64,000 bases of DNA from the NCBI RefSeq assembly GCF_017377715.1, contig NZ_JAFVMF010000004.1, positions 124,001 to 188,000 on the forward strand. Direction: 5' to 3'. A model generated the notes under the pieces. The model made no database searches. It saw only the letters and a list, made by a program, of their open reading frames with translations, and was not told where the DNA came from. Of this stretch, positions 1-64,000 are shown piece by piece; positions within the stretch are counted from its first letter, which is position 1; the number at the start of each line of letters is the position of its first letter. Origin of the DNA: Acetobacter sacchari. Its GTDB lineage: Bacteria > Pseudomonadota > Alphaproteobacteria > Acetobacterales > Acetobacteraceae. The translations under genes and the position numbers were made by a program.

Positions 1-13
1 AGTTTTCCCCACC

Positions 14-607
14 ATGTCTGCGCCCATCTCCTCCGTCGCCGTGTTCTGCGGCTCCCGCTTCGGCAACTTGCCCGCCTATCGCGCCGCCGCCGAAGATATG
101 GGGCGCGGCATTGCTCGCGAGGGATGGCGTCTGATCTACGGCGGTGGTTACGTCGGGCTGATGGGCGCTGTGGCGGACGCGGCCATCGCGGCTGGCGGTT
201 CGGTGACAGGGGTCATTCCCGACTTTCTCGAATCGCGCGAGGTCATGCACGAAGGCGTGACCGAACTGGTGGTGACCGATTCGATGCACAGCCGCAAGCA
301 GCTCATGTTCGCGCAGGCCGATGCGTTTGCGATTTTACCCGGCGGGTTTGGTACTTTTGACGAGATGATGGAGATCATCACGTGGAAGCAGCTTCAACTG
401 CACCGCAAGCCCATCCTGATCGTCGATGTCGAGAACTGGGCGGCCAAAGTCATCGCCATGCTGGACGCGGCGGTCGAGCAGGGCTTCGCAACTCCCGGGG
501 CGCGTGGGTTGGTCGAAACCGTGCCTGACGTGGAAGCGGCGCTGGCGCTTCTGCGGGCCGCGACCATCACCCCGGGTTCGTCTGACGTCGAGACCGAGCG
601 CCTGTAA
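14..607 (+). CDS. LOG family nucleoside 5'-monophosphate phosphoribohydrolase
   Basis: This 197-residue Rossmann-fold protein belongs to the LOG (TIGR00730, 'lysine decarboxylase-like') family. Characterised members cleave cytokinin-type or other purine nucleoside 5'-monophosphates into free base and ribose 5-phosphate in the cytosol. The glycine-rich GGGYVGLMG is at residues 43-51, HSRKQ at 92-96 and the family signature PGGFGTFDE at 109-117. Length is normal and the ATG at 14 follows the window edge closely, so its promoter lies outside. It stands alone, about 100 bases before a tRNA gene on the same strand. The exact substrate cannot be read from the sequence. Confidence 0.9.
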   Translation: MSAPISSVAVFCGSRFGNLPAYRAAAEDMGRGIAREGWRLIYGGGYVGLMGAVADAAIAAGGSVTGVIPDFLESREVMHEGVTELVVTDSMHSRKQLMFAQADAFAILPGGFGTFDEMMEIITWKQLQLHRKPILIVDVENWAAKVIAMLDAAVEQGFATPGARGLVETVPDVEAALALLRAATITPGSSDVETERL

Positions 608-706
608 CGACGCCCCCTGCAGCCCGGGTTGCGGCGAGGGAGCCAAGGAATTTTTTGCCCCCTCTTGCGACGCGCGTGGATGAGGGGTATTAGCCCCGCA
701 CCACAT

Positions 707-783
707 CGGAGTGTAGCTCAGCCTGGTAGAGCACTGTGTTCGGGACGCAGGGGCCGGAGGTTCGAATCCTCTCACTCCGACCA
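707..783 (+). tRNA. tRNA-Pro (anticodon CGG)
   Basis: The cloverleaf can be folded by eye. The acceptor stem CGGAGTG pairs with CACTCCG, the D arm holds AGCTCAGCCTGGTAGAGC, and the anticodon stem CTGTG/CGCAG (one G-U pair) encloses loop TTCGGGA with anticodon CGG. The T arm contains GGTTCGAATCC. The discriminator A at 780 is followed by an encoded CCA at 781-783. It reads the proline codon CCG, a common codon in GC-rich genomes. Confidence 0.95.
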
Positions 784-1084
784 GGTAAACGCCGGAAAAA
801 CCGGCCATTCATGACATTCCCGAGGCCTTGTCCCCAAGGCGCTGTCATACCAGCCTTCCAAAAATCAAATGCCTGAAAGCGACGCAGCCACCATGAGGCC
901 GCGTTTCTGTCATAAACCAGTGACGTTTCGCGATTAGTCTTCATATCGCCGCGTCGGCTCTCCATATGGAACACGACGCGGTCGGGATCGTTTCGATCAG
1001 ACCGCCCCTGCGTCGCGCGCTTGCTCGTCGACGCGAGCGGCCTCCAGCGATCCGCTGCGATACGATGATTTCGGGAGAAACAAG
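784..1084. other. Intergenic stretch after tRNA-Pro
   Basis: I see no gene here. A nested inverted repeat, outer arms ATGACA/TGTCAT (811-816 and 843-848) and inner arms GCCTTG/CAAGGC (825-830 and 835-840), could end or process the tRNA transcript. There is no T-run after it. The last 15 bases carry the ribosome binding site of the next gene (GGGAGAA before the ATG at 1085). Confidence 0.4.
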
Positions 1085-1858
1085 ATGAGTCCGCGGCGTT
1101 TCTTACCTCTGTCGACCGTGTTGGCCTCGATGCTGATCTTCACAGCCCCTGCCTTGGCGCAACGTGGCGGCGGTGGGGGCGGTGGTGGTGGTGGTGGCGG
1201 CTTCCACGGTGGTGGTGGAGGCGGCGGTTTCCATGGCGGCGGCGGTGGCGGCGGATGGGGAGGACGCGGTGGCGGCTTCCGCGGCGGCGGCGGCGGTTGG
1301 GGCGGCGGTGGCGGTGGCGGTTTTCGTGGAGGCGGCTGGGGTGGCGGCGGCTTCCGAGGCGGTGGCTGGGGCGGCGGCGGATGGGGCTGGCGCGGTGGCG
1401 GCTGGGGTAACGGCTGGGGCTGGGGCGGCGGATGGGGAGGCTATCCCGGGTATTACGGTTGGGGTGGTTACCCAGGCTATTACGGTTGGGGCGGTTATCC
1501 CTACATGGGTGGATGGGGCGGCTGGGGCTGGGGCTGGGGCTGGGGCGCTCCTTTCGCCTTCGGTTCCCTGCTAGGCCTTGCTGCCGGAGCCGCCGCGACG
1601 TCCACATACGCCGACGGCGGTTATGGATATTCTCAGGGGTACGGCTACCCGGCCGCAGGATACGCCCAGCAATCCTACCCGGCTCCGGCGGCCGCAGCCC
1701 CGGCGTATTCCCAGCCGGGATACGGGGCCGCGACCTATGGCGGCGCGACCGCCTATCCGGCTCAGGCCTATGGCGCCAGTGCGCAGCCGAGCAATGTCGT
1801 GACGTGTTCGGCGGGCCTGTATTTCAACCGCCTGACTCAAAGCTGCGACCGGCGGTAA
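1085..1858 (+). CDS. Secreted glycine-rich low-complexity protein
   Basis: A 257-residue protein with a clear signal peptide (residues 1-25, ending PALA before Gln26). The mature part starts with a long Gly tract interrupted by FHGG and WGG units (about 27-140). A YPGYYGWGG repeat region follows (about 140-160), then a hydrophobic alanine-rich segment, a Tyr/Ala/Pro/Gln-rich stretch, and a C-terminal tail with two cysteines (CSAGLYFNRLTQSC) that could form a disulphide. No enzymatic motif is visible. Such proteins are usually periplasmic or surface structural material. The start is supported by GGGAGAA upstream. The DNA is built of GGCGGT/GGTGGC-like repeats, so its length may vary between strains. 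Confidence 0.7.
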   Translation: MSPRRFLPLSTVLASMLIFTAPALAQRGGGGGGGGGGGGFHGGGGGGGFHGGGGGGGWGGRGGGFRGGGGGWGGGGGGGFRGGGWGGGGFRGGGWGGGGWGWRGGGWGNGWGWGGGWGGYPGYYGWGGYPGYYGWGGYPYMGGWGGWGWGWGWGAPFAFGSLLGLAAGAAATSTYADGGYGYSQGYGYPAAGYAQQSYPAPAAAAPAYSQPGYGAATYGGATAYPAQAYGASAQPSNVVTCSAGLYFNRLTQSCDRR

Positions 1859-1884
1859 GCCTTAGGGTGGGGCGTCTCGCCCCG

Positions 1885-2613
1885 TCAGAGCCGCAGATGT
1901 CCGGCGGGCGTGGCGCATCCCGAACCACGCTTCGCCGGAACGAAGATCGTCACGCCGGATCCACGCAGGCACGAAACCCATCCACGGCGATGTGAGCGAC
2001 TTGCCTGCGGGACGACAGCGATATCCTTCCCGTAATGCGCCCCATCGGCTCGACGCGGTTCGCCCTGCCCTTCGTACACCCGAAAAACATCCAGCGCGTA
2101 GCGCCCGCCCTCGCGGGACGCCGCGTGATAACGCGCGACCGCCTCTCGCCAGTCCCCGGTCAACGCATGCAGGCGCCGCAGAAACAGCCCGGCGGCGATT
2201 CCGTTGATGACGGGATCGAACCCGGCACGCACGTTTGCAAAAGCGTCCGGATGCCAGGCGAGATCAATCTGGAAACACCCGATATCGACCTTCGGTCTGG
2301 CGCCCAGCGCCGACGGGGCGCTCATCACCCGCGCAGCCTCGCTCGCCATCGCCTCGTTCGGGAAACGCAATGCACGACCGTTCACGTTTACTGCAAGTGG
2401 ATCTCCGTCACTTTCAACCGTGGCGATCGCCCTGAGCAGGCCCTGCGGGATGTCGAGACTTCGCTCGACAATGTCCGCAGCTTCCCCGCACCCGAGCGGC
2501 GATGCGTGCGCGCCGGACGTCAGACAGAGCAGCAGCAGCAGCAGCAGCGTCGCCGCCAATCTCCGCCTCTTAAGGAAAGGAACCGGCATCCATACACGAT
2601 AGCCGTAGAACAT
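1885..2613 (-). CDS. Exported lytic transglycosylase-like (SLT fold) protein
   Basis: A 242-residue protein with a basic, leucine-rich signal peptide ending near SGAHA. The mature domain has the SLT/goose-lysozyme-like order: RAIATVESDGDP with the candidate catalytic Glu, then DIGCFQIDLAWHPDAF, then AAGLFLRRL...GDWREAVARYHAAS. Enzymes of this fold cleave peptidoglycan glycan strands in the periplasm. The second Met (residue 9, MPVPFLKRRR) gives a more typical signal peptide than the first, and neither has a strong Shine-Dalgarno. The last ~38 residues are basic and look unlike the domain (see findings). It converges on the glycine-rich gene with only 26 bases between. Confidence 0.7.
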   Translation of the reverse strand: MFYGYRVWMPVPFLKRRRLAATLLLLLLLCLTSGAHASPLGCGEAADIVERSLDIPQGLLRAIATVESDGDPLAVNVNGRALRFPNEAMASEAARVMSAPSALGARPKVDIGCFQIDLAWHPDAFANVRAGFDPVINGIAAGLFLRRLHALTGDWREAVARYHAASREGGRYALDVFRVYEGQGEPRRADGAHYGKDIAVVPQASRSHRRGWVSCLRGSGVTIFVPAKRGSGCATPAGHLRL

Positions 2614-2705
2614 TAGCGCTCGGTAAAAACCGTCTTCGCGTGTTCAACCGCGATACTCAGCGATGCTCTCTGAACAGTCCCGGGTATAGCAAGAAACCCC
2701 CGGGT

Positions 2706-3449
2706 TCACCCCGAAATGGACGCCCTTGCGGCAAGCATCAGGGCCTTCATTTCCCGCACCACCGACTCCAGCCCATCGAACACCGCCTGCCCGATCAGGA
2801 AATGGCCGATATTCAATTCGGCGATTTCTGGAATGGCGGCGACAGGGGCCACATTGCCGAAGCTCAGTCCATGCCCGGCATGGACCTCCAGCCCCAGCGA
2901 AGCCGCCTGCCGGGCGGCCTCCCGCAGGCGCGCAATTTCTCCATCGGCTCCTTCCGCGTAAGCGCCGGTGTGAAGCTCCACCACAGCCGCGCCGATCGCC
3001 GCCGCAGCCGCCACCTGCCTGGGGTCGGGGTCGATGAACAGCGACACCCTGCATCCACGCGCGCGCAGCGTTGCGACGGACGGCGCCAGCAAAGCCGCCT
3101 GTCCTGACACGTCGAGACCGCCCTCGGTCGTCACCTCCTCCCGGCGTTCCGGAACGATGCAACAGGCGTGCGGCCTCAGATCGGACGCGATAGCCACCAT
3201 TTCCTCGGTCGCCGCCATCTCCATGTTCAACGGAGCCCGGATTTCAGCACGCAATCTGGCCAGATCGGCATCGCGAATGTGGCGCCGGTCCTCACGCAGA
3301 TGCGCGGTAATGCCGTCCGCCCCGGCCGCCACGGCAAGAGCCGCCGCAGCCACGGGATCGGGGCCGGAGCCCCCGCGCGCGTTCCGCAACGTGGCCACAT
3401 GGTCGATATTAACGCCAAGGCGAATAATTCTGCTGCCCGGTTCGGTCAT
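2706..3449 (-). CDS. pdxJ: Pyridoxine 5'-phosphate synthase
   Basis: PdxJ condenses 1-deoxy-D-xylulose 5-phosphate with 3-amino-2-oxopropyl phosphate to close the pyridine ring of vitamin B6 in the cytosol. The 247-residue length fits the family. The N-terminal signature [13 protein letters not shown] is at residues 14-26, followed by [11 protein letters not shown], the strand [11 protein letters not shown], and HAGHGLSF with the late catalytic His region. Its ATG overlaps the stop of pdxA (ATGA at 3446-3449), so the two are translationally coupled. That fits their consecutive steps. Confidence 0.95.
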
Positions 3450-4441
3450 TCCGGCCTCTCCTGTAGGGACGAAGCCCGGTTGTGCGCCAGAGTTCCAGCA
3501 AGGCGCAACGCCGCGATCAGGCTGCCTGGCTGCGCGACGCCCTTTCCTGCGATATCGAACGCCGTCCCGTGGTCCGGCGACGTCCGCACGATCGGCAGGC
3601 CGAGCGTGACGTTGACCCCGTTCTCCATATCAAGCGTCTTCAGCGGAATGAGCGCCTGATCGTGATACATGCACAGGGCTGCGTCGTAGCGCGCGCGCGC
3701 CGCAAGCGTGAACATGGTGTCGGGGGGCACAGGCCCAAACACATCGACGCCTTCGGCTTTCAGCCGCGCGATCGCGGGGGCGATCAATTCGATCTCTTCT
3801 CGTCCCATCAGGCCGCTTTCGCCCGCATGCGGGTTAAGGCCCGCGACGGCGAGGCGCGGATTCGACAAACCGAAGTCGCGCCGTAACGCCGCCACAGTGA
3901 CGCGCGCCGCCGCCTCGATCGCCTCCCCCGTCAATGTGTCCAGCGCCTCCCGCAACGAGACGTGCACGGTGACCGGCACGACCCGCAGCATGGGACTGGC
4001 CAGCATCATCACCTCCTGTCCCGGAACGCCGCAGAGTTCGCCAAGAAACTCCGTGTGGCCCGGATGCGGAAAGCCCGCCTTGCGCAACACCGCCTTGCTG
4101 ATCGGGTTGGTGACCACGGCGCCCACCGAACCTGCCCGCGCGAGGCCCACCGCGCGAGAGATGCTGTCGATGACCGCCGGGGCGTTGGCCTCGTCCGGAG
4201 AGCCCGGCAGGACGGGCGTGAAGAGTGGAGATTGCAGCACCGGGATCGCTCGAGCGAAACAGGCTGCGGCGCTCGCAACGTCGTCGACGATTTCGACCGG
4301 CACATCTCGGGGCAGGCAGGAAGCATCGCCCAGAAATGCGAACGCGGGCCCCGTTGCCCGCAATGCCCGCCATGCGCCTACGGTAATCTCCGGACCGATG
4401 CCGGCAGGATCTCCCATTGTCAGGGCGAGTGGCTGCGTCAC
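3446..4441 (-). CDS. pdxA: 4-hydroxythreonine-4-phosphate dehydrogenase
   Basis: PdxA oxidises 4-phosphohydroxy-L-threonine with NAD(P)+; the product decarboxylates to 3-amino-2-oxopropyl phosphate, the substrate of PdxJ. The N-terminal motif [13 protein letters not shown], the GHTEFL metal-ligand region and the [11 protein letters not shown] region are all present. The frame stays open up to an ATG at 4471. I choose the GTG at 4441 because it gives the usual family start ([15 protein letters not shown], 331 residues) and forms a four-base GTGA overlap with the stop of the upstream peptidase gene, mirroring the ATGA overlap with pdxJ downstream. Confidence 0.93.
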
Positions 4442-5826
4442 GCCGACAACGCCTGCAGCACACGTACCCACGAGCGGATTCCCTTGTGAAAGGACGTCAG
4501 GCTGTATTTTTCGTTTGGCGAGTGAACGCGATCGTCATCCAACGCGAACCCGATCAGCAGTGAGTCAATGCCAAGCGCCTGCTTCAGTTCCGAGACGACC
4601 GGAATAGATCCGCCGCAGCCGATCACTGCAGCCTGCGTCCCCCACTCGTCGGTCAGGGCTCGCAGCGCTGGCTTCAAGGCGGGCAGATCTTCAGGAACGA
4701 CGCTTGCCCGAGAGCCGCCGTGCGCGATGAACTCCGCCGAACAATCCACAGGAAGGCGTGTTTGCACATGCGCGCGGAAAGCCGAGCGGACGGCGTCCGG
4801 GTCCTGCTGCCCGACCAGACGAAACGATATCTTGGCCGACGCGCGCGCGGGCAACACAGTCTTGAACCCATCCTCCTCATACCCGCCTGAGATGCCGTTG
4901 ATCTCGCAGCTGGGGCGGCACCAGGTCTGTTCGAGGGCGGTGTACCCTACCTCTCCCGCCGCCTGGCTCAACCCGACCGCGCCAAGGCTTTCCTCATCCG
5001 TCGGGCCGAGGGTGCGCCACTGCTCCCGCACCGCTTCCGGCATCTCAGGCACGCTGTCGTAGAAACCTGCCAGCGTGACGCGCCCCGTCGCCGGATCGCG
5101 CAGGTCGGAAATAATGTCGCAAAGAACCTGGATCGGGTTACGCGCCGCATTGCCGAACATGCCCGAATGAAGATCGCGGTCGGCCGCCGTGATGATGACT
5201 TCTTCGCCCACCATGCCGCGCAGCATCGTCGTGATGGCGGGTGTTCGCGCGTCGAGCATTCCCGTGTCGCAGATCAATGCGAGATCGGCTTTCAATTCCT
5301 CGCGGTTGGCCAGCAGGAAGGGCAGCAGGTTGGCGCCGCCCGATTCCTCCTCCCCCTCGATCACGATCGTCACGCTCACCGGCAATCCGCCTTCCGCCTC
5401 ACGCAACGCGCGGCAGGCTTCGACGAACGTCATGACCTGTCCCTTGTCGTCAGACGCGCCGCGAGCGACGATTTCTTTCGCGCCTTCGGCATTCTCCGAA
5501 AGACGAGGCTCAAACGGCGGCGTCGCCCAGAGATTGAGCGGGTCGACGGGCTGCACGTCGTAATGACCGTAGAACAGCACATGCGGCGCGCCCTCCGGGC
5601 CCTTCGCATGACCGACGACGATCGGGTGGCCGGGTGTGTCGCGCACGGAGGCGTCGAAGCCGATCGTCGTCAGTTCCTCACGAAGCCACTCGGCCGCCGT
5701 GCGACAATCCCCGGAGCGCGCAGCTTTAGTTGAGACGCTCGGAATGCACAGGAGGGTGAAGAGGCGCTCAAGGGCGGCGTCCAGGTTCCCATCCACGCGG
5801 GCGAGAACTGCAGAATGATGACTCAC
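4438..5826 (-). CDS. M20 family dinuclear metallopeptidase (dipeptidase)
   Basis: A 462-residue cytosolic zinc peptidase of the M20/ArgE-DapE-carnosinase type. Visible metal and catalytic motifs are FYGHYDVQP (85-93), RGASDDKGQ (122-130, bridging Asp), EGEEESGG (157-164, catalytic and metal Glu) and a late [12 protein letters not shown] with the C-terminal metal His. The length and the absence of a signal peptide match the Xaa-peptide dipeptidase branch better than DapE. Its stop overlaps the start of pdxA (GTGA), so it heads a three-gene unit with pdxA and pdxJ. The link to B6 synthesis is by co-expression only. Confidence 0.85.
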
Positions 5827-5939
5827 TTAGATATTCCCATTACCCCATGTTCTCATGAAGGATTACGGCATTCCCACGCATCTCACCAATGTCGAATTTA
5901 TGGAAAATATTCACGCGTCAGAAAATTACCAATGCAATT

Positions 5940-7199
5940 TCATTGCATAGACGAAATTTTATGACGTAGACACGCAATTACGTGACTCTCGAAAGCCACA
6001 CCGCGATCACTCGTATAGTCGGAGATTGTATTCCAGCCATAATCTTGCGGATATGGTAAATGCTTATAATAAACATTGTCATTGTGAGGAAATGACATTT
6101 TTTCTCTAGTGGTATTAAGTAAAAATACGTTAACATCGTCACCAAATCGATGCCTCAAAGAATCAATCAAATAATAAGGGTTACCCTCTCCACAGAAATT
6201 GACAAAATATAGAATTTCAGACGCTTTAATAACTTCTCTGAATCGAGCAATTCTACGACGAAATCTTCCCAAAGTATCAGACAAGGATTGTTCGTAACTT
6301 TCGTATGGAAGCGGGTTGTGAGCGAAATGCACTCCGGTTGGAGAATGGAAAGGCACGCGAATGCCTCCACCAAATGGTCGGGCCGAAAAATTGGAATCAT
6401 CATCAAATATAGAGAAATCCGCTCTCAGAGCCTCAGAAGACGAGTCCTTCGGGAATGCAGATTGGTCGTAAGGAAGAAAATCTAGCGGATCATCAGAAAG
6501 CCCCCAACGAGCAGAGACCGTTGCAGGCAGGCAGTTCTGTCCCACGGACACGATTTTAACTGGCTTTGCTAACTTCGCCATCCACGCTTTGTTAGCAAGC
6601 GCGTTTAACGGCGCAATCAAAGCATTGTTTATATTGACGCCGCAGACCACCGACTCTTCGGAAATTTTTTTCTGAAATTGATTCAAAAATTCACAAATTT
6701 TTTCGTGAAGACCGCAAGCGCCCAGAGTAAAAACTATCGCTGGTACAATAACCCAGACATTAGAATCTAAAAAAAATTTCCAATTAGTGTCGATAAAAGA
6801 AACGAGCTCATCCCACTTTTCCAAATCTCTCATGAGGATGAATTGCTCAGTCAAAAACAGAATACCGTCCCCCTGATTTGGAGGGTACAAGACGGCGCAT
6901 TCACGGAACCTTTCTAGCGCTCCTTCCAGATCGCCAATGAGCCTAGGATACTTCGCCCACTCCAAATTAATTGCATGATGTTCTGGAAAATAACGCCGAC
7001 TTTCATTCAAAACATAAGATAAATCACCATAATTTCTAGCGATTTTCAGGGTTGACACTGCATGCCACGCGATATCTACCTCACCAGGAAACCTCCTAAA
7101 CGAGTCGGCCATAAAACCAGCAGCCTCCTCAACATCGCCTTCACTCTGCATTTTATTTGATTTATAAATTACTTCCTCTACAGATTTTCTATCAAACAT
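5940..7199 (-). CDS. TPR-like plus DUF1796-type (papain-like) protein, copy A
   Basis: A 419-residue protein and the last gene of the AT-rich block. Residues about 1-130 are helical TPR-like repeats. The C-terminal domain opens with KIVSVGQNCLPATVSARWGL (candidate nucleophile Cys223), continues with DPLDFLPYDQSAFP and GVHFAHNPLP, and ends with LLNTTREK and DYGWNTISDYTSDRGVAFE. This order (SLG/SVG-x-x-C-L-P, FD-, H-, late D-Y-x-W-N) is the pattern of DUF1796, annotated in Pfam as putative papain-like cysteine peptidases. The assignment is from memory of the family. The start overlaps the end of copy B by eight bases. It is the most divergent of the three copies. No secretion signal is seen. 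Confidence 0.7.
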   Translation of the reverse strand: MFDRKSVEEVIYKSNKMQSEGDVEEAAGFMADSFRRFPGEVDIAWHAVSTLKIARNYGDLSYVLNESRRYFPEHHAINLEWAKYPRLIGDLEGALERFRECAVLYPPNQGDGILFLTEQFILMRDLEKWDELVSFIDTNWKFFLDSNVWVIVPAIVFTLGACGLHEKICEFLNQFQKKISEESVVCGVNINNALIAPLNALANKAWMAKLAKPVKIVSVGQNCLPATVSARWGLSDDPLDFLPYDQSAFPKDSSSEALRADFSIFDDDSNFSARPFGGGIRVPFHSPTGVHFAHNPLPYESYEQSLSDTLGRFRRRIARFREVIKASEILYFVNFCGEGNPYYLIDSLRHRFGDDVNVFLLNTTREKMSFPHNDNVYYKHLPYPQDYGWNTISDYTSDRGVAFESHVIACLRHKISSMQ

Positions 7200-8478
7200 G
7201 AGATATTTTCTCTATATCTTTCTTTATTGCGTTGATTATTTTACCTTCAAAAACAATACCTCTATCCGAACTAAAATCCGACAAACCATTCCACGAGTAA
7301 TCGCGCGGCATCGGGATATGAGTGTAAGAAACATTCGATCTTACGGGGCAAACCAGACTCTCTCTAGTCAAATTCAACATTACAATTCTATGGTTTTTAT
7401 CTCTTATTATCGGATAAATTTCTTCAACAAATTTTTCGATTTCACATGGACCAACTATACCGAACACCAGAATACAACGCTCGTTATTCAAAGCAAATCG
7501 AAACGCCTCTATTTTCATTTTCATTAACGAATGAAAATTTGATTTGTCATCCCCAATAATCGTCCGACCGCGCTCATGCCCAAAATGGACACCGCTAGGA
7601 CGATGATGCATTTGCGGAGCACCAAACGGCGTCATAGCCTCATAGTAAGTATTCACATCCAGAAATTCAGAAAAATCGCTAGATACAGCGCTGGCAGCTG
7701 TATTGCGTCCAAACGCGCCAAGATCAAACGGAGTGATTTTTGCATGATCGCCAGGGAAAAGCGTTAACCCCCACCGATTGGAAACCGTAAAAGGTAAACA
7801 ACTCTGCCCTAGCGAAAGCACACGGATATCTCTTCCATCCCCCGATATACCTTTCAACCAACGCCTGTTCCAGACCGCCGCTTGCGCGACGCTGCGTAAA
7901 TTTGAGACGTTAATATCACCGGAGACCCCGGAAGGATCATCCAGCAAATCTACTATACCATCTAAATAAAGAGACTCACGCTCATAATCTCCCAAAGCAT
8001 CTAGCGCATAATATACCGCTGCAACACAATCTATCCGATTCTTTAATAAATTCCAGTTATAATCAAGAAGAAGCGTAAGGTCATCATATCGCCCCATCTC
8101 GATTAGTGGTAAAAACTGCTCGGTTACCAACGGAATAAAACGCTCGTCGCTGGCTGGATCATATAGCTTAAGCATTTGACTACGCCGCGCAATCGCGACA
8201 TCCCAAGTAGCTCTCGCGTCAAATGAGCGTGTCCACTCAAGTACGAAACCAGGGTCGTTGGGAAACAAAGTCAAACATTTTTCGTTATAAGCATCGGCTT
8301 CGTCAAAACATCTGATCCGTCGCAAGGTGCTTAAAAACTGCCACCAGATGCCGCCATCATCCGGGTAATCCTCGACTAAACTGCGGAATCCCTCGCAAGC
8401 CTCGTCGTAATCACCATTTGTGAGCGCCTCATAAGCAACCGTGAATCTCTCTTCCTTAGATCGCACTTCAACAGACAT
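7192..8478 (-). CDS. TPR-like plus DUF1796-type (papain-like) protein, copy B
   Basis: A 428-residue paralogue of its two neighbours. The N-terminal repeat region includes NGDYDEACEGFRSLVEDYPD, a canonical TPR-like helix pair, and a second unit around residues 55-80. The C-terminal domain has RVLSLGQSCLPFTVSNRWGL (Cys227), ITPFDLGAF, GVHFGHERGR, MLNLTRES and DYSWNGLSDFSSDRGIVFE. Cys, His and Asn are in the order expected for a papain-like triad. GGGA lies upstream of the ATG. It sits 15 bases after copy C and overlaps copy A, so all three are probably co-translated. Function is unknown; the family name suggests protease or acyl-transfer chemistry. Confidence 0.7.
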   Translation of the reverse strand: MSVEVRSKEERFTVAYEALTNGDYDEACEGFRSLVEDYPDDGGIWWQFLSTLRRIRCFDEADAYNEKCLTLFPNDPGFVLEWTRSFDARATWDVAIARRSQMLKLYDPASDERFIPLVTEQFLPLIEMGRYDDLTLLLDYNWNLLKNRIDCVAAVYYALDALGDYERESLYLDGIVDLLDDPSGVSGDINVSNLRSVAQAAVWNRRWLKGISGDGRDIRVLSLGQSCLPFTVSNRWGLTLFPGDHAKITPFDLGAFGRNTAASAVSSDFSEFLDVNTYYEAMTPFGAPQMHHRPSGVHFGHERGRTIIGDDKSNFHSLMKMKIEAFRFALNNERCILVFGIVGPCEIEKFVEEIYPIIRDKNHRIVMLNLTRESLVCPVRSNVSYTHIPMPRDYSWNGLSDFSSDRGIVFEGKIINAIKKDIEKISHV

Positions 8479-8493
8479 CGATTTTTCCCAAAA

Positions 8494-9765
8494 TCAAAGA
8501 ATCTTCAACATTTCATGCTTCACTTCAGAAACAACCTTGCTTTCGAAGGCGAACCCTCGCTCTGAAGCAAAACCCAGCGGCTCATTCCACGCATAGTCAA
8601 CTGGATACGGCACATCGACATAACGAACGTGCTGAGAATTCAACTTAACCGAGAATTTTTCTCTCGTAAGATTAAGCATCAACATTCTACTACGCCCGTC
8701 CTTTAAATACGGCACCATCGCATCGATAATTTTATTAGGAGAGCACGGACCCGCTATGGCATATACAAATAAACACGGCCCCTCGTTTACTGCACTATAA
8801 AATGCATCAATTTTACTTTGCATACCTTCAAAAAAAAGATCGTAATTCGAGCCTAATAACGAGCGTCCACGTTCGTGACCAAAATATATACCTAAATATC
8901 GGTTCCACAACTGTGGAGCTCCATATTGGTCAGGGCGCTCATAATAATTATCGCGATTCAGATAAGCTCCAAATTTGGTGCAAATAGCGTCTGCAAGCAA
9001 ATCTTGATTTGTGATCCCCAGATCAAACGGTGTCATAGCGTTATGCATACCAACACATCGGTTTAGTCCCCACCTGCCCAAAATATTGTAGGGCAAGCAT
9101 AGCTGACCGAGAGATAGCACCCGCATATGAGACGCATACTTCTTTACCCAAGCATGATTTAATACAGCCTCGTCAGCGATCAATCGCATATTGGCGATAT
9201 TACGTTGATCAAAAACTGGATCATTTGGATCGACCCAACGAGAAAAATTTTCGCAAAATTTTGCTCTCAAAGAATATAAACCTGCAACCTCATACCCATA
9301 AAATATTTGAGCAGGGTCAACTTTTGCGGAAAGAAGCACATCTTCGTATTTATTCACAAGACTCAATAGTTCGTCGAATCTACCACAGTACTTCAACGGC
9401 AGAAATTGCTCATGTATCAAGGGCAGCAATTCGCTTTTTTTTGATACGTCGAACAAACCCAACATGCGCTCTCGCCTCCTCACAGATTCTGCCCAATCTG
9501 CTACGGCGTCCGGTATCCTAGACCAACCAAGAATGTACCAAGAATCATCGGGAAATAAACTTAGACATTTTTCAAAAACTTCATCTACTTTTTTATAATG
9601 ACGCAACCTATTTAAAACAGATATGTACTGAATCCACGCCCCAGAATCATCTGGATTACGTTTCGTGAGCTCATGGAATACCTCACAGGCCTCCTCGTAA
9701 TCACCATCCTTCAACATTTCTTCAGCAGAAGAAAAAAGATCGTTGTAATCTCCTGTTAATATCAT
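8494..9765 (-). CDS. TPR-like plus DUF1796-type (papain-like) protein, copy C
   Basis: First of three tandem paralogues, 423 residues from the ATG at 9765. This start is preferred over an in-frame GTG at 9780 because GGGGA lies about eight bases before it. The TPR-like unit KDGDYEEACEVFHELTKRNP is near residues 20-40. The C-terminal domain has RVLSLGQLCLPYNILGRWGL (Cys223), MTPFDLGI, GIYFGHERGR, MLNLTREK and DYAWNEPLGFASERGFAFE. It resembles copy B more closely than copy A. Base composition is AT-rich with A/T third positions, unlike the flanking core genes, suggesting acquisition. It lies 83 bases after the secreted-protein gene. Confidence 0.7.
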   Translation of the reverse strand: MILTGDYNDLFSSAEEMLKDGDYEEACEVFHELTKRNPDDSGAWIQYISVLNRLRHYKKVDEVFEKCLSLFPDDSWYILGWSRIPDAVADWAESVRRRERMLGLFDVSKKSELLPLIHEQFLPLKYCGRFDELLSLVNKYEDVLLSAKVDPAQIFYGYEVAGLYSLRAKFCENFSRWVDPNDPVFDQRNIANMRLIADEAVLNHAWVKKYASHMRVLSLGQLCLPYNILGRWGLNRCVGMHNAMTPFDLGITNQDLLADAICTKFGAYLNRDNYYERPDQYGAPQLWNRYLGIYFGHERGRSLLGSNYDLFFEGMQSKIDAFYSAVNEGPCLFVYAIAGPCSPNKIIDAMVPYLKDGRSRMLMLNLTREKFSVKLNSQHVRYVDVPYPVDYAWNEPLGFASERGFAFESKVVSEVKHEMLKIL

Positions 9766-9847
9766 CAGATAATTCCCCACAATAGAATCTAAACCAGTTA
9801 AAAAAAGAGAACAAAATACAAAGAGATGCCAATTTTATAATATTCAC

Positions 9848-10858
9848 TTACTTCATAACAACCTCCATACCAATTTGACTTTCTGTATTTATACCATCAT
9901 CTGGCAGATCTTTTTTACCCTCTGGTCCACTCGCTGAAACACCATGAATCACACAATCCCCAACACGCAAAGCAATCGGACTTACTGGAGCAAAATAGAA
10001 CGGTAAATTTGGATGAGAATTTCTTAATCCATGAAGTGTCACAGAATGAAGACGCTCCGTATTTTTTTCGCGTATAAATTTATCAAGAGTTTGATTGTCA
10101 GTATACATTCCGTCGGTCGGAAATTGTGGGCATCCCCCCCTTTGAATGTAAACGGAATGTATTACATGCCACGCTCCCGATGGGATCCGATTTGCAGCCC
10201 CTTCCCCAGCAATCGCCACGACGTTTCCATACAATTCAGTTAATTCCATATCACGAATTACGTGAAAAACCTTATAAGCTGTTTCCAATCTTTGCGGAGA
10301 CATCAAAAACTCATCTGATAAGACGCCCACAATATCAGCTCTAATTCTCTCATCCGCATTAACTGTCGTTAAGCGCAATTGAGCTGACATTCTATACGGA
10401 TTGCCAACAAAATCAGACCCGTCCATAACTATATACAAACATTTGGACAGTGGAATCGGCGGATTCCACTTCATATGAACCTGCACCACTTGATTACCAA
10501 TAGATGCCTGCTTTACAATTTCAGCCATCAAAGTATAGCTTGGGAATTGTTTATTTATTTGTGGATAGTCTCCCAAATCCTGACCAGATTTCGGGCAGGA
10601 TGGCGTATTACTTACATGCAGTGAGATCAACGCCTCGCTAAACATCTTCGAATTTGCGCCTGTTTCGACGTATCCATCCAATGCAACAGCAGCTTGCCCG
10701 GAGGGAATAAGCACGGGAAACATCGGCTTACTCGTCAACGTTTTTGTCGCAGTCGAAACGTCCGCACTTATAAGAAATTCGTTGCCCTCAGACCACGCCG
10801 GGTGACAGCTCCACCAAGAAAAAAAAACCAGGAGAGAAGAGCAAAGATAACGCGACAT
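9848..10858 (-). CDS. Secreted protein of unknown family
   Basis: A 336-residue protein I do not recognise. It has a short signal peptide (MSRYLCSSLLVFFSWW..., probable cleavage after HPAWS). The mature part is mixed in character, without transmembrane segments or long repeats, and has four cysteines (NTPSCPKS, LSKCLYIV, RGGCPQF, VGDCVIHG) that could form two disulphides in the periplasm or outside. No catalytic motif is obvious. AGAGGG lies about ten bases before the ATG. It sits between the FkbH-like gene and the three DUF1796-type genes on the same strand and has the same AT-rich composition, so it probably belongs to the same system. Confidence 0.65.
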   Translation of the reverse strand: MSRYLCSSLLVFFSWWSCHPAWSEGNEFLISADVSTATKTLTSKPMFPVLIPSGQAAVALDGYVETGANSKMFSEALISLHVSNTPSCPKSGQDLGDYPQINKQFPSYTLMAEIVKQASIGNQVVQVHMKWNPPIPLSKCLYIVMDGSDFVGNPYRMSAQLRLTTVNADERIRADIVGVLSDEFLMSPQRLETAYKVFHVIRDMELTELYGNVVAIAGEGAANRIPSGAWHVIHSVYIQRGGCPQFPTDGMYTDNQTLDKFIREKNTERLHSVTLHGLRNSHPNLPFYFAPVSPIALRVGDCVIHGVSASGPEGKKDLPDDGINTESQIGMEVVMK

Positions 10859-10900
10859 TGCGATTTAGCCCTCTACTCTCCAACCACCTTCACAATTAAC

Positions 10901-12685
10901 TCAGCTGCTCGCCAATGCGACAAACGTTTCCACCGCAGCTGGAGATTGAGTCAAGTCGAGTTCCCACAAATTTTCGTCTACCAGCACAAAACCAAGCTGA
11001 GCGTAAAGTTCTGAAACAACTGCATTTTTTGCAGTTGCTTGGTAAGAGCCAACAATTTTAGTTATTCCTCTAGCAACGCTCGCAGCAATAACTTCGTTAA
11101 TAATAAACTGCTCGAAAGTTCGAGAAAACACCCGACAACTCATAACCCATTCGACGATACGAAGTTCTTTACCTTTAGCTTCGCCTATAAGCACGGAGAC
11201 AAGCCCATGGTCGCCAAATTTGTCTTTGAGCGAGCATGCAAAAACAATATTTTCTTCGTTCGCGAGATAAGCGCGAATCGTCTCCTCGTCGTATCGCCTT
11301 GTTAATAAGTTAAACTGATTTGTCTTCTGGCCGAGCTGAACAACACGCTCTATCTGATTTTCCTCTGGGCGCAGAACCATCCCCACCATCTCAAGTCCCT
11401 TGAGATAAGTAGGTAAATCTGTAGCAGAACTTTGTTCCACCAGAGCCGCTGCGCGGGCACTATAAGCGCCCGTACGGGAAAAATCCTCTCGACTATATTT
11501 TTGAAATTGAAACCAATACCCATCTTCGATTTTCGTTACAAAATCAGCAGGATCCCCATCAAGATGCACTGTGGCAACCATGGGCAACTCTTGTTGAACC
11601 AACCCACATTCCACAGGGTTATCATCCACAAACACGAGCGAATCCAAGCCGATATTGAGGTTCTTAGCGATTTTTCGGAGACCCGATGCTTTATCGCCCC
11701 AAGAGCACTCGAATGCCGCAAAGTCTTCATATTTCAAAATACTAGCAATATGCGCAAACCCGAGCTTAGCGATCTCCGGATCGTTTTTACTACATACAGC
11801 CAAAATAACGCCGCGGGCAGCCAGACTTTTTACATACGCTTGGAACGCGCTAAACGCTTCCGAACGAGCGTCGGAGGTACCCAACTTAATACCATCAACT
11901 CCGTCGTCGCCTATAACACCACCCCAAAGAGTATTGTCCAAATCCAGAACGAGAGCTTTCTTCACCGTATTTAACGCGCCACGTAATGCGGAGCGCAATA
12001 AAGGCACGTAACCAGGCAGGCCACTATTTTCTATTGGTAATTTTGCCCCATACCAAACACGTGGAGCGAATGTTGATTTGCTCCCATTCTCCAAGGCAAA
12101 TTGTTCCAAATCAAGCATTTGAACGCCATAGGTTTCAGCGTTCCACAATTTTTCAAACAATGACCGAAGTTGATTACTGTATGAGACTGGCAAGAATTTT
12201 TCCGCCAATCCTGTAAGTCTATAAGGCGGCGGCGGCGGGAATTGATGAACGATCTTAACGCCCAATGTCTCAGTGAGGCGCTTCCATATTGAGAGAATCT
12301 CGCTAACCTTTGCGTCAACAATTAACGCAACTTCATCATTTGAAGCCGAGGGAGGGATATCAGCAACGAGGCTATGCCAGTCTGAGACAATAAGAACTAT
12401 ATCGGGTTTAATAGAATAGAGTTCAGAGGCCGGATTTAGAACATCCTGCATAAACGCCCCGTAGAGCGACTGACTTACCTTGGGACGCAGACCTTCCTGA
12501 GCGCAAGCGACAGCAACACAGCGCAACAGCATATCAGTTGTCGCTGTTCCCATTACGTGAACTTTTATCTCTCGAGCGTCGGCCACCTCAGGAAATGGCC
12601 AAGAGCCAGAAACTATTCGCCCACCCAGCGACAAGATATCAGCAAGAGATGGCGTGACTTTTGAGCGGAAATCATTGTAAATCAT
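10901..12685 (-). CDS. FkbH-like HAD-IIIC enzyme (predicted glyceryl-ACP synthase)
   Basis: A 594-residue protein with the FkbH layout: an N-terminal SGNH-like region (about 40-230), a HAD domain with the nucleophile motif LVLDLDNTLWGGVIGDDG (DLDNT at 248-252), and a C-terminal GNAT-like region. Characterised FkbH proteins take 1,3-bisphosphoglycerate, dephosphorylate it and load the glyceryl unit as a thioester on a partner acyl carrier protein. The partner is probably the small ACP gene 44 bases upstream. No polyketide synthase is in the window, so the glyceryl group is more likely used to decorate a glycan, protein or small metabolite. GAGG lies before the ATG. Enzyme class is confident; the end product is not. 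Confidence 0.85.
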   Translation of the reverse strand: MIYNDFRSKVTPSLADILSLGGRIVSGSWPFPEVADAREIKVHVMGTATTDMLLRCVAVACAQEGLRPKVSQSLYGAFMQDVLNPASELYSIKPDIVLIVSDWHSLVADIPPSASNDEVALIVDAKVSEILSIWKRLTETLGVKIVHQFPPPPPYRLTGLAEKFLPVSYSNQLRSLFEKLWNAETYGVQMLDLEQFALENGSKSTFAPRVWYGAKLPIENSGLPGYVPLLRSALRGALNTVKKALVLDLDNTLWGGVIGDDGVDGIKLGTSDARSEAFSAFQAYVKSLAARGVILAVCSKNDPEIAKLGFAHIASILKYEDFAAFECSWGDKASGLRKIAKNLNIGLDSLVFVDDNPVECGLVQQELPMVATVHLDGDPADFVTKIEDGYWFQFQKYSREDFSRTGAYSARAAALVEQSSATDLPTYLKGLEMVGMVLRPEENQIERVVQLGQKTNQFNLLTRRYDEETIRAYLANEENIVFACSLKDKFGDHGLVSVLIGEAKGKELRIVEWVMSCRVFSRTFEQFIINEVIAASVARGITKIVGSYQATAKNAVVSELYAQLGFVLVDENLWELDLTQSPAAVETFVALASS

Positions 12686-12729
12686 ATTACTTGCCTCACG
12701 CCATCTAACATAATTAAGAATTCAGAAAA

Positions 12730-12978
12730 TTAACCAACTTTTTCAATTACCAAAGCTTCCAACTTGTGAAAACTTTTTGTCTCACCAATCAAATCCAATC
12801 CAAGTTTGATGCCGAACTCTTCATCAGTTAAGGTAAATAGAGAAAGTGTGGCGAGGGAATCCCAACCGTCTGTATTTTCCATAGTGGCTTCAGGGATTTC
12901 TTCTCCTGACTTCGCAGGGAACATAATCATGAAAACGCGAGCCAGGCGCTTACGAATACGGTCGGGTGCAACGCTCAT
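12730..12978 (-). CDS. Acyl carrier protein, partner of the FkbH-like enzyme
   Basis: An 82-residue acyl carrier protein. The phosphopantetheine attachment motif is DGWDSLATLSLF with Ser41, followed by the acidic helix TDEEFGIKLG. It is not the fatty-acid AcpP: it lacks the usual DSL-D-V-E-L helix and lies beside an FkbH gene, as stand-alone glyceryl-carrying ACPs do. I choose the ATG at 12978 over an in-frame TTG at 12990, because GGAG sits six bases upstream of the ATG. That GGAG is buried in a perfect inverted repeat (12982-13000). It is the first gene of the AT-rich block. Confidence 0.82.
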   Translation of the reverse strand: MSVAPDRIRKRLARVFMIMFPAKSGEEIPEATMENTDGWDSLATLSLFTLTDEEFGIKLGLDLIGETKSFHKLEALVIEKVG

Positions 12979-12981
12979 ATC

Positions 12982-13000
12982 AATCTCCAAACTGGAGATT
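12982..13000 (-). promoter_or_regulatory. Hairpin covering the ribosome binding site of the ACP gene
   Basis: Perfect eight-base arms (12982-12989 and 12993-13000) around a three-base loop. In the transcript it reads AATCTCCA-GTT-TGGAGATT directly before GAT-ATG. The Shine-Dalgarno GGAG lies wholly in the 3' arm, so folding would hide it. It may set or switch translation of the whole operon's first gene. Confidence 0.5.
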
Positions 13001-13123
13001 TGTTATATCACGCACCTTCAAAAAGGCTAGAAGGAGCTTGGTGAGCGAATAAAAATATAATTTCAAATATTTTTAAATAGAATCCGCGGTCGGTAGCGGG
13101 GATTTATTTTGAGATATATACGT

Positions 13124-13155
13124 AAAAAGAGGCCACTCATAATGAGTGACCTCTT
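13124..13155 (-). terminator. Rho-independent terminator of the tonB operon
   Basis: On the minus strand an eleven-pair stem with one mismatch (arms 13043-equivalent positions 13129-13139 and 13143-13153, loop TAA) is followed by five T residues (13128-13124). It lies just after the stop of the TPR gene at 13170, at the exact edge between the GC-rich tonB operon and the AT-rich block. It should insulate the two. Confidence 0.85.
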
Positions 13156-13169
13156 GTGATGCCTACTGC

Positions 13170-14405
13170 TTACCTCTTTGACTGCAGCTTAAGCGCCCAA
13201 AGCTGGGCGATGTCGCGCGCGCCGTTATCCCCCTCGACGGAGTTAAATGTCGCAATCGCGTCCGCAGTCTTGCCCGCAGCAACCTGGGCCAGTCCAAGAT
13301 GCAGCTTCGCCACGTTAACGTCGAAAGGCCCCTTTGCGATGCCCTTCTTGATCAGAGCAAGCCCTTTGTCAGCCTGACCAAACGTCACGTAGTTGTAGCC
13401 TACGGTAATCAGCGCATTGCCACTCGGTGCTTTTTCTGCCGCAGCCTCATCGGCAGCAATCGAAGCCTTCTTGTCGTCAATCGTCTTGACCACAAGCGCC
13501 TTCAGCTTCGCTTCACGCGCAGCGCCAGCATCCTTGCCCAAAGCTCCGAGCGCATAGCCTTGGTTCATGATGTCCAGCGCGACCTGAGGAAGGCCAGCCT
13601 GCATCGCGATTTCCGTGGCGTCCATGAAGTCGGCCGTGGCAGTCAGGTTTCCGGCAGCTATACGAATTCGATAAAGATCCAGCTGCAAAGCTGGCGGAAG
13701 CTTGGAGTTGGTCTCCAGACCGTGCAGCAACTGCGCCCAATATTCCGGCTTTGGGTAGTACTTCGCCAGAAGAACATAGGTGTGGGTCATCCCACCCGTG
13801 TCCTTCAACTGAGTCTGGCAAGTCGCCAGAAGCTGCAGCTGGCTCTCGGGCGGAACCTTGTTCGCCTTGATATCCGCGTCGATCATGTCCTGCTGAACAC
13901 GCGCCGCGTTCTTGAAATCCTGCTGGAGGTAATAAGACTGAACCAGCAACGTCTGCATCTGCGCGTTGGGTCCGACCTGCTTCAGGTACCGCTCGGTGGC
14001 TTTAACTGCCTGCGGGTAGTCCTTCGCAGTGTACGCCATCGTCGCTTCGGCCATCATCATCTGGGCCTTGGCGTCCTTCGGCGTGCGCGATGAAGCGATC
14101 AGCGTATCATAGGCCGAAGTCGCGGCCGGAGCGTCGCCAGATTGCGCAGCAACCGCGGCGCGCATCTGCGCTACGGTATACGTCTCGTAGTCAGATTTTC
14201 CCTTGATCGCGTCGGCTTCGTTCACAGCCGCCATCGCCTTGGGGTAGTTGTGCGCAGCCAGAGCAGACTGGGCGGCCTGAAGGGGCTTGCCTACCTTGGC
14301 GCTGAGAGCGTCTTCGGCGCTCGCCATTGGTGCAGTAGCCAAAGAAACAGGCAAACAGAAGACAGCGCCCGCAAGAAGCGTCAGGCGCGAAAAACGAAAC
14401 GACAT
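13170..14405 (-). CDS. Exported TPR protein of the TonB cluster
   Basis: A 411-residue protein with a signal peptide (about 1-30, ending MASA). The rest consists of alanine-rich helical tetratricopeptide-like repeats (for example AQSALAAHNYPKAMAAVNEA, QQDFKNAARVQQDMIDADIK, ALDIMNQGYALGALGKDAGA). It is probably a periplasmic scaffold. It is the last gene of the tonB-exbB-exbD-exbD run, four bases after the second exbD, and ends at a terminator, so it is very likely part of the energising system or its regulation. AAGGG lies upstream of the ATG. No enzymatic motif is seen. Confidence 0.8.
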   Translation of the reverse strand: MSFRFSRLTLLAGAVFCLPVSLATAPMASAEDALSAKVGKPLQAAQSALAAHNYPKAMAAVNEADAIKGKSDYETYTVAQMRAAVAAQSGDAPAATSAYDTLIASSRTPKDAKAQMMMAEATMAYTAKDYPQAVKATERYLKQVGPNAQMQTLLVQSYYLQQDFKNAARVQQDMIDADIKANKVPPESQLQLLATCQTQLKDTGGMTHTYVLLAKYYPKPEYWAQLLHGLETNSKLPPALQLDLYRIRIAAGNLTATADFMDATEIAMQAGLPQVALDIMNQGYALGALGKDAGAAREAKLKALVVKTIDDKKASIAADEAAAEKAPSGNALITVGYNYVTFGQADKGLALIKKGIAKGPFDVNVAKLHLGLAQVAAGKTADAIATFNSVEGDNGARDIAQLWALKLQSKR

Positions 14406-14409
14406 CAGG

Positions 14410-14847
14410 TCATTGCCCTTCCATGAACTGATCTTGCCCTACAATGCCAAGCTTCGTCACGCCAAGCCGCTGCGCGTCGGCGAGAACATGGGCCACGGTC
14501 TTGTAGTCGGCCAGACGGTTCGGGTGGATATGCATTTCCGGCTGATCCGGCATAGCTACGGCGCCAAGAAAATGATTCTGGAGATCTGCTTCGCTGGTGA
14601 TCGGCGTGCCGTTCCAGGAAATGCTGTTGTCAAAATCGATAGCAACCGTCACCACCTGCGGATCAGGCGCGGAAGACGGCGGAGGATTGCCTTGCGGCAG
14701 ATCCATCGACACGGAGTGCGTCTGCAAAGGGATGGTGATGATGAGCATGATCAGAAGCACCAGCATCACGTCGATCAACGGCGTGGTGTTGATGTCGACA
14801 ATGCCCTCGTCTTCGGTCGCGCTTTCCGACCCGACATTCATGCCCAT
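14410..14847 (-). CDS. exbD: ExbD/TolR family protein (second copy)
   Basis: A 145-residue biopolymer transport protein. It has one N-terminal membrane segment preceded by the ExbD signature IVDINTTPLIDVMLVLLIML, which includes the conserved membrane Asp of the proton path, and a periplasmic domain to the C-terminus. ExbD pairs with ExbB to pass the proton-motive force to TonB. It is a diverged duplicate of the exbD just upstream (both start MGM-VG and share INTTPL-DVMLVLLI), suggesting different partners or a heteromeric complex. Confidence 0.9.
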   Translation of the reverse strand: MGMNVGSESATEDEGIVDINTTPLIDVMLVLLIMLIITIPLQTHSVSMDLPQGNPPPSSAPDPQVVTVAIDFDNSISWNGTPITSEADLQNHFLGAVAMPDQPEMHIHPNRLADYKTVAHVLADAQRLGVTKLGIVGQDQFMEGQ

Positions 14848-14949
14848 GATGACTCTACTTTCTCAAATTGACCGGGTCCCGTCACACGATGGGACCACAT
14901 GGCCTTTCGTCACATTACATCTCAGATCCCCGCCGGAGCGGGGGCCTCG

Positions 14950-14972
14950 CAGCCTCACTCGGAGTGAGGCTG
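14950..14972 (-). repeat. Perfect hairpin at the end of the first exbD
   Basis: Ten-base arms CAGCCTCACT/AGTGAGGCTG with a three-base loop lie across the stop codon of exbD (stop at 14955). There is no T-run. It may stabilise the upstream mRNA segment or cause partial termination between the two exbD genes. Confidence 0.5.
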
Positions 14973-15380
14973 CTCGGTGATGAAGTCGATGTGATAGATC
15001 CCTGCTTCCTGACAGGTCGCGACAATTTTGCCGACGGCCTCGTAGCGGGACTGCGCATCGCCGCGAATCTGGATCTGCGGTTGGGGCTTCAGGACCGCCA
15101 CCTGCTCAAGACGCGCCAGCAAGTCGGCGTGGCTCTTGATCGGGTGTTCGTTCCAGTAAGCCTGGCCGTTTTCCGTCACCGCGAGAGTAATGTTCCCGGG
15201 TTTGATCTTGCTCGGCTGGTTGGCGTCCTTGGGGAGCTGCACCTTCACCGTATGAGTCGCCACCGGAATGGTGATCAGGAAGATGATGAGCAGCACCAGC
15301 ATGACGTCGACGAGAGGCGTCGTGTTGATCGCCGATACAACCTCGTCTTCGTCGCCACCGCCTCCGACGGACATTCCCAT
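14955..15380 (-). CDS. exbD: ExbD/TolR family protein (first copy)
   Basis: A 141-residue ExbD with the signature VSAINTTPLVDVMLVLLIIF (membrane Asp included) and a periplasmic domain ending in EQPHSE. It follows exbB after two bases, so it is tightly coupled and is probably the main stator partner of ExbB. The second exbD follows about 107 bases later. Its periplasmic half differs strongly from that of the second copy, while the membrane segment is well kept. Confidence 0.9.
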   Translation of the reverse strand: MGMSVGGGGDEDEVVSAINTTPLVDVMLVLLIIFLITIPVATHTVKVQLPKDANQPSKIKPGNITLAVTENGQAYWNEHPIKSHADLLARLEQVAVLKPQPQIQIRGDAQSRYEAVGKIVATCQEAGIYHIDFITEQPHSE

Positions 15381-15382
15381 GA

Positions 15383-16435
15383 TCAGGCCACCCGGTTCGA
15401 GATCGTTGTGGAGGTCGGGGAGTTGTCAGGACGGACCACGATGGTGTCGTGGGAAGCGCCATGACGCATGCCGCCGATCAGGATGGACTGGAGGTCAGCA
15501 GCGAAGTTGCGGATCTTGTCCATGCCGCCCTTGTTGCGACGAACCAGCAGGTTGTAGCCGAGCACGGCCGGGACCGCGGTGCCGAGACCAATGGCCGTCA
15601 TGATCAGCGATTCACCGACCGGACCGGCGACCTTGTCGATCGAAGCTTGTCCGGCGATGCCGATGGCCGTCAGAGCGTGATAGATACCCCAAACCGTTCC
15701 GAAGAGACCAACGAACGGAGAGGTGGAGCCGACGGTTCCAAGGAACGCCAGACCGCCCTGAAGGTTGGACTGCACGGAGTCGACCGAACGCTGGATCTGC
15801 GAGGACGTCCAGTCGGACAAGTCGATGGATTCCTGCATCGTGCCTTCGTGGTGCTCGGCAGCCACAATGCCCGTGTCAGCGATATAGCGGAACGGCGAGC
15901 TGGACTTCAGGGCGGCGGCGCCTTCTTGCAGGGAGGGCTTCGTCCAGAAGTTCTTCGCAGCTTCCTTCGCGGCGGAGAACAGACGCGCCTGCTCAAAGAA
16001 CTTCGTGATCATGATGTACCATGTGCCGACCGACATGATGACCATGATGACGAGAACGCCGCGTGCAATGATGTCGCCGTTCGCCCAGAGCGCGCCCAGA
16101 CCATACGGGTTACCCGCCGGAGCCGGCGGCGGAGCAGGTGGAGCCTCGGCGGCAGGAGCCGGGGCCGGAGCGTCAGCCGGGGCCGCGGCAGGAGCCGATG
16201 CGTCAGCGGCAGGGGCGTCGGCCGGAGCAGAAGCCGCAGGCGCAGCAGCGTCAGGCGCTGCGGCAGGAGCCGGAGCCGCGTCAGGAGCAGGCGCCGCGTC
16301 GGGTGCAGGCGCTGCTGCGGCAGGCTGCTGGGCGTCCTGAGCCAGCGCAACGACTGGAGAGGCGACGCTCAGCGCCATCGCCATCGCGGGAGCGGCCAGA
16401 GCGGGAACCGAAAGGCGGCGGTGCAGTCTCTTCAT
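15383..16435 (-). CDS. exbB: ExbB/TolQ proton channel with long Ala/Pro-rich N-terminus
   Basis: A 350-residue inner-membrane protein. The signal-like start (1-33, ending ALAQ) is followed by an unusual low-complexity Ala/Pro/Asp linker of about 75 residues (APAPDAAPAPDAAP-type repeats). Then comes the MotA/TolQ/ExbB core with three membrane segments: GVLVIMVIMSVGTWYIMI, a long cytosolic loop, GGLAFLGTVGSTSPFVGLFGTVWGI, and SLIMTAIGLGTAVPAVLGYN. The conserved T-P-x-x-G-x-x-G-T-V-x-G motif is intact. It forms the proton channel with ExbD. The extended periplasmic N-terminus is longer than in E. coli ExbB. It lies between tonB and exbD. Confidence 0.92.
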   Translation of the reverse strand: MKRLHRRLSVPALAAPAMAMALSVASPVVALAQDAQQPAAAAPAPDAAPAPDAAPAPAAAPDAAAPAASAPADAPAADASAPAAAPADAPAPAPAAEAPPAPPPAPAGNPYGLGALWANGDIIARGVLVIMVIMSVGTWYIMITKFFEQARLFSAAKEAAKNFWTKPSLQEGAAALKSSSPFRYIADTGIVAAEHHEGTMQESIDLSDWTSSQIQRSVDSVQSNLQGGLAFLGTVGSTSPFVGLFGTVWGIYHALTAIGIAGQASIDKVAGPVGESLIMTAIGLGTAVPAVLGYNLLVRRNKGGMDKIRNFAADLQSILIGGMRHGASHDTIVVRPDNSPTSTTISNRVA

Positions 16436-16506
16436 TTATTCCTTGTCCTCGTCTGAACCTCTCGCCGGTCTCGGCCGACGAGAGGATTGGGGGGTGCGAT
16501 CAGGCT

Positions 16507-17163
16507 TTAGTCGTTGTTCAGGCTGAAGGTGATCGTATAGGCGTGGTGGAACTCCTTGATCGGCACGCCATTCTGCGTGGCAGGGGCGTAACGGGCGCGC
16601 CGGACGTAATCGAGCGCCGCCTGAGCGAAGACCTGACCACCCTGGACGCTGGTGACGCTACAGTTGCTGGTTTCACCCGAGGGCTCGACGTCACACACAA
16701 CTGTCACCTTGCCTTCACGACCTTCTTCCTCGGCCTGCTCCGGATAGGTGAGCTGGACGTGGTTGATCGGGCGTGAACCAGCCAAATGATCAGGAACCGG
16801 CGGACCGACAGGTCCTGGCGTCGGCGGAGCAGCCACTGCGGGCGGCATCGGCTTCGGCGGCGGCGTGTGGGTGACGTGTTGAATCACCTGCTGCGGCGGC
16901 GGCTGCACCTGAATCTTCGGCGGCGGAATGTAAGGCGGCGGCGGCGTGGTAAGTTGCGGCGGCGGCGGCGGTGGCGGCGGCGGCGGCGGCGGCTTCACCT
17001 CTTTGATCACCTCGGTCTTGATCGGAGCGTGGTTCTCCGACTTCGGCGCCTTGTCGACCCAAGTCATGTAGATGACGCCAAAAATCAGGGACAAGAAGGC
17101 AACACCACCGATTCCGATGGCGCGCTTCATCGGATTTCGCTGTTGTTGCGCGTAGTCCATCAT
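16507..17163 (-). CDS. tonB: TonB energy-transducing protein
   Basis: A 218-residue protein. The frame is open further upstream, but AGGAGG eight bases before the ATG at 17163 fixes the start (MMDYAQQQRNPMKR). It has one N-terminal membrane anchor (AIGIGGVAFLSLIFGVIYMTW), a proline-rich periplasm-spanning stretch (a run of about twelve Pro, then PPPYIPPPK and similar), and a C-terminal TonB domain (about 135-218) with LTYPEQAEEEGREGKVTVVC and RRARYAPATQNG. It carries energy from ExbB/ExbD to outer-membrane receptors. No TonB-dependent receptor is encoded in this window. Confidence 0.93.
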   Translation of the reverse strand: MMDYAQQQRNPMKRAIGIGGVAFLSLIFGVIYMTWVDKAPKSENHAPIKTEVIKEVKPPPPPPPPPPPPQLTTPPPPYIPPPKIQVQPPPQQVIQHVTHTPPPKPMPPAVAAPPTPGPVGPPVPDHLAGSRPINHVQLTYPEQAEEEGREGKVTVVCDVEPSGETSNCSVTSVQGGQVFAQAALDYVRRARYAPATQNGVPIKEFHHAYTITFSLNND

Positions 17164-17379
17164 GCTGAAAACCTCCTCGACTTCGTCACGTGACTGCGCC
17201 CCGGACATTCTATGCCCCGAGGCGCTCAGCCGGATTCTTCGAACGGCTGGCCATGCAGCCCTGTGACGCTCTCCCGTCCACCTTGCCGTCTGGACAAGGG
17301 CGACAGATCGACGGATGGAGCCTCTGGCCGTTGCGATTGGGCAATCGACCGCAAGGGATGTCAAGAAAGATATTTACCG

Positions 17380-17397
17380 AAATGAAAACGTTCATTT
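17380..17397 (-). promoter_or_regulatory. Candidate operator of the tonB operon
   Basis: A perfect inverted repeat AAATGAA-AACG-TTCATTT about 215 bases before tonB and 15 bases upstream of a TTGACA on the minus strand. It does not match a Fur or Irr box that I can quote with certainty. Position and symmetry are the only evidence. Confidence 0.35.
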
Positions 17398-17911
17398 TCG
17401 GTGCATTCGGCTCAAAAGTTAACCAGTATTCATCTTGCGGCAAGAATGGCGGCTCACGGCGGGCAGCAGGCCGAGCGCAGAAAACTTGCTCACGAAAATG
17501 CTAGCAAATCGAGCGGCGACGAAAAAACGTCGCTGGAGTGATTCGCCGACAACGCGCCGCGGCGGCGTCCGGTTCAACACGCTGACAGCGGTTTGAGTGC
17601 GCTTCAGCAGGCGTCGTTACGCCCCTTCTTCTTCGCGGCGTGCGCCTGCGCATCGGCGCCTGAGGAACAGTTGCGGCGGACTGAAACATCGTCCAAAGCG
17701 GATTTAATCTGGCCTGCGTTGACATACCTGATGGGTATCGCGCGACAGGATGGGCGCGCTAAACGCCCCCGAAAAAACAACGGATGAATAATAACAAATT
17801 CATTCCTAAAGCTTACTCGGGAAACGGAAACTGTCGCGTATCTGTGCAAGCAGGCCTCCACCCGCCGCCAATGCCCATGAGAAGCTCACCTCCAACGCAT
17901 CATGCATAATG

Positions 17912-17947
17912 AAAAGGCGCCACTCGCTAAATGCGAAGGCGCCTTTT
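17912..17947 (-). terminator. Terminator after prfB
   Basis: Ten-base arms AAAAGGCGCC (17912-17921) and GGCGCCTTTT (17938-17947) around a 16-base loop. Both strands carry a four-T run after the GC stem, so it could work in both directions. It lies 40 bases past the prfB stop. Confidence 0.7.
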
Positions 17948-17986
17948 GTGTTTGTACGCCGCAATCTCGGCGAGTAATGAGAAGCC

Positions 17987-19118
17987 TTACTGAGCCGAAG
18001 CGCTGGCCTCTGACCGGGTTGCCCCGACACGGGCCGCAAGCGACGCCGCCATGAAATCGTCGAGCGCTCCGTCGAGTACCGCGTCGGGATTGCCCTTTTC
18101 GACGCCAGTCCGCAGATCCTTGACCATCTGATACGGCGCCAGAACGTAGGATCGGATCTGATGTCCCCACCCGATATCGGTTTTCGCCGCCTCGGTCTGC
18201 GCCGCCGCAGCCTCCCGACGCTGCAACTCGGCTTCGTACATACGCGCCTTCAGCATCCCCATCGCGGTCGCCCGGTTCCGGTGCTGCGACCGATCCGTCT
18301 GACAGGCGACGATGATTCCCGTCGGAATATGCGTGATGCGAATGGCGGATTCCGTCTTGTTGACGTGCTGTCCGCCTGCGCCGGACGCGCGGAACGTGTC
18401 GACTTTAAGATCCGCTTCGTTGATCTCGATCTCGATCGTGTCGTCGACTACCGGATACACCCAGACGGACGCGAAGGACGTCTGCCTACGCGCAGCGGCG
18501 TCAAACGGGGAAATGCGCACCAGACGATGCACCCCCGCCTCCGTCTTGAGCCAGCCATAAGCGTTCGGGCCGCTCACCTGCATGGTCACGGATTTCAGGC
18601 CGGCCTGCTCGCCTTCGGAGCTTTCCATGATGGTGATCTTGTAGCCATGAGCCTCTGACCAGCGCGAGTACATCCGCAGGATCATCTCGGCCCAGTCCTG
18701 AGCCTCCGTGCCGCCTGCGCCTGCGTTGATTTCGAGGTAGCAGTCATTAGCGTCAGCTTCGCCGGACAGAAGGCTCTCGGTCTCACGACGCTTCGCCTCT
18801 TCCGCAAGACGACGCAACGTCGCCATCGCTTCCGCCACCAGATCGGCGTCGCCTTCCTCTTCGGCCATCGCCACCAGCTCGACCGTGTCGGCGACTTCGC
18901 CTTCCAGCTTCTGCACGCCCTCAACCTGATTGGCGAGCAACGTGCGCTCGCGCATCAGCTTCTGCGCGGCCTCGGCGTCATTCCACAGGTCAGGATCTTC
19001 GGCGCGGTTATTCAGTTCGGCCAGACGGCCCTGTGCGACATCCCAGTCAAAGATGCCTCCTCAGCAGCGCGACCGACTGCTTGATCTGTTCGTTGAGAGC
19101 TTCCGTCTCGGCGGACAT
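17987..19118 (-). CDS. prfB: Peptide chain release factor 2, with programmed +1 frameshift
   Basis: RF2 ends translation at UGA and UAA. It is encoded in two frames: 19118-19050 gives MSAETEALNEQIKQSVALLR plus RHL, then an in-frame TGA (19049-19047). The second frame starts at GAC (19048) and runs to 17987, giving DWDVAQGRLAEL and the rest, 376 residues in all. The shift site is the classic AGGAGG-CAT-CTT-TGA-C. The body has the stop-codon recognition tripeptide SPF (RISPFDAAARRQTSF) and the catalytic GGQ loop (SGAGGQHVNKTESA). Ignoring the shift yields a falsely short 322-residue protein. It follows the PBP1A gene by 37 bases, a common alphaproteobacterial pairing. Confidence 0.95.
19046..19061 (-). 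promoter_or_regulatory. Programmed +1 frameshift site of prfB
   Basis: The minus strand reads AGGAGG CAT CTT TGA C. The internal Shine-Dalgarno-like AGGAGG three bases before the slippery CTT, and the UGA followed by C, are exactly the elements that let low RF2 levels promote slippage from CUU to UUU. This autoregulates RF2. It occurs at codon 24. Confidence 0.95.
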
Positions 19119-19155
19119 GACGACCGAACTCCGTCTCGGGATTACAGGACCGGCC

Positions 19156-21987
19156 TCAATACAGGCCGCCCATGCCAATGTCACCCCCGGCTGGCTGAGA
19201 AGGCGCAGCAGGACGGGCCGCAGCTCCAGCAGCCGGGGCCGCACCCAATTGAGGCCGCGCCTGACCACCGCTTGTCTCGACCATGTCGGATTCGGAATCA
19301 GGCAGGTTCTCAGCGCCCGTGTCCGCAGCCGTAAGGGCGCCCGCATCGGCCGCGCTGGCGAAGCTGGCGCTCTGGCCCGGAATCTGATCGCTCTTGAAGG
19401 CGTCGATGGCGACCCCGCGTCCGGTGTCGTAGCGCACCAGCGTCACCCCTTCCGGCACCCGGAAGTCGAGCTTCGGTCGATCTGCGAGCGAAGCCTTCAT
19501 GATCCGATTCCAGATCGGTCCGGCGATGGCCCCACCCGTCTCGTTCTTGCCTATGGATTGCGGCGTGTCGAAACCGATCCAGACGACTGTGACCAGATCC
19601 GCCGAATATCCGGCGAACCATGCATCGTTGAAATCCTGACTCGTGCCGGTCTTGCCCGCGATCGGGTGATCGATCCCCGCCCCGGCGGCGACGCCGGTAC
19701 CGCGGCGGATCACATCCTGCATCATCGTGGTGATCTGGAACGCGCTGTCGGCGCTGGCGATCCGCTTACGACCGTCCACGAGCGCCGGAAGAGCGTCGCG
19801 TCCGGGCGAAACGATCGGCGGCGGCGCCTGCGATGCGTCCGGTTTGGCTGGTTGTGCTGCATCAGGAGCCGTCGTCGCTGGGCCTTCTGCCCCAGCCTGA
19901 TCCTGCCCGGCCGAGGGAAAGACTGCGTCCGGCTGCGCGTCGACCGGAGCCGCATCGGGCGTCGCGGTCGAAAGCGCAAGACCCTCCGGCCGCCAGATCA
20001 CGTGCCCGTCGCGGTCCTGCACATCGTCGATGAGCGTCGGCGTCACTTTTCGCCCGCCATTGGCGATGGTCGCATACGCGCCAGCCTCCCGCAGCACCGT
20101 CGTCTCAACGGCGCCCAACGCCGCCGGAAGGACATGCGGCATGGACTGAACAAGGCCGATATTGGTCGCGAGATCGGCGACCGTTTTAATGCCTATATGC
20201 GCGGCAAGCCGGATCGTCACCAGATTGCGGGATTCGCGAAGCGCATCATGCAGCGTCGTCGGTCCCCAGAAATCTTTTTCGTAATTGCTCGGGTGCCAGG
20301 AGCCATAAGAGACTGCCGAATCATCGAAAGTCTGCGAGGGCGATATCCCCTGCTCCATCGCGTCCAGATAGACGAATGGCTTGAACGAGGAGCCCGGCTG
20401 ACGCAGCGCCTGCGTCGCGCGATTGAACTGCGATGCGGCGAACGACCAGCCGCCGACGATCGCCAGCACGCGCCCCGTCCGCGCGTCCATGGTCACCGCA
20501 GCGCCTTCGATCTGCGGGACCTGCCGCAGCGCGACATGCGCCGCGTCGTCAGCCTGCGGTTCGATCATCAACACGTCGCCCGCACGCAGGGCGCGGTAAT
20601 TTCTTATCCAGCCGACATCCTTGGCCAGCAAGGTCGCGCGACGGGGCTCGCCAAGGGCGCCGCCCTCAACCCATCCGACCGCCCCGGTCGTCGGGTCAAG
20701 CACCACCGCCAGCCGCCACTGCTCCAGCATGCCCGCGGGCGCGGCCATCGTTCCCAGACGCGCCGACCACGTAGCCTCGTCGGTCGAACCGCCACGTCCC
20801 CCGACGCCGTCGAGATGGCCGACGGCACCGCGCCAGCCGCCGTGAGACCGGTCATAAGCCATCAGCCCTTCGCGTAGCGCTTCGGTCGCCTGATTCTGGG
20901 TCGTCGGATCAAGACTGGTGTGAACGTCCAGTCCCCCGCGCATCGTCTGCTCGACGCCATAGCGTTCGATCAGTTCACGCCGAACTTCCTCCCCATACCA
21001 TTCCGATCCCGGGATCGGTCCGGGGCGGTGGTAGTCACGCGGAATCAATGGTTCCTGGATCGCCGCCTGGGTCGCGTCCGGGCTCAGCCAGCCCAGTTCG
21101 CGCATACGTTCGAGCACCCAGTTCCTGCGTCCACGCGCGGCGTCGGGAAAACGATGCGGATTATAATTCGTGGGCGATTTCGGCAAAGCCGCCAGAAACG
21201 CCGCTTCAGCGTCGTCAAGCTGATCCAGCGGTTTGGCGAAATAAGCCTGCGCGGCGGCGCCTATGCCGTAGGCGCCTTCGCCGAGATAGATCTCGTTGAG
21301 ATAGATTTCGAGAATCTTTTCCTTCGGCAGCACCTGCTCGATACGGATCGCGAGCAGCGCCTCTTTCGCCTTCCGCTCCATCGACACTGCGTTCGACCCG
21401 AGCAGCATGACGCGCGCCACCTGCTGCGTAATGGTCGAAGCGCCGAGCGGCCGACGGCCCTTACCCCGGGTCATGTCGGTCAGACCAGCGCGCAGGATCG
21501 CCAGAGGGTCTACGCCGCCGTGAGTCCAGAACTTCTGATCTTCGGCCGCCAGAAAGGCGTTCTTCACCCTGTCCGGAATCGCCTCGTACGGCACGAAGAT
21601 ACGCCGCTCTGAGGCGAGTTCCGCGATAAGGCGGTCATCGCCGGAATAAAGTCGGCTCATCACCGGAGGCTGGTAGGATTTCAGCCCCTCCACCGTTGGC
21701 AGATCTGCGACCAGCCCGGCGTATTTGCTCCACGCGACGATCCCTGCGGCGCCGACGCCCAGAAGAATAATCGCGCTCGCCATGCCCAGCGCCCTGCGCC
21801 ACTGCCGAAAACGCGGACGACGCGGCGGCCCACCGCCAAGCCAGCGCCCCCCGCCCGAACCGCCCCCGGAGCCGCCGGAACCACTACCCGCCGCACGCCG
21901 GAAAGAGTCGCTCGACGCCCCTAATCGGCCGGTGTCACGACCTCCCGCATTCAGACCCCCAACATCCTGCCCACCTTCGGAACACAT
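19156..21987 (-). CDS. mrcA: Penicillin-binding protein 1A (bifunctional class A)
   Basis: A class A PBP that polymerises and cross-links peptidoglycan at the inner membrane's outer face. After a Gly/Ser-rich cytosolic start comes the anchor (AIILLGVGAAGIVAW). The glycosyltransferase domain follows, with AAEDQKFWTHGGVDP, GASTITQQ and EIYLNEIYLGEGAYGI. A transpeptidase domain comes next with SSFK (PGSSFKPFVY), SRN and KTGTS. A disordered Ala/Pro insert lies before the KTG motif and another at the C-terminus. The frame is open to 22149. I prefer the ATG at 21987 (MCSEGGQDVGG), because the upstream translation does not look like protein, but no strong ribosome site supports either. Co-transcribed with prfB. 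Confidence 0.9.
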   Translation of the reverse strand: MCSEGGQDVGGLNAGGRDTGRLGASSDSFRRAAGSGSGGSGGGSGGGRWLGGGPPRRPRFRQWRRALGMASAIILLGVGAAGIVAWSKYAGLVADLPTVEGLKSYQPPVMSRLYSGDDRLIAELASERRIFVPYEAIPDRVKNAFLAAEDQKFWTHGGVDPLAILRAGLTDMTRGKGRRPLGASTITQQVARVMLLGSNAVSMERKAKEALLAIRIEQVLPKEKILEIYLNEIYLGEGAYGIGAAAQAYFAKPLDQLDDAEAAFLAALPKSPTNYNPHRFPDAARGRRNWVLERMRELGWLSPDATQAAIQEPLIPRDYHRPGPIPGSEWYGEEVRRELIERYGVEQTMRGGLDVHTSLDPTTQNQATEALREGLMAYDRSHGGWRGAVGHLDGVGGRGGSTDEATWSARLGTMAAPAGMLEQWRLAVVLDPTTGAVGWVEGGALGEPRRATLLAKDVGWIRNYRALRAGDVLMIEPQADDAAHVALRQVPQIEGAAVTMDARTGRVLAIVGGWSFAASQFNRATQALRQPGSSFKPFVYLDAMEQGISPSQTFDDSAVSYGSWHPSNYEKDFWGPTTLHDALRESRNLVTIRLAAHIGIKTVADLATNIGLVQSMPHVLPAALGAVETTVLREAGAYATIANGGRKVTPTLIDDVQDRDGHVIWRPEGLALSTATPDAAPVDAQPDAVFPSAGQDQAGAEGPATTAPDAAQPAKPDASQAPPPIVSPGRDALPALVDGRKRIASADSAFQITTMMQDVIRRGTGVAAGAGIDHPIAGKTGTSQDFNDAWFAGYSADLVTVVWIGFDTPQSIGKNETGGAIAGPIWNRIMKASLADRPKLDFRVPEGVTLVRYDTGRGVAIDAFKSDQIPGQSASFASAADAGALTAADTGAENLPDSESDMVETSGGQARPQLGAAPAAGAAARPAAPSQPAGGDIGMGGLY

Positions 21988-22544
21988 GATGTCGGACCAG
22001 GCATGCGCCGTGTGTCCCGCGAACGCGGGAACGCGCACGCCTGCAGCAAGCCAGCGGGCGGCTCTGGGGACCACCCCGCCGCCCGACCAACCGTCGGGAC
22101 GGAGGAATGCAGCAGAAAGTTGGGCGGCGAAAAACAGGCGAGGCGTCATGGCGGCTGTCTAGCATCCTCACGGTCAGCCGTCGCCCCCCGCGCCACCGTC
22201 AGCCTCGTTGGCAGGCGGCGTCGTCAGATAACGTCATGGGGCGGGGCAGCGGCCGTAATTCGTATCAGTTGTTTTCTGAGCCGATGGTAAGGCGCATTTG
22301 TGGCGGCGTCGCCAGTTGTGAAGATACGTCTTCAATTTAGACAACGCTGAACCGCTCTTCCTGCCTCAGCATTCCAAAAGATGGGCCTCCGGCGACGGGG
22401 GTCGGCACTCAGGGCTTTCTCGTGATCTCCAGGAAAGCACTGATCACGGCCAACCGCCGCTCGCGCGACCAGCGCACCCAGACGAAGTCCCTTGAAAAGC
22501 CCGCGGGGCGCCGTTCGCTTCACCCCCGACTCAAATCGCCGACT
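21988..22544. other. Intergenic stretch upstream of the PBP1A gene
   Basis: If PBP1A starts at 21987, these 557 bases hold no convincing gene. They should carry its promoter. The PBP1A frame continues upstream to 22149 but encodes a Trp/Arg/Ala-rich stretch without family resemblance. A small 63-codon minus-strand frame (22332-22523) lacks supporting features. Confidence 0.4.
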
Positions 22545-23027
22545 TCAATGATCGAGCACGAGCCGCGACGCGGCTTCCCGCACGCGGCGTGAGTCGGGCG
22601 ATGAGATGCTGGAGAACCAGTTCGTCAACCGCCCCTGACGATCGATCAAGTATTTGAAGAAATTCCACCGCGGACGCGACAGAAACCCACCCTGCTCCGC
22701 CAGCCAGCGGAACAGGGGCGTCGCTTCCCGACCGCGCACGTGAGCTTTCTCTGTCATGGGAAAGCTGACCCCGTAATTGCGGGAGCAGAACGTCGCGATT
22801 TCCTTCCCGCCGCCCGGCTCCTGATCGCCGAAATCGTTGCTGGGCACGCCGACCACGATCAGTTCGCGATCCATTTCGGACCAGAGAGCCTGCAGCCCTT
22901 CATACTGGGGCGTGAAGCCGCACTTGGAGGCCGTGTTCACGATCAATAACGGCTTTCCACGCCACGCGCCAAAATCGACGGTGCCGCCTTCAAGTCCGGG
23001 CATGCTGAAATCATAGGCGCACTGCAT
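22545..23027 (-). CDS. Glutathione peroxidase (BtuE-like)
   Basis: A 160-residue thiol peroxidase that reduces peroxides with glutathione or thioredoxin. The active-site segment NTASKCGFTPQY has Cys rather than selenocysteine. The catalytic Gln/Trp context is in the second half (WNFFKYLID, RPRWNFFK), and FSRNYGVSFPMTEK matches the FCxxNYGVxFP family block. The ATG at 23027 has GAGGGA seven bases upstream. An in-frame ATG at 23078 would add 17 atypical residues, so it is rejected. No signal peptide; cytosolic. Stands alone. Confidence 0.9.
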   Translation of the reverse strand: MQCAYDFSMPGLEGGTVDFGAWRGKPLLIVNTASKCGFTPQYEGLQALWSEMDRELIVVGVPSNDFGDQEPGGGKEIATFCSRNYGVSFPMTEKAHVRGREATPLFRWLAEQGGFLSRPRWNFFKYLIDRQGRLTNWFSSISSPDSRRVREAASRLVLDH

Positions 23028-23322
23028 GGTCGTTCCCTCGCAACTTCCAGCCCCTTCACGTCGGGCGTTGAATTTCAACGCAGCCGGGGCGTGAAACGTC
23101 GCGACGACGCTTCCTGCGTCGAAGGACGGCCGCCACGCCCGTCATACGCGCGAGTCGCTTGCGAAACCGCCGGGGTATCGGTCCCGAATCCGCGCGATCG
23201 CGCCCTGCCTTAGCCCTGCCCCGCCCGCCGCGATTTGTCGAGAGCCTGCAGATGCGGCACTGGACAGCCCGGCGCGAGCAGACAAGACTCGTCGCGACAT
23301 CGACACGAACCGGGATGCAGGC

Positions 23323-24609
23323 ATGATTTTGCGCGGCTTGGCGGGAGTAGCGCTTCTGCTTGCGATTGGACTGGCCTTCTCAACGAATCGCCGCGCGATC
23401 CGGTTGCGCCCTGTCATCGCCGCTCTGGCGACGCAGATCGGAATTGGCGCGATCGTCCTGTTCGTGCCGCCGGGACGCATCGCGCTTCACGCAGTCTCGA
23501 CGGTCGTAGGGCAGGTTCTCTCCTGCGGCGCGCAAGGCTCCGCATTTCTGTTCGGGGCGCTGGTCAGCCCGAAAATGGGGGACGTCTTCCCCGGCGAAGG
23601 CTTTATCTTCGCCTTTCAGGTGCTGCCGGAAATCATCTATGTCAGCGCGCTTATCGCGGTGCTCTATCATTTCGGAATCATGCAGCGTCTGGCGGAAGTG
23701 ATCGGGTTTGCGGTCAGCAGGGTCATCGGCGTCTCGATTGCGCAATCCTTCTCCGCCGTCATCACCATCTTCATCGGCCAGAGCGAAATGCCGGTCGCAA
23801 TCGCTCCATATCTGTCGCGTCTCACACGGGCGGAAATGTTCGCTGTGATGTGCAGCGGCACCGCTTCGGTGACGGGCTCCGTCCTCGCCGGTTACGCAGC
23901 GCTTGGCGTGCCCATGGATTATCTGCTCGCGGCGTCGTTCATGGCCATTCCCGGCGGCCTTCTGTTCGCGCAGATTCTGATGCCGGAGACCGAAACGCCG
24001 CTCATCGTCGACATGCGCGACACCTCACCCGCTTCAACCGCAACCGGGAACGCCCTGGAGGATGCTCCGGGGGGCGCGACCGCCAATGTGTTCGAGGCGA
24101 TAGCGAACGGCACCGCCGCAGGCACACGGGTCGCGGTGGCAGTGGGCGCAACGGTGATCGCCTTCGTCGGGCTGATCGCGCTTCTGGATCGGGGGCTGGG
24201 GGCCGCCGGGCATGCGTTGCATATCGGCGGGACACTTTCCCTGTCCGGATTGCTGGGGGAGGTTTTCGCGCCTCTCGCGTGGCTGATCGGAACGTCGTGG
24301 CAAGACTCAGGCGTCGTGGGCACGCTGATCGGTCAGAAAACCGCCTTCAACGAATTCGTCGCCTACGGCTCCCTCGCACCGCATCTCCACACGGGAGATC
24401 TTGAACCCCGCAGCATCGCCATCGCATCCTTCGCTCTTTGCGGTTTCTCGAACGTTTCCTCCATCGGCATCCTGATCGGCGCTTTCAGCAGCGTCATCCC
24501 CGAGCGCAAGGCTTTCGTCTGTCGCATGGGCGCGCGCGCGGTTCTGGCAGGGTGCCTCTCCAATCTGACGAGCGCGGTTATCGCAGGACTGTTCATCAGC
24601 ACGCCGTAA
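23323..24609 (+). CDS. nupC: Concentrative nucleoside transporter (CNT/NupC family)
   Basis: A 428-residue inner-membrane protein with multiple hydrophobic segments. The family core GQSEMPVAIAPYLSRLTRAEMFAVMCSGTASVTGSVLAGYAALG is readable across residues about 155-200, followed by AASFMAIPGGLLFAQILMPE. Near the end, TAFNEFVAYGSL and CGFSNVSSIGILIGAF match the second nucleoside-binding half. It imports nucleosides with a proton or sodium ion. A cytosolic-looking hydrophilic insert lies after the PE motif (about 225-265). No nucleoside-catabolic gene adjoins it. Confidence 0.9.
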   Translation: MILRGLAGVALLLAIGLAFSTNRRAIRLRPVIAALATQIGIGAIVLFVPPGRIALHAVSTVVGQVLSCGAQGSAFLFGALVSPKMGDVFPGEGFIFAFQVLPEIIYVSALIAVLYHFGIMQRLAEVIGFAVSRVIGVSIAQSFSAVITIFIGQSEMPVAIAPYLSRLTRAEMFAVMCSGTASVTGSVLAGYAALGVPMDYLLAASFMAIPGGLLFAQILMPETETPLIVDMRDTSPASTATGNALEDAPGGATANVFEAIANGTAAGTRVAVAVGATVIAFVGLIALLDRGLGAAGHALHIGGTLSLSGLLGEVFAPLAWLIGTSWQDSGVVGTLIGQKTAFNEFVAYGSLAPHLHTGDLEPRSIAIASFALCGFSNVSSIGILIGAFSSVIPERKAFVCRMGARAVLAGCLSNLTSAVIAGLFISTP

Positions 24610-24846
24610 AGCGTAAAAAGGTGCTCAAGCGCGCGCCACGCGCTAGACATCGTTTCGGACGACCCAAACCCTCGGGGGGAAATGATCGTCCGGAGCGTTG
24701 CGCCCAATCAATGCGTTGCGAAACGCTCAGGGCTATCGAAGATCACGCATGCAGGCCGTTGCACCCGCGCCTGAAAATGGCTTCATTGCAACCAACGCAC
24801 GGGATTGAGTCGTGTCCACGATCGATCGTTGAGCAGGAGTTACGTC

Positions 24847-25347
24847 ATGTCCCGACACTCGAAAATTGCAGCCGTGGCGGCGCTGTGCGGCTTCGCCCTC
24901 GCCTCAGGCGAAGCAGCTGCGGCAAGTGTCGATACGGCGACGCAACCGGGCACGGACTCCGACCGGCTCGTCTTTCAGGTCCACAGCGCAAACCTGGGCC
25001 CCGGATACGCCTGGGGTCAGGGCATCCTTCATTACAAGGGCGCTGACTACAGAATCTCCGTCAGCGGCGGCGGTGCGCCTGCTCTGGGTTATTCGAAATC
25101 ATGCGCGGAGGGCAGCGTCGCCAACCTCGGGTCGGTCAATGATTTCGACAGCACGTTCTGGGCGGTGGACGCTGAAGCGACCGCAGGCGGCGGCTCGGGA
25201 GCGATGGCGCTGGAAAACGCCAAGGGCGTTGAGCTGCGTCTCACGACTCACACGCATGGAGTACGTCTATCCGCCGAAGCCTCGCGGCTGCGGTTTCGTG
25301 TGCTTGGCAAATCGACAGAGGGCGTCAGCAGCGTCGGTTGCTCCTGA
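24847..25347 (+). CDS. Small exported protein of unknown family
   Basis: A 166-residue protein starting at the ATG at 24847, which has AGGAG eight bases upstream; an in-frame upstream ATG at 24805 lacks this. A signal peptide (1-25, ending EAAAA) precedes a beta-rich domain: YAWGQGILHYKGADYRISVS, then a segment ending NDFDSTFWAVDAEATAGGGS, and NAKGVELRLTTHTHGVRLSA. Two cysteines (KSCAEG and the penultimate residue) may pair. The pattern recalls small exported proteins with a G-x-G-x-L/Y-x-G-x-x-Y core (DUF1134/EipA-like), but I cannot confirm the family. Probably periplasmic. Confidence 0.65.
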   Translation: MSRHSKIAAVAALCGFALASGEAAAASVDTATQPGTDSDRLVFQVHSANLGPGYAWGQGILHYKGADYRISVSGGGAPALGYSKSCAEGSVANLGSVNDFDSTFWAVDAEATAGGGSGAMALENAKGVELRLTTHTHGVRLSAEASRLRFRVLGKSTEGVSSVGCS

Positions 25348-25704
25348 CCATGTCACCTGAACATTTAGGCGACGCGAAAACCACGGTCGCTCAGCTTTAA
25401 CCAAAACTACTGGCGTCAACACTATCGCGATGACGTCTTTCGCTTTCTCGGCCTGCGTCGATCCAGTTCCTGAAGACGGAGGCGTATGGAGCGAACGCCC
25501 TACGTCAGGGATTCTTCGTGGCGCAGAAAATGCAGGCCACGGAGCAGCCTGCACCGGTGGATGAAATGACGTTTCAAACAGCGCGAGTTAACCGAACGAC
25601 CGCAACGCCCTGCGACCGCATCGCGACGTGAGCTCTTATCACACCTTGAACCCTGTGGCGCGACGCCTGCTGGGCGCTCCTTCTGCGCCCTGTGGGTGCA
25701 GACG
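25348..25704. other. Intergenic stretch, convergent genes
   Basis: No gene is seen between the exported-protein gene and the porin gene, which converge here. A hairpin with arms GGGCGC/GCGCCC lies near 25674-25692 and could end porin transcription, though it has no T-run. Confidence 0.35.
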
Positions 25705-27432
25705 TCAGAACGTAACGCCCGCACGCATCCCGATCATGTTTCCGCCCGTCTCCCCGATATAGGAGCCGGTTTTGTTCGACACATGCGCATGAGTGTAGTT
25801 CAGCATCAGGCGCGCATAGTTCACCAGATACCAGTTTACGCCCAACGTGACGGTCCAGGCGCGCGCGCCCGTCGGCACGTCGCTGGCGTCCAGCCAGTCA
25901 GCGCGCGCCGCAACCTCCCAAGCTCCCAGCCCTCCGTCTGGCACAGGATTCAGCACCCGAGGCGTAGCCCATTGGCCGGTATGGGCGAAGTAATTCGGCG
26001 TTTCCCCGGTCAGGAAAATACCGGTCTGCGCACTCGCCGCCTTCTCCGTGCCCCTGCCGCCGCCCGAAAGGTCGCGGAACTTCATGCTTCGGACGCCGCC
26101 TTCCGCCAGAGCCCAAGCATTTTTCCAGATGCCGAAAAGCTCGAGCCCACCCGCGAGTGAATTGGCCAGCGGGACGGTAGGGCCGAGGTAAGCGGAAAAC
26201 GCGTCGTCGGTACGCGCCATCAACCGGACATTCTGAGAGAACGACGCGGCGGGCTTTACGTCCTCGTAAAAGCCCCAGGCGCCCAGATGGATGAGCGCAT
26301 CCTTAGACCGCCAGGGTATCCAATGCGACCTCAATTCATAAGTGAGGTCGTCGCGCACATTGTTGGTCGTGTTCGACGAATTAACGTCGTCGCCGGTGAT
26401 CTGCGCGGCGACATGCCAGCTTTTTCCAAAAATTTTGTAGGCGCCGCCAAGCCCGTACCAACCTTTGACCGGCAAAATCGCATTGGCGACCAGATCGCGG
26501 TCAAGGAACACTGTCTGGTCCGAACCCGTCGAGCCATCGAAACCGCGCTCGTTGAATTTGTTGCCAAGCGTGTATTCGACAAGATGCCCTGCCATCTTGT
26601 CGCTCCAGGTCGCGAAGGCGCTGACGATCTGGACCTGATTACCGGAGAAATCCGTCTCGAAGACCCAGGAAAGCTGCCGCGCCCGCCCTTCGATGCCTAT
26701 ACGGGCTGCGCGCAACCCGGTGCGCGAAACATTCTGCCCGCCGAACCGGGAACCGAATGCAGCCCCGTAATCAGCCAACACACGTCCACGCACGCGAAAG
26801 GCATAGTGCCCGTCAGGCGTCGTAAATTCCGGCAGCCCCTTGCCCCAGTTCAACACCAGACCGCCGACGGTCGTTGTACGCGCCGCTGACGGAATGGAAG
26901 ATTCGACTCCATAGACAGGCGAGGAGTTCGACGGCATCGCCGAGATCGCGCCATATGTGCCCGGAGGCGCCGCTATCAACGGATACACATGACGCGTCGT
27001 GAACATATTCGACGAATCGTTTGCGATGCGGAACGTCGGCCTCGCCTCATTGACCACTGGCTGGTTCGCCGTCGCCACCACGCTGCTCGAGGCCTGGGGC
27101 GGCGCGACAACCGGATGAAGCACCGCTGGCGCGACCATCGTCGTCGCTGCGTAGGCCGTTTTTGGTTTCCCGGCTAACGCGGACGAGGATTTGGCCGTGG
27201 CGGGCGCGGAGCGCTTCTCCACGAGATCAAGGCGGGCCTGCAGATCATGAATCTGTCGGGCCTGCGCCTTCACCAAATCCGCCAGCGCCTGAACGTCGAC
27301 GTTTCCGGAAGATGCACCCCGGGCTTCTCCCTCCCCGCAAAACGACGCCGCGACGGCAATCAGGGCCACCCCACAAGCGTATCGGCCCCGCCTTACATTC
27401 TCGCCCTTCGGCGAGCACACAATCGATGTCAA
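25705..27432 (-). CDS. OprO/OprP-type outer-membrane porin
   Basis: A roughly 575-residue outer-membrane protein: signal peptide (ACGVALIAVAASFCGEGEARG), a short coiled-coil (VQALADLVKAQARQIHDLQARLDLVEKR) typical of trimeric phosphate-selective porins, an Ala/Val-rich linker, then a long beta-barrel with alternating strands ending in an aromatic C-terminal residue (GMRAGVTF). The start is uncertain. A TTG at 27432 overlaps the stop of the upstream transporter (TTGA) with GAGGG before it; a GTG at 27420 and an ATG at 27489 are also in frame. It is coupled to the organic-acid MFS gene, so it may admit the same anionic substrate. Confidence 0.82.
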   Translation of the reverse strand: MTSIVCSPKGENVRRGRYACGVALIAVAASFCGEGEARGASSGNVDVQALADLVKAQARQIHDLQARLDLVEKRSAPATAKSSSALAGKPKTAYAATTMVAPAVLHPVVAPPQASSSVVATANQPVVNEARPTFRIANDSSNMFTTRHVYPLIAAPPGTYGAISAMPSNSSPVYGVESSIPSAARTTTVGGLVLNWGKGLPEFTTPDGHYAFRVRGRVLADYGAAFGSRFGGQNVSRTGLRAARIGIEGRARQLSWVFETDFSGNQVQIVSAFATWSDKMAGHLVEYTLGNKFNERGFDGSTGSDQTVFLDRDLVANAILPVKGWYGLGGAYKIFGKSWHVAAQITGDDVNSSNTTNNVRDDLTYELRSHWIPWRSKDALIHLGAWGFYEDVKPAASFSQNVRLMARTDDAFSAYLGPTVPLANSLAGGLELFGIWKNAWALAEGGVRSMKFRDLSGGGRGTEKAASAQTGIFLTGETPNYFAHTGQWATPRVLNPVPDGGLGAWEVAARADWLDASDVPTGARAWTVTLGVNWYLVNYARLMLNYTHAHVSNKTGSYIGETGGNMIGMRAGVTF

Positions 27433-28796
27433 TCGCGCACGCCCTCGTCCTGATACGGCTTCGCCCGTATTGCAGCAATCAGACCACACACGGCGGCGAC
27501 GGACAGCCAGGCTCCAGGCATGGCGCGATCGCCTGTCTGGTGGATGAGCAGCGTGCAGATTGTCGGCGTAAAGCCGCCAATGCAGGTCGCGGCGCTGTAG
27601 GCCAGCGAGAAGCCGGTCGTGCGGATTCTTGGCGGCACGATTTCCGTCAGGAATGCGACCGCCGCCCCGTTATAGGCGCTGTAGATCAACGCCAGCCACA
27701 ATTCCACCGTAAGGAGGCGGCCGAAGGACGGTCCGGCGGTCAGCCATGTCATGGCGGGCCACGCCGTGAGAATAGCGGTCACCGTCGCCACGATCAGCAG
27801 CCGGCGCCGACCGATCCGGTCCGAAAGTGCGCCAAAGGCGGGCAGCATCGCAAAATTGGCGAGGCCCACGCACAAGGTCACGACCAGACTGTCACGAGAG
27901 GACAGATGCAGGACGCTCGCTCCAAAGGAGGGCGTGTAAGCGGTGATCACGTAAAAGGACGTCGTGGTCATCAGCACCATTAACACACCGACACCCACAA
28001 CCCGCCATTCGCGGGCGATGGTGGCAAGCACCTCGCGTATCGCGGGCGGCGAATGCGTTGCTGCGAATGCTTCAGTCTCACGCAGGTTACGGCGCAGGAA
28101 GAACAGGACCGGCACGATCATGCATCCAAGCAGCAAAGGCACACGCCAGCCCCATGCCCCCATGCTTTCCGGCGGGATAACAGTCGACAGGAAAACGCCC
28201 AGAGCAGCCGCTGCGGCGACCGCGACCTGCTGCGACGCCGACTGAAACGAGACCACGAAACCCTTGGTGGCGGGCGTGGCGATTTCAGCCAGATAGACGG
28301 AAGTGGACCCAAGCTCCACACCTGCCGAAAAACCCTGCATCAACCTGCCGCACAGCACGATCAACGGAGCCAACAAGCCGATTTGCGCGTATGTCGGGGT
28401 GAGCGCGAGGCACATCGTGCCGATCGACATCAGCGAAAGCGTCAGGATCAGGCCTTTGCGTCGACCGATGCGATCTACATAGGCGCCAAGCACGACCGCG
28501 CCGAGCGGGCGCATGAGAAATCCCGCCCCGAACGTCGCGAACGACATCATCAGTTCGGCGTAGGCATCGCCGGACGGGAAGAACGCACGACCGATGGCGG
28601 CGGCGTAGTAGCCGAACACCATGAAATCATACATCTCGAGCATATTGCCGCTGGCGACCTGCATGGCCGCGCGTACGCGCTCTTTAGTGGTCATCGGGGG
28701 CGCGATATCTGCAACGCTGGAACTCTGCGCACTACCGCCCGCAGTATACCCTTCGGCGCTGCGCGCGACGTCGAGAGACGCCGTTTTGTTCGTCAT
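27429..28796 (-). CDS. MFS proton symporter, citrate/tricarballylate type
   Basis: A 455-residue twelve-helix major facilitator of the metabolite:H+ symporter branch. It has the N-terminal NMLEMYDFMVFGYYAAAIGRAFFP block typical of the CitA/TcuC/ProP group, the MFS signature DRIGRRKGLIL after helix 2, GRLMQGFSAGVELGSTSVYLAE in helix 4-5 and DRIGRRRLLIVAT in the second half. Likely substrates are citrate or another di- or tricarboxylate. The first ~35 residues are hydrophilic. Its stop overlaps the porin start, so carrier and porin form one unit for uptake across both membranes. A perfect 35-base palindrome lies in its promoter region. Confidence 0.85.
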   Translation of the reverse strand: MTNKTASLDVARSAEGYTAGGSAQSSSVADIAPPMTTKERVRAAMQVASGNMLEMYDFMVFGYYAAAIGRAFFPSGDAYAELMMSFATFGAGFLMRPLGAVVLGAYVDRIGRRKGLILTLSLMSIGTMCLALTPTYAQIGLLAPLIVLCGRLMQGFSAGVELGSTSVYLAEIATPATKGFVVSFQSASQQVAVAAAAALGVFLSTVIPPESMGAWGWRVPLLLGCMIVPVLFFLRRNLRETEAFAATHSPPAIREVLATIAREWRVVGVGVLMVLMTTTSFYVITAYTPSFGASVLHLSSRDSLVVTLCVGLANFAMLPAFGALSDRIGRRRLLIVATVTAILTAWPAMTWLTAGPSFGRLLTVELWLALIYSAYNGAAVAFLTEIVPPRIRTTGFSLAYSAATCIGGFTPTICTLLIHQTGDRAMPGAWLSVAAVCGLIAAIRAKPYQDEGVRD

Positions 28797-28913
28797 CCGG
28801 CTGCCTGTCCTTACTTATTGTTGGTCGCCTTTCCCCTACGTGCGCCACGAACGACGCGCCGTCGACCAAAAAACCCGGTTGACGCGGGGTCCTATCGATT
28901 TTGTGTAATCGCT

Positions 28914-28948
28914 GACCTGTTCTCTCAAGACACTTGAGAGAACAGGTC
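28914..28948. repeat. Perfect 35-base palindromic hairpin in a divergent promoter region
   Basis: Sixteen-base arms (28914-28929 and 28933-28948) with no mismatch around a three-base ACA loop. The left arm begins GACCTGTTCTCTC. It lies between the divergent MFS gene and lpxB, where no terminator is expected, and no T-run follows on either strand. It could be a regulatory site, an attenuator in one leader, or a small repeated element. Confidence 0.7.
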
Positions 28949-29009
28949 CTGCCACCCGGCAATAACGCCCCCGCTTGCGCCGTCTACGCCCCGGCATTAT
29001 CGGGAACAC

Positions 29010-30191
29010 ATGAGCGCCAGCGACGCCCGGGCTGACGCCCCTCTGATCTGGATACTGGCCGGTGAGGCGAGTGGCGACGTTTTGGGCGCGCGCCTGATGG
29101 CCGCTCTGCGCTTGCGCCGCCCCGACCTGCGCTTTGCGGGCGTCGGTGGTCAACGCATGCAGGAACAGGGGCTGCGCAGCCTGTTCCCTATGCATGAGCT
29201 TGCGGTCATGGGGCTGGTCGAGATTCTCCCTCGCATCCGCAGCCTGTCCCGTCGACTGGACGACGCCGTCCGCGACATCGAACGCACCCGGCCCGCCCTC
29301 GTAGTGACCATCGACAGTCCCGGGTTTGCGCTTCGGCTGCTCCGACGCATCGCGCCCCTCGCGATCCCCCGCGCACATTATGTCGCACCGCAGGTCTGGG
29401 CATGGCGCGAACATCGCGTCCGCGAGTTTCCGGGGCTATGGGAGCGGCTTCTCGTGCTGCTTCCTTTCGAAGAAGCCTTCTTCCGTCGCCACGGGCTGGA
29501 CGCCCGCTTCGTTGGCCACCCGGTGCTGCAGTCCGGCGCGAACACTGGCGACGCGGCTGCGTTCCGGAAACGCCACGACCTGTCCCATGATGCGCCGATC
29601 GTGATCCTCATGCCCGGCAGCCGTCGTTCCGAGGCGCCGCGTCTGCTGCCGGTGTTCGGGCGCATGTTGTCGCTGCTGCGTCAGCGCATCCCGAACGTCG
29701 TTCCGGTTATTCCTGTCTCGCCCGTGGTCGCGAAGACAGTGCTGAACGCCACCGCACGCTGGCCGACGCAGCCAATTATCGTCACCGAGGTGAACGACAA
29801 GCACGATGCTTTCGCCGCAGCGAGCGCAGCGTTGACCAAATCCGGCACATCGACTCTCGAACTCGCGCTGGCGGGCGTGCCAATGGCCGTGACCTATCGG
29901 GTGAATCCGCTCACCGCGGCGATCGCAAGGCGGCTGATACGCGTGCCTTATGTGGCGATGGTCAACCTGCTTGCTGAAAGTGGACTTGTACCGGAGTTGC
30001 TGCAGGGCGATTGCCGCCCCGACGTGCTGGCTGACGCCGTCGAGCGCCTTATCACCGACCGGCAGACTGCTGAGGCCCAGCGCGCAGGATTCCAGACGCT
30101 TTTGGAAGGATTGCGTGGACCGGGGGGCGCAATCCCCGCCGACGCAGCGGCGGAAGAAATCCTGTCCATGTTGGACCAACCCGGCGCATAG
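29010..30191 (+). CDS. lpxB: Lipid-A-disaccharide synthase
   Basis: LpxB joins UDP-2,3-diacylglucosamine and lipid X to make the lipid A disaccharide at the inner membrane. The 393-residue length is normal. Family blocks present are ILAGEASGDVLGARLM (near residue 15), FAGVGGQRMQEQGL, ELAVMGLVEILPRI, HYVAPQVWAWREHRV, FVGHPVLQ and the late SGTSTLELALAGVPMAVTYRVNPLTA. The gene is not in its usual lpxD-fabZ-lpxA-lpxB cluster within this window: the preceding gene is divergent and the next converges. A twelve-pair hairpin at 30201-30230 follows the stop. Confidence 0.95.
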   Translation: MSASDARADAPLIWILAGEASGDVLGARLMAALRLRRPDLRFAGVGGQRMQEQGLRSLFPMHELAVMGLVEILPRIRSLSRRLDDAVRDIERTRPALVVTIDSPGFALRLLRRIAPLAIPRAHYVAPQVWAWREHRVREFPGLWERLLVLLPFEEAFFRRHGLDARFVGHPVLQSGANTGDAAAFRKRHDLSHDAPIVILMPGSRRSEAPRLLPVFGRMLSLLRQRIPNVVPVIPVSPVVAKTVLNATARWPTQPIIVTEVNDKHDAFAAASAALTKSGTSTLELALAGVPMAVTYRVNPLTAAIARRLIRVPYVAMVNLLAESGLVPELLQGDCRPDVLADAVERLITDRQTAEAQRAGFQTLLEGLRGPGGAIPADAAAEEILSMLDQPGA

Positions 30192-30200
30192 GCTGATCCA

Positions 30201-30230
30201 GCGAGCTCTCGCGTGAGCGAGAGAACTCGC
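30201..30230 (+). terminator. Hairpin after lpxB, possible terminator
   Basis: Arms GCGAG-CTCTCGC and GCGAGAG-CTCGC (two-base bulge) with a four-base loop, ten bases past the lpxB stop. It lacks a T-run, so termination is only probable. Confidence 0.45.
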
Positions 30231-30298
30231 CGGTCGGTGGCGGCTGATCGAGCGACCTTGCCAGACCCGAAGTCGGGCAACTTCCGATCAGTAGCTTA

Positions 30299-30880
30299 TT
30301 ATCGGGCTTTCACTGGAAAATTCACCGTCTTGTGGACGCCGCCTAGGAACGTGAACGTGACCGACACGGTAGAGCCGTCCGCTACAGTCACGCCCGGCGC
30401 TTCATCGCACATCAAATGGTATCCTCCCGGAGGAAACACGAGCGTCTGATTCTCCGGCAGAGCCAGATGGGAGAACAGGTTGCGCGTGGCGGACGAGATT
30501 TCCTGATCAGAGTGGTAGCCGTAAAGCTGTGCGCAGGACGGCGAACTCACGCCCTGCACCAGATACGTCGCGTCCGCCCGGTTCTCTATCGTGAAATACG
30601 CCGAGAGCCGATCCGGAACGCGTTTTCCGCGAACCATCCACTGCCCGGTGATAGCGACGTCATGAGCCGCACCTTCCTGCCCGGGCACGAGGACCGCTTC
30701 CGCGCCACTCATATCGTCAGAACTGGCCGTCCCTGCGCCTGGTGAGGCGGCGCCCTCGTCCGTCGCGTTGCCGGGCGTCGCCACCAGAAACGCCGCACAC
30801 GCGAGGCCGACCCGCCACAGCGAGATCGTCGGGAGCGCACCCTGTCGAATCTCTAAAAAACGGCGGAACACCGGGAACAT
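30299..30880 (-). CDS. Exported PCu(A)C-like copper chaperone domain protein
   Basis: About 193 residues from the ATG at 30880; the frame is open to 30994, but the added residues look non-coding. After an N-terminal hydrophobic segment (LWRVGLACAAFLVATPG) comes a cupredoxin-like domain with the PCu(A)C order: LSAYFTIENRADATYLVQGVSSPSC, then LALPENQTLVFPPGGYHLMCDE and VSVTFTFLGG. Family members carry Cu(I) to cytochrome oxidase in the periplasm through H-M-x10-M-x21-H-x-M. Here only the late YHLM is clear and the first His/Met site is altered (HSDQEIS), so copper binding is doubtful. Two cysteines may pair. Confidence 0.65.
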   Translation of the reverse strand: MFPVFRRFLEIRQGALPTISLWRVGLACAAFLVATPGNATDEGAASPGAGTASSDDMSGAEAVLVPGQEGAAHDVAITGQWMVRGKRVPDRLSAYFTIENRADATYLVQGVSSPSCAQLYGYHSDQEISSATRNLFSHLALPENQTLVFPPGGYHLMCDEAPGVTVADGSTVSVTFTFLGGVHKTVNFPVKAR

Positions 30881-31327
30881 AAGTCGCGAACGTTTCACAC
30901 CGAGCACCTTATTTATTTTCGCCACGCCGCTCGCCTCGATATTCGCCTGTCTACTACGTTGCGGACACGAGAACGGTTCCACACACCCTATCACTCCAGT
31001 CGCGCAGGGTCAGCCGTCGAAACAGATTCGCAAGCGTCGCCGCCATAGTCAGACTGCGAACTGCGGAGTCGAACGCCGGGCCACCGCGCCGCTGTCCCCA
31101 GTTTACGACTCGCCGACACTCCTGATCTGTCAACTCGCCCCCCACTCCGGATTTGCGGCAATCCGTTCAACACCTGCAGCACGGCTGCGTTCGCCACTTT
31201 CACACCCAATTCGCCACGCAAGCGACGACATTTTTGCTCGCCGTGGCGTCCGGGACGCACTTCGCTCTATAATGGGGCAGTCGATATGTTCGCCGCCGTG
31301 CGAGATCGCCCGAGGAAAGACAGTTCG
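30881..31327. other. Intergenic stretch between divergent PCu(A)C-like gene and nrdR
   Basis: About 450 bases with no gene that I can support. It should contain promoters for both neighbours. Confidence 0.4.
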
Positions 31328-31795
31328 ATGCGATGCCCATTCTGCAATCACGACGACACGCAGGTGAAGGACAGCCGCCCCAGCGAGGAGGGCGCGTCCA
31401 TTCGACGTCGGCGTTCGTGCTCCCAGTGTGGTCAGCGCTTCAGCACTGTGGAACGAGTGCAACTGCGGGAACTGATCGTCGTAAAGGCCGATGGTCGGCG
31501 GGCGCCGTTTGATCGGGAGAAGCTGCTGCGCTCGGTGCGTATCGCGCTGCGCAAGCGGCCTGTGAGCGAAGACAGGGTCGAGCAGATTGTCAGCGGCATC
31601 GCCCGGCGTCTGGAGGCGTCCGGCGAAGGCGAAATCCCGACGCACCTGATCGGTGAGCTTGCCATGGAGGCGCTGCACACGGTGGACGCTGTCGGCTATG
31701 TCCGCTTCGCCAGCGTCTATCGCGACTTCAGAGAGACCAAGGATTTCTCCGCGATCGTCACCTCGATGACCGACAGAAAGACAGGATCTGACTGA
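31328..31795 (+). CDS. nrdR: Transcriptional repressor NrdR
   Basis: NrdR is a zinc-ribbon/ATP-cone repressor of ribonucleotide reductase genes. The zinc ribbon [18 protein letters not shown]...[13 protein letters not shown] fills residues 1-43 with all four cysteines; the ATP-cone follows ([20 protein letters not shown] to [11 protein letters not shown]). 155 residues, typical. The ATG at 31328 is chosen over an in-frame one at 31286 because the family begins MRCPFC, and AGGAAAG lies upstream. First of a nrdR-nusB-thiL run; the riboflavin genes often found between nrdR and nusB in alphaproteobacteria are absent here. Confidence 0.95.
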
Positions 31796-31991
31796 CCCGG
31801 GACAAAAAGTCCGCACGAGTTTCCTCTGTCCGGAGCCGAGGGGGTGGACCTGAGACGGTAAAGGCGCGATGAAGCGCGCCCCGGAACGGCGAATCCGTGC
31901 GATAAGATGTCGCGACCGGCGGCGCGACGCGTGCATACGACCACAGACGTACGCCGAGCGCATGAACAGAGAACAGGCAGGAGAGCGGCGG

Positions 31992-32609
31992 ATGGCCGAG
32001 ACACAGGAACGGCTGAGCCCGGCGAGACGGCCCCGAACGGCGGCACGCGTCGCGGCTGTGCAGGCTCTCTTTCAAATCGAGCAGGGCGCAGATGCGCCGG
32101 AGAACGTCATACGGCAGTTCGTGACGCATCGTTTTGGCACGCCGCTGTCCGGCGAGACCTTCGAAGAAGGTCACATCCCTGAAGCCGACATCCACCTGTT
32201 CACCGAGATCACCCGCCGCGCCAGCGCAACGTCGTCGCGCCGCGCAGCCCTGTTGTCTGAAACCCTCCCGGCCAGCTGGCCGGTCAACAGGCTCGACCCC
32301 GTGCTGCGCGCCATTCTGGTCGCCGCCATCGCGGAACTGGATGCGCCTGACGCGCCGCCCGCTGGCGTTGTGATCAACGAGTATCTGGACGTCGCCCACG
32401 GATTTTTCTCGGGCGACGAGACGAAGCTGGTCAATGGCGTTCTCGACGGTGTGGCGAAACGCCTGCGCCGCGAGGGCGAGGGCGAGGGCGAGGGCGAGGG
32501 CGAGGGCGAGGGCGTCGTTGGGGCCGAAGACGCCACCGCTGCAACAGCTGACGCCGTCTCGACGGACGAAACCGGCGCCCCGGACGACGCCAATGGCGAA
32601 CAGGCGTGA
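31992..32609 (+). CDS. nusB: Transcription antitermination factor NusB
   Basis: NusB binds boxA RNA with NusE (S10) and promotes antitermination of rRNA operons. The all-helical core is clear: ARVAAVQALFQIEQ, ASWPVNRLDPVLRAILVAAIAEL and VVINEYLDVAHGFFSGDETKLVNGVLDGVAKRLR. The ATG at 31992 has AGGAGAG seven bases upstream and gives 205 residues. After the fold ends, the protein carries an unusual acidic tail: seven Glu-Gly pairs encoded by a hexanucleotide repeat, then an Ala/Asp/Thr-rich stretch. E. coli NusB has no such tail. The 3' end overlaps thiL. Confidence 0.93.
   Translation: MAETQERLSPARRPRTAARVAAVQALFQIEQGADAPENVIRQFVTHRFGTPLSGETFEEGHIPEADIHLFTEITRRASATSSRRAALLSETLPASWPVNRLDPVLRAILVAAIAELDAPDAPPAGVVINEYLDVAHGFFSGDETKLVNGVLDGVAKRLRREGEGEGEGEGEGEGVVGAEDATAATADAVSTDETGAPDDANGEQA
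32472..32513 (+). repeat. Hexanucleotide tandem repeat (GAGGGC)x7 in nusB
   Basis: Seven perfect in-frame copies encode (Glu-Gly)7 in the C-terminal tail of NusB. Because the unit is six bases, copy-number change by slippage would lengthen or shorten the tail without breaking the frame. Confidence 0.95.
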
Positions 32610-33624
32610 AACGCCTGTGACGTCAGACGCGGACTCGCCGCTGCCTGACGAGTTCGCCTTTATCCGGCGTCATTTCAAGCAACTGGCTGGCGTGGAAGCG
32701 CTGGACCTGACCGACGACGCGGCGCTGTTCACCCCGAAATCGGGCTTCGACATGGTGGTCGCGACCGATACGATGGTCGAAGGCGTACACTTCCTGCCGG
32801 ATGATCCGCCGGAAACGCTCGGTCGCAAGCTGCTTCGGGTCAATCTCTCCGACATCGCGGCGATGGGCGCCCAGCCGTTCGGCTGGCTGCTCGCACTCGC
32901 CTGCCCCCGTGGCCTTGGTCATGTAACGCGCGACGACGCCTGGTACGCCGCGTTCGCCGCTGGCGTTGCCGAAGATCAGGAGCGGTTCGGGGTGACATTG
33001 CTTGGCGGCGATACGACATCCACACGCGGCCCGCTGGTGATGTCCCTCACCATTCTTGGAAACGTCGCGCCCGGCGCGGCGCTCCGGCGGAACGGCGCAT
33101 GTCACGGCGACAGCCTCTGGGTGACCGGGACGATCGGCGACGGCGCGCTGGGCCTGCTGGCCCTTCGTGGCGAAATCCCGGACCCGGATGGCTGGCTGGC
33201 TGACCGCTACCGGCTGCCGCAGCCACGCCTTGGCCTGATGCTGAGCGGAGTCGCCAATGCCGCCATGGATGTCTCGGACGGGCTGGTACAGGACGCCGGG
33301 CATCTTGCGCGCGAAAGCGGCGTCGGCGTCGTGATCGACGCGGACTCGATTCCGCTGTCGGCCGCTGCGCGCGCCTCCGGGGCGGCCTCAGACCGTTTTT
33401 CCGGGGAAAATCTCGCCACTTTCTGCGCAACAGGTGGAGACGATTACGAGCTTCTACTTGCTGTTCCCGATGCGGCGCGCGAAAAATTGCTGGAAAGCTG
33501 TCGCCTGACCGGAACCCCGATCACTCGGATCGGGCGTTTCGACTCAGGTGTGTCGGGCACGCGACTTGCGCGCGCCGACGGCTCTGACATCCCGCTTGAA
33601 CGACGCGGCTGGAGCCATATGTAG
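32593..33624 (+). CDS. thiL: Thiamine-monophosphate kinase
   Basis: ThiL phosphorylates thiamine monophosphate to the active cofactor thiamine diphosphate with ATP. 343 residues from the ATG at 32593, inside the end of nusB (17-base overlap); a GTG at 32617 is an alternative. Family blocks: DDAALFTPKSGFDMVVATDTMVEGVHF, RVNLSDIAAMGAQPFGWLLAL, LLGGDTTSTRGPLVMSLTILG, AAMDVSDGLVQDAGHLARESGVG and the late TGGDDYELLLAV. Adjacent nusB-thiL is widespread in bacteria. Confidence 0.95.
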   Translation: MANRRETPVTSDADSPLPDEFAFIRRHFKQLAGVEALDLTDDAALFTPKSGFDMVVATDTMVEGVHFLPDDPPETLGRKLLRVNLSDIAAMGAQPFGWLLALACPRGLGHVTRDDAWYAAFAAGVAEDQERFGVTLLGGDTTSTRGPLVMSLTILGNVAPGAALRRNGACHGDSLWVTGTIGDGALGLLALRGEIPDPDGWLADRYRLPQPRLGLMLSGVANAAMDVSDGLVQDAGHLARESGVGVVIDADSIPLSAAARASGAASDRFSGENLATFCATGGDDYELLLAVPDAAREKLLESCRLTGTPITRIGRFDSGVSGTRLARADGSDIPLERRGWSHM

Positions 33625-33777
33625 GCCCCGCCCTGTCTCATCTCGACTCGCTTGCATAGCTCCGCACGCAAGATTGACGCCCCAGATTGACACTTTCATC
33701 TGACGGGCCAGAAATGGCCTCCCTTAAACGCCCGACCGCAAGGTCGCGCCCATCATGGATGGCACAGGAGTCGCGCC

Positions 33778-34482
33778 ATGGGTCAGATCATCTCCATCAC
33801 CGCCGCCGACGGACATACATTCTCCGCTTACGTCGCTGGCAGCCCCGATGCCCCGCACGCTCTGGTCGTCGTGCAGGAAATTTTCGGCGTCAATCACAAC
33901 ATGCGAGCTGTAGCTGACGCCTGGGCCACCGACGGATTTTCCGTGATCGTCCCTGCGTTGTTCGACCGCGTCGAGCCCGACGCGAAGCTCGGCTACACGC
34001 CAGAAGATGTACAGAAGGGGCTGGCGCTTCGGGCCGATATCCCTCTCGAAAGCACGCTGGCGGATCTTGAAGCCTGCGCGCGTCATCTGCGGGAGCAGGC
34101 GCCGGAAAGGAAAGTCGGAATCATCGGTTTCTGCTGGGGTGGACGGCTTGCCTGGGACGGCGCGACACGCACGACCGCCTTCTCCGCAGCAGTCGGCTGG
34201 TATGGCGGCGGGATCGCGGCGCACAAGGATGCGACGCCGCATTGCGCAGTGCAGTTGCATTTTGGTGGGCAGGACGGATCGATTCCGCCATCCGACGTAT
34301 CCGACATTCGCAACACGCATCCCGAGATCGAAATCTACGTCTATGATGAGGCTGGGCACGGTTTCGGCAATCGTGATCGTCCCAGCTTCAACGCTGACGC
34401 TGAGCGTCTCGCCCGGGAACGCAGTCTGACGTTTCTTGAAGCCGGCCTTCGCTCCGTCGGGGACATTCCCGAGCGAGGATAG
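33778..34482 (+). CDS. Dienelactone hydrolase family protein
   Basis: A 234-residue cytosolic alpha/beta hydrolase of the carboxymethylenebutenolidase type. The nucleophile elbow is GFCWGG (Cys), with the late DEAGHGF (His) and an Asp in HFGGQDGSIPP completing the triad. Family members open lactone rings in chloroaromatic breakdown, but many genomic copies have other ester substrates. VVVQEIFGVNHNMRAVAD is the usual oxyanion region. No aromatic-degradation genes adjoin it, so the substrate is unknown. Confidence 0.88.
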   Translation: MGQIISITAADGHTFSAYVAGSPDAPHALVVVQEIFGVNHNMRAVADAWATDGFSVIVPALFDRVEPDAKLGYTPEDVQKGLALRADIPLESTLADLEACARHLREQAPERKVGIIGFCWGGRLAWDGATRTTAFSAAVGWYGGGIAAHKDATPHCAVQLHFGGQDGSIPPSDVSDIRNTHPEIEIYVYDEAGHGFGNRDRPSFNADAERLARERSLTFLEAGLRSVGDIPERG

Positions 34483-34518
34483 TTTCCAGTCTTTACCGAC
34501 TTATGTGGGGGGCATGCG

Positions 34519-34725
34519 ATGCCGAGATTAACCCCGGATTTTCAGGCGCGACAGAAGCCTGCGGCAGTCCTTATCGTAGGAGTCAGTGTCGCGGCTGCGA
34601 GTCTTTTGGTGACGGCGGTTCGTAAACTCGCCGAAGCCGGTGGCGTCCGGCGGCGCGCCGCAGAAGCGGAGCGGGCAGTTCAGCCTCCTTCGGCGGGCAC
34701 GCAGCAACAACCATTCGGCGGGTAA
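34519..34725 (+). CDS. Small hypothetical single-span protein
   Basis: A 68-residue frame with a G-rich ribosome site (TGGGGGG) nine bases before its ATG. It has one hydrophobic segment (AAVLIVGVSVAAASLLVTAV) flanked by basic residues and a Gln/Pro-rich tail. It follows the dienelactone hydrolase gene by 36 bases. I recognise no family and it may not be real. Confidence 0.35.
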   Translation: MPRLTPDFQARQKPAAVLIVGVSVAAASLLVTAVRKLAEAGGVRRRAAEAERAVQPPSAGTQQQPFGG

Positions 34726-35061
34726 ATCGCAGCGTCATTGCGAGCGTTTTACCAACACGCCCCAAATCGCGAGACACATTCTGAACACTGGAACACGGCC
34801 AGACCTATCCCGGTCTGCCGCGCGGCAGCCGCGACGCCCTACCCACGACTAGAAGGGGCAAGATTGCAGAGCAATTTGAGAACGCATGCCCTACAGATCG
34901 TAGAGTCTGTATGGTCAGATGCCCCATCGGCTCTGCAAGAACACTCGTGATCAGTTTTTATCGAGCATGCTGAGGCAGTAAAACTACGTCCGCTTGGACG
35001 GAGAGACTCTCGCTAGATCCGATACAAACTTGACGCAACGAGCAGACATTGGAGCAAATTG
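34726..35061. other. Intergenic stretch, convergent genes
   Basis: About 335 bases less GC-rich than the flanks and without a gene I can support. It separates the small plus-strand frame from the converging MFS gene. Confidence 0.35.
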
Positions 35062-36360
35062 TTACCCAAGTTCTGGCAATGGCGCGTTCTTTGTCTCTGG
35101 CGCGACAGTCAGCAATGGCAACACTGCAAGAGCCAGCGCGGCGCCGATGACTGAAAAAACAAGCTGTGAGCCCCCCCAACTGGACAGCAATCCGACTCCG
35201 AACGCCCCACCGATGGCGCCCAGACGACTGACGCCGGAAGCGAGGCCCATGGCCGTGGCGCGTATCTCCGTTGGAAAAAGTTCAGGAGTATAGGCGTAAA
35301 GTCCCGCAACGGAGCCGTTCAGGCCTGCCGAAAGTCCCATCGCCGCGATGATGACGCCCATGGTTGCCGGAGCAGTTGCAAGGAACGCAGCAGCAAGAGC
35401 CGCCACACAAAAAGCGGCGATCATCACGCGTCGCCGCCCGATGACTCCATTCATCCAGGCGGCAACAAAATATCCGGGAATTTGCGCCGCAAAGATCAAA
35501 AACGACACGCCGAAGCTTTGCGACAGATTCATCCCTCGTTGCATGAGAAGGGAGGGAACCCATGCGAAAATTCCATAAAAGGCAAAAAACAGAAAAGTCC
35601 ATATCCATATGCATAAAGCGATACAAAAAATCCAATGCCGATCGCGTAAAATCACCTTCGTATCGATCGGCCCCGCAATAGGTCCGCCCCCTTGCGCTCG
35701 GACATTCGCGCCAAAACGGGCGACGACTTCCCGTGCTTTGCCCACCTGCCCCCGAGCTTCCAGCCAACGCGGAGATTCCGGAAGCGCACGACGCCACCAG
35801 AGCAGAAGCAGAACGGGAGCGCCCGTCATAAAGGACGCCAGACGCCAGCCGTCGGGAAATCTGGAAACTACGCCAACGCCAATCAACGCGGCGGCGACGT
35901 AACCGAAAGAATAAAATCCAACCACGGCCCCGCAGAGCCCCCCACGCAGGCGCGCCGGAAGAAACTCCGCAATATAGGGAATAATGACGACCGCTTCGGC
36001 GCCGGTTCCAACGCCGCATAAAACTCGCAAAGCGCAATAAACGCGCCAGTCATAGGCCAACGCACTAAGGCACGACGCGACGCAGTAAAACGCCAACGCC
36101 GTCATCATCACGCGCTTGCGACCGATACGATCGGCCAGAAAACCTGAAGCGAACGAGCCGAAAAGATAACCAACCGAGGTGCTGGACGCGATCATGCTCG
36201 CCTGCCACGCAGACAGACCCCACTGCATCTTCAGGACTGGCAGGAAAAACGCCAGCGCCGAGCCGTCCAGACCGTCAAACATGTAACCAAGTCCGGCGAT
36301 CAGCAGGAGGCGCATGTGCAGACGCGACAGTTGCAGGTCGTCGAGAGCCGCCGAAATCAT
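35062..36360 (-). CDS. MFS transporter, sugar/aromatic-acid porter type
   Basis: A 432-residue twelve-helix carrier. MFS motifs are FLADRIGRKRVMM (loop 2-3) and the R-x-G-G/G-x-G pattern around CGAVVGFYSFGYVAAALIG; WLEARGQVGKAREV is in the central cytosolic loop and VIGRRRVMIAAF in the second half. GYMFDGLDGSALAFFLPVL in helix 1 resembles the aromatic acid:H+ and niacin porter groups, where a helix 1 Asp is important. It lies 70 bases downstream of the CocE-type hydrolase on the same strand, so it may export or import that enzyme's product. Confidence 0.82.
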   Translation of the reverse strand: MISAALDDLQLSRLHMRLLLIAGLGYMFDGLDGSALAFFLPVLKMQWGLSAWQASMIASSTSVGYLFGSFASGFLADRIGRKRVMMTALAFYCVASCLSALAYDWRVYCALRVLCGVGTGAEAVVIIPYIAEFLPARLRGGLCGAVVGFYSFGYVAAALIGVGVVSRFPDGWRLASFMTGAPVLLLLWWRRALPESPRWLEARGQVGKAREVVARFGANVRAQGGGPIAGPIDTKVILRDRHWIFCIALCIWIWTFLFFAFYGIFAWVPSLLMQRGMNLSQSFGVSFLIFAAQIPGYFVAAWMNGVIGRRRVMIAAFCVAALAAAFLATAPATMGVIIAAMGLSAGLNGSVAGLYAYTPELFPTEIRATAMGLASGVSRLGAIGGAFGVGLLSSWGGSQLVFSVIGAALALAVLPLLTVAPETKNAPLPELG

Positions 36361-36430
36361 GCAGTCACCGTCAGAAACCTATCATTCAGAAAACAATTGG
36401 CAGGCTGAGCAGGCTTGCCCGACTTCGTAT

Positions 36431-38410
36431 CTATTGCGTCGCTTCGATCACCGGGAGAGAGATATAGGACGCCGCTTCAGGCGTCGCGTAAATCTTCTGC
36501 GTCGCGGGCTGGAAATCACCCTCCTTCGCCTGATAGATGCTCGGAACCCATGTCTGCGGATTCCGGTCGATCAAGGGAAACCACGTCGACTGAACCTGCA
36601 CCATCACACGGTGTCCTTTCAAAAAGACGTGGTCGTGATCGCGCAGGGGAATGGACCAATCCTCGACCTTGCCGGGAACAAGCGGATGGGCGTGCTGGTA
36701 GTCGTGCAGGTAACGGCCCCGACGCACGTCCATCGCGATCGGCAGTTCGTAACCGTCCAGTGAGTCCGCCCAGGTGGCGGCGTCCGGATGAGCCACAAAC
36801 GCCTTCTGGCCCTCTTCAGGGAACACGTCTATCAGTTTGACCACGAAATCGGCGTCCTTTCCGCTGGTGGAGGCGAACAGATGGGCTGCCAGTGGGCCGG
36901 CGACGCGCAGGTCGTGATCCAGCGGCGCGCTGACGAACGTCAGAACGTCGGGACGATGGTCGACGAAACGCTGGTCGTTTGTTTCCCATGTGCGCCATTC
37001 GGGCGTCGGATAGGTCGGCGATATCGGACGCGGACGATAGGGAACGGGGTTCGCCGGGTCCGAAACGTACTGACGAACCCCGCTATCTTTCTTTGTCGGG
37101 GCCTGAAATGACAACGTTCCGTCTGCATGAAAGAACAGTTGCGTGGTCTTTGCGTCCTGCGGCGGCCAGACTTTATACTCGCGCCATTCATTCGACCCTG
37201 TTTCAAACATTTTCGCTTTCCACGACGGCTTTTCTCCGGTTTCGTGGAGGTAATAGCGGAAGAACGGCGCCTCTATCCCTTCGCGGAATTCCACCGCCGT
37301 TTGATGCCCGCCAAGCGGCAGCGGGCCGATGTTCCCGCCATCCGTCCGCTGCCAGCCTCCATGATACCACGGGCCGGCGACGATGAAGTTCGTATTATCC
37401 GGATCGTGCTGGCTGGCTCCGCGAAAAATACGCCATGGCCCCCATGGGTCTTCCTGATCCCAGAATCCGGCGACGTTAAGATTCGGAACTGTTGACGTCT
37501 TAACCTTGTCGACCCAGGCTTCCTCTTTCCAGAATGAATCATAATCGGGATGAGAAACCACCTGATTCCAGTAGTCGAGCTTACCGTGCAGATAGTCCTT
37601 GTTGATATGCGACAAAGGACCAAGTGCGAGATACCAGCTATACACGTCGCGGACGCCGAAATCGAAATTCGTGTTGGCCTCTTTCTCCGCTTGCACCAGA
37701 ACTGTGTATTCGAATGTATAGCTTTCCCGAAGCGCCCCGTAATGATGGTCGTCGTCGTTCATCCACTGATCGGCAGGGGACGCCTGTTCGCTGATCGCCT
37801 TCAGCGCCGGATGGGGATGCAGGAGGGTGAGGCCTGCGGTGAGACCGGCGTAAGAAACGCCATAGATTCCGACGCGGCCGTTATTATTCGGAATATTTTT
37901 GACCAACCAGTCGATCGTGTCCCACGCGTCGTTGACTTCGTTCGCCTGTCTCCGGTCATGCGCGTTATATCGAGACGTCTTCAGAAACTGCCCTTCCGAT
38001 TTGAATCGTCCGCGCAAATTCTGATACACCATGATGTAGCCGTCTTTCTGGAACGCGCGCCAACTCGGAAGCAGGGTCGACTTCGGATCTCCGTCCTGAC
38101 GGTCGACCATCGCCTGATCAGGAACCCCATAGGGCGTGCGTGTGATCAGGATCGGCAATGGCCCTGTCTGCCCGACCGGCGTGACGACCACCGTTTGCAG
38201 GCGAACGCCATCCCGCATGGGAACCATCACTTCTTTGGCGACATAGGCTCTTCCAACGTCGTGCGCCGGAACCTCCGCGGGAGCGGTATCTGCAACTGCC
38301 GCGCGTGTCACAGCCACGCCCGCCAAGACTATCGCGCAGGCCGTTCCGCACACCAGCGCCCGCCGAATGAATAGGTTACGCGCGCCTGTCACTGCCATGA
38401 ATTTTCTCAC
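36431..38410 (-). CDS. Exported CocE/NonD (peptidase S15) hydrolase
   Basis: A 659-residue protein with a signal peptide (about 1-40). The S15 alpha/beta-hydrolase domain has the nucleophile motif GVSYAG in RVGIYGVSYAGLTAGL. RTPYGVPDQ, QNLRGRFKSEG and WDTIDWLVKNIPNNNGRV are family blocks. A C-terminal jelly-roll (about 430-650) ends with HRVMVQVQSTWFPLIDRNPQT. Relatives are alpha-amino acid ester hydrolases, cocaine esterase and glutaryl acylases; many act on N-acyl or ester bonds in the periplasm. The substrate is unknown. The next gene is an MFS carrier, 70 bases on. Confidence 0.87.
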   Translation of the reverse strand: MRKFMAVTGARNLFIRRALVCGTACAIVLAGVAVTRAAVADTAPAEVPAHDVGRAYVAKEVMVPMRDGVRLQTVVVTPVGQTGPLPILITRTPYGVPDQAMVDRQDGDPKSTLLPSWRAFQKDGYIMVYQNLRGRFKSEGQFLKTSRYNAHDRRQANEVNDAWDTIDWLVKNIPNNNGRVGIYGVSYAGLTAGLTLLHPHPALKAISEQASPADQWMNDDDHHYGALRESYTFEYTVLVQAEKEANTNFDFGVRDVYSWYLALGPLSHINKDYLHGKLDYWNQVVSHPDYDSFWKEEAWVDKVKTSTVPNLNVAGFWDQEDPWGPWRIFRGASQHDPDNTNFIVAGPWYHGGWQRTDGGNIGPLPLGGHQTAVEFREGIEAPFFRYYLHETGEKPSWKAKMFETGSNEWREYKVWPPQDAKTTQLFFHADGTLSFQAPTKKDSGVRQYVSDPANPVPYRPRPISPTYPTPEWRTWETNDQRFVDHRPDVLTFVSAPLDHDLRVAGPLAAHLFASTSGKDADFVVKLIDVFPEEGQKAFVAHPDAATWADSLDGYELPIAMDVRRGRYLHDYQHAHPLVPGKVEDWSIPLRDHDHVFLKGHRVMVQVQSTWFPLIDRNPQTWVPSIYQAKEGDFQPATQKIYATPEAASYISLPVIEATQ

Positions 38411-38758
38411 TACCGACGGCGTTTCGCCGACACGTCATCCTGCCTAGAGGTTCGTCACACATGAACACCACCAACCGATACGAACCTGTCACAACCAACG
38501 CCGAGCGGCAATGCAATGGCGCAATCGTACCGATTTCGTTACGATTTCGCGTCCACGGTGCGCTGTGCTAGTTAATGAGGCGCGTCGATTTGGAAATTCG
38601 AGCAGGCGAGGCCCCATTGCCGGCGAACGGTGTGCTGGCCAACGCAGGGTCGGCGCAAGGCGCGCTGCGAGGTAGAGGTTGTACCTATCGTCGGAACCCT
38701 GCGCGGTGCGCATTTCCAGAGGCGCGTGACGTCCAAATGAGTGAAGGAATGGCATCCC
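38411..38758. other. Divergent promoter region
   Basis: About 350 bases between the divergent CocE-type and class II aldolase genes. No gene is seen. GAAGGA near 38743 is the ribosome site of the aldolase. Confidence 0.4.
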
Positions 38759-39544
38759 ATGGCGCACATCTACCAGATCGACGAAAGCCGCCCCGGACGC
38801 AATGACCTCCCCAATCCGGACGCTGTTCGAGCGGCGAGAGAAGACCTCGCTGCGTGTTTTCGGCTGGCGGCCCTGCATGGGCTGGAAGAAGGCGTGTGTA
38901 ACCACTTCTCCGCCATGATCCCCGGTTCGGACGACACCTTCCTCGTCAACCCGCTCGGCTACGCATTTTCGGAGATCACGGCCTCCTCTCTCCTGCTTTG
39001 CGATGTGCACGGTCGAGTCCTCGAAGGTTCCGGCACGCCGGAAGCCACCGCGTTTCATATTCATGCGCAGCTTCATATGCGTTTGCCACGAGCGAAAGTC
39101 GTCTTTCACACGCACATGCCCTATGCGACCGCGTTGGCCATGGTCGAAGGACCGCCATTACTCTGGGCCGGGCAGACCGCGTTGCGCTTTCACGGGCGCG
39201 TGGCCGTCGACGAGGACTACAACGGGCTGGCGCTGGACGCGACCGAGGGCGAGCGCATCGCCCTGACCGCGGGAGACGCGGATATCGTATTTCTCAAAAA
39301 TCACGGCGTGGTGGTGCTTGCCGACACGATCGCGGAAGCCTGGGACGACCTCTACTATCTTGAGCGCGCGTCTCAGGCGCAGGTGCTCGCGGCCAGCACC
39401 GGTCGTCCGCTGAAAATTGTCCCGGACGAAATCGCTTGCCTTGTCGCGTCGCAAGAGGCGGCCGGACGCGCGGACAGCGCCCGGCTCCATCTGGCGAGCG
39501 CACGGCGTCGGCTGGAGCGCTCCGACTCATCGTTCCTCGACTGA
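38759..39544 (+). CDS. Class II aldolase/adducin family protein
   Basis: A 261-residue zinc-dependent aldolase or epimerase-like enzyme. Metal-binding histidines are in FHTHMPYA and in KNHGVVVLADTIAEAWDDLYYLERA. CNHFSAMIPGSDDTFLVNPLGYAFSEITASSLL is the substrate-phosphate region, though with less basic character than in fuculose-phosphate aldolase. The ATG at 38759 has GAAGGA upstream; an in-frame GTG at 38741 is less likely. Many proteins of this type have no assigned substrate. Confidence 0.87.
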   Translation: MAHIYQIDESRPGRNDLPNPDAVRAAREDLAACFRLAALHGLEEGVCNHFSAMIPGSDDTFLVNPLGYAFSEITASSLLLCDVHGRVLEGSGTPEATAFHIHAQLHMRLPRAKVVFHTHMPYATALAMVEGPPLLWAGQTALRFHGRVAVDEDYNGLALDATEGERIALTAGDADIVFLKNHGVVVLADTIAEAWDDLYYLERASQAQVLAASTGRPLKIVPDEIACLVASQEAAGRADSARLHLASARRRLERSDSSFLD

Positions 39545-39858
39545 GTGGGTCGTCGCCCGTCGAAGCAAATGAACCAACGCCCCGCTCAATGCGACTCATT
39601 CAGAGTCTATATGGAGAGTCATATTGTGGGGGAGAGATTACCAGGCTTTCGGCCGTAATTCGGCCGCAGGTTGCCCGCCTCTTGCATGCATCTCGAATTA
39701 GCTGCGAGCCTTTCAAACGACTTTGAAAGGCTCGCATACCGAATAAATGGGATCGGCTTTACGGAATTTCCCAGATGAAGCGTCTCTAGTCACGACCCCT
39801 CAATTTCAGCACATACTGATAAATTTCTCTTCATAATATTGAATTTTTTTAATTCCAT
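39545..39858. other. Intergenic stretch, convergent genes, with hairpin
   Basis: No gene is seen. It contains a strong hairpin (39703-39736) that may end both converging genes, and an AT-rich tail next to the amidase stop. Confidence 0.4.
39703..39736. terminator. Perfect 15-bp hairpin between convergent genes
   Basis: Arms 39703-39717 and 39722-39736 (core GCGAGCCTTTCAAA and its complement) around a four-base CGAC loop. No T-run follows. Its place between convergent genes suggests a bidirectional terminator or mRNA-end stabiliser. Confidence 0.5.
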
Positions 39859-41568
39859 TCACCGAACTTCATTCGTTTCCGGCGCAACCGGAAACGCCCC
39901 CCGGATCTGTTCATAAGCCACCCCCAGCGCCAGAAGCCGCGCATCCGACCACGCAGCCCCCACCAGAGATAACCCTACCGGCAGACCTTTCGCCGTACCG
40001 GGCTGCGGCGCCAGCCCCATGGGCACGGTCAGATGCGGATATCCTGAGACGGCGGCGAGATGCGTCGCCGAGCCGGTTCCATCTCCGGGAGGATCGGCCT
40101 CCTCCAGATCAATCGGCCAGGCGACGCGGGTCGTGGGCGCGAGCAACGCCTCGACATGGGCGGCGGACAGCATGGCGTCAATGCCTTCGGCGCCCGCAAG
40201 GCGACGGGCGTCCAGCAGGGAGACGCGATAGGCGTCGTCTTCATTCGCCGTCAGCGATTTTTCGAAAGAATCCTGCCCGAAATAGGGCATTTCTTCGCCA
40301 ACGTGCGCCTTGTTGAAGCTTATCAGATCCGCAAGGGAACGACTGGAGACGGATGCTGGCGCATGCGCCAGATACGTATCTATCGCAGCGTGAAACTCCG
40401 AATGGAGGACGACACTTTCCTTCTTCCGCAAATCCGTCAGGTCTATCGCCTTGATCTCGACCAGAACCGCGCCCGCCGCGCGCAGGCGTTCGAGCGCCTG
40501 CTCGAACAACGCAGCGACGCGCGGGTCGCTGCCCACGGCGAAATGCAGCACTCCGAGCCGCACACCCTGCAACATTCGCCGATCCGCCGCCGCATTGACG
40601 GCGTCGACGTACCTCCCCCCCCGTGACTCAGCATCGTGCGTCACGCTGTCCGCCGGGTCGGAACCGGCGATTACATCGAGCAGCAGCGCGGCGTCCGCCA
40701 CCGTGTGCGCGATCGGCCCAGGCGTGTCCTGACTCGGCGCCAGAGGCACGACGCCCCTGCGCGAGACCAGCCCAAGAGTCGGTTTCAGCCCGACCAGACC
40801 ATTCAACGCCGCCGGACAGGTGACGGAACCATCCGTTTCCGTGCCGATCGCAGCAGGGACGATGCCCTCAGCCACGGCGACGGCGCTGCCGGAGCTTGAT
40901 CCGCAGGCCGAACGATTGCGATCGAATGCGTTGCGCGTAAGGCCGCCGGCCCCGCTCCAGCCACTGATTGAATCTCCGGAGCGGAAATTCGCCCATTCGG
41001 ACAGATTGGTCTTACCAAGGAGCACCGCTCCGGCTGCGCGCAGTTTCGCAGCCACCGTCGAATCCCGTTGCGACACATTCGCTGCAAGCGCCAGAGATCC
41101 CGCTGTCGTGGGCAACGCCCCCTGCGTTTCAATATTGTCTTTGAGCAGAACAGGAACGCCGTCCAGCGCCCCTTTCAGATGCCCGTCTCGCCTTCGTCGG
41201 TCCGAAGCCGCCGCCTGCTCCTGCGCCGTGGGGTCAAGCGCCAGAACAGCATGCAGCCCGTATCGGTCGCGCCGTAGAGGATCGTCACGCATCGCCACGC
41301 GTGTCCAGGCGCAGGCTGTCAGGGACGCAGAGGTCGCTGTCCCCGCCTCAAGCGCATGCACACTGGCGCCCACCGTAAGCGGCAGGGCGCAATCGCCGCC
41401 CGAGGCCGCCCCGTCCAGAACCGAACGCGACGCAGGGGCGGCGCAAGACGCCAGAACAAACACGCAGGCTACGTGGACGGCTTTCGTGGCGCAACCAGCG
41501 GGGCGAACTTTCCAAACCTGCCGCATCCACCAAGCGCGGGTCAGTCGAATGTCCACGTCGCTGTTCAT
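39859..41568 (-). CDS. Amidase signature family lipoprotein
   Basis: A 569-residue amidase. The ATG at 41568 has GGGGGA upstream and gives a leader ending in a lipobox (VLASC), so the protein is probably a periplasmic lipoprotein. Amidase signature residues are present: the Lys in GVPVLLKDNIET, the Ser in RSACGSSSGSAVAVAEGI and the Ser nucleophile region AIGTETDGSVTCPAALNGLVGLKPT. Family enzymes hydrolyse carboxamides. An upstream Met at 41661 would bury the lipobox and is rejected. Divergent from the amidohydrolase, 125 bases apart. Confidence 0.87.
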   Translation of the reverse strand: MNSDVDIRLTRAWWMRQVWKVRPAGCATKAVHVACVFVLASCAAPASRSVLDGAASGGDCALPLTVGASVHALEAGTATSASLTACAWTRVAMRDDPLRRDRYGLHAVLALDPTAQEQAAASDRRRRDGHLKGALDGVPVLLKDNIETQGALPTTAGSLALAANVSQRDSTVAAKLRAAGAVLLGKTNLSEWANFRSGDSISGWSGAGGLTRNAFDRNRSACGSSSGSAVAVAEGIVPAAIGTETDGSVTCPAALNGLVGLKPTLGLVSRRGVVPLAPSQDTPGPIAHTVADAALLLDVIAGSDPADSVTHDAESRGGRYVDAVNAAADRRMLQGVRLGVLHFAVGSDPRVAALFEQALERLRAAGAVLVEIKAIDLTDLRKKESVVLHSEFHAAIDTYLAHAPASVSSRSLADLISFNKAHVGEEMPYFGQDSFEKSLTANEDDAYRVSLLDARRLAGAEGIDAMLSAAHVEALLAPTTRVAWPIDLEEADPPGDGTGSATHLAAVSGYPHLTVPMGLAPQPGTAKGLPVGLSLVGAAWSDARLLALGVAYEQIRGAFPVAPETNEVR

Positions 41569-41693
41569 CCACGTCCCCCGCTGTCGTCGCCGTGCAAAAC
41601 AGTCTATCACGGACAAGCAACGATCAAAGAATACCGATCGCGCGAGAAAATATCGCGACACCTGTCGCCTACTGCCTGAGGCCCCCGCCCGCT

Positions 41694-43037
41694 ATGCCGC
41701 ACCTTCCCCGCCCCTCACACACACGCCGTTCATGGCTCCACGCCGCTCTCTGCGCCACGACCTTCGCCCTATCCAGCGCACCGGCCCTTGCTGGCGACTA
41801 CGCCATTCATGCGGGCGCGCTTCTGGACGGGCACGGCGGCCTCCCCCGCCATACGGTGACGATCATCGTGCATGACGACCGGATCAAGTCCGTAACACCC
41901 GGCTTCTCCGCGCCCAAAGGCCTGCGCGTCATCGACCTGTCGGACGAAACGGTGATGCCGGGCTTCATCGACTGCCATATCCATGTCAGCGAAAAACTGC
42001 CCGGTCGCGCCAACGCGACGGAAGACGAAGTGACCCATACGCCGCTCGATCGAGGCTTCGAGGGCGCGCACTACATGCAGGCGATGCTGCAACAGGGCTT
42101 CACCGGCGGACGCGACCTCGGCGGCGGCCCGGAGACCGTCGCCCTGCGCGACGCCATCAACGCCGGATGGGTCCCCGGTCCACGCCTTCTGGTGGCGCTG
42201 GAGCCGTTGAGTCCGACCGGCGGCCACGGCGACGAACGCAACAGCCTCGACCCGCAGATCAATGATCCGGCGTGGGCTCTGGGCATCGTGGATTCCCCGG
42301 ACGAAGGCCGCTTCCGCGTTCGCGAGCACAAGCGGCGTGGAGCGGACGTCATCAAGATCATGCCGTCAGGCGGCATCGGATCGTCGGGGGACGATCCCAA
42401 CCTGCAATTGATGACGAACGAGGAAATGACGTCGATTATCGAGACGGCCCACAGCCTCGGCCTGAAAGTCGCCGCGCATATCTATGCCGACAAGGCGATC
42501 CGCGCCGCCGTCGAAGCAGGGGTGGATTCCGTGGAACACGGGTCTTTCGCCGCGCCGGATACGCTGCAACTGATGAAGAACAAGGGCGTATGGCTGTCGC
42601 CGACCCTGAGCGTGTATGAAATTTTCTACAATGCAGCGCTTCATCATCCCGAACTGCTGCCTCCGGGAAGCGCGGAAAAGGAACTCGCCAACGACGCCAG
42701 GCCGAAGAAGAACTTCGCTATTGCCGCAAAAATCGGCGTCAAGGTCGCCTACAGCACCGACCTCGGCGAAGGCGATCACGCCATGGAGTTCGGGCTTCTG
42801 GTCGCCAACGGGTTGACGCCTTCACAGGCTATCGTCTCGGCGACTGGCGGCGCAGCAGAGTTGCTGGGCGTGTCCGACAAGATGGGCTCAGTAGCCGAGG
42901 GACGGTATGCCGACATCGTCGCCGTCAAGGGCGACCCGTTGCGGGAGCCTCAGCTTCTCGACCATGTGGATTTCGTGATGAAGGGCGGGGATGTTTACCG
43001 GAACGATGGCCGTCCGACGTTGCCGGAGGCTTACTGA
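41694..43037 (+). CDS. Secreted amidohydrolase (Xaa-Pro dipeptidase-like, M38)
   Basis: A 447-residue metal-dependent hydrolase with a signal peptide (about 1-32, ending PALA before GDYAIHAG). The amidohydrolase order is complete: VMPGFIDCHIHV (first metal pair), the K in ADVIKIMPSGG (likely carboxylated bridging Lys), AAHIYADKAIRAAVEAGVDSVEHGS (two His) and AYSTDLGEGDHAMEFG (catalytic Asp). The C-terminal LGSVAEGRYADIVAV-type strand is typical (MGSVAEGRYADIVAVKGDP). Likely hydrolyses prolyl dipeptides or other amides in the periplasm, perhaps alongside the neighbouring amidase. Confidence 0.88.
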   Translation: MPHLPRPSHTRRSWLHAALCATTFALSSAPALAGDYAIHAGALLDGHGGLPRHTVTIIVHDDRIKSVTPGFSAPKGLRVIDLSDETVMPGFIDCHIHVSEKLPGRANATEDEVTHTPLDRGFEGAHYMQAMLQQGFTGGRDLGGGPETVALRDAINAGWVPGPRLLVALEPLSPTGGHGDERNSLDPQINDPAWALGIVDSPDEGRFRVREHKRRGADVIKIMPSGGIGSSGDDPNLQLMTNEEMTSIIETAHSLGLKVAAHIYADKAIRAAVEAGVDSVEHGSFAAPDTLQLMKNKGVWLSPTLSVYEIFYNAALHHPELLPPGSAEKELANDARPKKNFAIAAKIGVKVAYSTDLGEGDHAMEFGLLVANGLTPSQAIVSATGGAAELLGVSDKMGSVAEGRYADIVAVKGDPLREPQLLDHVDFVMKGGDVYRNDGRPTLPEAY

Positions 43038-43224
43038 GTGGCACTGAGTAAGAACAGCGACGACTGGGGCGAGCTAAATGCAGCTTGTTTTGATCTTCGC
43101 TCCTGCCCTCCCGCCTCAAGACTTAGGCCCCTCTAAAGCCAACGTGGATTGTGGCCTGATCACTCGTCCCTTGCTCACGATCTAATAATCAAGACAATGA
43201 GCTTTCTGACGGAGTCTACATATC

Positions 43225-44364
43225 GTGCTTTACTGCATTCTAGACGACGATTCAGCCGATGTTTACGATGCAAAGATCGAATTGGACGACACTAGTATTT
43301 TATTACACAGCCGAGGCGGCGCAACAGGGGGACGGCCTCCTCGCAATACAGACTACGAAAAGGCGCTAAAAATCATAATCAAACGTTTGCGCATGGACGA
43401 AGCCCCCAATCGACCGATCATTGCTCGCATTTTACTTGATAGTCAGCCTGCGCGAAAAAAAACTGCTAAAGAACGAATTCTCGCTGAGACCAACGAGCTG
43501 ACAGGGCTTACTGACGACCAAATCGTAACGTTGGTTAGGTCTAGAGCCAAAAACTGGGGACGAGTGCCGGAAGCATCAGGCGGCAACTCGACGAAAGCAC
43601 TACGAATCGAAACGCATGACAGATCGCATGCGAGTATCTATTCACTGCTCCAACTCACGAACTGGAGAATTAGGTCAAATATTAATAGATTGACTGTTCA
43701 CCAACAAGCCAAAGTCACCACATTACATATTGACCGTGCAATCAAGAAATTATGTTCTGGAACAGATGCTCACAATTTCAGAGACTCACAGGACTATGAC
43801 ATTCTTCTAGGCGACGGAACTCGGCTTGCCCCAACGAAAGTTTTCGGCTTGGCTTTAGAAGAGGCGCTCGGGATTGAGGCATTTCCAGAGCATTTCACTG
43901 CTGGGTGGAGCCAACCCAGCTTTCAGGCAATCAAAGATGCCGGATACTCTATCGTTCCAAAAAATGAGCCCAACCTTACCCCTGAGGAAATTACTCAAGC
44001 AGAGACACTTTTATCTTCTACAGGCGACCTCTCTGGGTCGCGAGAGGGGACCGTGAAGCTTGTCATGCACATGCGCAAGGAACGAGACCCGAGCCTTTCT
44101 TATAGAAAAAAAACTGCTTTCATTGCGAAACATGGCTTCCTATTCTGTGAACGATGCTCGTTGAATCCCACCGATTGCTACGGAAAAGAGGTCGCCTCTG
44201 CCTGCATAGAAGTGCACCATGCTAAAGTTCAGGTGAAAGACATGCAAGAAGATCACATGACGCTACTTGAGGATTTGCAGTGTCTATGCGCGAATTGCCA
44301 TCGTGTGACGCACCGCGAGTTGATCGTCGCACCAAGCGAGATCAAGAAAGGCAATCGTTCCTGA
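43225..44364 (+). CDS. Lone HNH endonuclease, AT-rich
   Basis: A 379-residue protein starting at GTG 43225, with GGAG ten bases upstream; no ATG suits better. The C-terminal HNH domain has CERC (zinc pair 1), EVHHAKVQ (catalytic His), LLEDLQCLCANCHRVTH (Asn/His and zinc pair 2). The first 250 residues are of no family I can name; SRGGATGGRPPRNTDYEKAL and a region rich in basic and acidic residues are notable. Such nucleases serve in restriction or phage defence. Composition is clearly more AT-rich than the flanks and no methylase adjoins it, suggesting a recently acquired solitary defence gene. Confidence 0.8.
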   Translation: MLYCILDDDSADVYDAKIELDDTSILLHSRGGATGGRPPRNTDYEKALKIIIKRLRMDEAPNRPIIARILLDSQPARKKTAKERILAETNELTGLTDDQIVTLVRSRAKNWGRVPEASGGNSTKALRIETHDRSHASIYSLLQLTNWRIRSNINRLTVHQQAKVTTLHIDRAIKKLCSGTDAHNFRDSQDYDILLGDGTRLAPTKVFGLALEEALGIEAFPEHFTAGWSQPSFQAIKDAGYSIVPKNEPNLTPEEITQAETLLSSTGDLSGSREGTVKLVMHMRKERDPSLSYRKKTAFIAKHGFLFCERCSLNPTDCYGKEVASACIEVHHAKVQVKDMQEDHMTLLEDLQCLCANCHRVTHRELIVAPSEIKKGNRS

Positions 44365-44462
44365 TAATGTCGACCATATCTCAATATTATTCATATATTA
44401 ATATAAATTATCAAATATTTTAAACTTCGGGGGCGGACCGTCACCAGCCCGCCCTCAGTTAA

Positions 44463-49016
<4,554 letters not shown>

Positions 49017-49022
49017 GTCGTC

Positions 49023-50459
49023 TTACTCCGCCGCCAGAGGGGCCGACGCCCGCTCTTTGATCCATTTGTGAATTTGGGTCGCCGCGTCGCGACCATCGCG
49101 AATGGCCCAGACCACAAGGCTGGCGCCGCGCACGATGTCACCCGCTGCGAACACGCCCGGCAGACTGGTCTCGAAGCGTTCCCGGTCGACCTTGAGCGTG
49201 CCCCAGCGCGAAACTTCGAGGTCCTCTGCGTCCCATTGCTCAGGCAGAGGTTCCGGGTCGAAGCCCAACGCCTTGATGACCATGTCGGCCTTGACCGTGA
49301 ACAGGCCGTCCGGCTCCGCTTCGATCGACTGGCGCCCGGTTCCGTCCGGCAGGCCTAAGCGCATGCGCTGCGCGCGCACGCCGGTCACCGTATGGTCGCC
49401 AAGGAAGGCCTCCGGCGCCGCGAGCCACACGAACTCGACGCCCTCTTCCTCCGCGTTCTTCACCTCGCGGACCGAACCGGGCATGTTCGCCCGGTCGCGG
49501 CGATAGAGGCATTTGACCGAACGCGCGCCCTGACGAACAGCCGTGCGGACGCAATCCATGGCTGTATCGCCACCGCCGATGACGACGACGTCCTTACCGG
49601 CCGCATCCAGCTCGCCTTCCGGCAGCGCGTCGCCCAGAGAACGACGGTTGGAGGCCGTAAGGTAATCGAGCGCCGGCACGATGCCCGCGAGGCCCGAACC
49701 CGGCCCGCCGATGTCGCGAGACTTGTAGACGCCGGTCGCGATCAGGACCGCGTCATGACGCTCCCGCAACTGGCCGAGCGACACCTCGCCCGAACCGGCG
49801 CCAATCGCCTGATTGAGATGGAAGACCACGCCCTGCTCTTCAAGGAGCTTCTGTCGACGCGCGACGATATGTTTTTCCAGCTTGAAGCCGGGAATGCCGT
49901 AAATCAGCAGACCACCGACGCGGTCATGGCGATCATACACATGCACCGTATGCCCTGCTGCACGCAGCCGCTCGGCGGCGGCGAGGCCCGCAGGGCCTGC
50001 GCCGACGACGCCTACGGACGTGCCGAGTTCGCGCACCGGAAGCGCCGGTTTCACCCATCCCTGCTCGAACGCCGTGTCGGTGACGAAGCGTTCGACCGCG
50101 CCGATCGTGACACTTTCGAAGCCTTTCTCGATTACGCAGTTGCCTTCGCACAACCTGTCCTGCGGGCAGATGCGGCCGCAAATCTCGGGAAAGGTGTTGG
50201 TCGCCGACGACACCGCGTAGGCTTCCTCAAGGCGTCCCTCGGCGGTCAGCATCAACCAGTCGGGAATATTGTTCCCCAGCGGGCAATGGACCGAACAGAA
50301 CGGCACGCCGCATTGCGAGCAACGGCTCGCCTGCCGCTCCGCTTCGGAACGGGCGAAATCGACGTAAATCTCGTCAAAATCCTTGAGCCGCGCGTCCGCC
50401 GTACGCTTGTCCGGCTGCGCCTGTGGTACCGAGACGAACGAAAGCATTGGAGCGGACAT
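49023..50459 (-). CDS. gltD: Glutamate synthase small subunit (beta)
   Basis: A 478-residue FAD/NADPH subunit that feeds electrons to GltB. N-terminal Fe-S cysteines are in ASRCSQCGVPFCSVHCPLGNNIPDW and GRICPQDRLCEGNCVIEKG; the FAD motif is VGVVGAGPAGLAAAERL and the NADPH motif VVVIGGGDTAMDCVRTAVRQGA, ending in a second FAD site (GVFAAGDIVRGASLVVWAI). The ATG at 50459 (MSAPMLSFVS) has AAAGGA upstream; the frame is open to 50504. First gene of gltD-gltB, the reverse of the E. coli order. Confidence 0.95.
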   Translation of the reverse strand: MSAPMLSFVSVPQAQPDKRTADARLKDFDEIYVDFARSEAERQASRCSQCGVPFCSVHCPLGNNIPDWLMLTAEGRLEEAYAVSSATNTFPEICGRICPQDRLCEGNCVIEKGFESVTIGAVERFVTDTAFEQGWVKPALPVRELGTSVGVVGAGPAGLAAAERLRAAGHTVHVYDRHDRVGGLLIYGIPGFKLEKHIVARRQKLLEEQGVVFHLNQAIGAGSGEVSLGQLRERHDAVLIATGVYKSRDIGGPGSGLAGIVPALDYLTASNRRSLGDALPEGELDAAGKDVVVIGGGDTAMDCVRTAVRQGARSVKCLYRRDRANMPGSVREVKNAEEEGVEFVWLAAPEAFLGDHTVTGVRAQRMRLGLPDGTGRQSIEAEPDGLFTVKADMVIKALGFDPEPLPEQWDAEDLEVSRWGTLKVDRERFETSLPGVFAAGDIVRGASLVVWAIRDGRDAATQIHKWIKERASAPLAAE

Positions 50460-50674
50460 GGTGCTCAATTCCTTTATCGCCGGATTGAATCCGGCGCATG
50501 ACATGTCTGAAGCGGGACGCTGGACTTAACTCAAGTTCCAGACAGACAAAAGGCAGCAACGCTGACCTTTTAAGCAAAAACAACAGCAGCGCCATCGGCG
50601 ACCGCATGCCGCGCGGGGAACAAAAGGCCTCAAATCGGACCAAATTAATTACAAGCGATTGTTTTGTATATTTT

Positions 50675-51640
50675 TTATGAAGCATCTCTAAAACGCGCCA
50701 TGTATTGCGGCGCCACAAGACCAAGCGGCGTCGGAGTAATTCCAAACGCCTCCAGTCCGGGCTCAACGCCCGTTACGACATTATCGACTGACAACATCCT
50801 GAGTTGATCACGCGTCAGCATCTGTCCGGGCAACCGCTCCAGCACGGCCGCCTGAAGCTCAGCGATTCCGTCAGACACTGCGAAGACTACCTTCCTCCGA
50901 CCGGTCATTTCGAGCACTTTTCGCCCGATTTCGATCATCGAAAGGACCTCCGGGCCGCCCAACTCATAAACACGCGCCGCTCCGGAGCGGCTGAGCGGCC
51001 TCGGCACCCCCGCCCCTACGTCGCCCAAAGCAGCGATAGCGCGCCTGATCGCTTCAGCGACGTCAGCCACGTAGACGGGCTGCAACCGTGTCCGCGCGCT
51101 ATAAACGGGCAACGCCAGCGGCACATACCGAGCAAGCGCTCCCATAAGGTTGAAGAACCCGTCTTCCGGCCCGAACAGCACGGAGGCGCGCAAAATCGTC
51201 GCATCGGGAAAATGCTGCTGGACCTCCGCCTCGCCCGCCCCGCGACTACGCCCGTAGGCGGACGGGCTGGAGACCGACGCGCCGAGCGCCGACATATGAA
51301 TGAAGGACGCCACCCCTTCTGCGAAGGCCAGCCGGGCCACACGCCCCGCGCCGACGACATTGACGGCTTCCAGCGCCCTGCCCCCAAGCACTGCCGCCAG
51401 ATTAATGACAGTCGACGCGCCACGCAGCGCCGTCGCGACGGCGCTCTCGTCCTGTACCGGCGCATAGAACGGAGCGATCTGCCCAACGTCGCCAAGTGAC
51501 CGCAGTCGCTCGGCCAGATCCGTGCGACGGCAAGCGATGCGCACGACAAACCCGTCCTGTGCGAGTTTCCGGACCACATAGGCGCCAAGAAATCCGGAAC
51601 CGCCGAATACGGTTGCGATACGCTGACCAAGCTCCATCAT
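50675..51640 (-). CDS. NAD(P)-binding epimerase-like protein (NDUFA9/complex I-associated type)
   Basis: A 321-residue extended short-chain dehydrogenase. The nucleotide motif is TVFGGSGFLGAYVVRKL near residue 10. INLAAVLGG, FIHMSALGASVSSPSAYGRSRGAGE and ILRASVLFGPEDGFFN match the atypical SDR group related to the NDUFA9 subunit of complex I, where the classical Y-x-x-x-K is changed (here Y-G-R-S-R). It probably binds NAD(P)H with a structural or quinone-related role. Stands alone, transcribed towards gltD. Confidence 0.85.
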   Translation of the reverse strand: MMELGQRIATVFGGSGFLGAYVVRKLAQDGFVVRIACRRTDLAERLRSLGDVGQIAPFYAPVQDESAVATALRGASTVINLAAVLGGRALEAVNVVGAGRVARLAFAEGVASFIHMSALGASVSSPSAYGRSRGAGEAEVQQHFPDATILRASVLFGPEDGFFNLMGALARYVPLALPVYSARTRLQPVYVADVAEAIRRAIAALGDVGAGVPRPLSRSGAARVYELGGPEVLSMIEIGRKVLEMTGRRKVVFAVSDGIAELQAAVLERLPGQMLTRDQLRMLSVDNVVTGVEPGLEAFGITPTPLGLVAPQYMARFRDAS

Positions 51641-51909
51641 TCATCCCCCGACAAAGCACTTGCGACACGAACGCGCAGCGCCCTGCGGCGACTGAAAAGA
51701 GGCTATGAAAATCAGGGGCGAACAAGAAATTTCCGCCAGAAGGCGTTACGGCAGGCGACTTTCAGACCGTCAGCCATCTTCGAACCTGCCGCGCAATGAC
51801 ACGGGACGACGAGGCGCCCCCACGTCACGATGAGGGGAAACGTTCCATATGGGACAACGCCCGCACAGACGTAACGACGCAAACAGACCTGTAACCGACG
51901 GATCGACCG

Positions 51910-53319
51910 TCACTCCATACCACCTCCACGCGGCAACGTGATGACCGCGGCAAGACCGCCAAGCCCGGAGCGCCGAAGCTCCAGTGAGCCTCCATGAAGC
52001 TCACACAGCTCTCGACTGATCGACAGACCAAAGCCATATCCGGCCTCAGTCTCGTCCAGACGCCTGCCTTCCTGCATTGCTTGCAGCATCTCCGCCTCAC
52101 CCAGTCCGTCGCCGTCGTCTTCGATCAGGATCTGCGCCAGACGCCCACCGCGAGGAGCGGAAATCCGGACTCTTGAGCGTGCATGTCGCCAGGCGTTGTC
52201 GAGCAGGTTGCCGAGCATCTCATCGAGATCCTGCCCGTCGCAACGCACCAACAGGTCATCAGGAATACTCTGTTCGATATCAAGGCTACGCTCGGCATGA
52301 AGACGCCTCAGAGCCGAGACGAGATCCTCGATATGAGGCACCACGATCTCCACCGGGTGCGCGGCGGTCCCGGCCGACGTCGCTCGCGCGCGGCCGAGAT
52401 GTCGCCGGATCTGGCTTTCCATCCGCTCAACAAGTGCGGCCAGCCGCCCGTCGGCGTCGCACGCGGACTCCGCGAGATCGAGTTTCAGCGCGGCGAGCGG
52501 CGTCTTCAGGCCATGCGCCAGATTGGCGACATGCGTGCGGGCACGCGCCACAGCCTGCTCATTCGCCTGAATCAGCTCATTCAGTTCATCGACGAGCGGC
52601 AACAGCTCCGTCGGCTCGGACACGTGTATCTGCCTCAGCTTGCCCGCACGCACCTCCGCAACCATCGCCTGCAGACGCACCAGCGGGCCGAGCCCGACGC
52701 GCAATTGCGCAAACAGGGCGACGAGAAGACAAAACGCCATCCCCCCAAGACATACGAGCAACGGCGTCATCGCCCTGCGTAACGGCCGTTCGACGATCTC
52801 TCGTGGTCCGGCCACGATAATAACGGAACGACCGAGCGACGTTGGGACCGACGCCACACGGTAATGAAGTAGTCGACCGTCCCGCCCCCGCACATCCATC
52901 GGGCGGGGGAAAACGAGTTCGCCGCGCACCATTACTCCGTCTCGTCGGAAATGAGGCATACGCGGCGGGTGCTGGTTCGGTGGAGGCGGCGGAGGCGGGG
53001 GCATCGGCAGGTCCGCCCCATTCAGTGACGCCGAACGCGCGGCTCCCGCGTCGCCGATCACCTCCCACGCCCACCCCGATCCGGGGCGATTGAAGGGCGG
53101 CGCGTCCACGCGAAAGCCCGGATCGAGCGTTCCGTTTGCATCGACGGCCGACGCCAGAATCTCGATCTGCGCGTCCAGACGCTCGTCCATGTCGTGCAGA
53201 ACGAGCCAGCCCAGCTCATGGCCTATGATGATCGAGGACAGACCGAAACCGACAAGCAGCGTCACACAGGTCGTGACCAGCAGACGACCGGTCAGCGAAC
53301 GCGGCAGAACCTGCATCAC
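51910..53319 (-). CDS. Sensor histidine kinase (PhoQ/QseC-like)
   Basis: A 469-residue membrane kinase. TM1 is LLVTTCVTLLVGFGLSSIII; a periplasmic sensor domain with a Pro-rich loop (MPPPPPPPPNQHPPRMPHF) follows; TM2 is MTPLLVCLGGMAFCLLVALF; then a HAMP-like linker. The H-box is HVANLAHGLKTPLAALKL, the N-box LLDNAWRHARSRVRI, then EDDGDGLGEAEM and the G-box GYGFGLSISRELCELHGGS. It starts with ATGA over the stop of the response regulator gene. The periplasmic proline/His loop could sense metals, but no ligand is proven. Confidence 0.9.
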   Translation of the reverse strand: MMQVLPRSLTGRLLVTTCVTLLVGFGLSSIIIGHELGWLVLHDMDERLDAQIEILASAVDANGTLDPGFRVDAPPFNRPGSGWAWEVIGDAGAARSASLNGADLPMPPPPPPPPNQHPPRMPHFRRDGVMVRGELVFPRPMDVRGRDGRLLHYRVASVPTSLGRSVIIVAGPREIVERPLRRAMTPLLVCLGGMAFCLLVALFAQLRVGLGPLVRLQAMVAEVRAGKLRQIHVSEPTELLPLVDELNELIQANEQAVARARTHVANLAHGLKTPLAALKLDLAESACDADGRLAALVERMESQIRRHLGRARATSAGTAAHPVEIVVPHIEDLVSALRRLHAERSLDIEQSIPDDLLVRCDGQDLDEMLGNLLDNAWRHARSRVRISAPRGGRLAQILIEDDGDGLGEAEMLQAMQEGRRLDETEAGYGFGLSISRELCELHGGSLELRRSGLGGLAAVITLPRGGGME

Positions 53320-53984
53320 GCGGGTCCGCCCGCAGTCAGTCGGTATCCGCGTCCGCGCAGGGTTTCGATCATCTCCGCGCCGATTTTACGTCGCAACCTG
53401 CCAATAATCACCTCGAGCGAATTGGAGTCGACCTCAGCGTCCCCTTCGTAAACCCGCTCCAGAAGATCGAGACGCTCCACGACCGCCTCCATACGCAGCA
53501 TAAGGCAGGACAGCACGCGCCATTCCAGCGCGGTCAGACGCACGGGCATGCCATCTTTTTCGAAATGTCCGGTCTGCGCATCGAAACTCAGAGAGCCGCA
53601 TGAGAGAACGCTGGTCGAATGCCCGGCTGCGCGACGCACCAGCGCGCGCAAACGCATAACCAGCTCCTCGATCCGAAAAGGCTTCACGAGATAGTCGTCG
53701 GCGCCCGCCTTGAACCCGCGCACCTTGTCAGACCATCCGTCCCGCGCCGTCAAAATCAGCACCGGCATGCGGCGCTGCGCAGCGCGCCACTGCTGCAGCA
53801 CACTGACTCCGTCGAGCGTCGGCAACCCGATGTCGAGAACCGCAACGTCATACGTTTCGGTCTCGCCCAGATGCGCGCCGTCTTCCCCGTCCGCCGCCAC
53901 GTCGACGGCAAAATTTTCTGCGCGAAGCGCCCGGGCGATGCGGTCAGACAGAGCTTCGTCATCTTCCAGCAACAGAACACGCAT
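53316..53984 (-). CDS. OmpR-family response regulator
   Basis: A 222-residue regulator. The receiver domain (1-115) has LLLEDDEAL (acid pocket), DVAVLDIGLPTLDGVSV (phospho-Asp near 51), LILTARDG (Thr) and DDYLVKPF (Lys). The winged-helix DNA-binding domain ends with LIGRLRRKIGAEMIETLRGRGYRL-type sequence. It overlaps the kinase gene by four bases, so the two form one unit. It is divergent from the OB-fold-like gene at 54131 and probably controls it. Confidence 0.93.
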   Translation of the reverse strand: MRVLLLEDDEALSDRIARALRAENFAVDVAADGEDGAHLGETETYDVAVLDIGLPTLDGVSVLQQWRAAQRRMPVLILTARDGWSDKVRGFKAGADDYLVKPFRIEELVMRLRALVRRAAGHSTSVLSCGSLSFDAQTGHFEKDGMPVRLTALEWRVLSCLMLRMEAVVERLDLLERVYEGDAEVDSNSLEVIIGRLRRKIGAEMIETLRGRGYRLTAGGPA

Positions 53985-54130
53985 TACGACCTCCGAACGC
54001 CAGCGCCCTCATAGCAGCGCCACTGCGCTCCTACGCCGCGCAATCTGAACCAGACCTGAACGGCACGGTTCAGCGTGCGTCAGGAGCGCGCTGATAAACC
54101 TCCGTTCAACGACAACCTTGGAGTTTGACC

Positions 54131-54673
54131 ATGTCGGTCGAAAAATCACGACGCTACCGGACCGCGGCCTCCGCCATTGGCCTGCTTCTGGTCGGAGGGA
54201 TCATCGGAAACGGCGTGGCGTCATTTCGTCGCCCCGTGATCGAGACGGCGCCCATCGCCCCGGTCGCAATAAACAGGCTGCCGCAATCGCGCGGCCCCGT
54301 CACAGTCAAGGCTCGCGTGGCGGAAGTTTTCGGCCATGACGCCATTCTTGACGACGGCACGGGGCGCATTCTGGTTGAACTCGGCCATGGCCCGGACAGG
54401 GACGGTTTGCTGACGGTCGGTCGCACCCTCACGGCCCAAGGGCGATTCGGCCATGGCGTTCTGCACGCCAGGTTCGTGGTCGCCGAAAACGGCGATGTGG
54501 TCGAGGTCGAGCCGCCGCCACCGCCGCATCATCACCGCCACGGGCCGCCGGACGGCCGGGACGGATCGCCGCCGCCCGATGGGCCGAAGCCCCCGCCGCC
54601 TCCACCCGGCGCGGATCATGCGCAGCCGATTGCGCCGTCCACGCAGGACGTGGGGCAGACGCCGCACCAGTGA
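54131..54673 (+). CDS. Exported OB-fold-like protein with Pro/His-rich tail
   Basis: A 180-residue protein starting at ATG 54131 with GGAG seven bases upstream. A membrane or signal segment (AASAIGLLLVGGIIGNGVA) precedes a small beta-rich domain (about 55-125: GPVTVKARVAEVFGHDAILDDGTGRILVEL...LTAQGRF), in the style of the bacterial OB-fold (YgiW/BOF) proteins. The tail is rich in Pro and His (PPPPPHHHRHGPP, then PPPPPPG), which could bind metal ions. It is divergent from the kinase/regulator pair, as ygiW is from qseBC in E. coli. Function unknown. Confidence 0.65.
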   Translation: MSVEKSRRYRTAASAIGLLLVGGIIGNGVASFRRPVIETAPIAPVAINRLPQSRGPVTVKARVAEVFGHDAILDDGTGRILVELGHGPDRDGLLTVGRTLTAQGRFGHGVLHARFVVAENGDVVEVEPPPPPHHHRHGPPDGRDGSPPPDGPKPPPPPPGADHAQPIAPSTQDVGQTPHQ

Positions 54674-54864
54674 AGAGGCGCGCGAGGGCGTGTCGTCAGT
54701 TAACGTGACGGCGTCCGTTGTTCCGCGTCTTCCTTCATTAGCGGAAGATGCGGAATAACCAGCGATCACCCCTCCTCACTTACATCAGCAAAGACACGAT
54801 TTTATTTAAATATTTATTATACTTATACTGCAAAAATCATAATAAAAAAGCACCGCAACACCCT

Positions 54865-55887
54865 CTAGGTACTTTCCCTCACATGTAGCGTGAACCCCAG
54901 ATCGAGCCGGGCGGCCTCGGGTGTCCGGCCGCACATCAGGTCCAGCAGCATCTCGGCTGATTTCCTTCCGATCTCGTAGCGTGGCGTGGCGACGGTGCTC
55001 AGAGCTGGCACCGTCCAGGCTGAAGCCGGAAGATCGTTGAACCCCGCGATCGCAAGCTGCTGCGGCACCGCGATGCCCCGCCTCTGACAATGAAACAGCG
55101 CGCCTTGCGCCAGGTCGTCATTGCAGAAGAACACCGCTTCAATATCCGGGCGCTCCGCCAGAACGCGGTCCAGAAGCGCGGCGCCAAGGGCTACCGAAGA
55201 CCGATCCGGCACCAGCAGTTCGTAGGGGGCGTCCAACCCGACTTCCTTAAGCGCGCGCCGGAATCCGGCCCCGCGCGCCAGGGTCCGCGGGTCCAGTTGC
55301 GCCGCCACAAAACCGGTTCGCCCATAGCCGCGTCCCGCAAAGTGCCGCGCGATGGCGGCGCCACCTTCGTCCTGCGAAAAGCCCACGGAATAGCTGCCCG
55401 CCTCACCACTCAGCTCCATCATTTGCACGACCGGCAACGCAGGGGTCTTCAGCAGATTCAACGTTCCCGGCAGATGGTCGATGCCGGTCAGCAGCACGCC
55501 ATCCGGCCGGAACGCCAGCAATCCACGCAATTGCCGTTCCTCTTCCGCTGGAGCGTAGTTGGTCGTCGCCATGATGATTTGATAGCGCTCCTCCGACAGC
55601 ACCGCGTCGATGCCGGCCAACATTTCCACAAACACCATATTGGTAATGGATGGGACCAGCACCGCGACATTCATGGACCGTGCGGAGGCCAGCGCGCTGG
55701 CCGCGCGGTCCGGCACGTAGCCCAGAGCCGCCGCTGCCTTCTCGATCCGCGCCCGCAGATCAGGACTCAACCGGGCGGACCCTCGAAACGCGCGGGAGAC
55801 ACTGATCATGCTGGTGCCGGCCGCCGCCGCCACGTCTTCGATCGTCACGCGGCCCTTGACGGGCATGCGTGGTTTCCGGCCGGCCAT
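54865..55887 (-). CDS. gntR: LacI-family repressor of gluconate metabolism
   Basis: A 340-residue regulator. The helix-turn-helix and hinge are at the N-terminus (VTIEDVAAAAGTSMISVSRAFRG...VPDRAASALA), followed by a periplasmic-binding-protein-like effector domain (VAVLVPSITNMVFVEMLAGIDAVL, FFCNDDLAQGALFHCQRRGIAVP, IAGFNDLPAS). Position divergent from the gluconate importer-kinase-edd-eda unit, and palindromes TGTTAGCGTTAACA like the E. coli GntR operator (ATGTTA-N4-TAACAT), support a GntR role with gluconate or its phosphate as inducer. Confidence 0.88.
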   Translation of the reverse strand: MAGRKPRMPVKGRVTIEDVAAAAGTSMISVSRAFRGSARLSPDLRARIEKAAAALGYVPDRAASALASARSMNVAVLVPSITNMVFVEMLAGIDAVLSEERYQIIMATTNYAPAEEERQLRGLLAFRPDGVLLTGIDHLPGTLNLLKTPALPVVQMMELSGEAGSYSVGFSQDEGGAAIARHFAGRGYGRTGFVAAQLDPRTLARGAGFRRALKEVGLDAPYELLVPDRSSVALGAALLDRVLAERPDIEAVFFCNDDLAQGALFHCQRRGIAVPQQLAIAGFNDLPASAWTVPALSTVATPRYEIGRKSAEMLLDLMCGRTPEAARLDLGFTLHVREST

Positions 55888-55927
55888 CGATCAGGTGTCC
55901 CTTCAGTTTCCGCTTTACAGACAAAAT

Positions 55928-55943
55928 ATGTTAGCGTTAACAA
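55928..55943 (+). promoter_or_regulatory. GntR-type operator before the gluconate importer
   Basis: ATGTTAGCGTTAACAA: half-sites TGTTA and TAACA around a four-base centre, in the 144-base gap between gntR and the MFS gene. The same core recurs at 60511-60526. It could repress both divergent promoters. Confidence 0.75.
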
Positions 55944-56031
55944 TAAGCTCAAAATCAATAATCAAGGTACGAACAGCAGCTTCATAAGCAACAATCAAGA
56001 GAAGCTCCATAAACAACGTATCGGGGGAAGT

Positions 56032-57318
56032 ATGGCCAGCCTTTCCGCGCAGGTCCCACGGCGCCGCTGGATTATCGGCGGGCTGCTCGGTGGGGGCGTG
56101 CTTGTCAATTATATCGATCGCATCAATCTCTCGGTCGCGGCGCCGCAGCTCATGGCGGAGTTCCACCTCACGCCCACTGATATCGGACTGCTTTTCAGCG
56201 CTTTCTTCTGGTCCTACGCGCTGCTGACGATCCCGGCCGGCATGATCCTCGACCGGTTCGGGGTCACATCGGTCGGGCGCTGGGGCGCGTTCCTGTGGTC
56301 CATTGCCTCTGCGGCGGTGGCGTTCGCCAGCGGGTTCGGCGGCATCTTCATGGCCCGCCTGCTGTTAGGCGCGGCCGAAGCGCCCTGCTTCCCCGCCAAC
56401 GCGAAGGCCACGGGCTACTGGTTCCCACGTCAGGAGCGCTCTGTCGCGACCTCGCTCTTCGACGCAGCGGCGAAATTCGCCAATGTCATCGGCGTGCCCC
56501 TTGGCGCATTCGTAGTGGTGAATTTCGGTTGGCGTTGGGGTTTCGGCGTCACCGCCGCGCTGAGCTTCTCTTATTTCGTAGCATATTACTGCATCTATCG
56601 AGATCCGTCAGCGGACAAGAACCTCTCGCGCGAAGAGCACGCGTATATCCTCGACGGTGGCGCCACCCCGGAGGGCGAATCTGCGAGCAGCGCGGGCTCC
56701 ATGCTGGTTTACCTGCTCCGCCAGCGGAAAGTCTGGGGCCTGAGCCTCGGCTTCGCAGCCTATGGCTACACCTTCTACCTCTTCCTCACGTGGCTGCCGG
56801 GTTATCTGGTGCAGGCGATGCACATGAGCATCCTTGAATCCGCCGGTTACGCCGCAATTCCGTGGGCCTGCGCCACAGTGTCGGACATCGTGTTCGGCGG
56901 CCTGCTGGTCGACCGCCTGATCGCGGCCGGGCATGACGAGACCAAAGTCCGCAAGACCGTGCTGGTTGTCGGGATGCTGTTCGGCCTCTCCGTGTTCAAC
57001 GCCACACAAACCACCGATCCCCGCTGGGCGATCTTTTGGATATCGATCGCCCTGTCCGGTCTCGCGGCTTCGGCCCCCATCGGCTGGTCCATCCCCTCGC
57101 TCATCGCGCCAAAGGGCGGCACCGCCACCATTGGAGGAATCATGAACTTCCTCAACAATATGATGGGCGTCATCGCGCCGATCGTCACTGGGCTGATCGT
57201 CGGCGCCACCCATCATTTCGAGGCTGCGTTCCTCGTCGCTGGCGTGATGCTCCTGTTCGGTATCTTCTCCTATGTGGTCGTCCTGGGGCGGATCGAACCG
57301 ATCCCGTCGCCCGCATGA
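56032..57318 (+). CDS. MFS sugar-acid importer (anion:cation symporter family)
   Basis: A 428-residue twelve-helix carrier starting at ATG 56032, with GGGGGAAG upstream; the frame stays open far upstream but that part is antisense to gntR. The start VNYIDRINLSVAAPQLMAEFHLTP, the motif GMILDRFGVTSVGRWG and the block LLLGAAEAPCFPANAKATGYWFPRQERSVATSLFDAAAKFANVIG are hallmarks of the ACS family (galactonate, glucarate and related carriers). Followed by gntK with a four-base overlap, so gluconate is the likely substrate. No GntT-type permease is present here. Confidence 0.88.
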   Translation: MASLSAQVPRRRWIIGGLLGGGVLVNYIDRINLSVAAPQLMAEFHLTPTDIGLLFSAFFWSYALLTIPAGMILDRFGVTSVGRWGAFLWSIASAAVAFASGFGGIFMARLLLGAAEAPCFPANAKATGYWFPRQERSVATSLFDAAAKFANVIGVPLGAFVVVNFGWRWGFGVTAALSFSYFVAYYCIYRDPSADKNLSREEHAYILDGGATPEGESASSAGSMLVYLLRQRKVWGLSLGFAAYGYTFYLFLTWLPGYLVQAMHMSILESAGYAAIPWACATVSDIVFGGLLVDRLIAAGHDETKVRKTVLVVGMLFGLSVFNATQTTDPRWAIFWISIALSGLAASAPIGWSIPSLIAPKGGTATIGGIMNFLNNMMGVIAPIVTGLIVGATHHFEAAFLVAGVMLLFGIFSYVVVLGRIEPIPSPA

Positions 57319-57827
57319 GCGCGGTGCGCTTCATCGTCGTCATGGGAGTCTCAGGCTGTGGAAAATCCACGGTCGCGGCACTTCTGGCCGGACGATTGGG
57401 CTGGGAATTCATCGAGGGCGACGCCCTCCACCCTGCCGCAAATGTCGAGAAGATGCGTCTTGGCGTCCCGCTGGACGATACGGATCGCGCGCCCTGGCTC
57501 CAGAAAGTGGCCCGCACGATCCAGGATTGGCGGGCTGCGGACAAGACCGGCATCATCGCCTGCTCAGCTCTGCGCCGACGCTACCGCGAGACCATCGTCA
57601 GCGGGGCGGACGATGTGCGCTTCATCTACCTGCGCGGCAAGTCCCCGCTGATCGCGGAGCGTCTCGCCGCCAGACAGGGTCACTACATGCCCGTGAGCCT
57701 GCTGGAAAGCCAATTCGCCACGCTCGAAGAGCCCGACCCGGACGAGCCCGTCATCACGATCGACACGGGAGCGCCGGCTGGCGAGCTGGTGACCGAAGTG
57801 CTCGGCACATTGCATCTGGCGGCCTGA
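57315..57827 (+). CDS. gntK: Gluconokinase
   Basis: A 170-residue cytosolic kinase forming 6-phosphogluconate from gluconate and ATP. The P-loop GVSGCGKST is at residues 11-19, followed by [32 protein letters not shown], the family's gluconate-binding block, and [11 protein letters not shown]. Its ATG overlaps the importer's stop (ATGA), so uptake and phosphorylation are coupled. Edd follows 25 bases later. Confidence 0.95.
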
Positions 57828-57852
57828 CGGGCCGGCCAGGGGAGTCCATGAG

Positions 57853-59682
57853 ATGATACATACCGTCCTGAACGAGGTCACCGCCCGGATCATCGAGCGA
57901 AGCCGCCCTTCGCGCGAGGCTTATCTGAGGCGCGTCTCCGACGCCGCGAGCAGCGGGCCCGTGCGTCAGGCCCTGGGTTGCGCCAATCAGGCGCACGCCT
58001 TCGCGGGGTGCGGCACGTCGGACAAGGAAAGACTCCGCGACGGGCCGGGGGCGAGCCTCGCCATCGTTACGGCCTACAACGACATGCTCTCCGCCCATCG
58101 CCCTTACGAGAGCTATCCGGAACTGATCCGCGAAACCGCGCGCGCGGCGGGTGGAGTGGCGATGGTGGCGGGCGGCGTGCCGGCGATGTGCGACGGGGTC
58201 ACGCAGGGCGGGCCCGGAATGGAGCTGTCCCTGTTTTCCCGTGACGTGATTGCGTTGGCCACCGGCGTCGCCCTCTCCCACAATACGTTCGACGCCGCCT
58301 GCTTCCTCGGCATCTGCGACAAGATCGTACCGGGGCTGGTCATCGGGATGCTCGCCTTCGGACATCTGCCGTCGGTGTTGATCCCCGCCGGTCCCATGCC
58401 GTCCGGCCTGTCAAACCCAGAGAAAGCACGCATCCGCCAGCTCTACGCCGAAGGCAAGGCCACCCGCGCCGACCTGCTGAAGGCCGAAGGCGAAGCCTAT
58501 CACGCCCCAGGCACCTGCACGTTCTACGGCACCGCCAACACCAACCAGATGCTGGTGGAAGTCATGGGCCTGCACGTGCCAGGCGCGGCCTTCGTCCAAC
58601 CCGACACGCCCCTGCGCGAGGCGCTCACCCGTTTTGCCACACAGCGCGTCCTTTCCCTGACGGCGCTTGGCGATGAATATGCGCCTGTCGGGCGGATGCT
58701 CGACGAGCGCAGTTTCGTCAACGCCATCGTGGCGCTGCATGCCACCGGAGGCTCGACCAACCACACCATCCATCTGCTGCCCATGGCGGCGGCGGCTGGA
58801 ATCATCCTGACCTGGCAGGATCTGGCGGATCTCGCCGCGATCACACCGCTGCTCTGTCGCATCTATCCCAACGGGCAGGCGGACGTGAACCATTTTCAGG
58901 CTGCTGGCGGCACGCCCTTCCTCATCCGCGAGCTACGCGACGCCGGGCTGCTGCATGCGGACGTGGAGACCGTGATGGGCCGAGGTCTGGACGCCTACGT
59001 GAAAGAACCCTTTCTCGATGACGGTGCGCTCGCCTGGCGCGACGCGCCGGCGGCGAGCGGCGAGGAGACGGTGCTGCGCCCGGCCTCCAGGCCCTTTCAG
59101 CCGACCGGCGGTCTGGCGCTGCTGAAGGGTAACCTCGGTCACGGCGTGGTGAAGACCTCCGCCGTCGCACCGGAGCGTCACGTCATCGAGGCTCCGTGCC
59201 GTGTGTTTGCTTCCCAAGAGGCCGTGCAGGCGGCCTTCAAGGCGGGCGAGTTGCACGGAGACATGGTGTTGGTCGTCCGCTTCCAGGGGCCGAAAGCCAA
59301 TGGCATGCCGGAATTGCATAAGCTGATGCCGCCGCTGGGTGTCTTGCAGGACATGGGATTCAAGGTAGCGCTGGTCACGGACGGCCGCCTGTCCGGCGCG
59401 TCGGGCAAGGTGCTCTCCGCTATCCATGTTACGCCCGAGGCGCTCGAAGGAGGACCGCTGGCGAAGCTGAGGGACGGTGATATCGTCCGCGTCGACGCCG
59501 TCGAGGGCAGCCTCGACGTCCTGACGCCGCAAGCCGAATGGGACGCCCGGACCGAAAGCGTCGCGGATCTCACCTCTGGTCATTACGGTACCGGGCGGGA
59601 ACTGTTCTCCCCGTTCCGTCATCTGGTCGGCCGCGCCGATCACGGCGCCAGCATCTTTGCATTTCATGAAGAACCGGCATGA
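57853..59682 (+). CDS. edd: 6-phosphogluconate dehydratase
   Basis: Edd dehydrates 6-phosphogluconate to 2-keto-3-deoxy-6-phosphogluconate, the first committed Entner-Doudoroff step. 609 residues, typical. An IlvD/Edd enzyme with Fe-S ligand cysteines in the [23 protein letters not shown] and [15 protein letters not shown] blocks; [13 protein letters not shown] and [12 protein letters not shown] are further signatures. Third gene of the operon, with eda directly after. In bacteria lacking full glycolysis this route carries most sugar flux, which fits an acetic acid bacterium. Confidence 0.96.
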
Positions 59683-59699
59683 GCCGGGGAGGAGTTAAC

Positions 59700-60344
59700 A
59701 TGAGTCAGGGTCATATTCAGGACGGTCTGGAGCACATCCTGCGCCTCGCCCCGGTGGTCCCCGTGGTGATCGTAGAGAGCGTAGCGGAGGCCGTGCCGCT
59801 GGCTCGCGCCCTGGTGAAGGGCGGGCTGAAGGCCATCGAGATCACCTTGCGCACCCCCGCGGGGCTGGACGCGATCCGCGCCGTGGCGGCGGAGGTGGAA
59901 GGGGCTGTGCCCGGCGTGGGCACCGTGCTGACGCCCGGTCAATACAGGCAGGCCGCCCAGGCGGGGGCCAGATTCGCCGTCTCGCCCGGCGCCACGCCCA
60001 GACTGCTGGACGCGGCGGAGGACTCCGGCCTCGCCCCGCTGCCGGGCGTTGCGACAGCCTCCGAGGCGATGGCGCTGATCGAGCGCGACTATCGCTTCGC
60101 GAAGTTCTTCCCTGCCGAGGCGGCGGGCGGGGCGCCATTCCTTGCTTCCATCGCCTCCCCTTTGCCGCAACTGACCTTCTGCCCTACCGGCGGCATCACG
60201 CCGGACATCGCGCCGAGTTACCTGAAACTGCCCAACGTCATCTGCGTCGGGGGCTCCTGGATGGTGAAGCGTAGCGTGATCGCGGCGCAGGACTGGGACG
60301 CCGTTACCCGCGCCGCCGAACAGGCCGCAGCAATAACTGGCTGA
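59700..60344 (+). CDS. eda: KDPG aldolase
   Basis: Eda splits 2-keto-3-deoxy-6-phosphogluconate into pyruvate and glyceraldehyde 3-phosphate. 214 residues from ATG 59700, which has GGAGGAG five bases upstream; an ATG at 59679 overlapping the edd stop is the weaker choice. The Schiff-base Lys is in FAKFFPAEAAGG, the substrate-binding block is AIEITLRTPAGLDAI, and FCPTGGITPDIAPSYL binds the phosphate. Last gene of gntR-controlled importer-gntK-edd-eda; a strong terminator follows. Confidence 0.95.
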   Translation: MSQGHIQDGLEHILRLAPVVPVVIVESVAEAVPLARALVKGGLKAIEITLRTPAGLDAIRAVAAEVEGAVPGVGTVLTPGQYRQAAQAGARFAVSPGATPRLLDAAEDSGLAPLPGVATASEAMALIERDYRFAKFFPAEAAGGAPFLASIASPLPQLTFCPTGGITPDIAPSYLKLPNVICVGGSWMVKRSVIAAQDWDAVTRAAEQAAAITG

Positions 60345-60365
60345 GTGACGAGTTTCGTTTCATGC

Positions 60366-60407
60366 AAGCCGCGCTACCGATATTCGGTGAGCGCGGCTTT
60401 GTTTTTT
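60366..60407 (+). terminator. Rho-independent terminator after eda
   Basis: Ten-base arms AAGCCGCGCT (60366-60375) and AGCGCGGCTT (60390-60399), extended inward by ACCGA/TCGGT with one bulge, followed by TTTGTTTTTT. It separates the eda operon from oprB, which therefore needs its own promoter. Confidence 0.9.
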
Positions 60408-60510
60408 GAGCCAATATTTACAACAACCATTTCATATAAAATGATTTTAACGAGTCCACTTCAAAATCACTTATTCGTGTCCGATCCGCCGATCACCTTT
60501 GCAGGATCTC

Positions 60511-60538
60511 TTGTTAGCGTTAACATGATGCTCATAAT
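60511..60538 (+). promoter_or_regulatory. oprB promoter overlapped by a GntR-type operator
   Basis: Operator TTGTTAGCGTTAACAT (60511-60526) shares its core with the site at 55928. A -35 TTGTTA (60511-60516) and -10 CATAAT (60533-60538), 16 bases apart, fit sigma70. The operator covers the -35, so bound repressor would block oprB. Confidence 0.7.
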
Positions 60539-60558
60539 GAACATTAGTAAGGTTGTGA

Positions 60559-62142
60559 ATGACGAGTTGTGCATTCAGGCAGTGGCGTAACACGAAGAGA
60601 ACAAGCGCGGCGGCGCTGATCGGATATTGCGTTGCAGTCAGCGCGTCGGCTCACGCGCAGGGCTCAGGACCATCCCCCACCCAGCACGATGACAGCGGGC
60701 CTCATGAGGCCGTGACAGAGGACGCGACACCCAACCAGTCATCGTCCGCGTTGGCCATTTCAGCGGACGATCCACCCACCCTTTTCGGCAATCCCTATAA
60801 CCGCGCCCCGTCTTCCCTGGGTACGACCCGCCATGCCGTGACGCCGGTCCCCGACAAACCTTTCTTTCCGGCGTCGTTCCAGGACTGGCTGAAGCAAACG
60901 ACCATGACCGGCGACTGGGGTGGCGAGCGCGTGCGGCTCCAGAACGAAGGTATCAACATCTTCGGTCATTATCTCGAGGACAGCGCCGGAAACCCGGTCG
61001 GCGGCCGCGGGCGCACCGTACGGTACGCGCATGAAGTAGCCGTTGGGGCTGATGTGAATTTCGCCCAGCTCACGGGCCATAATATCGGAATCTTCCATAT
61101 CCTCATGACTGAGCGCGCCGGGCAAGGCATCGGGCAGCAACTGCCGGCTCTGAACAGTCCGCAGGAGATTTTCGGATCGGGAGAGACGATCCGTTTCACG
61201 CGGCTCTCGTTCGAAAGACAGTTCGGACGATATGTCGACGCCGAGATCGGGTGGATCAATACGGAAAACGACTTCGCTCAGTCCACGACCCATTGGGGCA
61301 TGAATCTGTATTGCCAGTTCCAGACAAATGCGATCTGCGGCATGCCGCAGGCGATCGCCAGCAATTCCGGTTATGGCTATTACCCGACCGCGCACCCCGG
61401 CGCGTATATCAAGGTCTTTCCTTTTGGAGATCAGCGCATGCTGGTCTCCGCCGGCATCTACAACGTCGATCCGACGATCTCGAATACAGGCTATGCCTGG
61501 AAGATGGGGCTCCACGGATCGACGGGCGCCTTTCTGCCGTTCCAGATCGGCTGGCATTTCGGCGGCACAGACACGCACGGCGCGTTGCCGACGAATATCA
61601 AGGTCGGCGGCTATTGGGACACCTCTGAAGTCAATAACGTCTACGGCCAGTTCAGAGGATTCCAGATCGCCGGGGTAAACGTAGGCAACCTGCCGATCGA
61701 GAAGGTCCGCGGCCGGTTCGGCGGATGGTTCGAGGGCGACCAGATGCTGCAGCGTGACCGCGCAGATCCGAACCGCTCGACGATCGCGTTTCTGTCCTTT
61801 ACGTGGGGCGATCCCAGAACGGCGATCGCGCCCTATTACATCACCTGGGGCATTGTCCGGAAAGGCACGTTCTGGAACCGCCCGAACGACACCATCAGCA
61901 TTGGCGGAAAATTCAATTTCGTAAATCCCAAGCTTGGGATTTACGCCGCCGATCTTCAGCGGCAGGGTTACACTGACATTCTCAAGCCCAGCGGCGAGCA
62001 TGCCGGTGAGATCAACTACGGCTATCGCCCGGCGCCCTGGCTCACCCTGCGTCCGGGCGTCCAATATATCTGGCATCCGGGTGGCACGAACCGCTACCGC
62101 AACGCCCTGCTGCTCGACATGGAAATGGGGACGACGTTCTGA
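60559..62142 (+). CDS. oprB: OprB-type carbohydrate-selective porin
   Basis: A 527-residue outer-membrane porin with a signal peptide (about 1-34, ending AHAQ). A polar linker leads into the family start (TGDWGGERVRLQNEGINIFGHYLED), and a long barrel follows with conserved blocks FTRLSFERQFGRYVDAEIGWIN, YPTAHPGAYIKVFPFGDQRMLVSAGIY and PGVQYIWHPGGTNRYRNALLL, ending in Phe. Relatives pass glucose and other sugars. It sits behind its own GntR-controlled promoter and ahead of galM and gcd. A 26-base perfect palindrome lies in its coding sequence (61920-61945). Confidence 0.92.
   Translation: MTSCAFRQWRNTKRTSAAALIGYCVAVSASAHAQGSGPSPTQHDDSGPHEAVTEDATPNQSSSALAISADDPPTLFGNPYNRAPSSLGTTRHAVTPVPDKPFFPASFQDWLKQTTMTGDWGGERVRLQNEGINIFGHYLEDSAGNPVGGRGRTVRYAHEVAVGADVNFAQLTGHNIGIFHILMTERAGQGIGQQLPALNSPQEIFGSGETIRFTRLSFERQFGRYVDAEIGWINTENDFAQSTTHWGMNLYCQFQTNAICGMPQAIASNSGYGYYPTAHPGAYIKVFPFGDQRMLVSAGIYNVDPTISNTGYAWKMGLHGSTGAFLPFQIGWHFGGTDTHGALPTNIKVGGYWDTSEVNNVYGQFRGFQIAGVNVGNLPIEKVRGRFGGWFEGDQMLQRDRADPNRSTIAFLSFTWGDPRTAIAPYYITWGIVRKGTFWNRPNDTISIGGKFNFVNPKLGIYAADLQRQGYTDILKPSGEHAGEINYGYRPAPWLTLRPGVQYIWHPGGTNRYRNALLLDMEMGTTF
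61920..61945. repeat. 26-base perfect palindrome inside oprB
   Basis: CGTAAATCCCAAG followed immediately by its exact reverse complement, centred on an AAGCTT. It encodes part of FVNPKLGIYA. No loop separates the arms, so it is a true DNA palindrome rather than a hairpin with a loop. Confidence 0.9.
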
Positions 62143-62189
62143 GCCTCGCTATCCATTCTGTTGTATTCAAACTGCAAGGATTCATCCCG

Positions 62190-63359
62190 ATGTCGGTTCA
62201 TCTTTCCGCTCGTCGCCACATCAGACGCCTCGCCGTGATGGGGACAATTTTCTCGTCCGCATACGGCGTCGCGACCGCAGCGCCTACGGTGTCCGTGGCG
62301 CCCTGGGGGCAACTGTCCGATGGGAGTCAGGTCCAGATCGTGACCTTGAAGAACGACAAGGATGTGACGGTACGGGTCATCACCTATGGCGGCGTCATCC
62401 AGTCGGTCGTGACCCCGGACCACGAAGGGCATCTCGGCGACATCGTGCTCGGCTTCGGCAAGCTTGAGGGATATACGGTCGACTCCGCAAAGGGAGGGCT
62501 GTTCTTCGGCGCCATGATCGGCCGTTACGCCAACCGCCTCGCGGGCGGCGACTTCACGCTCGATGGCAAGAGCTACCATATCGCCGTGACGGCGCCGCCC
62601 AATGCGCTGCATGGAGGCAAACAGGGCTTCGACAAGAAACTCTGGACGCTCGCCGGGCGCCGGGTGGACGGCAAGACGGCGTCCGTCACGCTGGAGCTCG
62701 TCTCGCCGGACGGCGATCAGGGCTTTCCTGGAAAGCTGACGACGAAGGTCACATACAGCCTTGATGACACCAACGCCCTGACGCTCCATTACACGGCGAC
62801 GACCGACGCTCCGACGGTCCTCAACCTGACGAACCACAGCTACTGGAACCTCAATGGCGAGGGCTCCGGGTCGATTGCTCCGGAAATATTAAAGATCGAC
62901 GCCAACCGCTATACGCCCACCGATCCGACGTCGATCCCGACGGGCGAGATCGCGCCCGTCGCCGGTACGCCGCTCGACTTCACGAAGCCCCGCGTGATCG
63001 GCGACCGCCTGCGCGATTCTTTCGCCCAGATGATGTATGCGCGCGGATACGACCACAACTGGGTGATCGACGGCCCGGCCGGCGAGGCCCCTCGGCAGGC
63101 AGCCCATCTTTACGACCCTCGCTCCGGGCGGTCGATGGACGTCCTGACGAGCCAGCCGGGTCTGCAGGTCTATACGTCGAACTCGCTGGACGGCGGCTAC
63201 GCCGGTCTGTCCGGCAAGGCCTATCGCCAGACCGACGCCATCGCCTTCGAGGCTGAGCATTTTCCCGACAGCCCGAACCATCCGTCATTCCCGACGACGG
63301 TGCTCCGTCCGGGGCAGACGTTCGATTACACGACGATCTACCGGTTTTCGAATCAGTGA
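62190..63359 (+). CDS. galM: Secreted aldose 1-epimerase (mutarotase)
   Basis: A 389-residue periplasmic mutarotase with a signal peptide (about 1-30, ending ATAA). It interconverts alpha and beta anomers of glucose or other aldoses. Family blocks: GGVIQSVVTPDHEGHLGDIVLGF, FGAMIGRYANRLAGGDFTL, NALHGGKQGFDKKLW, LNLTNHSYWNLNGEGSG (catalytic His) and AIAFEAEHFPDSPNHPSFP (catalytic Glu). Export and the next gene (membrane glucose dehydrogenase) suggest it supplies the right anomer to Gcd; this is inference. Confidence 0.93.
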   Translation: MSVHLSARRHIRRLAVMGTIFSSAYGVATAAPTVSVAPWGQLSDGSQVQIVTLKNDKDVTVRVITYGGVIQSVVTPDHEGHLGDIVLGFGKLEGYTVDSAKGGLFFGAMIGRYANRLAGGDFTLDGKSYHIAVTAPPNALHGGKQGFDKKLWTLAGRRVDGKTASVTLELVSPDGDQGFPGKLTTKVTYSLDDTNALTLHYTATTDAPTVLNLTNHSYWNLNGEGSGSIAPEILKIDANRYTPTDPTSIPTGEIAPVAGTPLDFTKPRVIGDRLRDSFAQMMYARGYDHNWVIDGPAGEAPRQAAHLYDPRSGRSMDVLTSQPGLQVYTSNSLDGGYAGLSGKAYRQTDAIAFEAEHFPDSPNHPSFPTTVLRPGQTFDYTTIYRFSNQ

Positions 63360-63446
63360 GATGATTGATCGAAGCCGTGCCGGGCTTGACGTAACAGCGC
63401 GTCGGCGCCGCGCCCATTCTTCCAATCCGACAGTCCTGGAGACGAC

Positions 63447-64000
63447 ATGAACACGCTCCCTCGCGTACCGAAGCCGGTTGTGCTGACGGCGCTCCTTGTC
63501 GCGTTGATCGGCGTCGCTCTCACCATTGGTGGGGCATGGCTGTCGACGTACGGCGACACGCCCTATTATCTCATCTGCGGCATTGCGATGCTGGCGACCG
63601 CTTTTCTCCTCTATCGCGGCAAGGCGGCGGCTCTCTGGGTCTATGCGGCGATCACGCTCGGCAGCCTGATCTGGGCCGTCACCGAAGCTGGCTTCGATTT
63701 CTGGTCTCTCGTCCCGCGCAGCGACGTGATCGGCATTATAGGCATATGGCTGCTCCTGCCGTTCATCAGGCGTCCGCTGGGAGCCACCCGCGCAACGGTC
63801 GCCCCGCTTGGCGCCAGTCTCGTGCTGACGGTCCTGGTGATCGCATTCTCGCTGACTCAGGACCCCTACTCCCTTGACGGCAAGCTGCCGACTCAGGTCG
63901 CCAACGCCGCACCGGGCGACGCCGCTGCGATGCCTGATTCTGAGTGGCACGATTGGGGCCGCACACAGTATGGCAACCGCTTCTCGCCCTTGAAGCAGAT
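63447..64000 (+). CDS. gcd: Membrane PQQ-dependent glucose dehydrogenase, N-terminal part
   Basis: The window cuts this gene after 184 full codons. The N-terminal ~140 residues hold about five membrane helices (VVLTALLVALIGVALTIGGA, YYLICGIAMLATAFLLY, AALWVYAAITLGSLIWAV, VIGIIGIWLLLPF, GASLVLTVLVIAF), the layout of the glucose/quinate/shikimate dehydrogenase group. The periplasmic quinoprotein domain begins at EWHDWGRTQYGNRFSPLKQ. It oxidises glucose to gluconolactone in the periplasm and passes electrons to ubiquinone. Glucose is favoured over quinate by its neighbours oprB and galM. Confidence 0.88.
   Translation, partial: MNTLPRVPKPVVLTALLVALIGVALTIGGAWLSTYGDTPYYLICGIAMLATAFLLYRGKAAALWVYAAITLGSLIWAVTEAGFDFWSLVPRSDVIGIIGIWLLLPFIRRPLGATRATVAPLGASLVLTVLVIAFSLTQDPYSLDGKLPTQVANAAPGDAAAMPDSEWHDWGRTQYGNRFSPLKQ

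Follow-up and report, generated by a model that had tools for sequence, protein, structure and literature searches.

An exchanged ACP-FkbH-DUF1796-like gene cassette in Acetobacter sacchari with a possible role in acyl decoration of an envelope glycan

The window analysed here, 64,000 nucleotides of an Acetobacter sacchari contig, carries at positions 5940-12978 six tightly spaced open reading frames, all on the minus strand. They encode an acyl carrier protein (ACP), an FkbH-type enzyme, a probable secreted or periplasmic protein (SEC) and three paralogues related to DUF1796 (DUF1, DUF2 and DUF3). Four of the gene junctions have gaps of 44, 42, 67 and 15 bp, and at the fifth the reading frames of DUF2 and DUF3 share 8 bp. 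The GC content of the block is 0.435, compared with 0.654 in positions 1-5826 and 0.622 in positions 13170-64000; the lowest-GC stretch of 7039 bp in the window starts at 5806 (GC 0.433), and the minimum away from the block is 0.587. The original prediction, which gave the same gene coordinates and described tight spacing and a GC content below that of both flanks, is thus borne out (43.5% against 62-65%). Three families of direct repeats were detected, all of them between the DUF genes, and the repeat search returned none at the ends of the block. A terminator hairpin with a 13-bp stem followed by a T run lies on the minus strand at 13115..13175, after the neighbouring TPR gene and upstream of the ACP gene (z -5.0; 0/200 shuffles equally good), indicating from the sequence that the six-gene block is probably its own transcript. 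A separate pattern scan did not pick up this hairpin, and its promoter matches were no more frequent than in shuffles.

The ACP (82 aa, 12730..12978, minus strand) is listed as an open reading frame starting with TTG at 12990; the ATG at 12978 is preferred, being consistent with relatives. It has only weak ACP matches in the PDB (best E 0.15), and a scan of the window protein and of its orthologues in L021 and L024 gave no PF00550 match at E 0.05. Its assignment draws on the DSL serine (in GWDSLATLSLF), present in all six ACPs compared (the window and five relatives), on its length and on its place beside FkbH. ACPs of 74-77% identity adjoin FkbH in 5/6 relatives, and that of the sixth (L025) was recovered by profile (E 2.1e-54). 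The ACP beside FkbH in G868 matches both the window-ACP profile (E 1.1e-10) and PF00550 (21.8 bits, cut-off 20.8).

FkbH enzymes load glycerate from 1,3-bisphosphoglycerate onto an ACP. The 594-aa enzyme (10901..12685, minus strand) comprises an FkbH_N domain, a HAD part containing DLDNT and DDN, and a C-terminal part whose MSCRV motif contains an invariant Cys; judged by its sequence, its identity as an FkbH is certain. It scores 269.1 bits against TIGR01686 (curated cut-off 146.65) and 36.1 bits against PF21211 (cut-off 27), and it matches the Bacteroides structure 3slr (E 3.5e-44). The motifs DLDNT, CSKN, DDN and MSCRV, presumably catalytic, are invariant in 6/6 aligned rows, an alignment that omits the split gene of G033. 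An ACP next to an FkbH-like enzyme with DLDNT, as originally described, is therefore upheld by the TIGR01686 score together with the features of the ACP. The cassette resembles FkbH/glyceryl-ACP systems in its above-threshold FkbH domain, its HAD motifs and its own adjacent ACP, but differs from them in the FkbH_N domain, the resemblance to 3slr, the DUF1796-like partners and the absence of any polyketide synthase seen in it.

The three paralogues DUF1 (428 aa, 8494..9780), DUF2 (428 aa, 7192..8478) and DUF3 (419 aa, 5940..7199), all on the minus strand, are strongly diverged, DUF2 and DUF3 being 39% and 26% identical to DUF1. The TPR-like N-terminus proposed for all three holds for DUF1, which exceeds the Pfam TPR cut-off (37 against 23.5), and is supported for DUF2, which falls just below it (22.3) and has a predicted model (pLDDT 84.5, pTM 0.83) with a helical N-terminal half, whereas DUF3, the most divergent copy, has no TPR match. 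Against PF08795 (DUF1796, cut-off 23 bits), DUF1 scores 14.1 and DUF3 12.9, and DUF2 has no match. Profile-profile comparison (hhalign) with four DUF1796 proteins above the cut-off nonetheless gave 97.9% probability (E 6e-13) in an alignment that brings the GxxC, PFD and H-D/E motifs into register, and a closer relative (L140) passes the DUF1796 cut-off at 31.7 bits. By this comparison the paralogues are divergent DUF1796 homologues, although not filed as Pfam members, so the earlier DUF1796-type label stands as a statement of homology and not of membership. They differ from the family further in their long TPR-like N-terminus and in their link to FkbH and ACP in Acetobacter.

The Cys and His of the DUF1796-like domain (Cys228 and His302 in DUF1, Cys227 and His301 in DUF2, both retained in DUF3) are invariant in 28/28 aligned copies and are also kept in the four-protein DUF1796 alignment. 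The Asn that was predicted to complete a Cys/His/Asn domain fared less well, its position (N397 of DUF2) being Asn in only 12/28 copies. Foldseek searches with the DUF2 model returned five giant-virus proteins named 'papain-like cysteine peptidase' (E 3.3e-4 to 4.0e-2) and a top viral match named glycosyltransferase. Only two of the matches reach E <= 0.001, and which part of the model they align to is not stated. Among the best 50 of 1147 PDB matches, judged by their titles, all are TPR or TPR-bearing proteins and none is a papain-like enzyme or WcbI; the matches listed thus include no solved structure related to the C-terminal half.

Acyltransferase and thioesterase chemistry, both named in the original prediction, would be equally well served by the invariant Cys and His. 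It is accordingly conceivable, if quite unlikely, that the DUF1796-like proteins are hydrolases of the thioesterase or peptidase kind, which release the glyceryl group or correct misloaded ACP and do not transfer the group; the same two residues would suffice, and the Pfam family is named for papain-like peptidases. Three paralogues of such age and divergence within a single operon would suit several acceptors better than a single editing step, and DUF copies also adjoin glycosyltransferase genes away from FkbH. In the tree, DUF1, DUF2 and DUF3 each branch off deeply and on their own, apart from the remaining Acetobacter copies (DUF3 on a long branch of unsure placement), and a recent tandem duplication is rejected on this ground.

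SEC (336 aa, 9848..10858, minus strand), whose signal peptide was called by eye, has no match in Pfam, NCBIfam, PHROGs, PADLOC or the PDB; its profile found nothing in the PDB up to E 5, and a single-sequence model was not usable (pLDDT 33.5). It had been put forward as acceptor or surface partner of the glyceryl group. This finds no support, since in 5 of the 6 other genomes that carry the module the close homologues are encoded away from it, and the search of the remaining one (G027) returned none. More distant relatives have varied neighbourhoods, which, with the unlinked close homologues, leaves a dedicated partner without support. SEC is treated here as an accessory.

Across Acetobacter, an orthologous FkbH (E <= 1e-150) and a DUF gene occur in the same 7/49 genomes, with an ACP beside FkbH in 7/7 of them. 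A one-gene tree of M20, covering 28 of the 49 genomes, spreads the seven over three lineages, and each of these neighbours species that lack the module. In A. oeni one DUF copy was found, a linked one. Gene order varies among genomes. The module measures 3.5-3.6 kb in five relatives; in G018, which has an insertion, it covers 5.3 kb, and in the window it reaches 7.0 kb. Because the genes recur in the same genomes, with the ACP every time, across three lineages and in differing orders, ACP, FkbH and DUF look like one unit in Acetobacter at the level of gene content, and the predicted partnership of FkbH and ACP with the DUF proteins is sustained within this genus. A complete FkbH-ACP module is thereby tied to DUF1796, a family without an assigned function. 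The module can also be lost, as indicated by the interrupted linked DUF gene of G018 and the FkbH split over two frames in G033. An accidental AT-rich island, whose genes share a site and not a function, would agree with the variability of the site and with a different AT-rich cassette there in the sister genome, but is very unlikely given that ACP, FkbH and DUF recur together in three lineages with differing order and neighbours.

The sister genome (G011) has 5100 bp of unrelated DNA at exactly the cassette site, between flanks that are 95.4% and 89.9% identical to those of the window, and the two cassettes have no blastn match at E 1e-3. The exchanged stretch in the window (5789..13169) starts just past the stop codon of the TPR gene and stops no more than 40 bases into the M20 gene. 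In G011 the cassette is likewise AT-rich and includes a GT61 glycosyltransferase gene. Four genomes have a second DUF copy. In each of the three scanned (3/3) this copy lies upstream of a GT2/GT92-type gene, at distances of 15, 26 and 262 bp, and all four genomes also retain FkbH-ACP-DUF. The earlier statement that no polyketide synthase or glycosyltransferase is nearby thus holds for a scanned set of 20 window proteins, which includes the six of the block, but not for the wider context, with GT61 at the sister site and GT2-type genes after second DUF copies. Other origins were considered and set aside: anti-phage defence (PADLOC matched none of the six proteins), phage (no PHROGs match) and plasmid (no tblastn match in a plasmid collection for DUF2 or SEC, the two proteins searched).

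FkbH-ACP modules are known from small-molecule pathways, and such pairs best of all from tetronate polyketides. A tetronate-like small-molecule or lipid pathway, with glyceryl-ACP as extender and the DUF proteins releasing or cyclising the product, would follow this precedent, but appears highly improbable, no polyketide synthase having been found in the 20 scanned window proteins, which rejects a tetronate or polyketide cluster there, or among the scanned neighbours of relatives.

Outside Acetobacter the linkage mostly breaks down. Rare co-occurrence of DUF1796-type paralogues with FkbH and ACP genes in other genomes had been named in advance as a result that would refute the prediction; the outcome is split, as the association is strict within Acetobacter, but FkbH or ACP accompanies 0/12 DUF stretches in 11 other Acetobacteraceae genomes, 7/11 of which have no FkbH match anywhere. 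Across 299 Acetobacteraceae genomes, co-occurrence of DUF and FkbH is weak (6/13 against 70/286, p 0.10). In a scan of 299 genomes of the phylum, PF08795 itself is rare (3/299). One of 14 FkbH stretches, from another genus (L187), combines FkbH, ACP, DUF1796 (26.3 bits), two GT2 glycosyltransferase genes and a PfkB-cytidylyltransferase within 10 kb. A genome-contig scan with the DUF1 sequence alone gave no match, and one with the DUF alignment gave six loci, one of which (L034) matched in the TPR part only. In a class-wide scan of 289 genomes with the alignment, the only full-length match was in the window's own genome, and 11 others matched in the TPR part only.

These distributions bear on a further explanation, in which the DUF proteins act on glycans without glyceryl-ACP, FkbH and ACP serve an enzyme encoded elsewhere, and all merely travel together in a glycan-variation cassette. 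The 12/12 DUF stretches lacking FkbH or ACP outside Acetobacter, the genomes among them with no FkbH at all and the GT2-type genes beside second DUF copies all agree with it. It is nevertheless unlikely: the genes recur together in three Acetobacter lineages although their order has been rearranged, and all four second-copy genomes retain FkbH-ACP-DUF.

The reading favoured here, tentatively and with a chance a little short of even, is a horizontally exchanged acyl-modification cassette in which glyceryl-ACP supplies the acyl group and the DUF1796-like proteins act as Cys acyltransferases that modify an envelope glycan. The link to a glycan draws on the GT2/GT92-type genes after second DUF copies, the GT61 gene of the sister cassette and the L187 cluster. 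By analogy with known FkbH enzymes, FkbH would take the phosphoglyceryl group from 1,3-bisphosphoglycerate, remove the phosphate and charge the ACP of the cassette with D-glycerate. The three paralogues may then accept the glyceryl group, or a close hydroxyacyl group, through their Cys-His site and pass it, in the cytoplasm, to different positions or acceptors of an envelope glycan or its precursor, the TPR half possibly binding the ACP or a glycan enzyme. If so, acyl transfer from a dedicated ACP would be the first function for the 'papain-like' DUF1796 family, vinegar bacteria would have a way of making glycerate-decorated sugars, and the exchange of a cassette would alter the cell surface. 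A broader version, which is somewhat unlikely, would make the whole DUF1796 family of bacteria and giant viruses Cys acyltransferases moving acyl groups from ACP or other thioesters onto glycans, which in Acetobacter would have their own source of glyceryl-ACP and be exchanged as a cassette at the site that holds the sister's glycosyltransferase cassette.

Several observations count against the favoured reading: the window cassette has no glycosyltransferase of its own, the pairing is seen in 0/12 DUF stretches outside Acetobacter and co-occurrence is weak in 299 genomes, and the third residue of the classical triad is not conserved (N397, 12/28). The damaged genes of G018 and G033, the lack of a solved relative of the C-terminal half among the PDB matches listed and the ambiguous Foldseek result weigh on the same side. 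The nearest precedent by role, the capsule biosynthesis protein WcbI, counts against it too, having shown no acetyltransferase activity in its authors' assays (PMC4104973). WcbI is described as a Cys-bearing enzyme proposed to transfer acyl groups to surface polysaccharide and to require a further partner (PMC4104973). The likeness to the DUF proteins is one of role only; WcbI binds CoA in place of a dedicated ACP, and had no match in the Pfam scan of window proteins. Searches of open-licence literature found nothing on FkbH with polysaccharide and ACP, FkbH with O-antigen, or DUF1796. A glyceric acid derivative on a surface sugar does have a counterpart in Campylobacter, where di-O-methyl-glyceric acid occurs on a flagellin sugar (PMC3068675) and cj1302 is listed as an fkbH-domain gene in a C. 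jejuni gene-content comparison within a flagellar-glycan paper (PMC7099621). The passages seen of these papers do not connect cj1302 with glyceric acid, and the Campylobacter case, with another sugar and carrier and no DUF1796 role in those passages, resembles the proposal in the surface glyceric acid derivative and the fkbH-domain gene.

The block consists of six minus-strand genes, which the ORF listing places in the order ACP, FkbH, SEC (a predicted secreted protein of 336 aa), DUF1, DUF2 and DUF3 (5940-12978), the last three being paralogues with a TPR-like N-terminal half and a DUF1796-like C-terminal half. Successive genes are separated by 44, 42, 67 and 15 bp, followed by an 8-bp overlap, and block GC is 0.435 vs 0.654 and 0.622 for its two sides, the minimum for any other 7039-bp stretch of the window being 0.587. 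A terminator hairpin (13 bp and a T run; z -5.0) lies after the upstream TPR gene and would end its transcript, so the six genes probably start a transcript of their own; no promoter stood out in a pattern scan of the sequence.

On its profile scores, the encoded FkbH is a clear family member (TIGR01686, 269.1 bits vs a cut-off of 146.65; FkbH_N domain, 36.1 vs 27), with the motifs DLDNT, CSKN, DDN and MSCRV invariant in 6/6 aligned orthologues. FkbH enzymes take glycerate from 1,3-bisphosphoglycerate and load it onto an ACP. The window ACP is divergent, with no Pfam match, and carries the DSL serine; its orthologues adjoining FkbH share 74-77% identity in five of six relatives, that of the sixth being recovered through profile search.

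DUF2 and DUF3 share 39% and 26% identity with DUF1, respectively. Pfam scores of the paralogues for DUF1796, the family named in the original prediction, are under the cut-off. When their C-terminal halves were made into a profile, however, it matched four proteins above that cut-off (profile-profile match 97.9%, E 6e-13), in an alignment that superposes the GxxC, PFD and H-D/E motifs. The predicted Cys/His/Asn domain held for two residues: Cys227 and His301 are, with G224 and G237 (DUF2 numbering), invariant across 28/28 aligned copies, whereas N397, the Asn of a classical triad, is kept in 12/28. The predicted structure of DUF2 (pLDDT 84.5, pTM 0.83, built with 8 sequences) is helical in its N-terminal half and alpha/beta in its C-terminal half, and the 50 PDB matches listed of 1147 are TPR or TPR-bearing proteins, judged by titles. 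Among viral models, Foldseek matched five proteins of giant viruses that carry the name papain-like cysteine peptidase (E from 3.3e-4 to 4.0e-2, aligned model range not given); the best match is a Pyramimonas orientalis virus protein named glycosyltransferase, and the hits span several giant viruses.

Seven of 49 Acetobacter genomes carry DUF, and the same seven are those with an FkbH orthologue (E at most 1e-150); a further 16 have weaker FkbH matches only. ACP adjoins FkbH in 7/7 of these module genomes, and module genes were matched in A. sicerae, A. oeni and Acetobacter sp. UBA5411 by profile search of genome contigs. Three gene orders occur: the window has ACP-FkbH-SEC-DUF1-DUF2-DUF3, G027 has DUF-ACP-FkbH, and in the remaining five genomes ACP-FkbH and DUF are convergent. 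In a tree built from M20 alone, a flanking gene with a close match in 28/49 genomes, the seven form three lineages (the window's genome, G027 and a clade of five), each adjoined by module-free relatives. These three lineages are a stronger argument for co-occurrence than Fisher's test (p 1e-8), because the latter ignores kinship. Two genomes carry a decaying module: in G018 the linked DUF gene (L022:5209-8295) is split by a 589-aa ORF, which by eye is insertion-sequence-like, and FkbH of G033, spread over two ORFs in different frames (L026:8287-10072), is likely a pseudogene. Type II secretion genes (secretin, or GspE/GspF; Pfam) adjoin the module in 4/6 relatives (L021, L023, L025 and L026); L022 has a flanking 801-aa ORF that matches in size, and in G027 the two flanking genes scanned included no type II secretion gene.

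The site between the TPR and M20 genes holds different contents in related genomes. In the sister genome G011, whose flanks share 95.4% identity with the window as far as the TPR stop codon and 89.9% leftwards from 5788 (93% for M20), the site corresponding to 5789-13169 carries an alternative AT-rich cassette (L108:6523-11622; 5100 bp, GC 0.44) that blastn does not match to the block. It codes for a 699-aa GT61 glycosyltransferase and includes a 243-aa ORF without Pfam match; the G011 genome has no match to DUF, SEC or FkbH. The TPR-to-M20 distance is 244 bp in G018, and in G027 a TonB-dependent receptor gene sits between the two.

The co-occurrence of DUF with FkbH and ACP, seen in the same 7/49 Acetobacter genomes, did not extend across the DUF family. 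A scan across Acetobacteraceae found the C-terminal DUF domain in 11 other genomes, where Acetobacter-built profiles placed FkbH or ACP near it in 0/12 stretches (L138, L141, L142 and L144 being on short contigs or near contig ends); FkbH lies elsewhere in four of these genomes and is absent from seven. FkbH is common (76/299 genomes) and weakly associated with DUF (6/13 vs 70/286, p 0.10), and a wider class scan found no additional full-length DUF relative. Among 14 FkbH stretches examined outside Acetobacter, where 74 genomes have FkbH, the DUF profile matches only L187, a 10-kb stretch of G611 (another genus) with FkbH, ACP, a DUF1796 protein (26.3 bits vs a cut-off of 23), two GT2 genes and a PfkB-cytidylyltransferase; the ACP profile matches in 8 of a subset of 10 stretches, about 3.5 kb off in L184 and L190. 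The pairing is thus a trait of Acetobacter and of at least one other cluster rather than of the DUF family in general.

A second DUF gene occurs elsewhere in 4/7 module genomes, and in the three of these that were scanned it precedes, by 15, 26 and 262 bp, a low-GC gene matching Glyco_tranf_2_4 and GT92. The dedicated ACP, the three same-family Cys-His proteins and this glycan context together suggest, with nearly even confidence for and against, that a glyceryl group is moved to envelope sugars. FkbH would load glycerate from 1,3-bisphosphoglycerate onto the dedicated ACP, and the Cys-His DUF proteins would transfer the glyceryl group from it; the three could serve several acceptors, which fits their deep, separate branches in the tree. 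In Campylobacter flagellin, a surface sugar carries a derivative of glyceric acid (PMC3068675), and C. jejuni has the fkbH-domain gene cj1302 (PMC7099621), the two not being connected to each other in the passages cited. WcbI, described as a Cys-bearing capsule enzyme awaiting a partner (PMC4104973), resembles the DUF proteins by role only, with no homology claimed. The literature searched contained neither the name DUF1796 nor a description of the FkbH-ACP/DUF pairing, the TPR fusion or the exchange site. FkbH-ACP itself is already known; its pairing with DUF1796-like proteins is the new part, giving a testable claim on an uncharacterised family.

SEC co-occurs with the module (6/7 vs 0/42), which may mostly reflect shared ancestry. 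Its proposed role as acceptor or partner was not upheld: close homologues (48-50%) occur in 5/6 other module genomes, each time on a separate contig or over 500 kb away, none was found in G027, and neighbours vary. By this distribution, SEC is not a dedicated module partner. Weak matches occur in four module-free genomes (E 1e-10 to 1e-19). Distant homologues adjoin glycosyltransferase genes in G001, and in G062 a transporter permease gene is roughly 1 kb away. SEC relatives may also travel in prophages, since that of G817 (L209:7293-13240) is flanked by genes for a phage portal protein and for a capsid-like protein, the latter match scoring below cut-off. In genus g437, the homologue precedes two paralogous genes whose products (about 650-680 aa) have F5/8 type C domains, which are sugar-binding-like, at both loci scanned of the four (L207 and L211); the layout of g437 loci L208 and L212 is similar.
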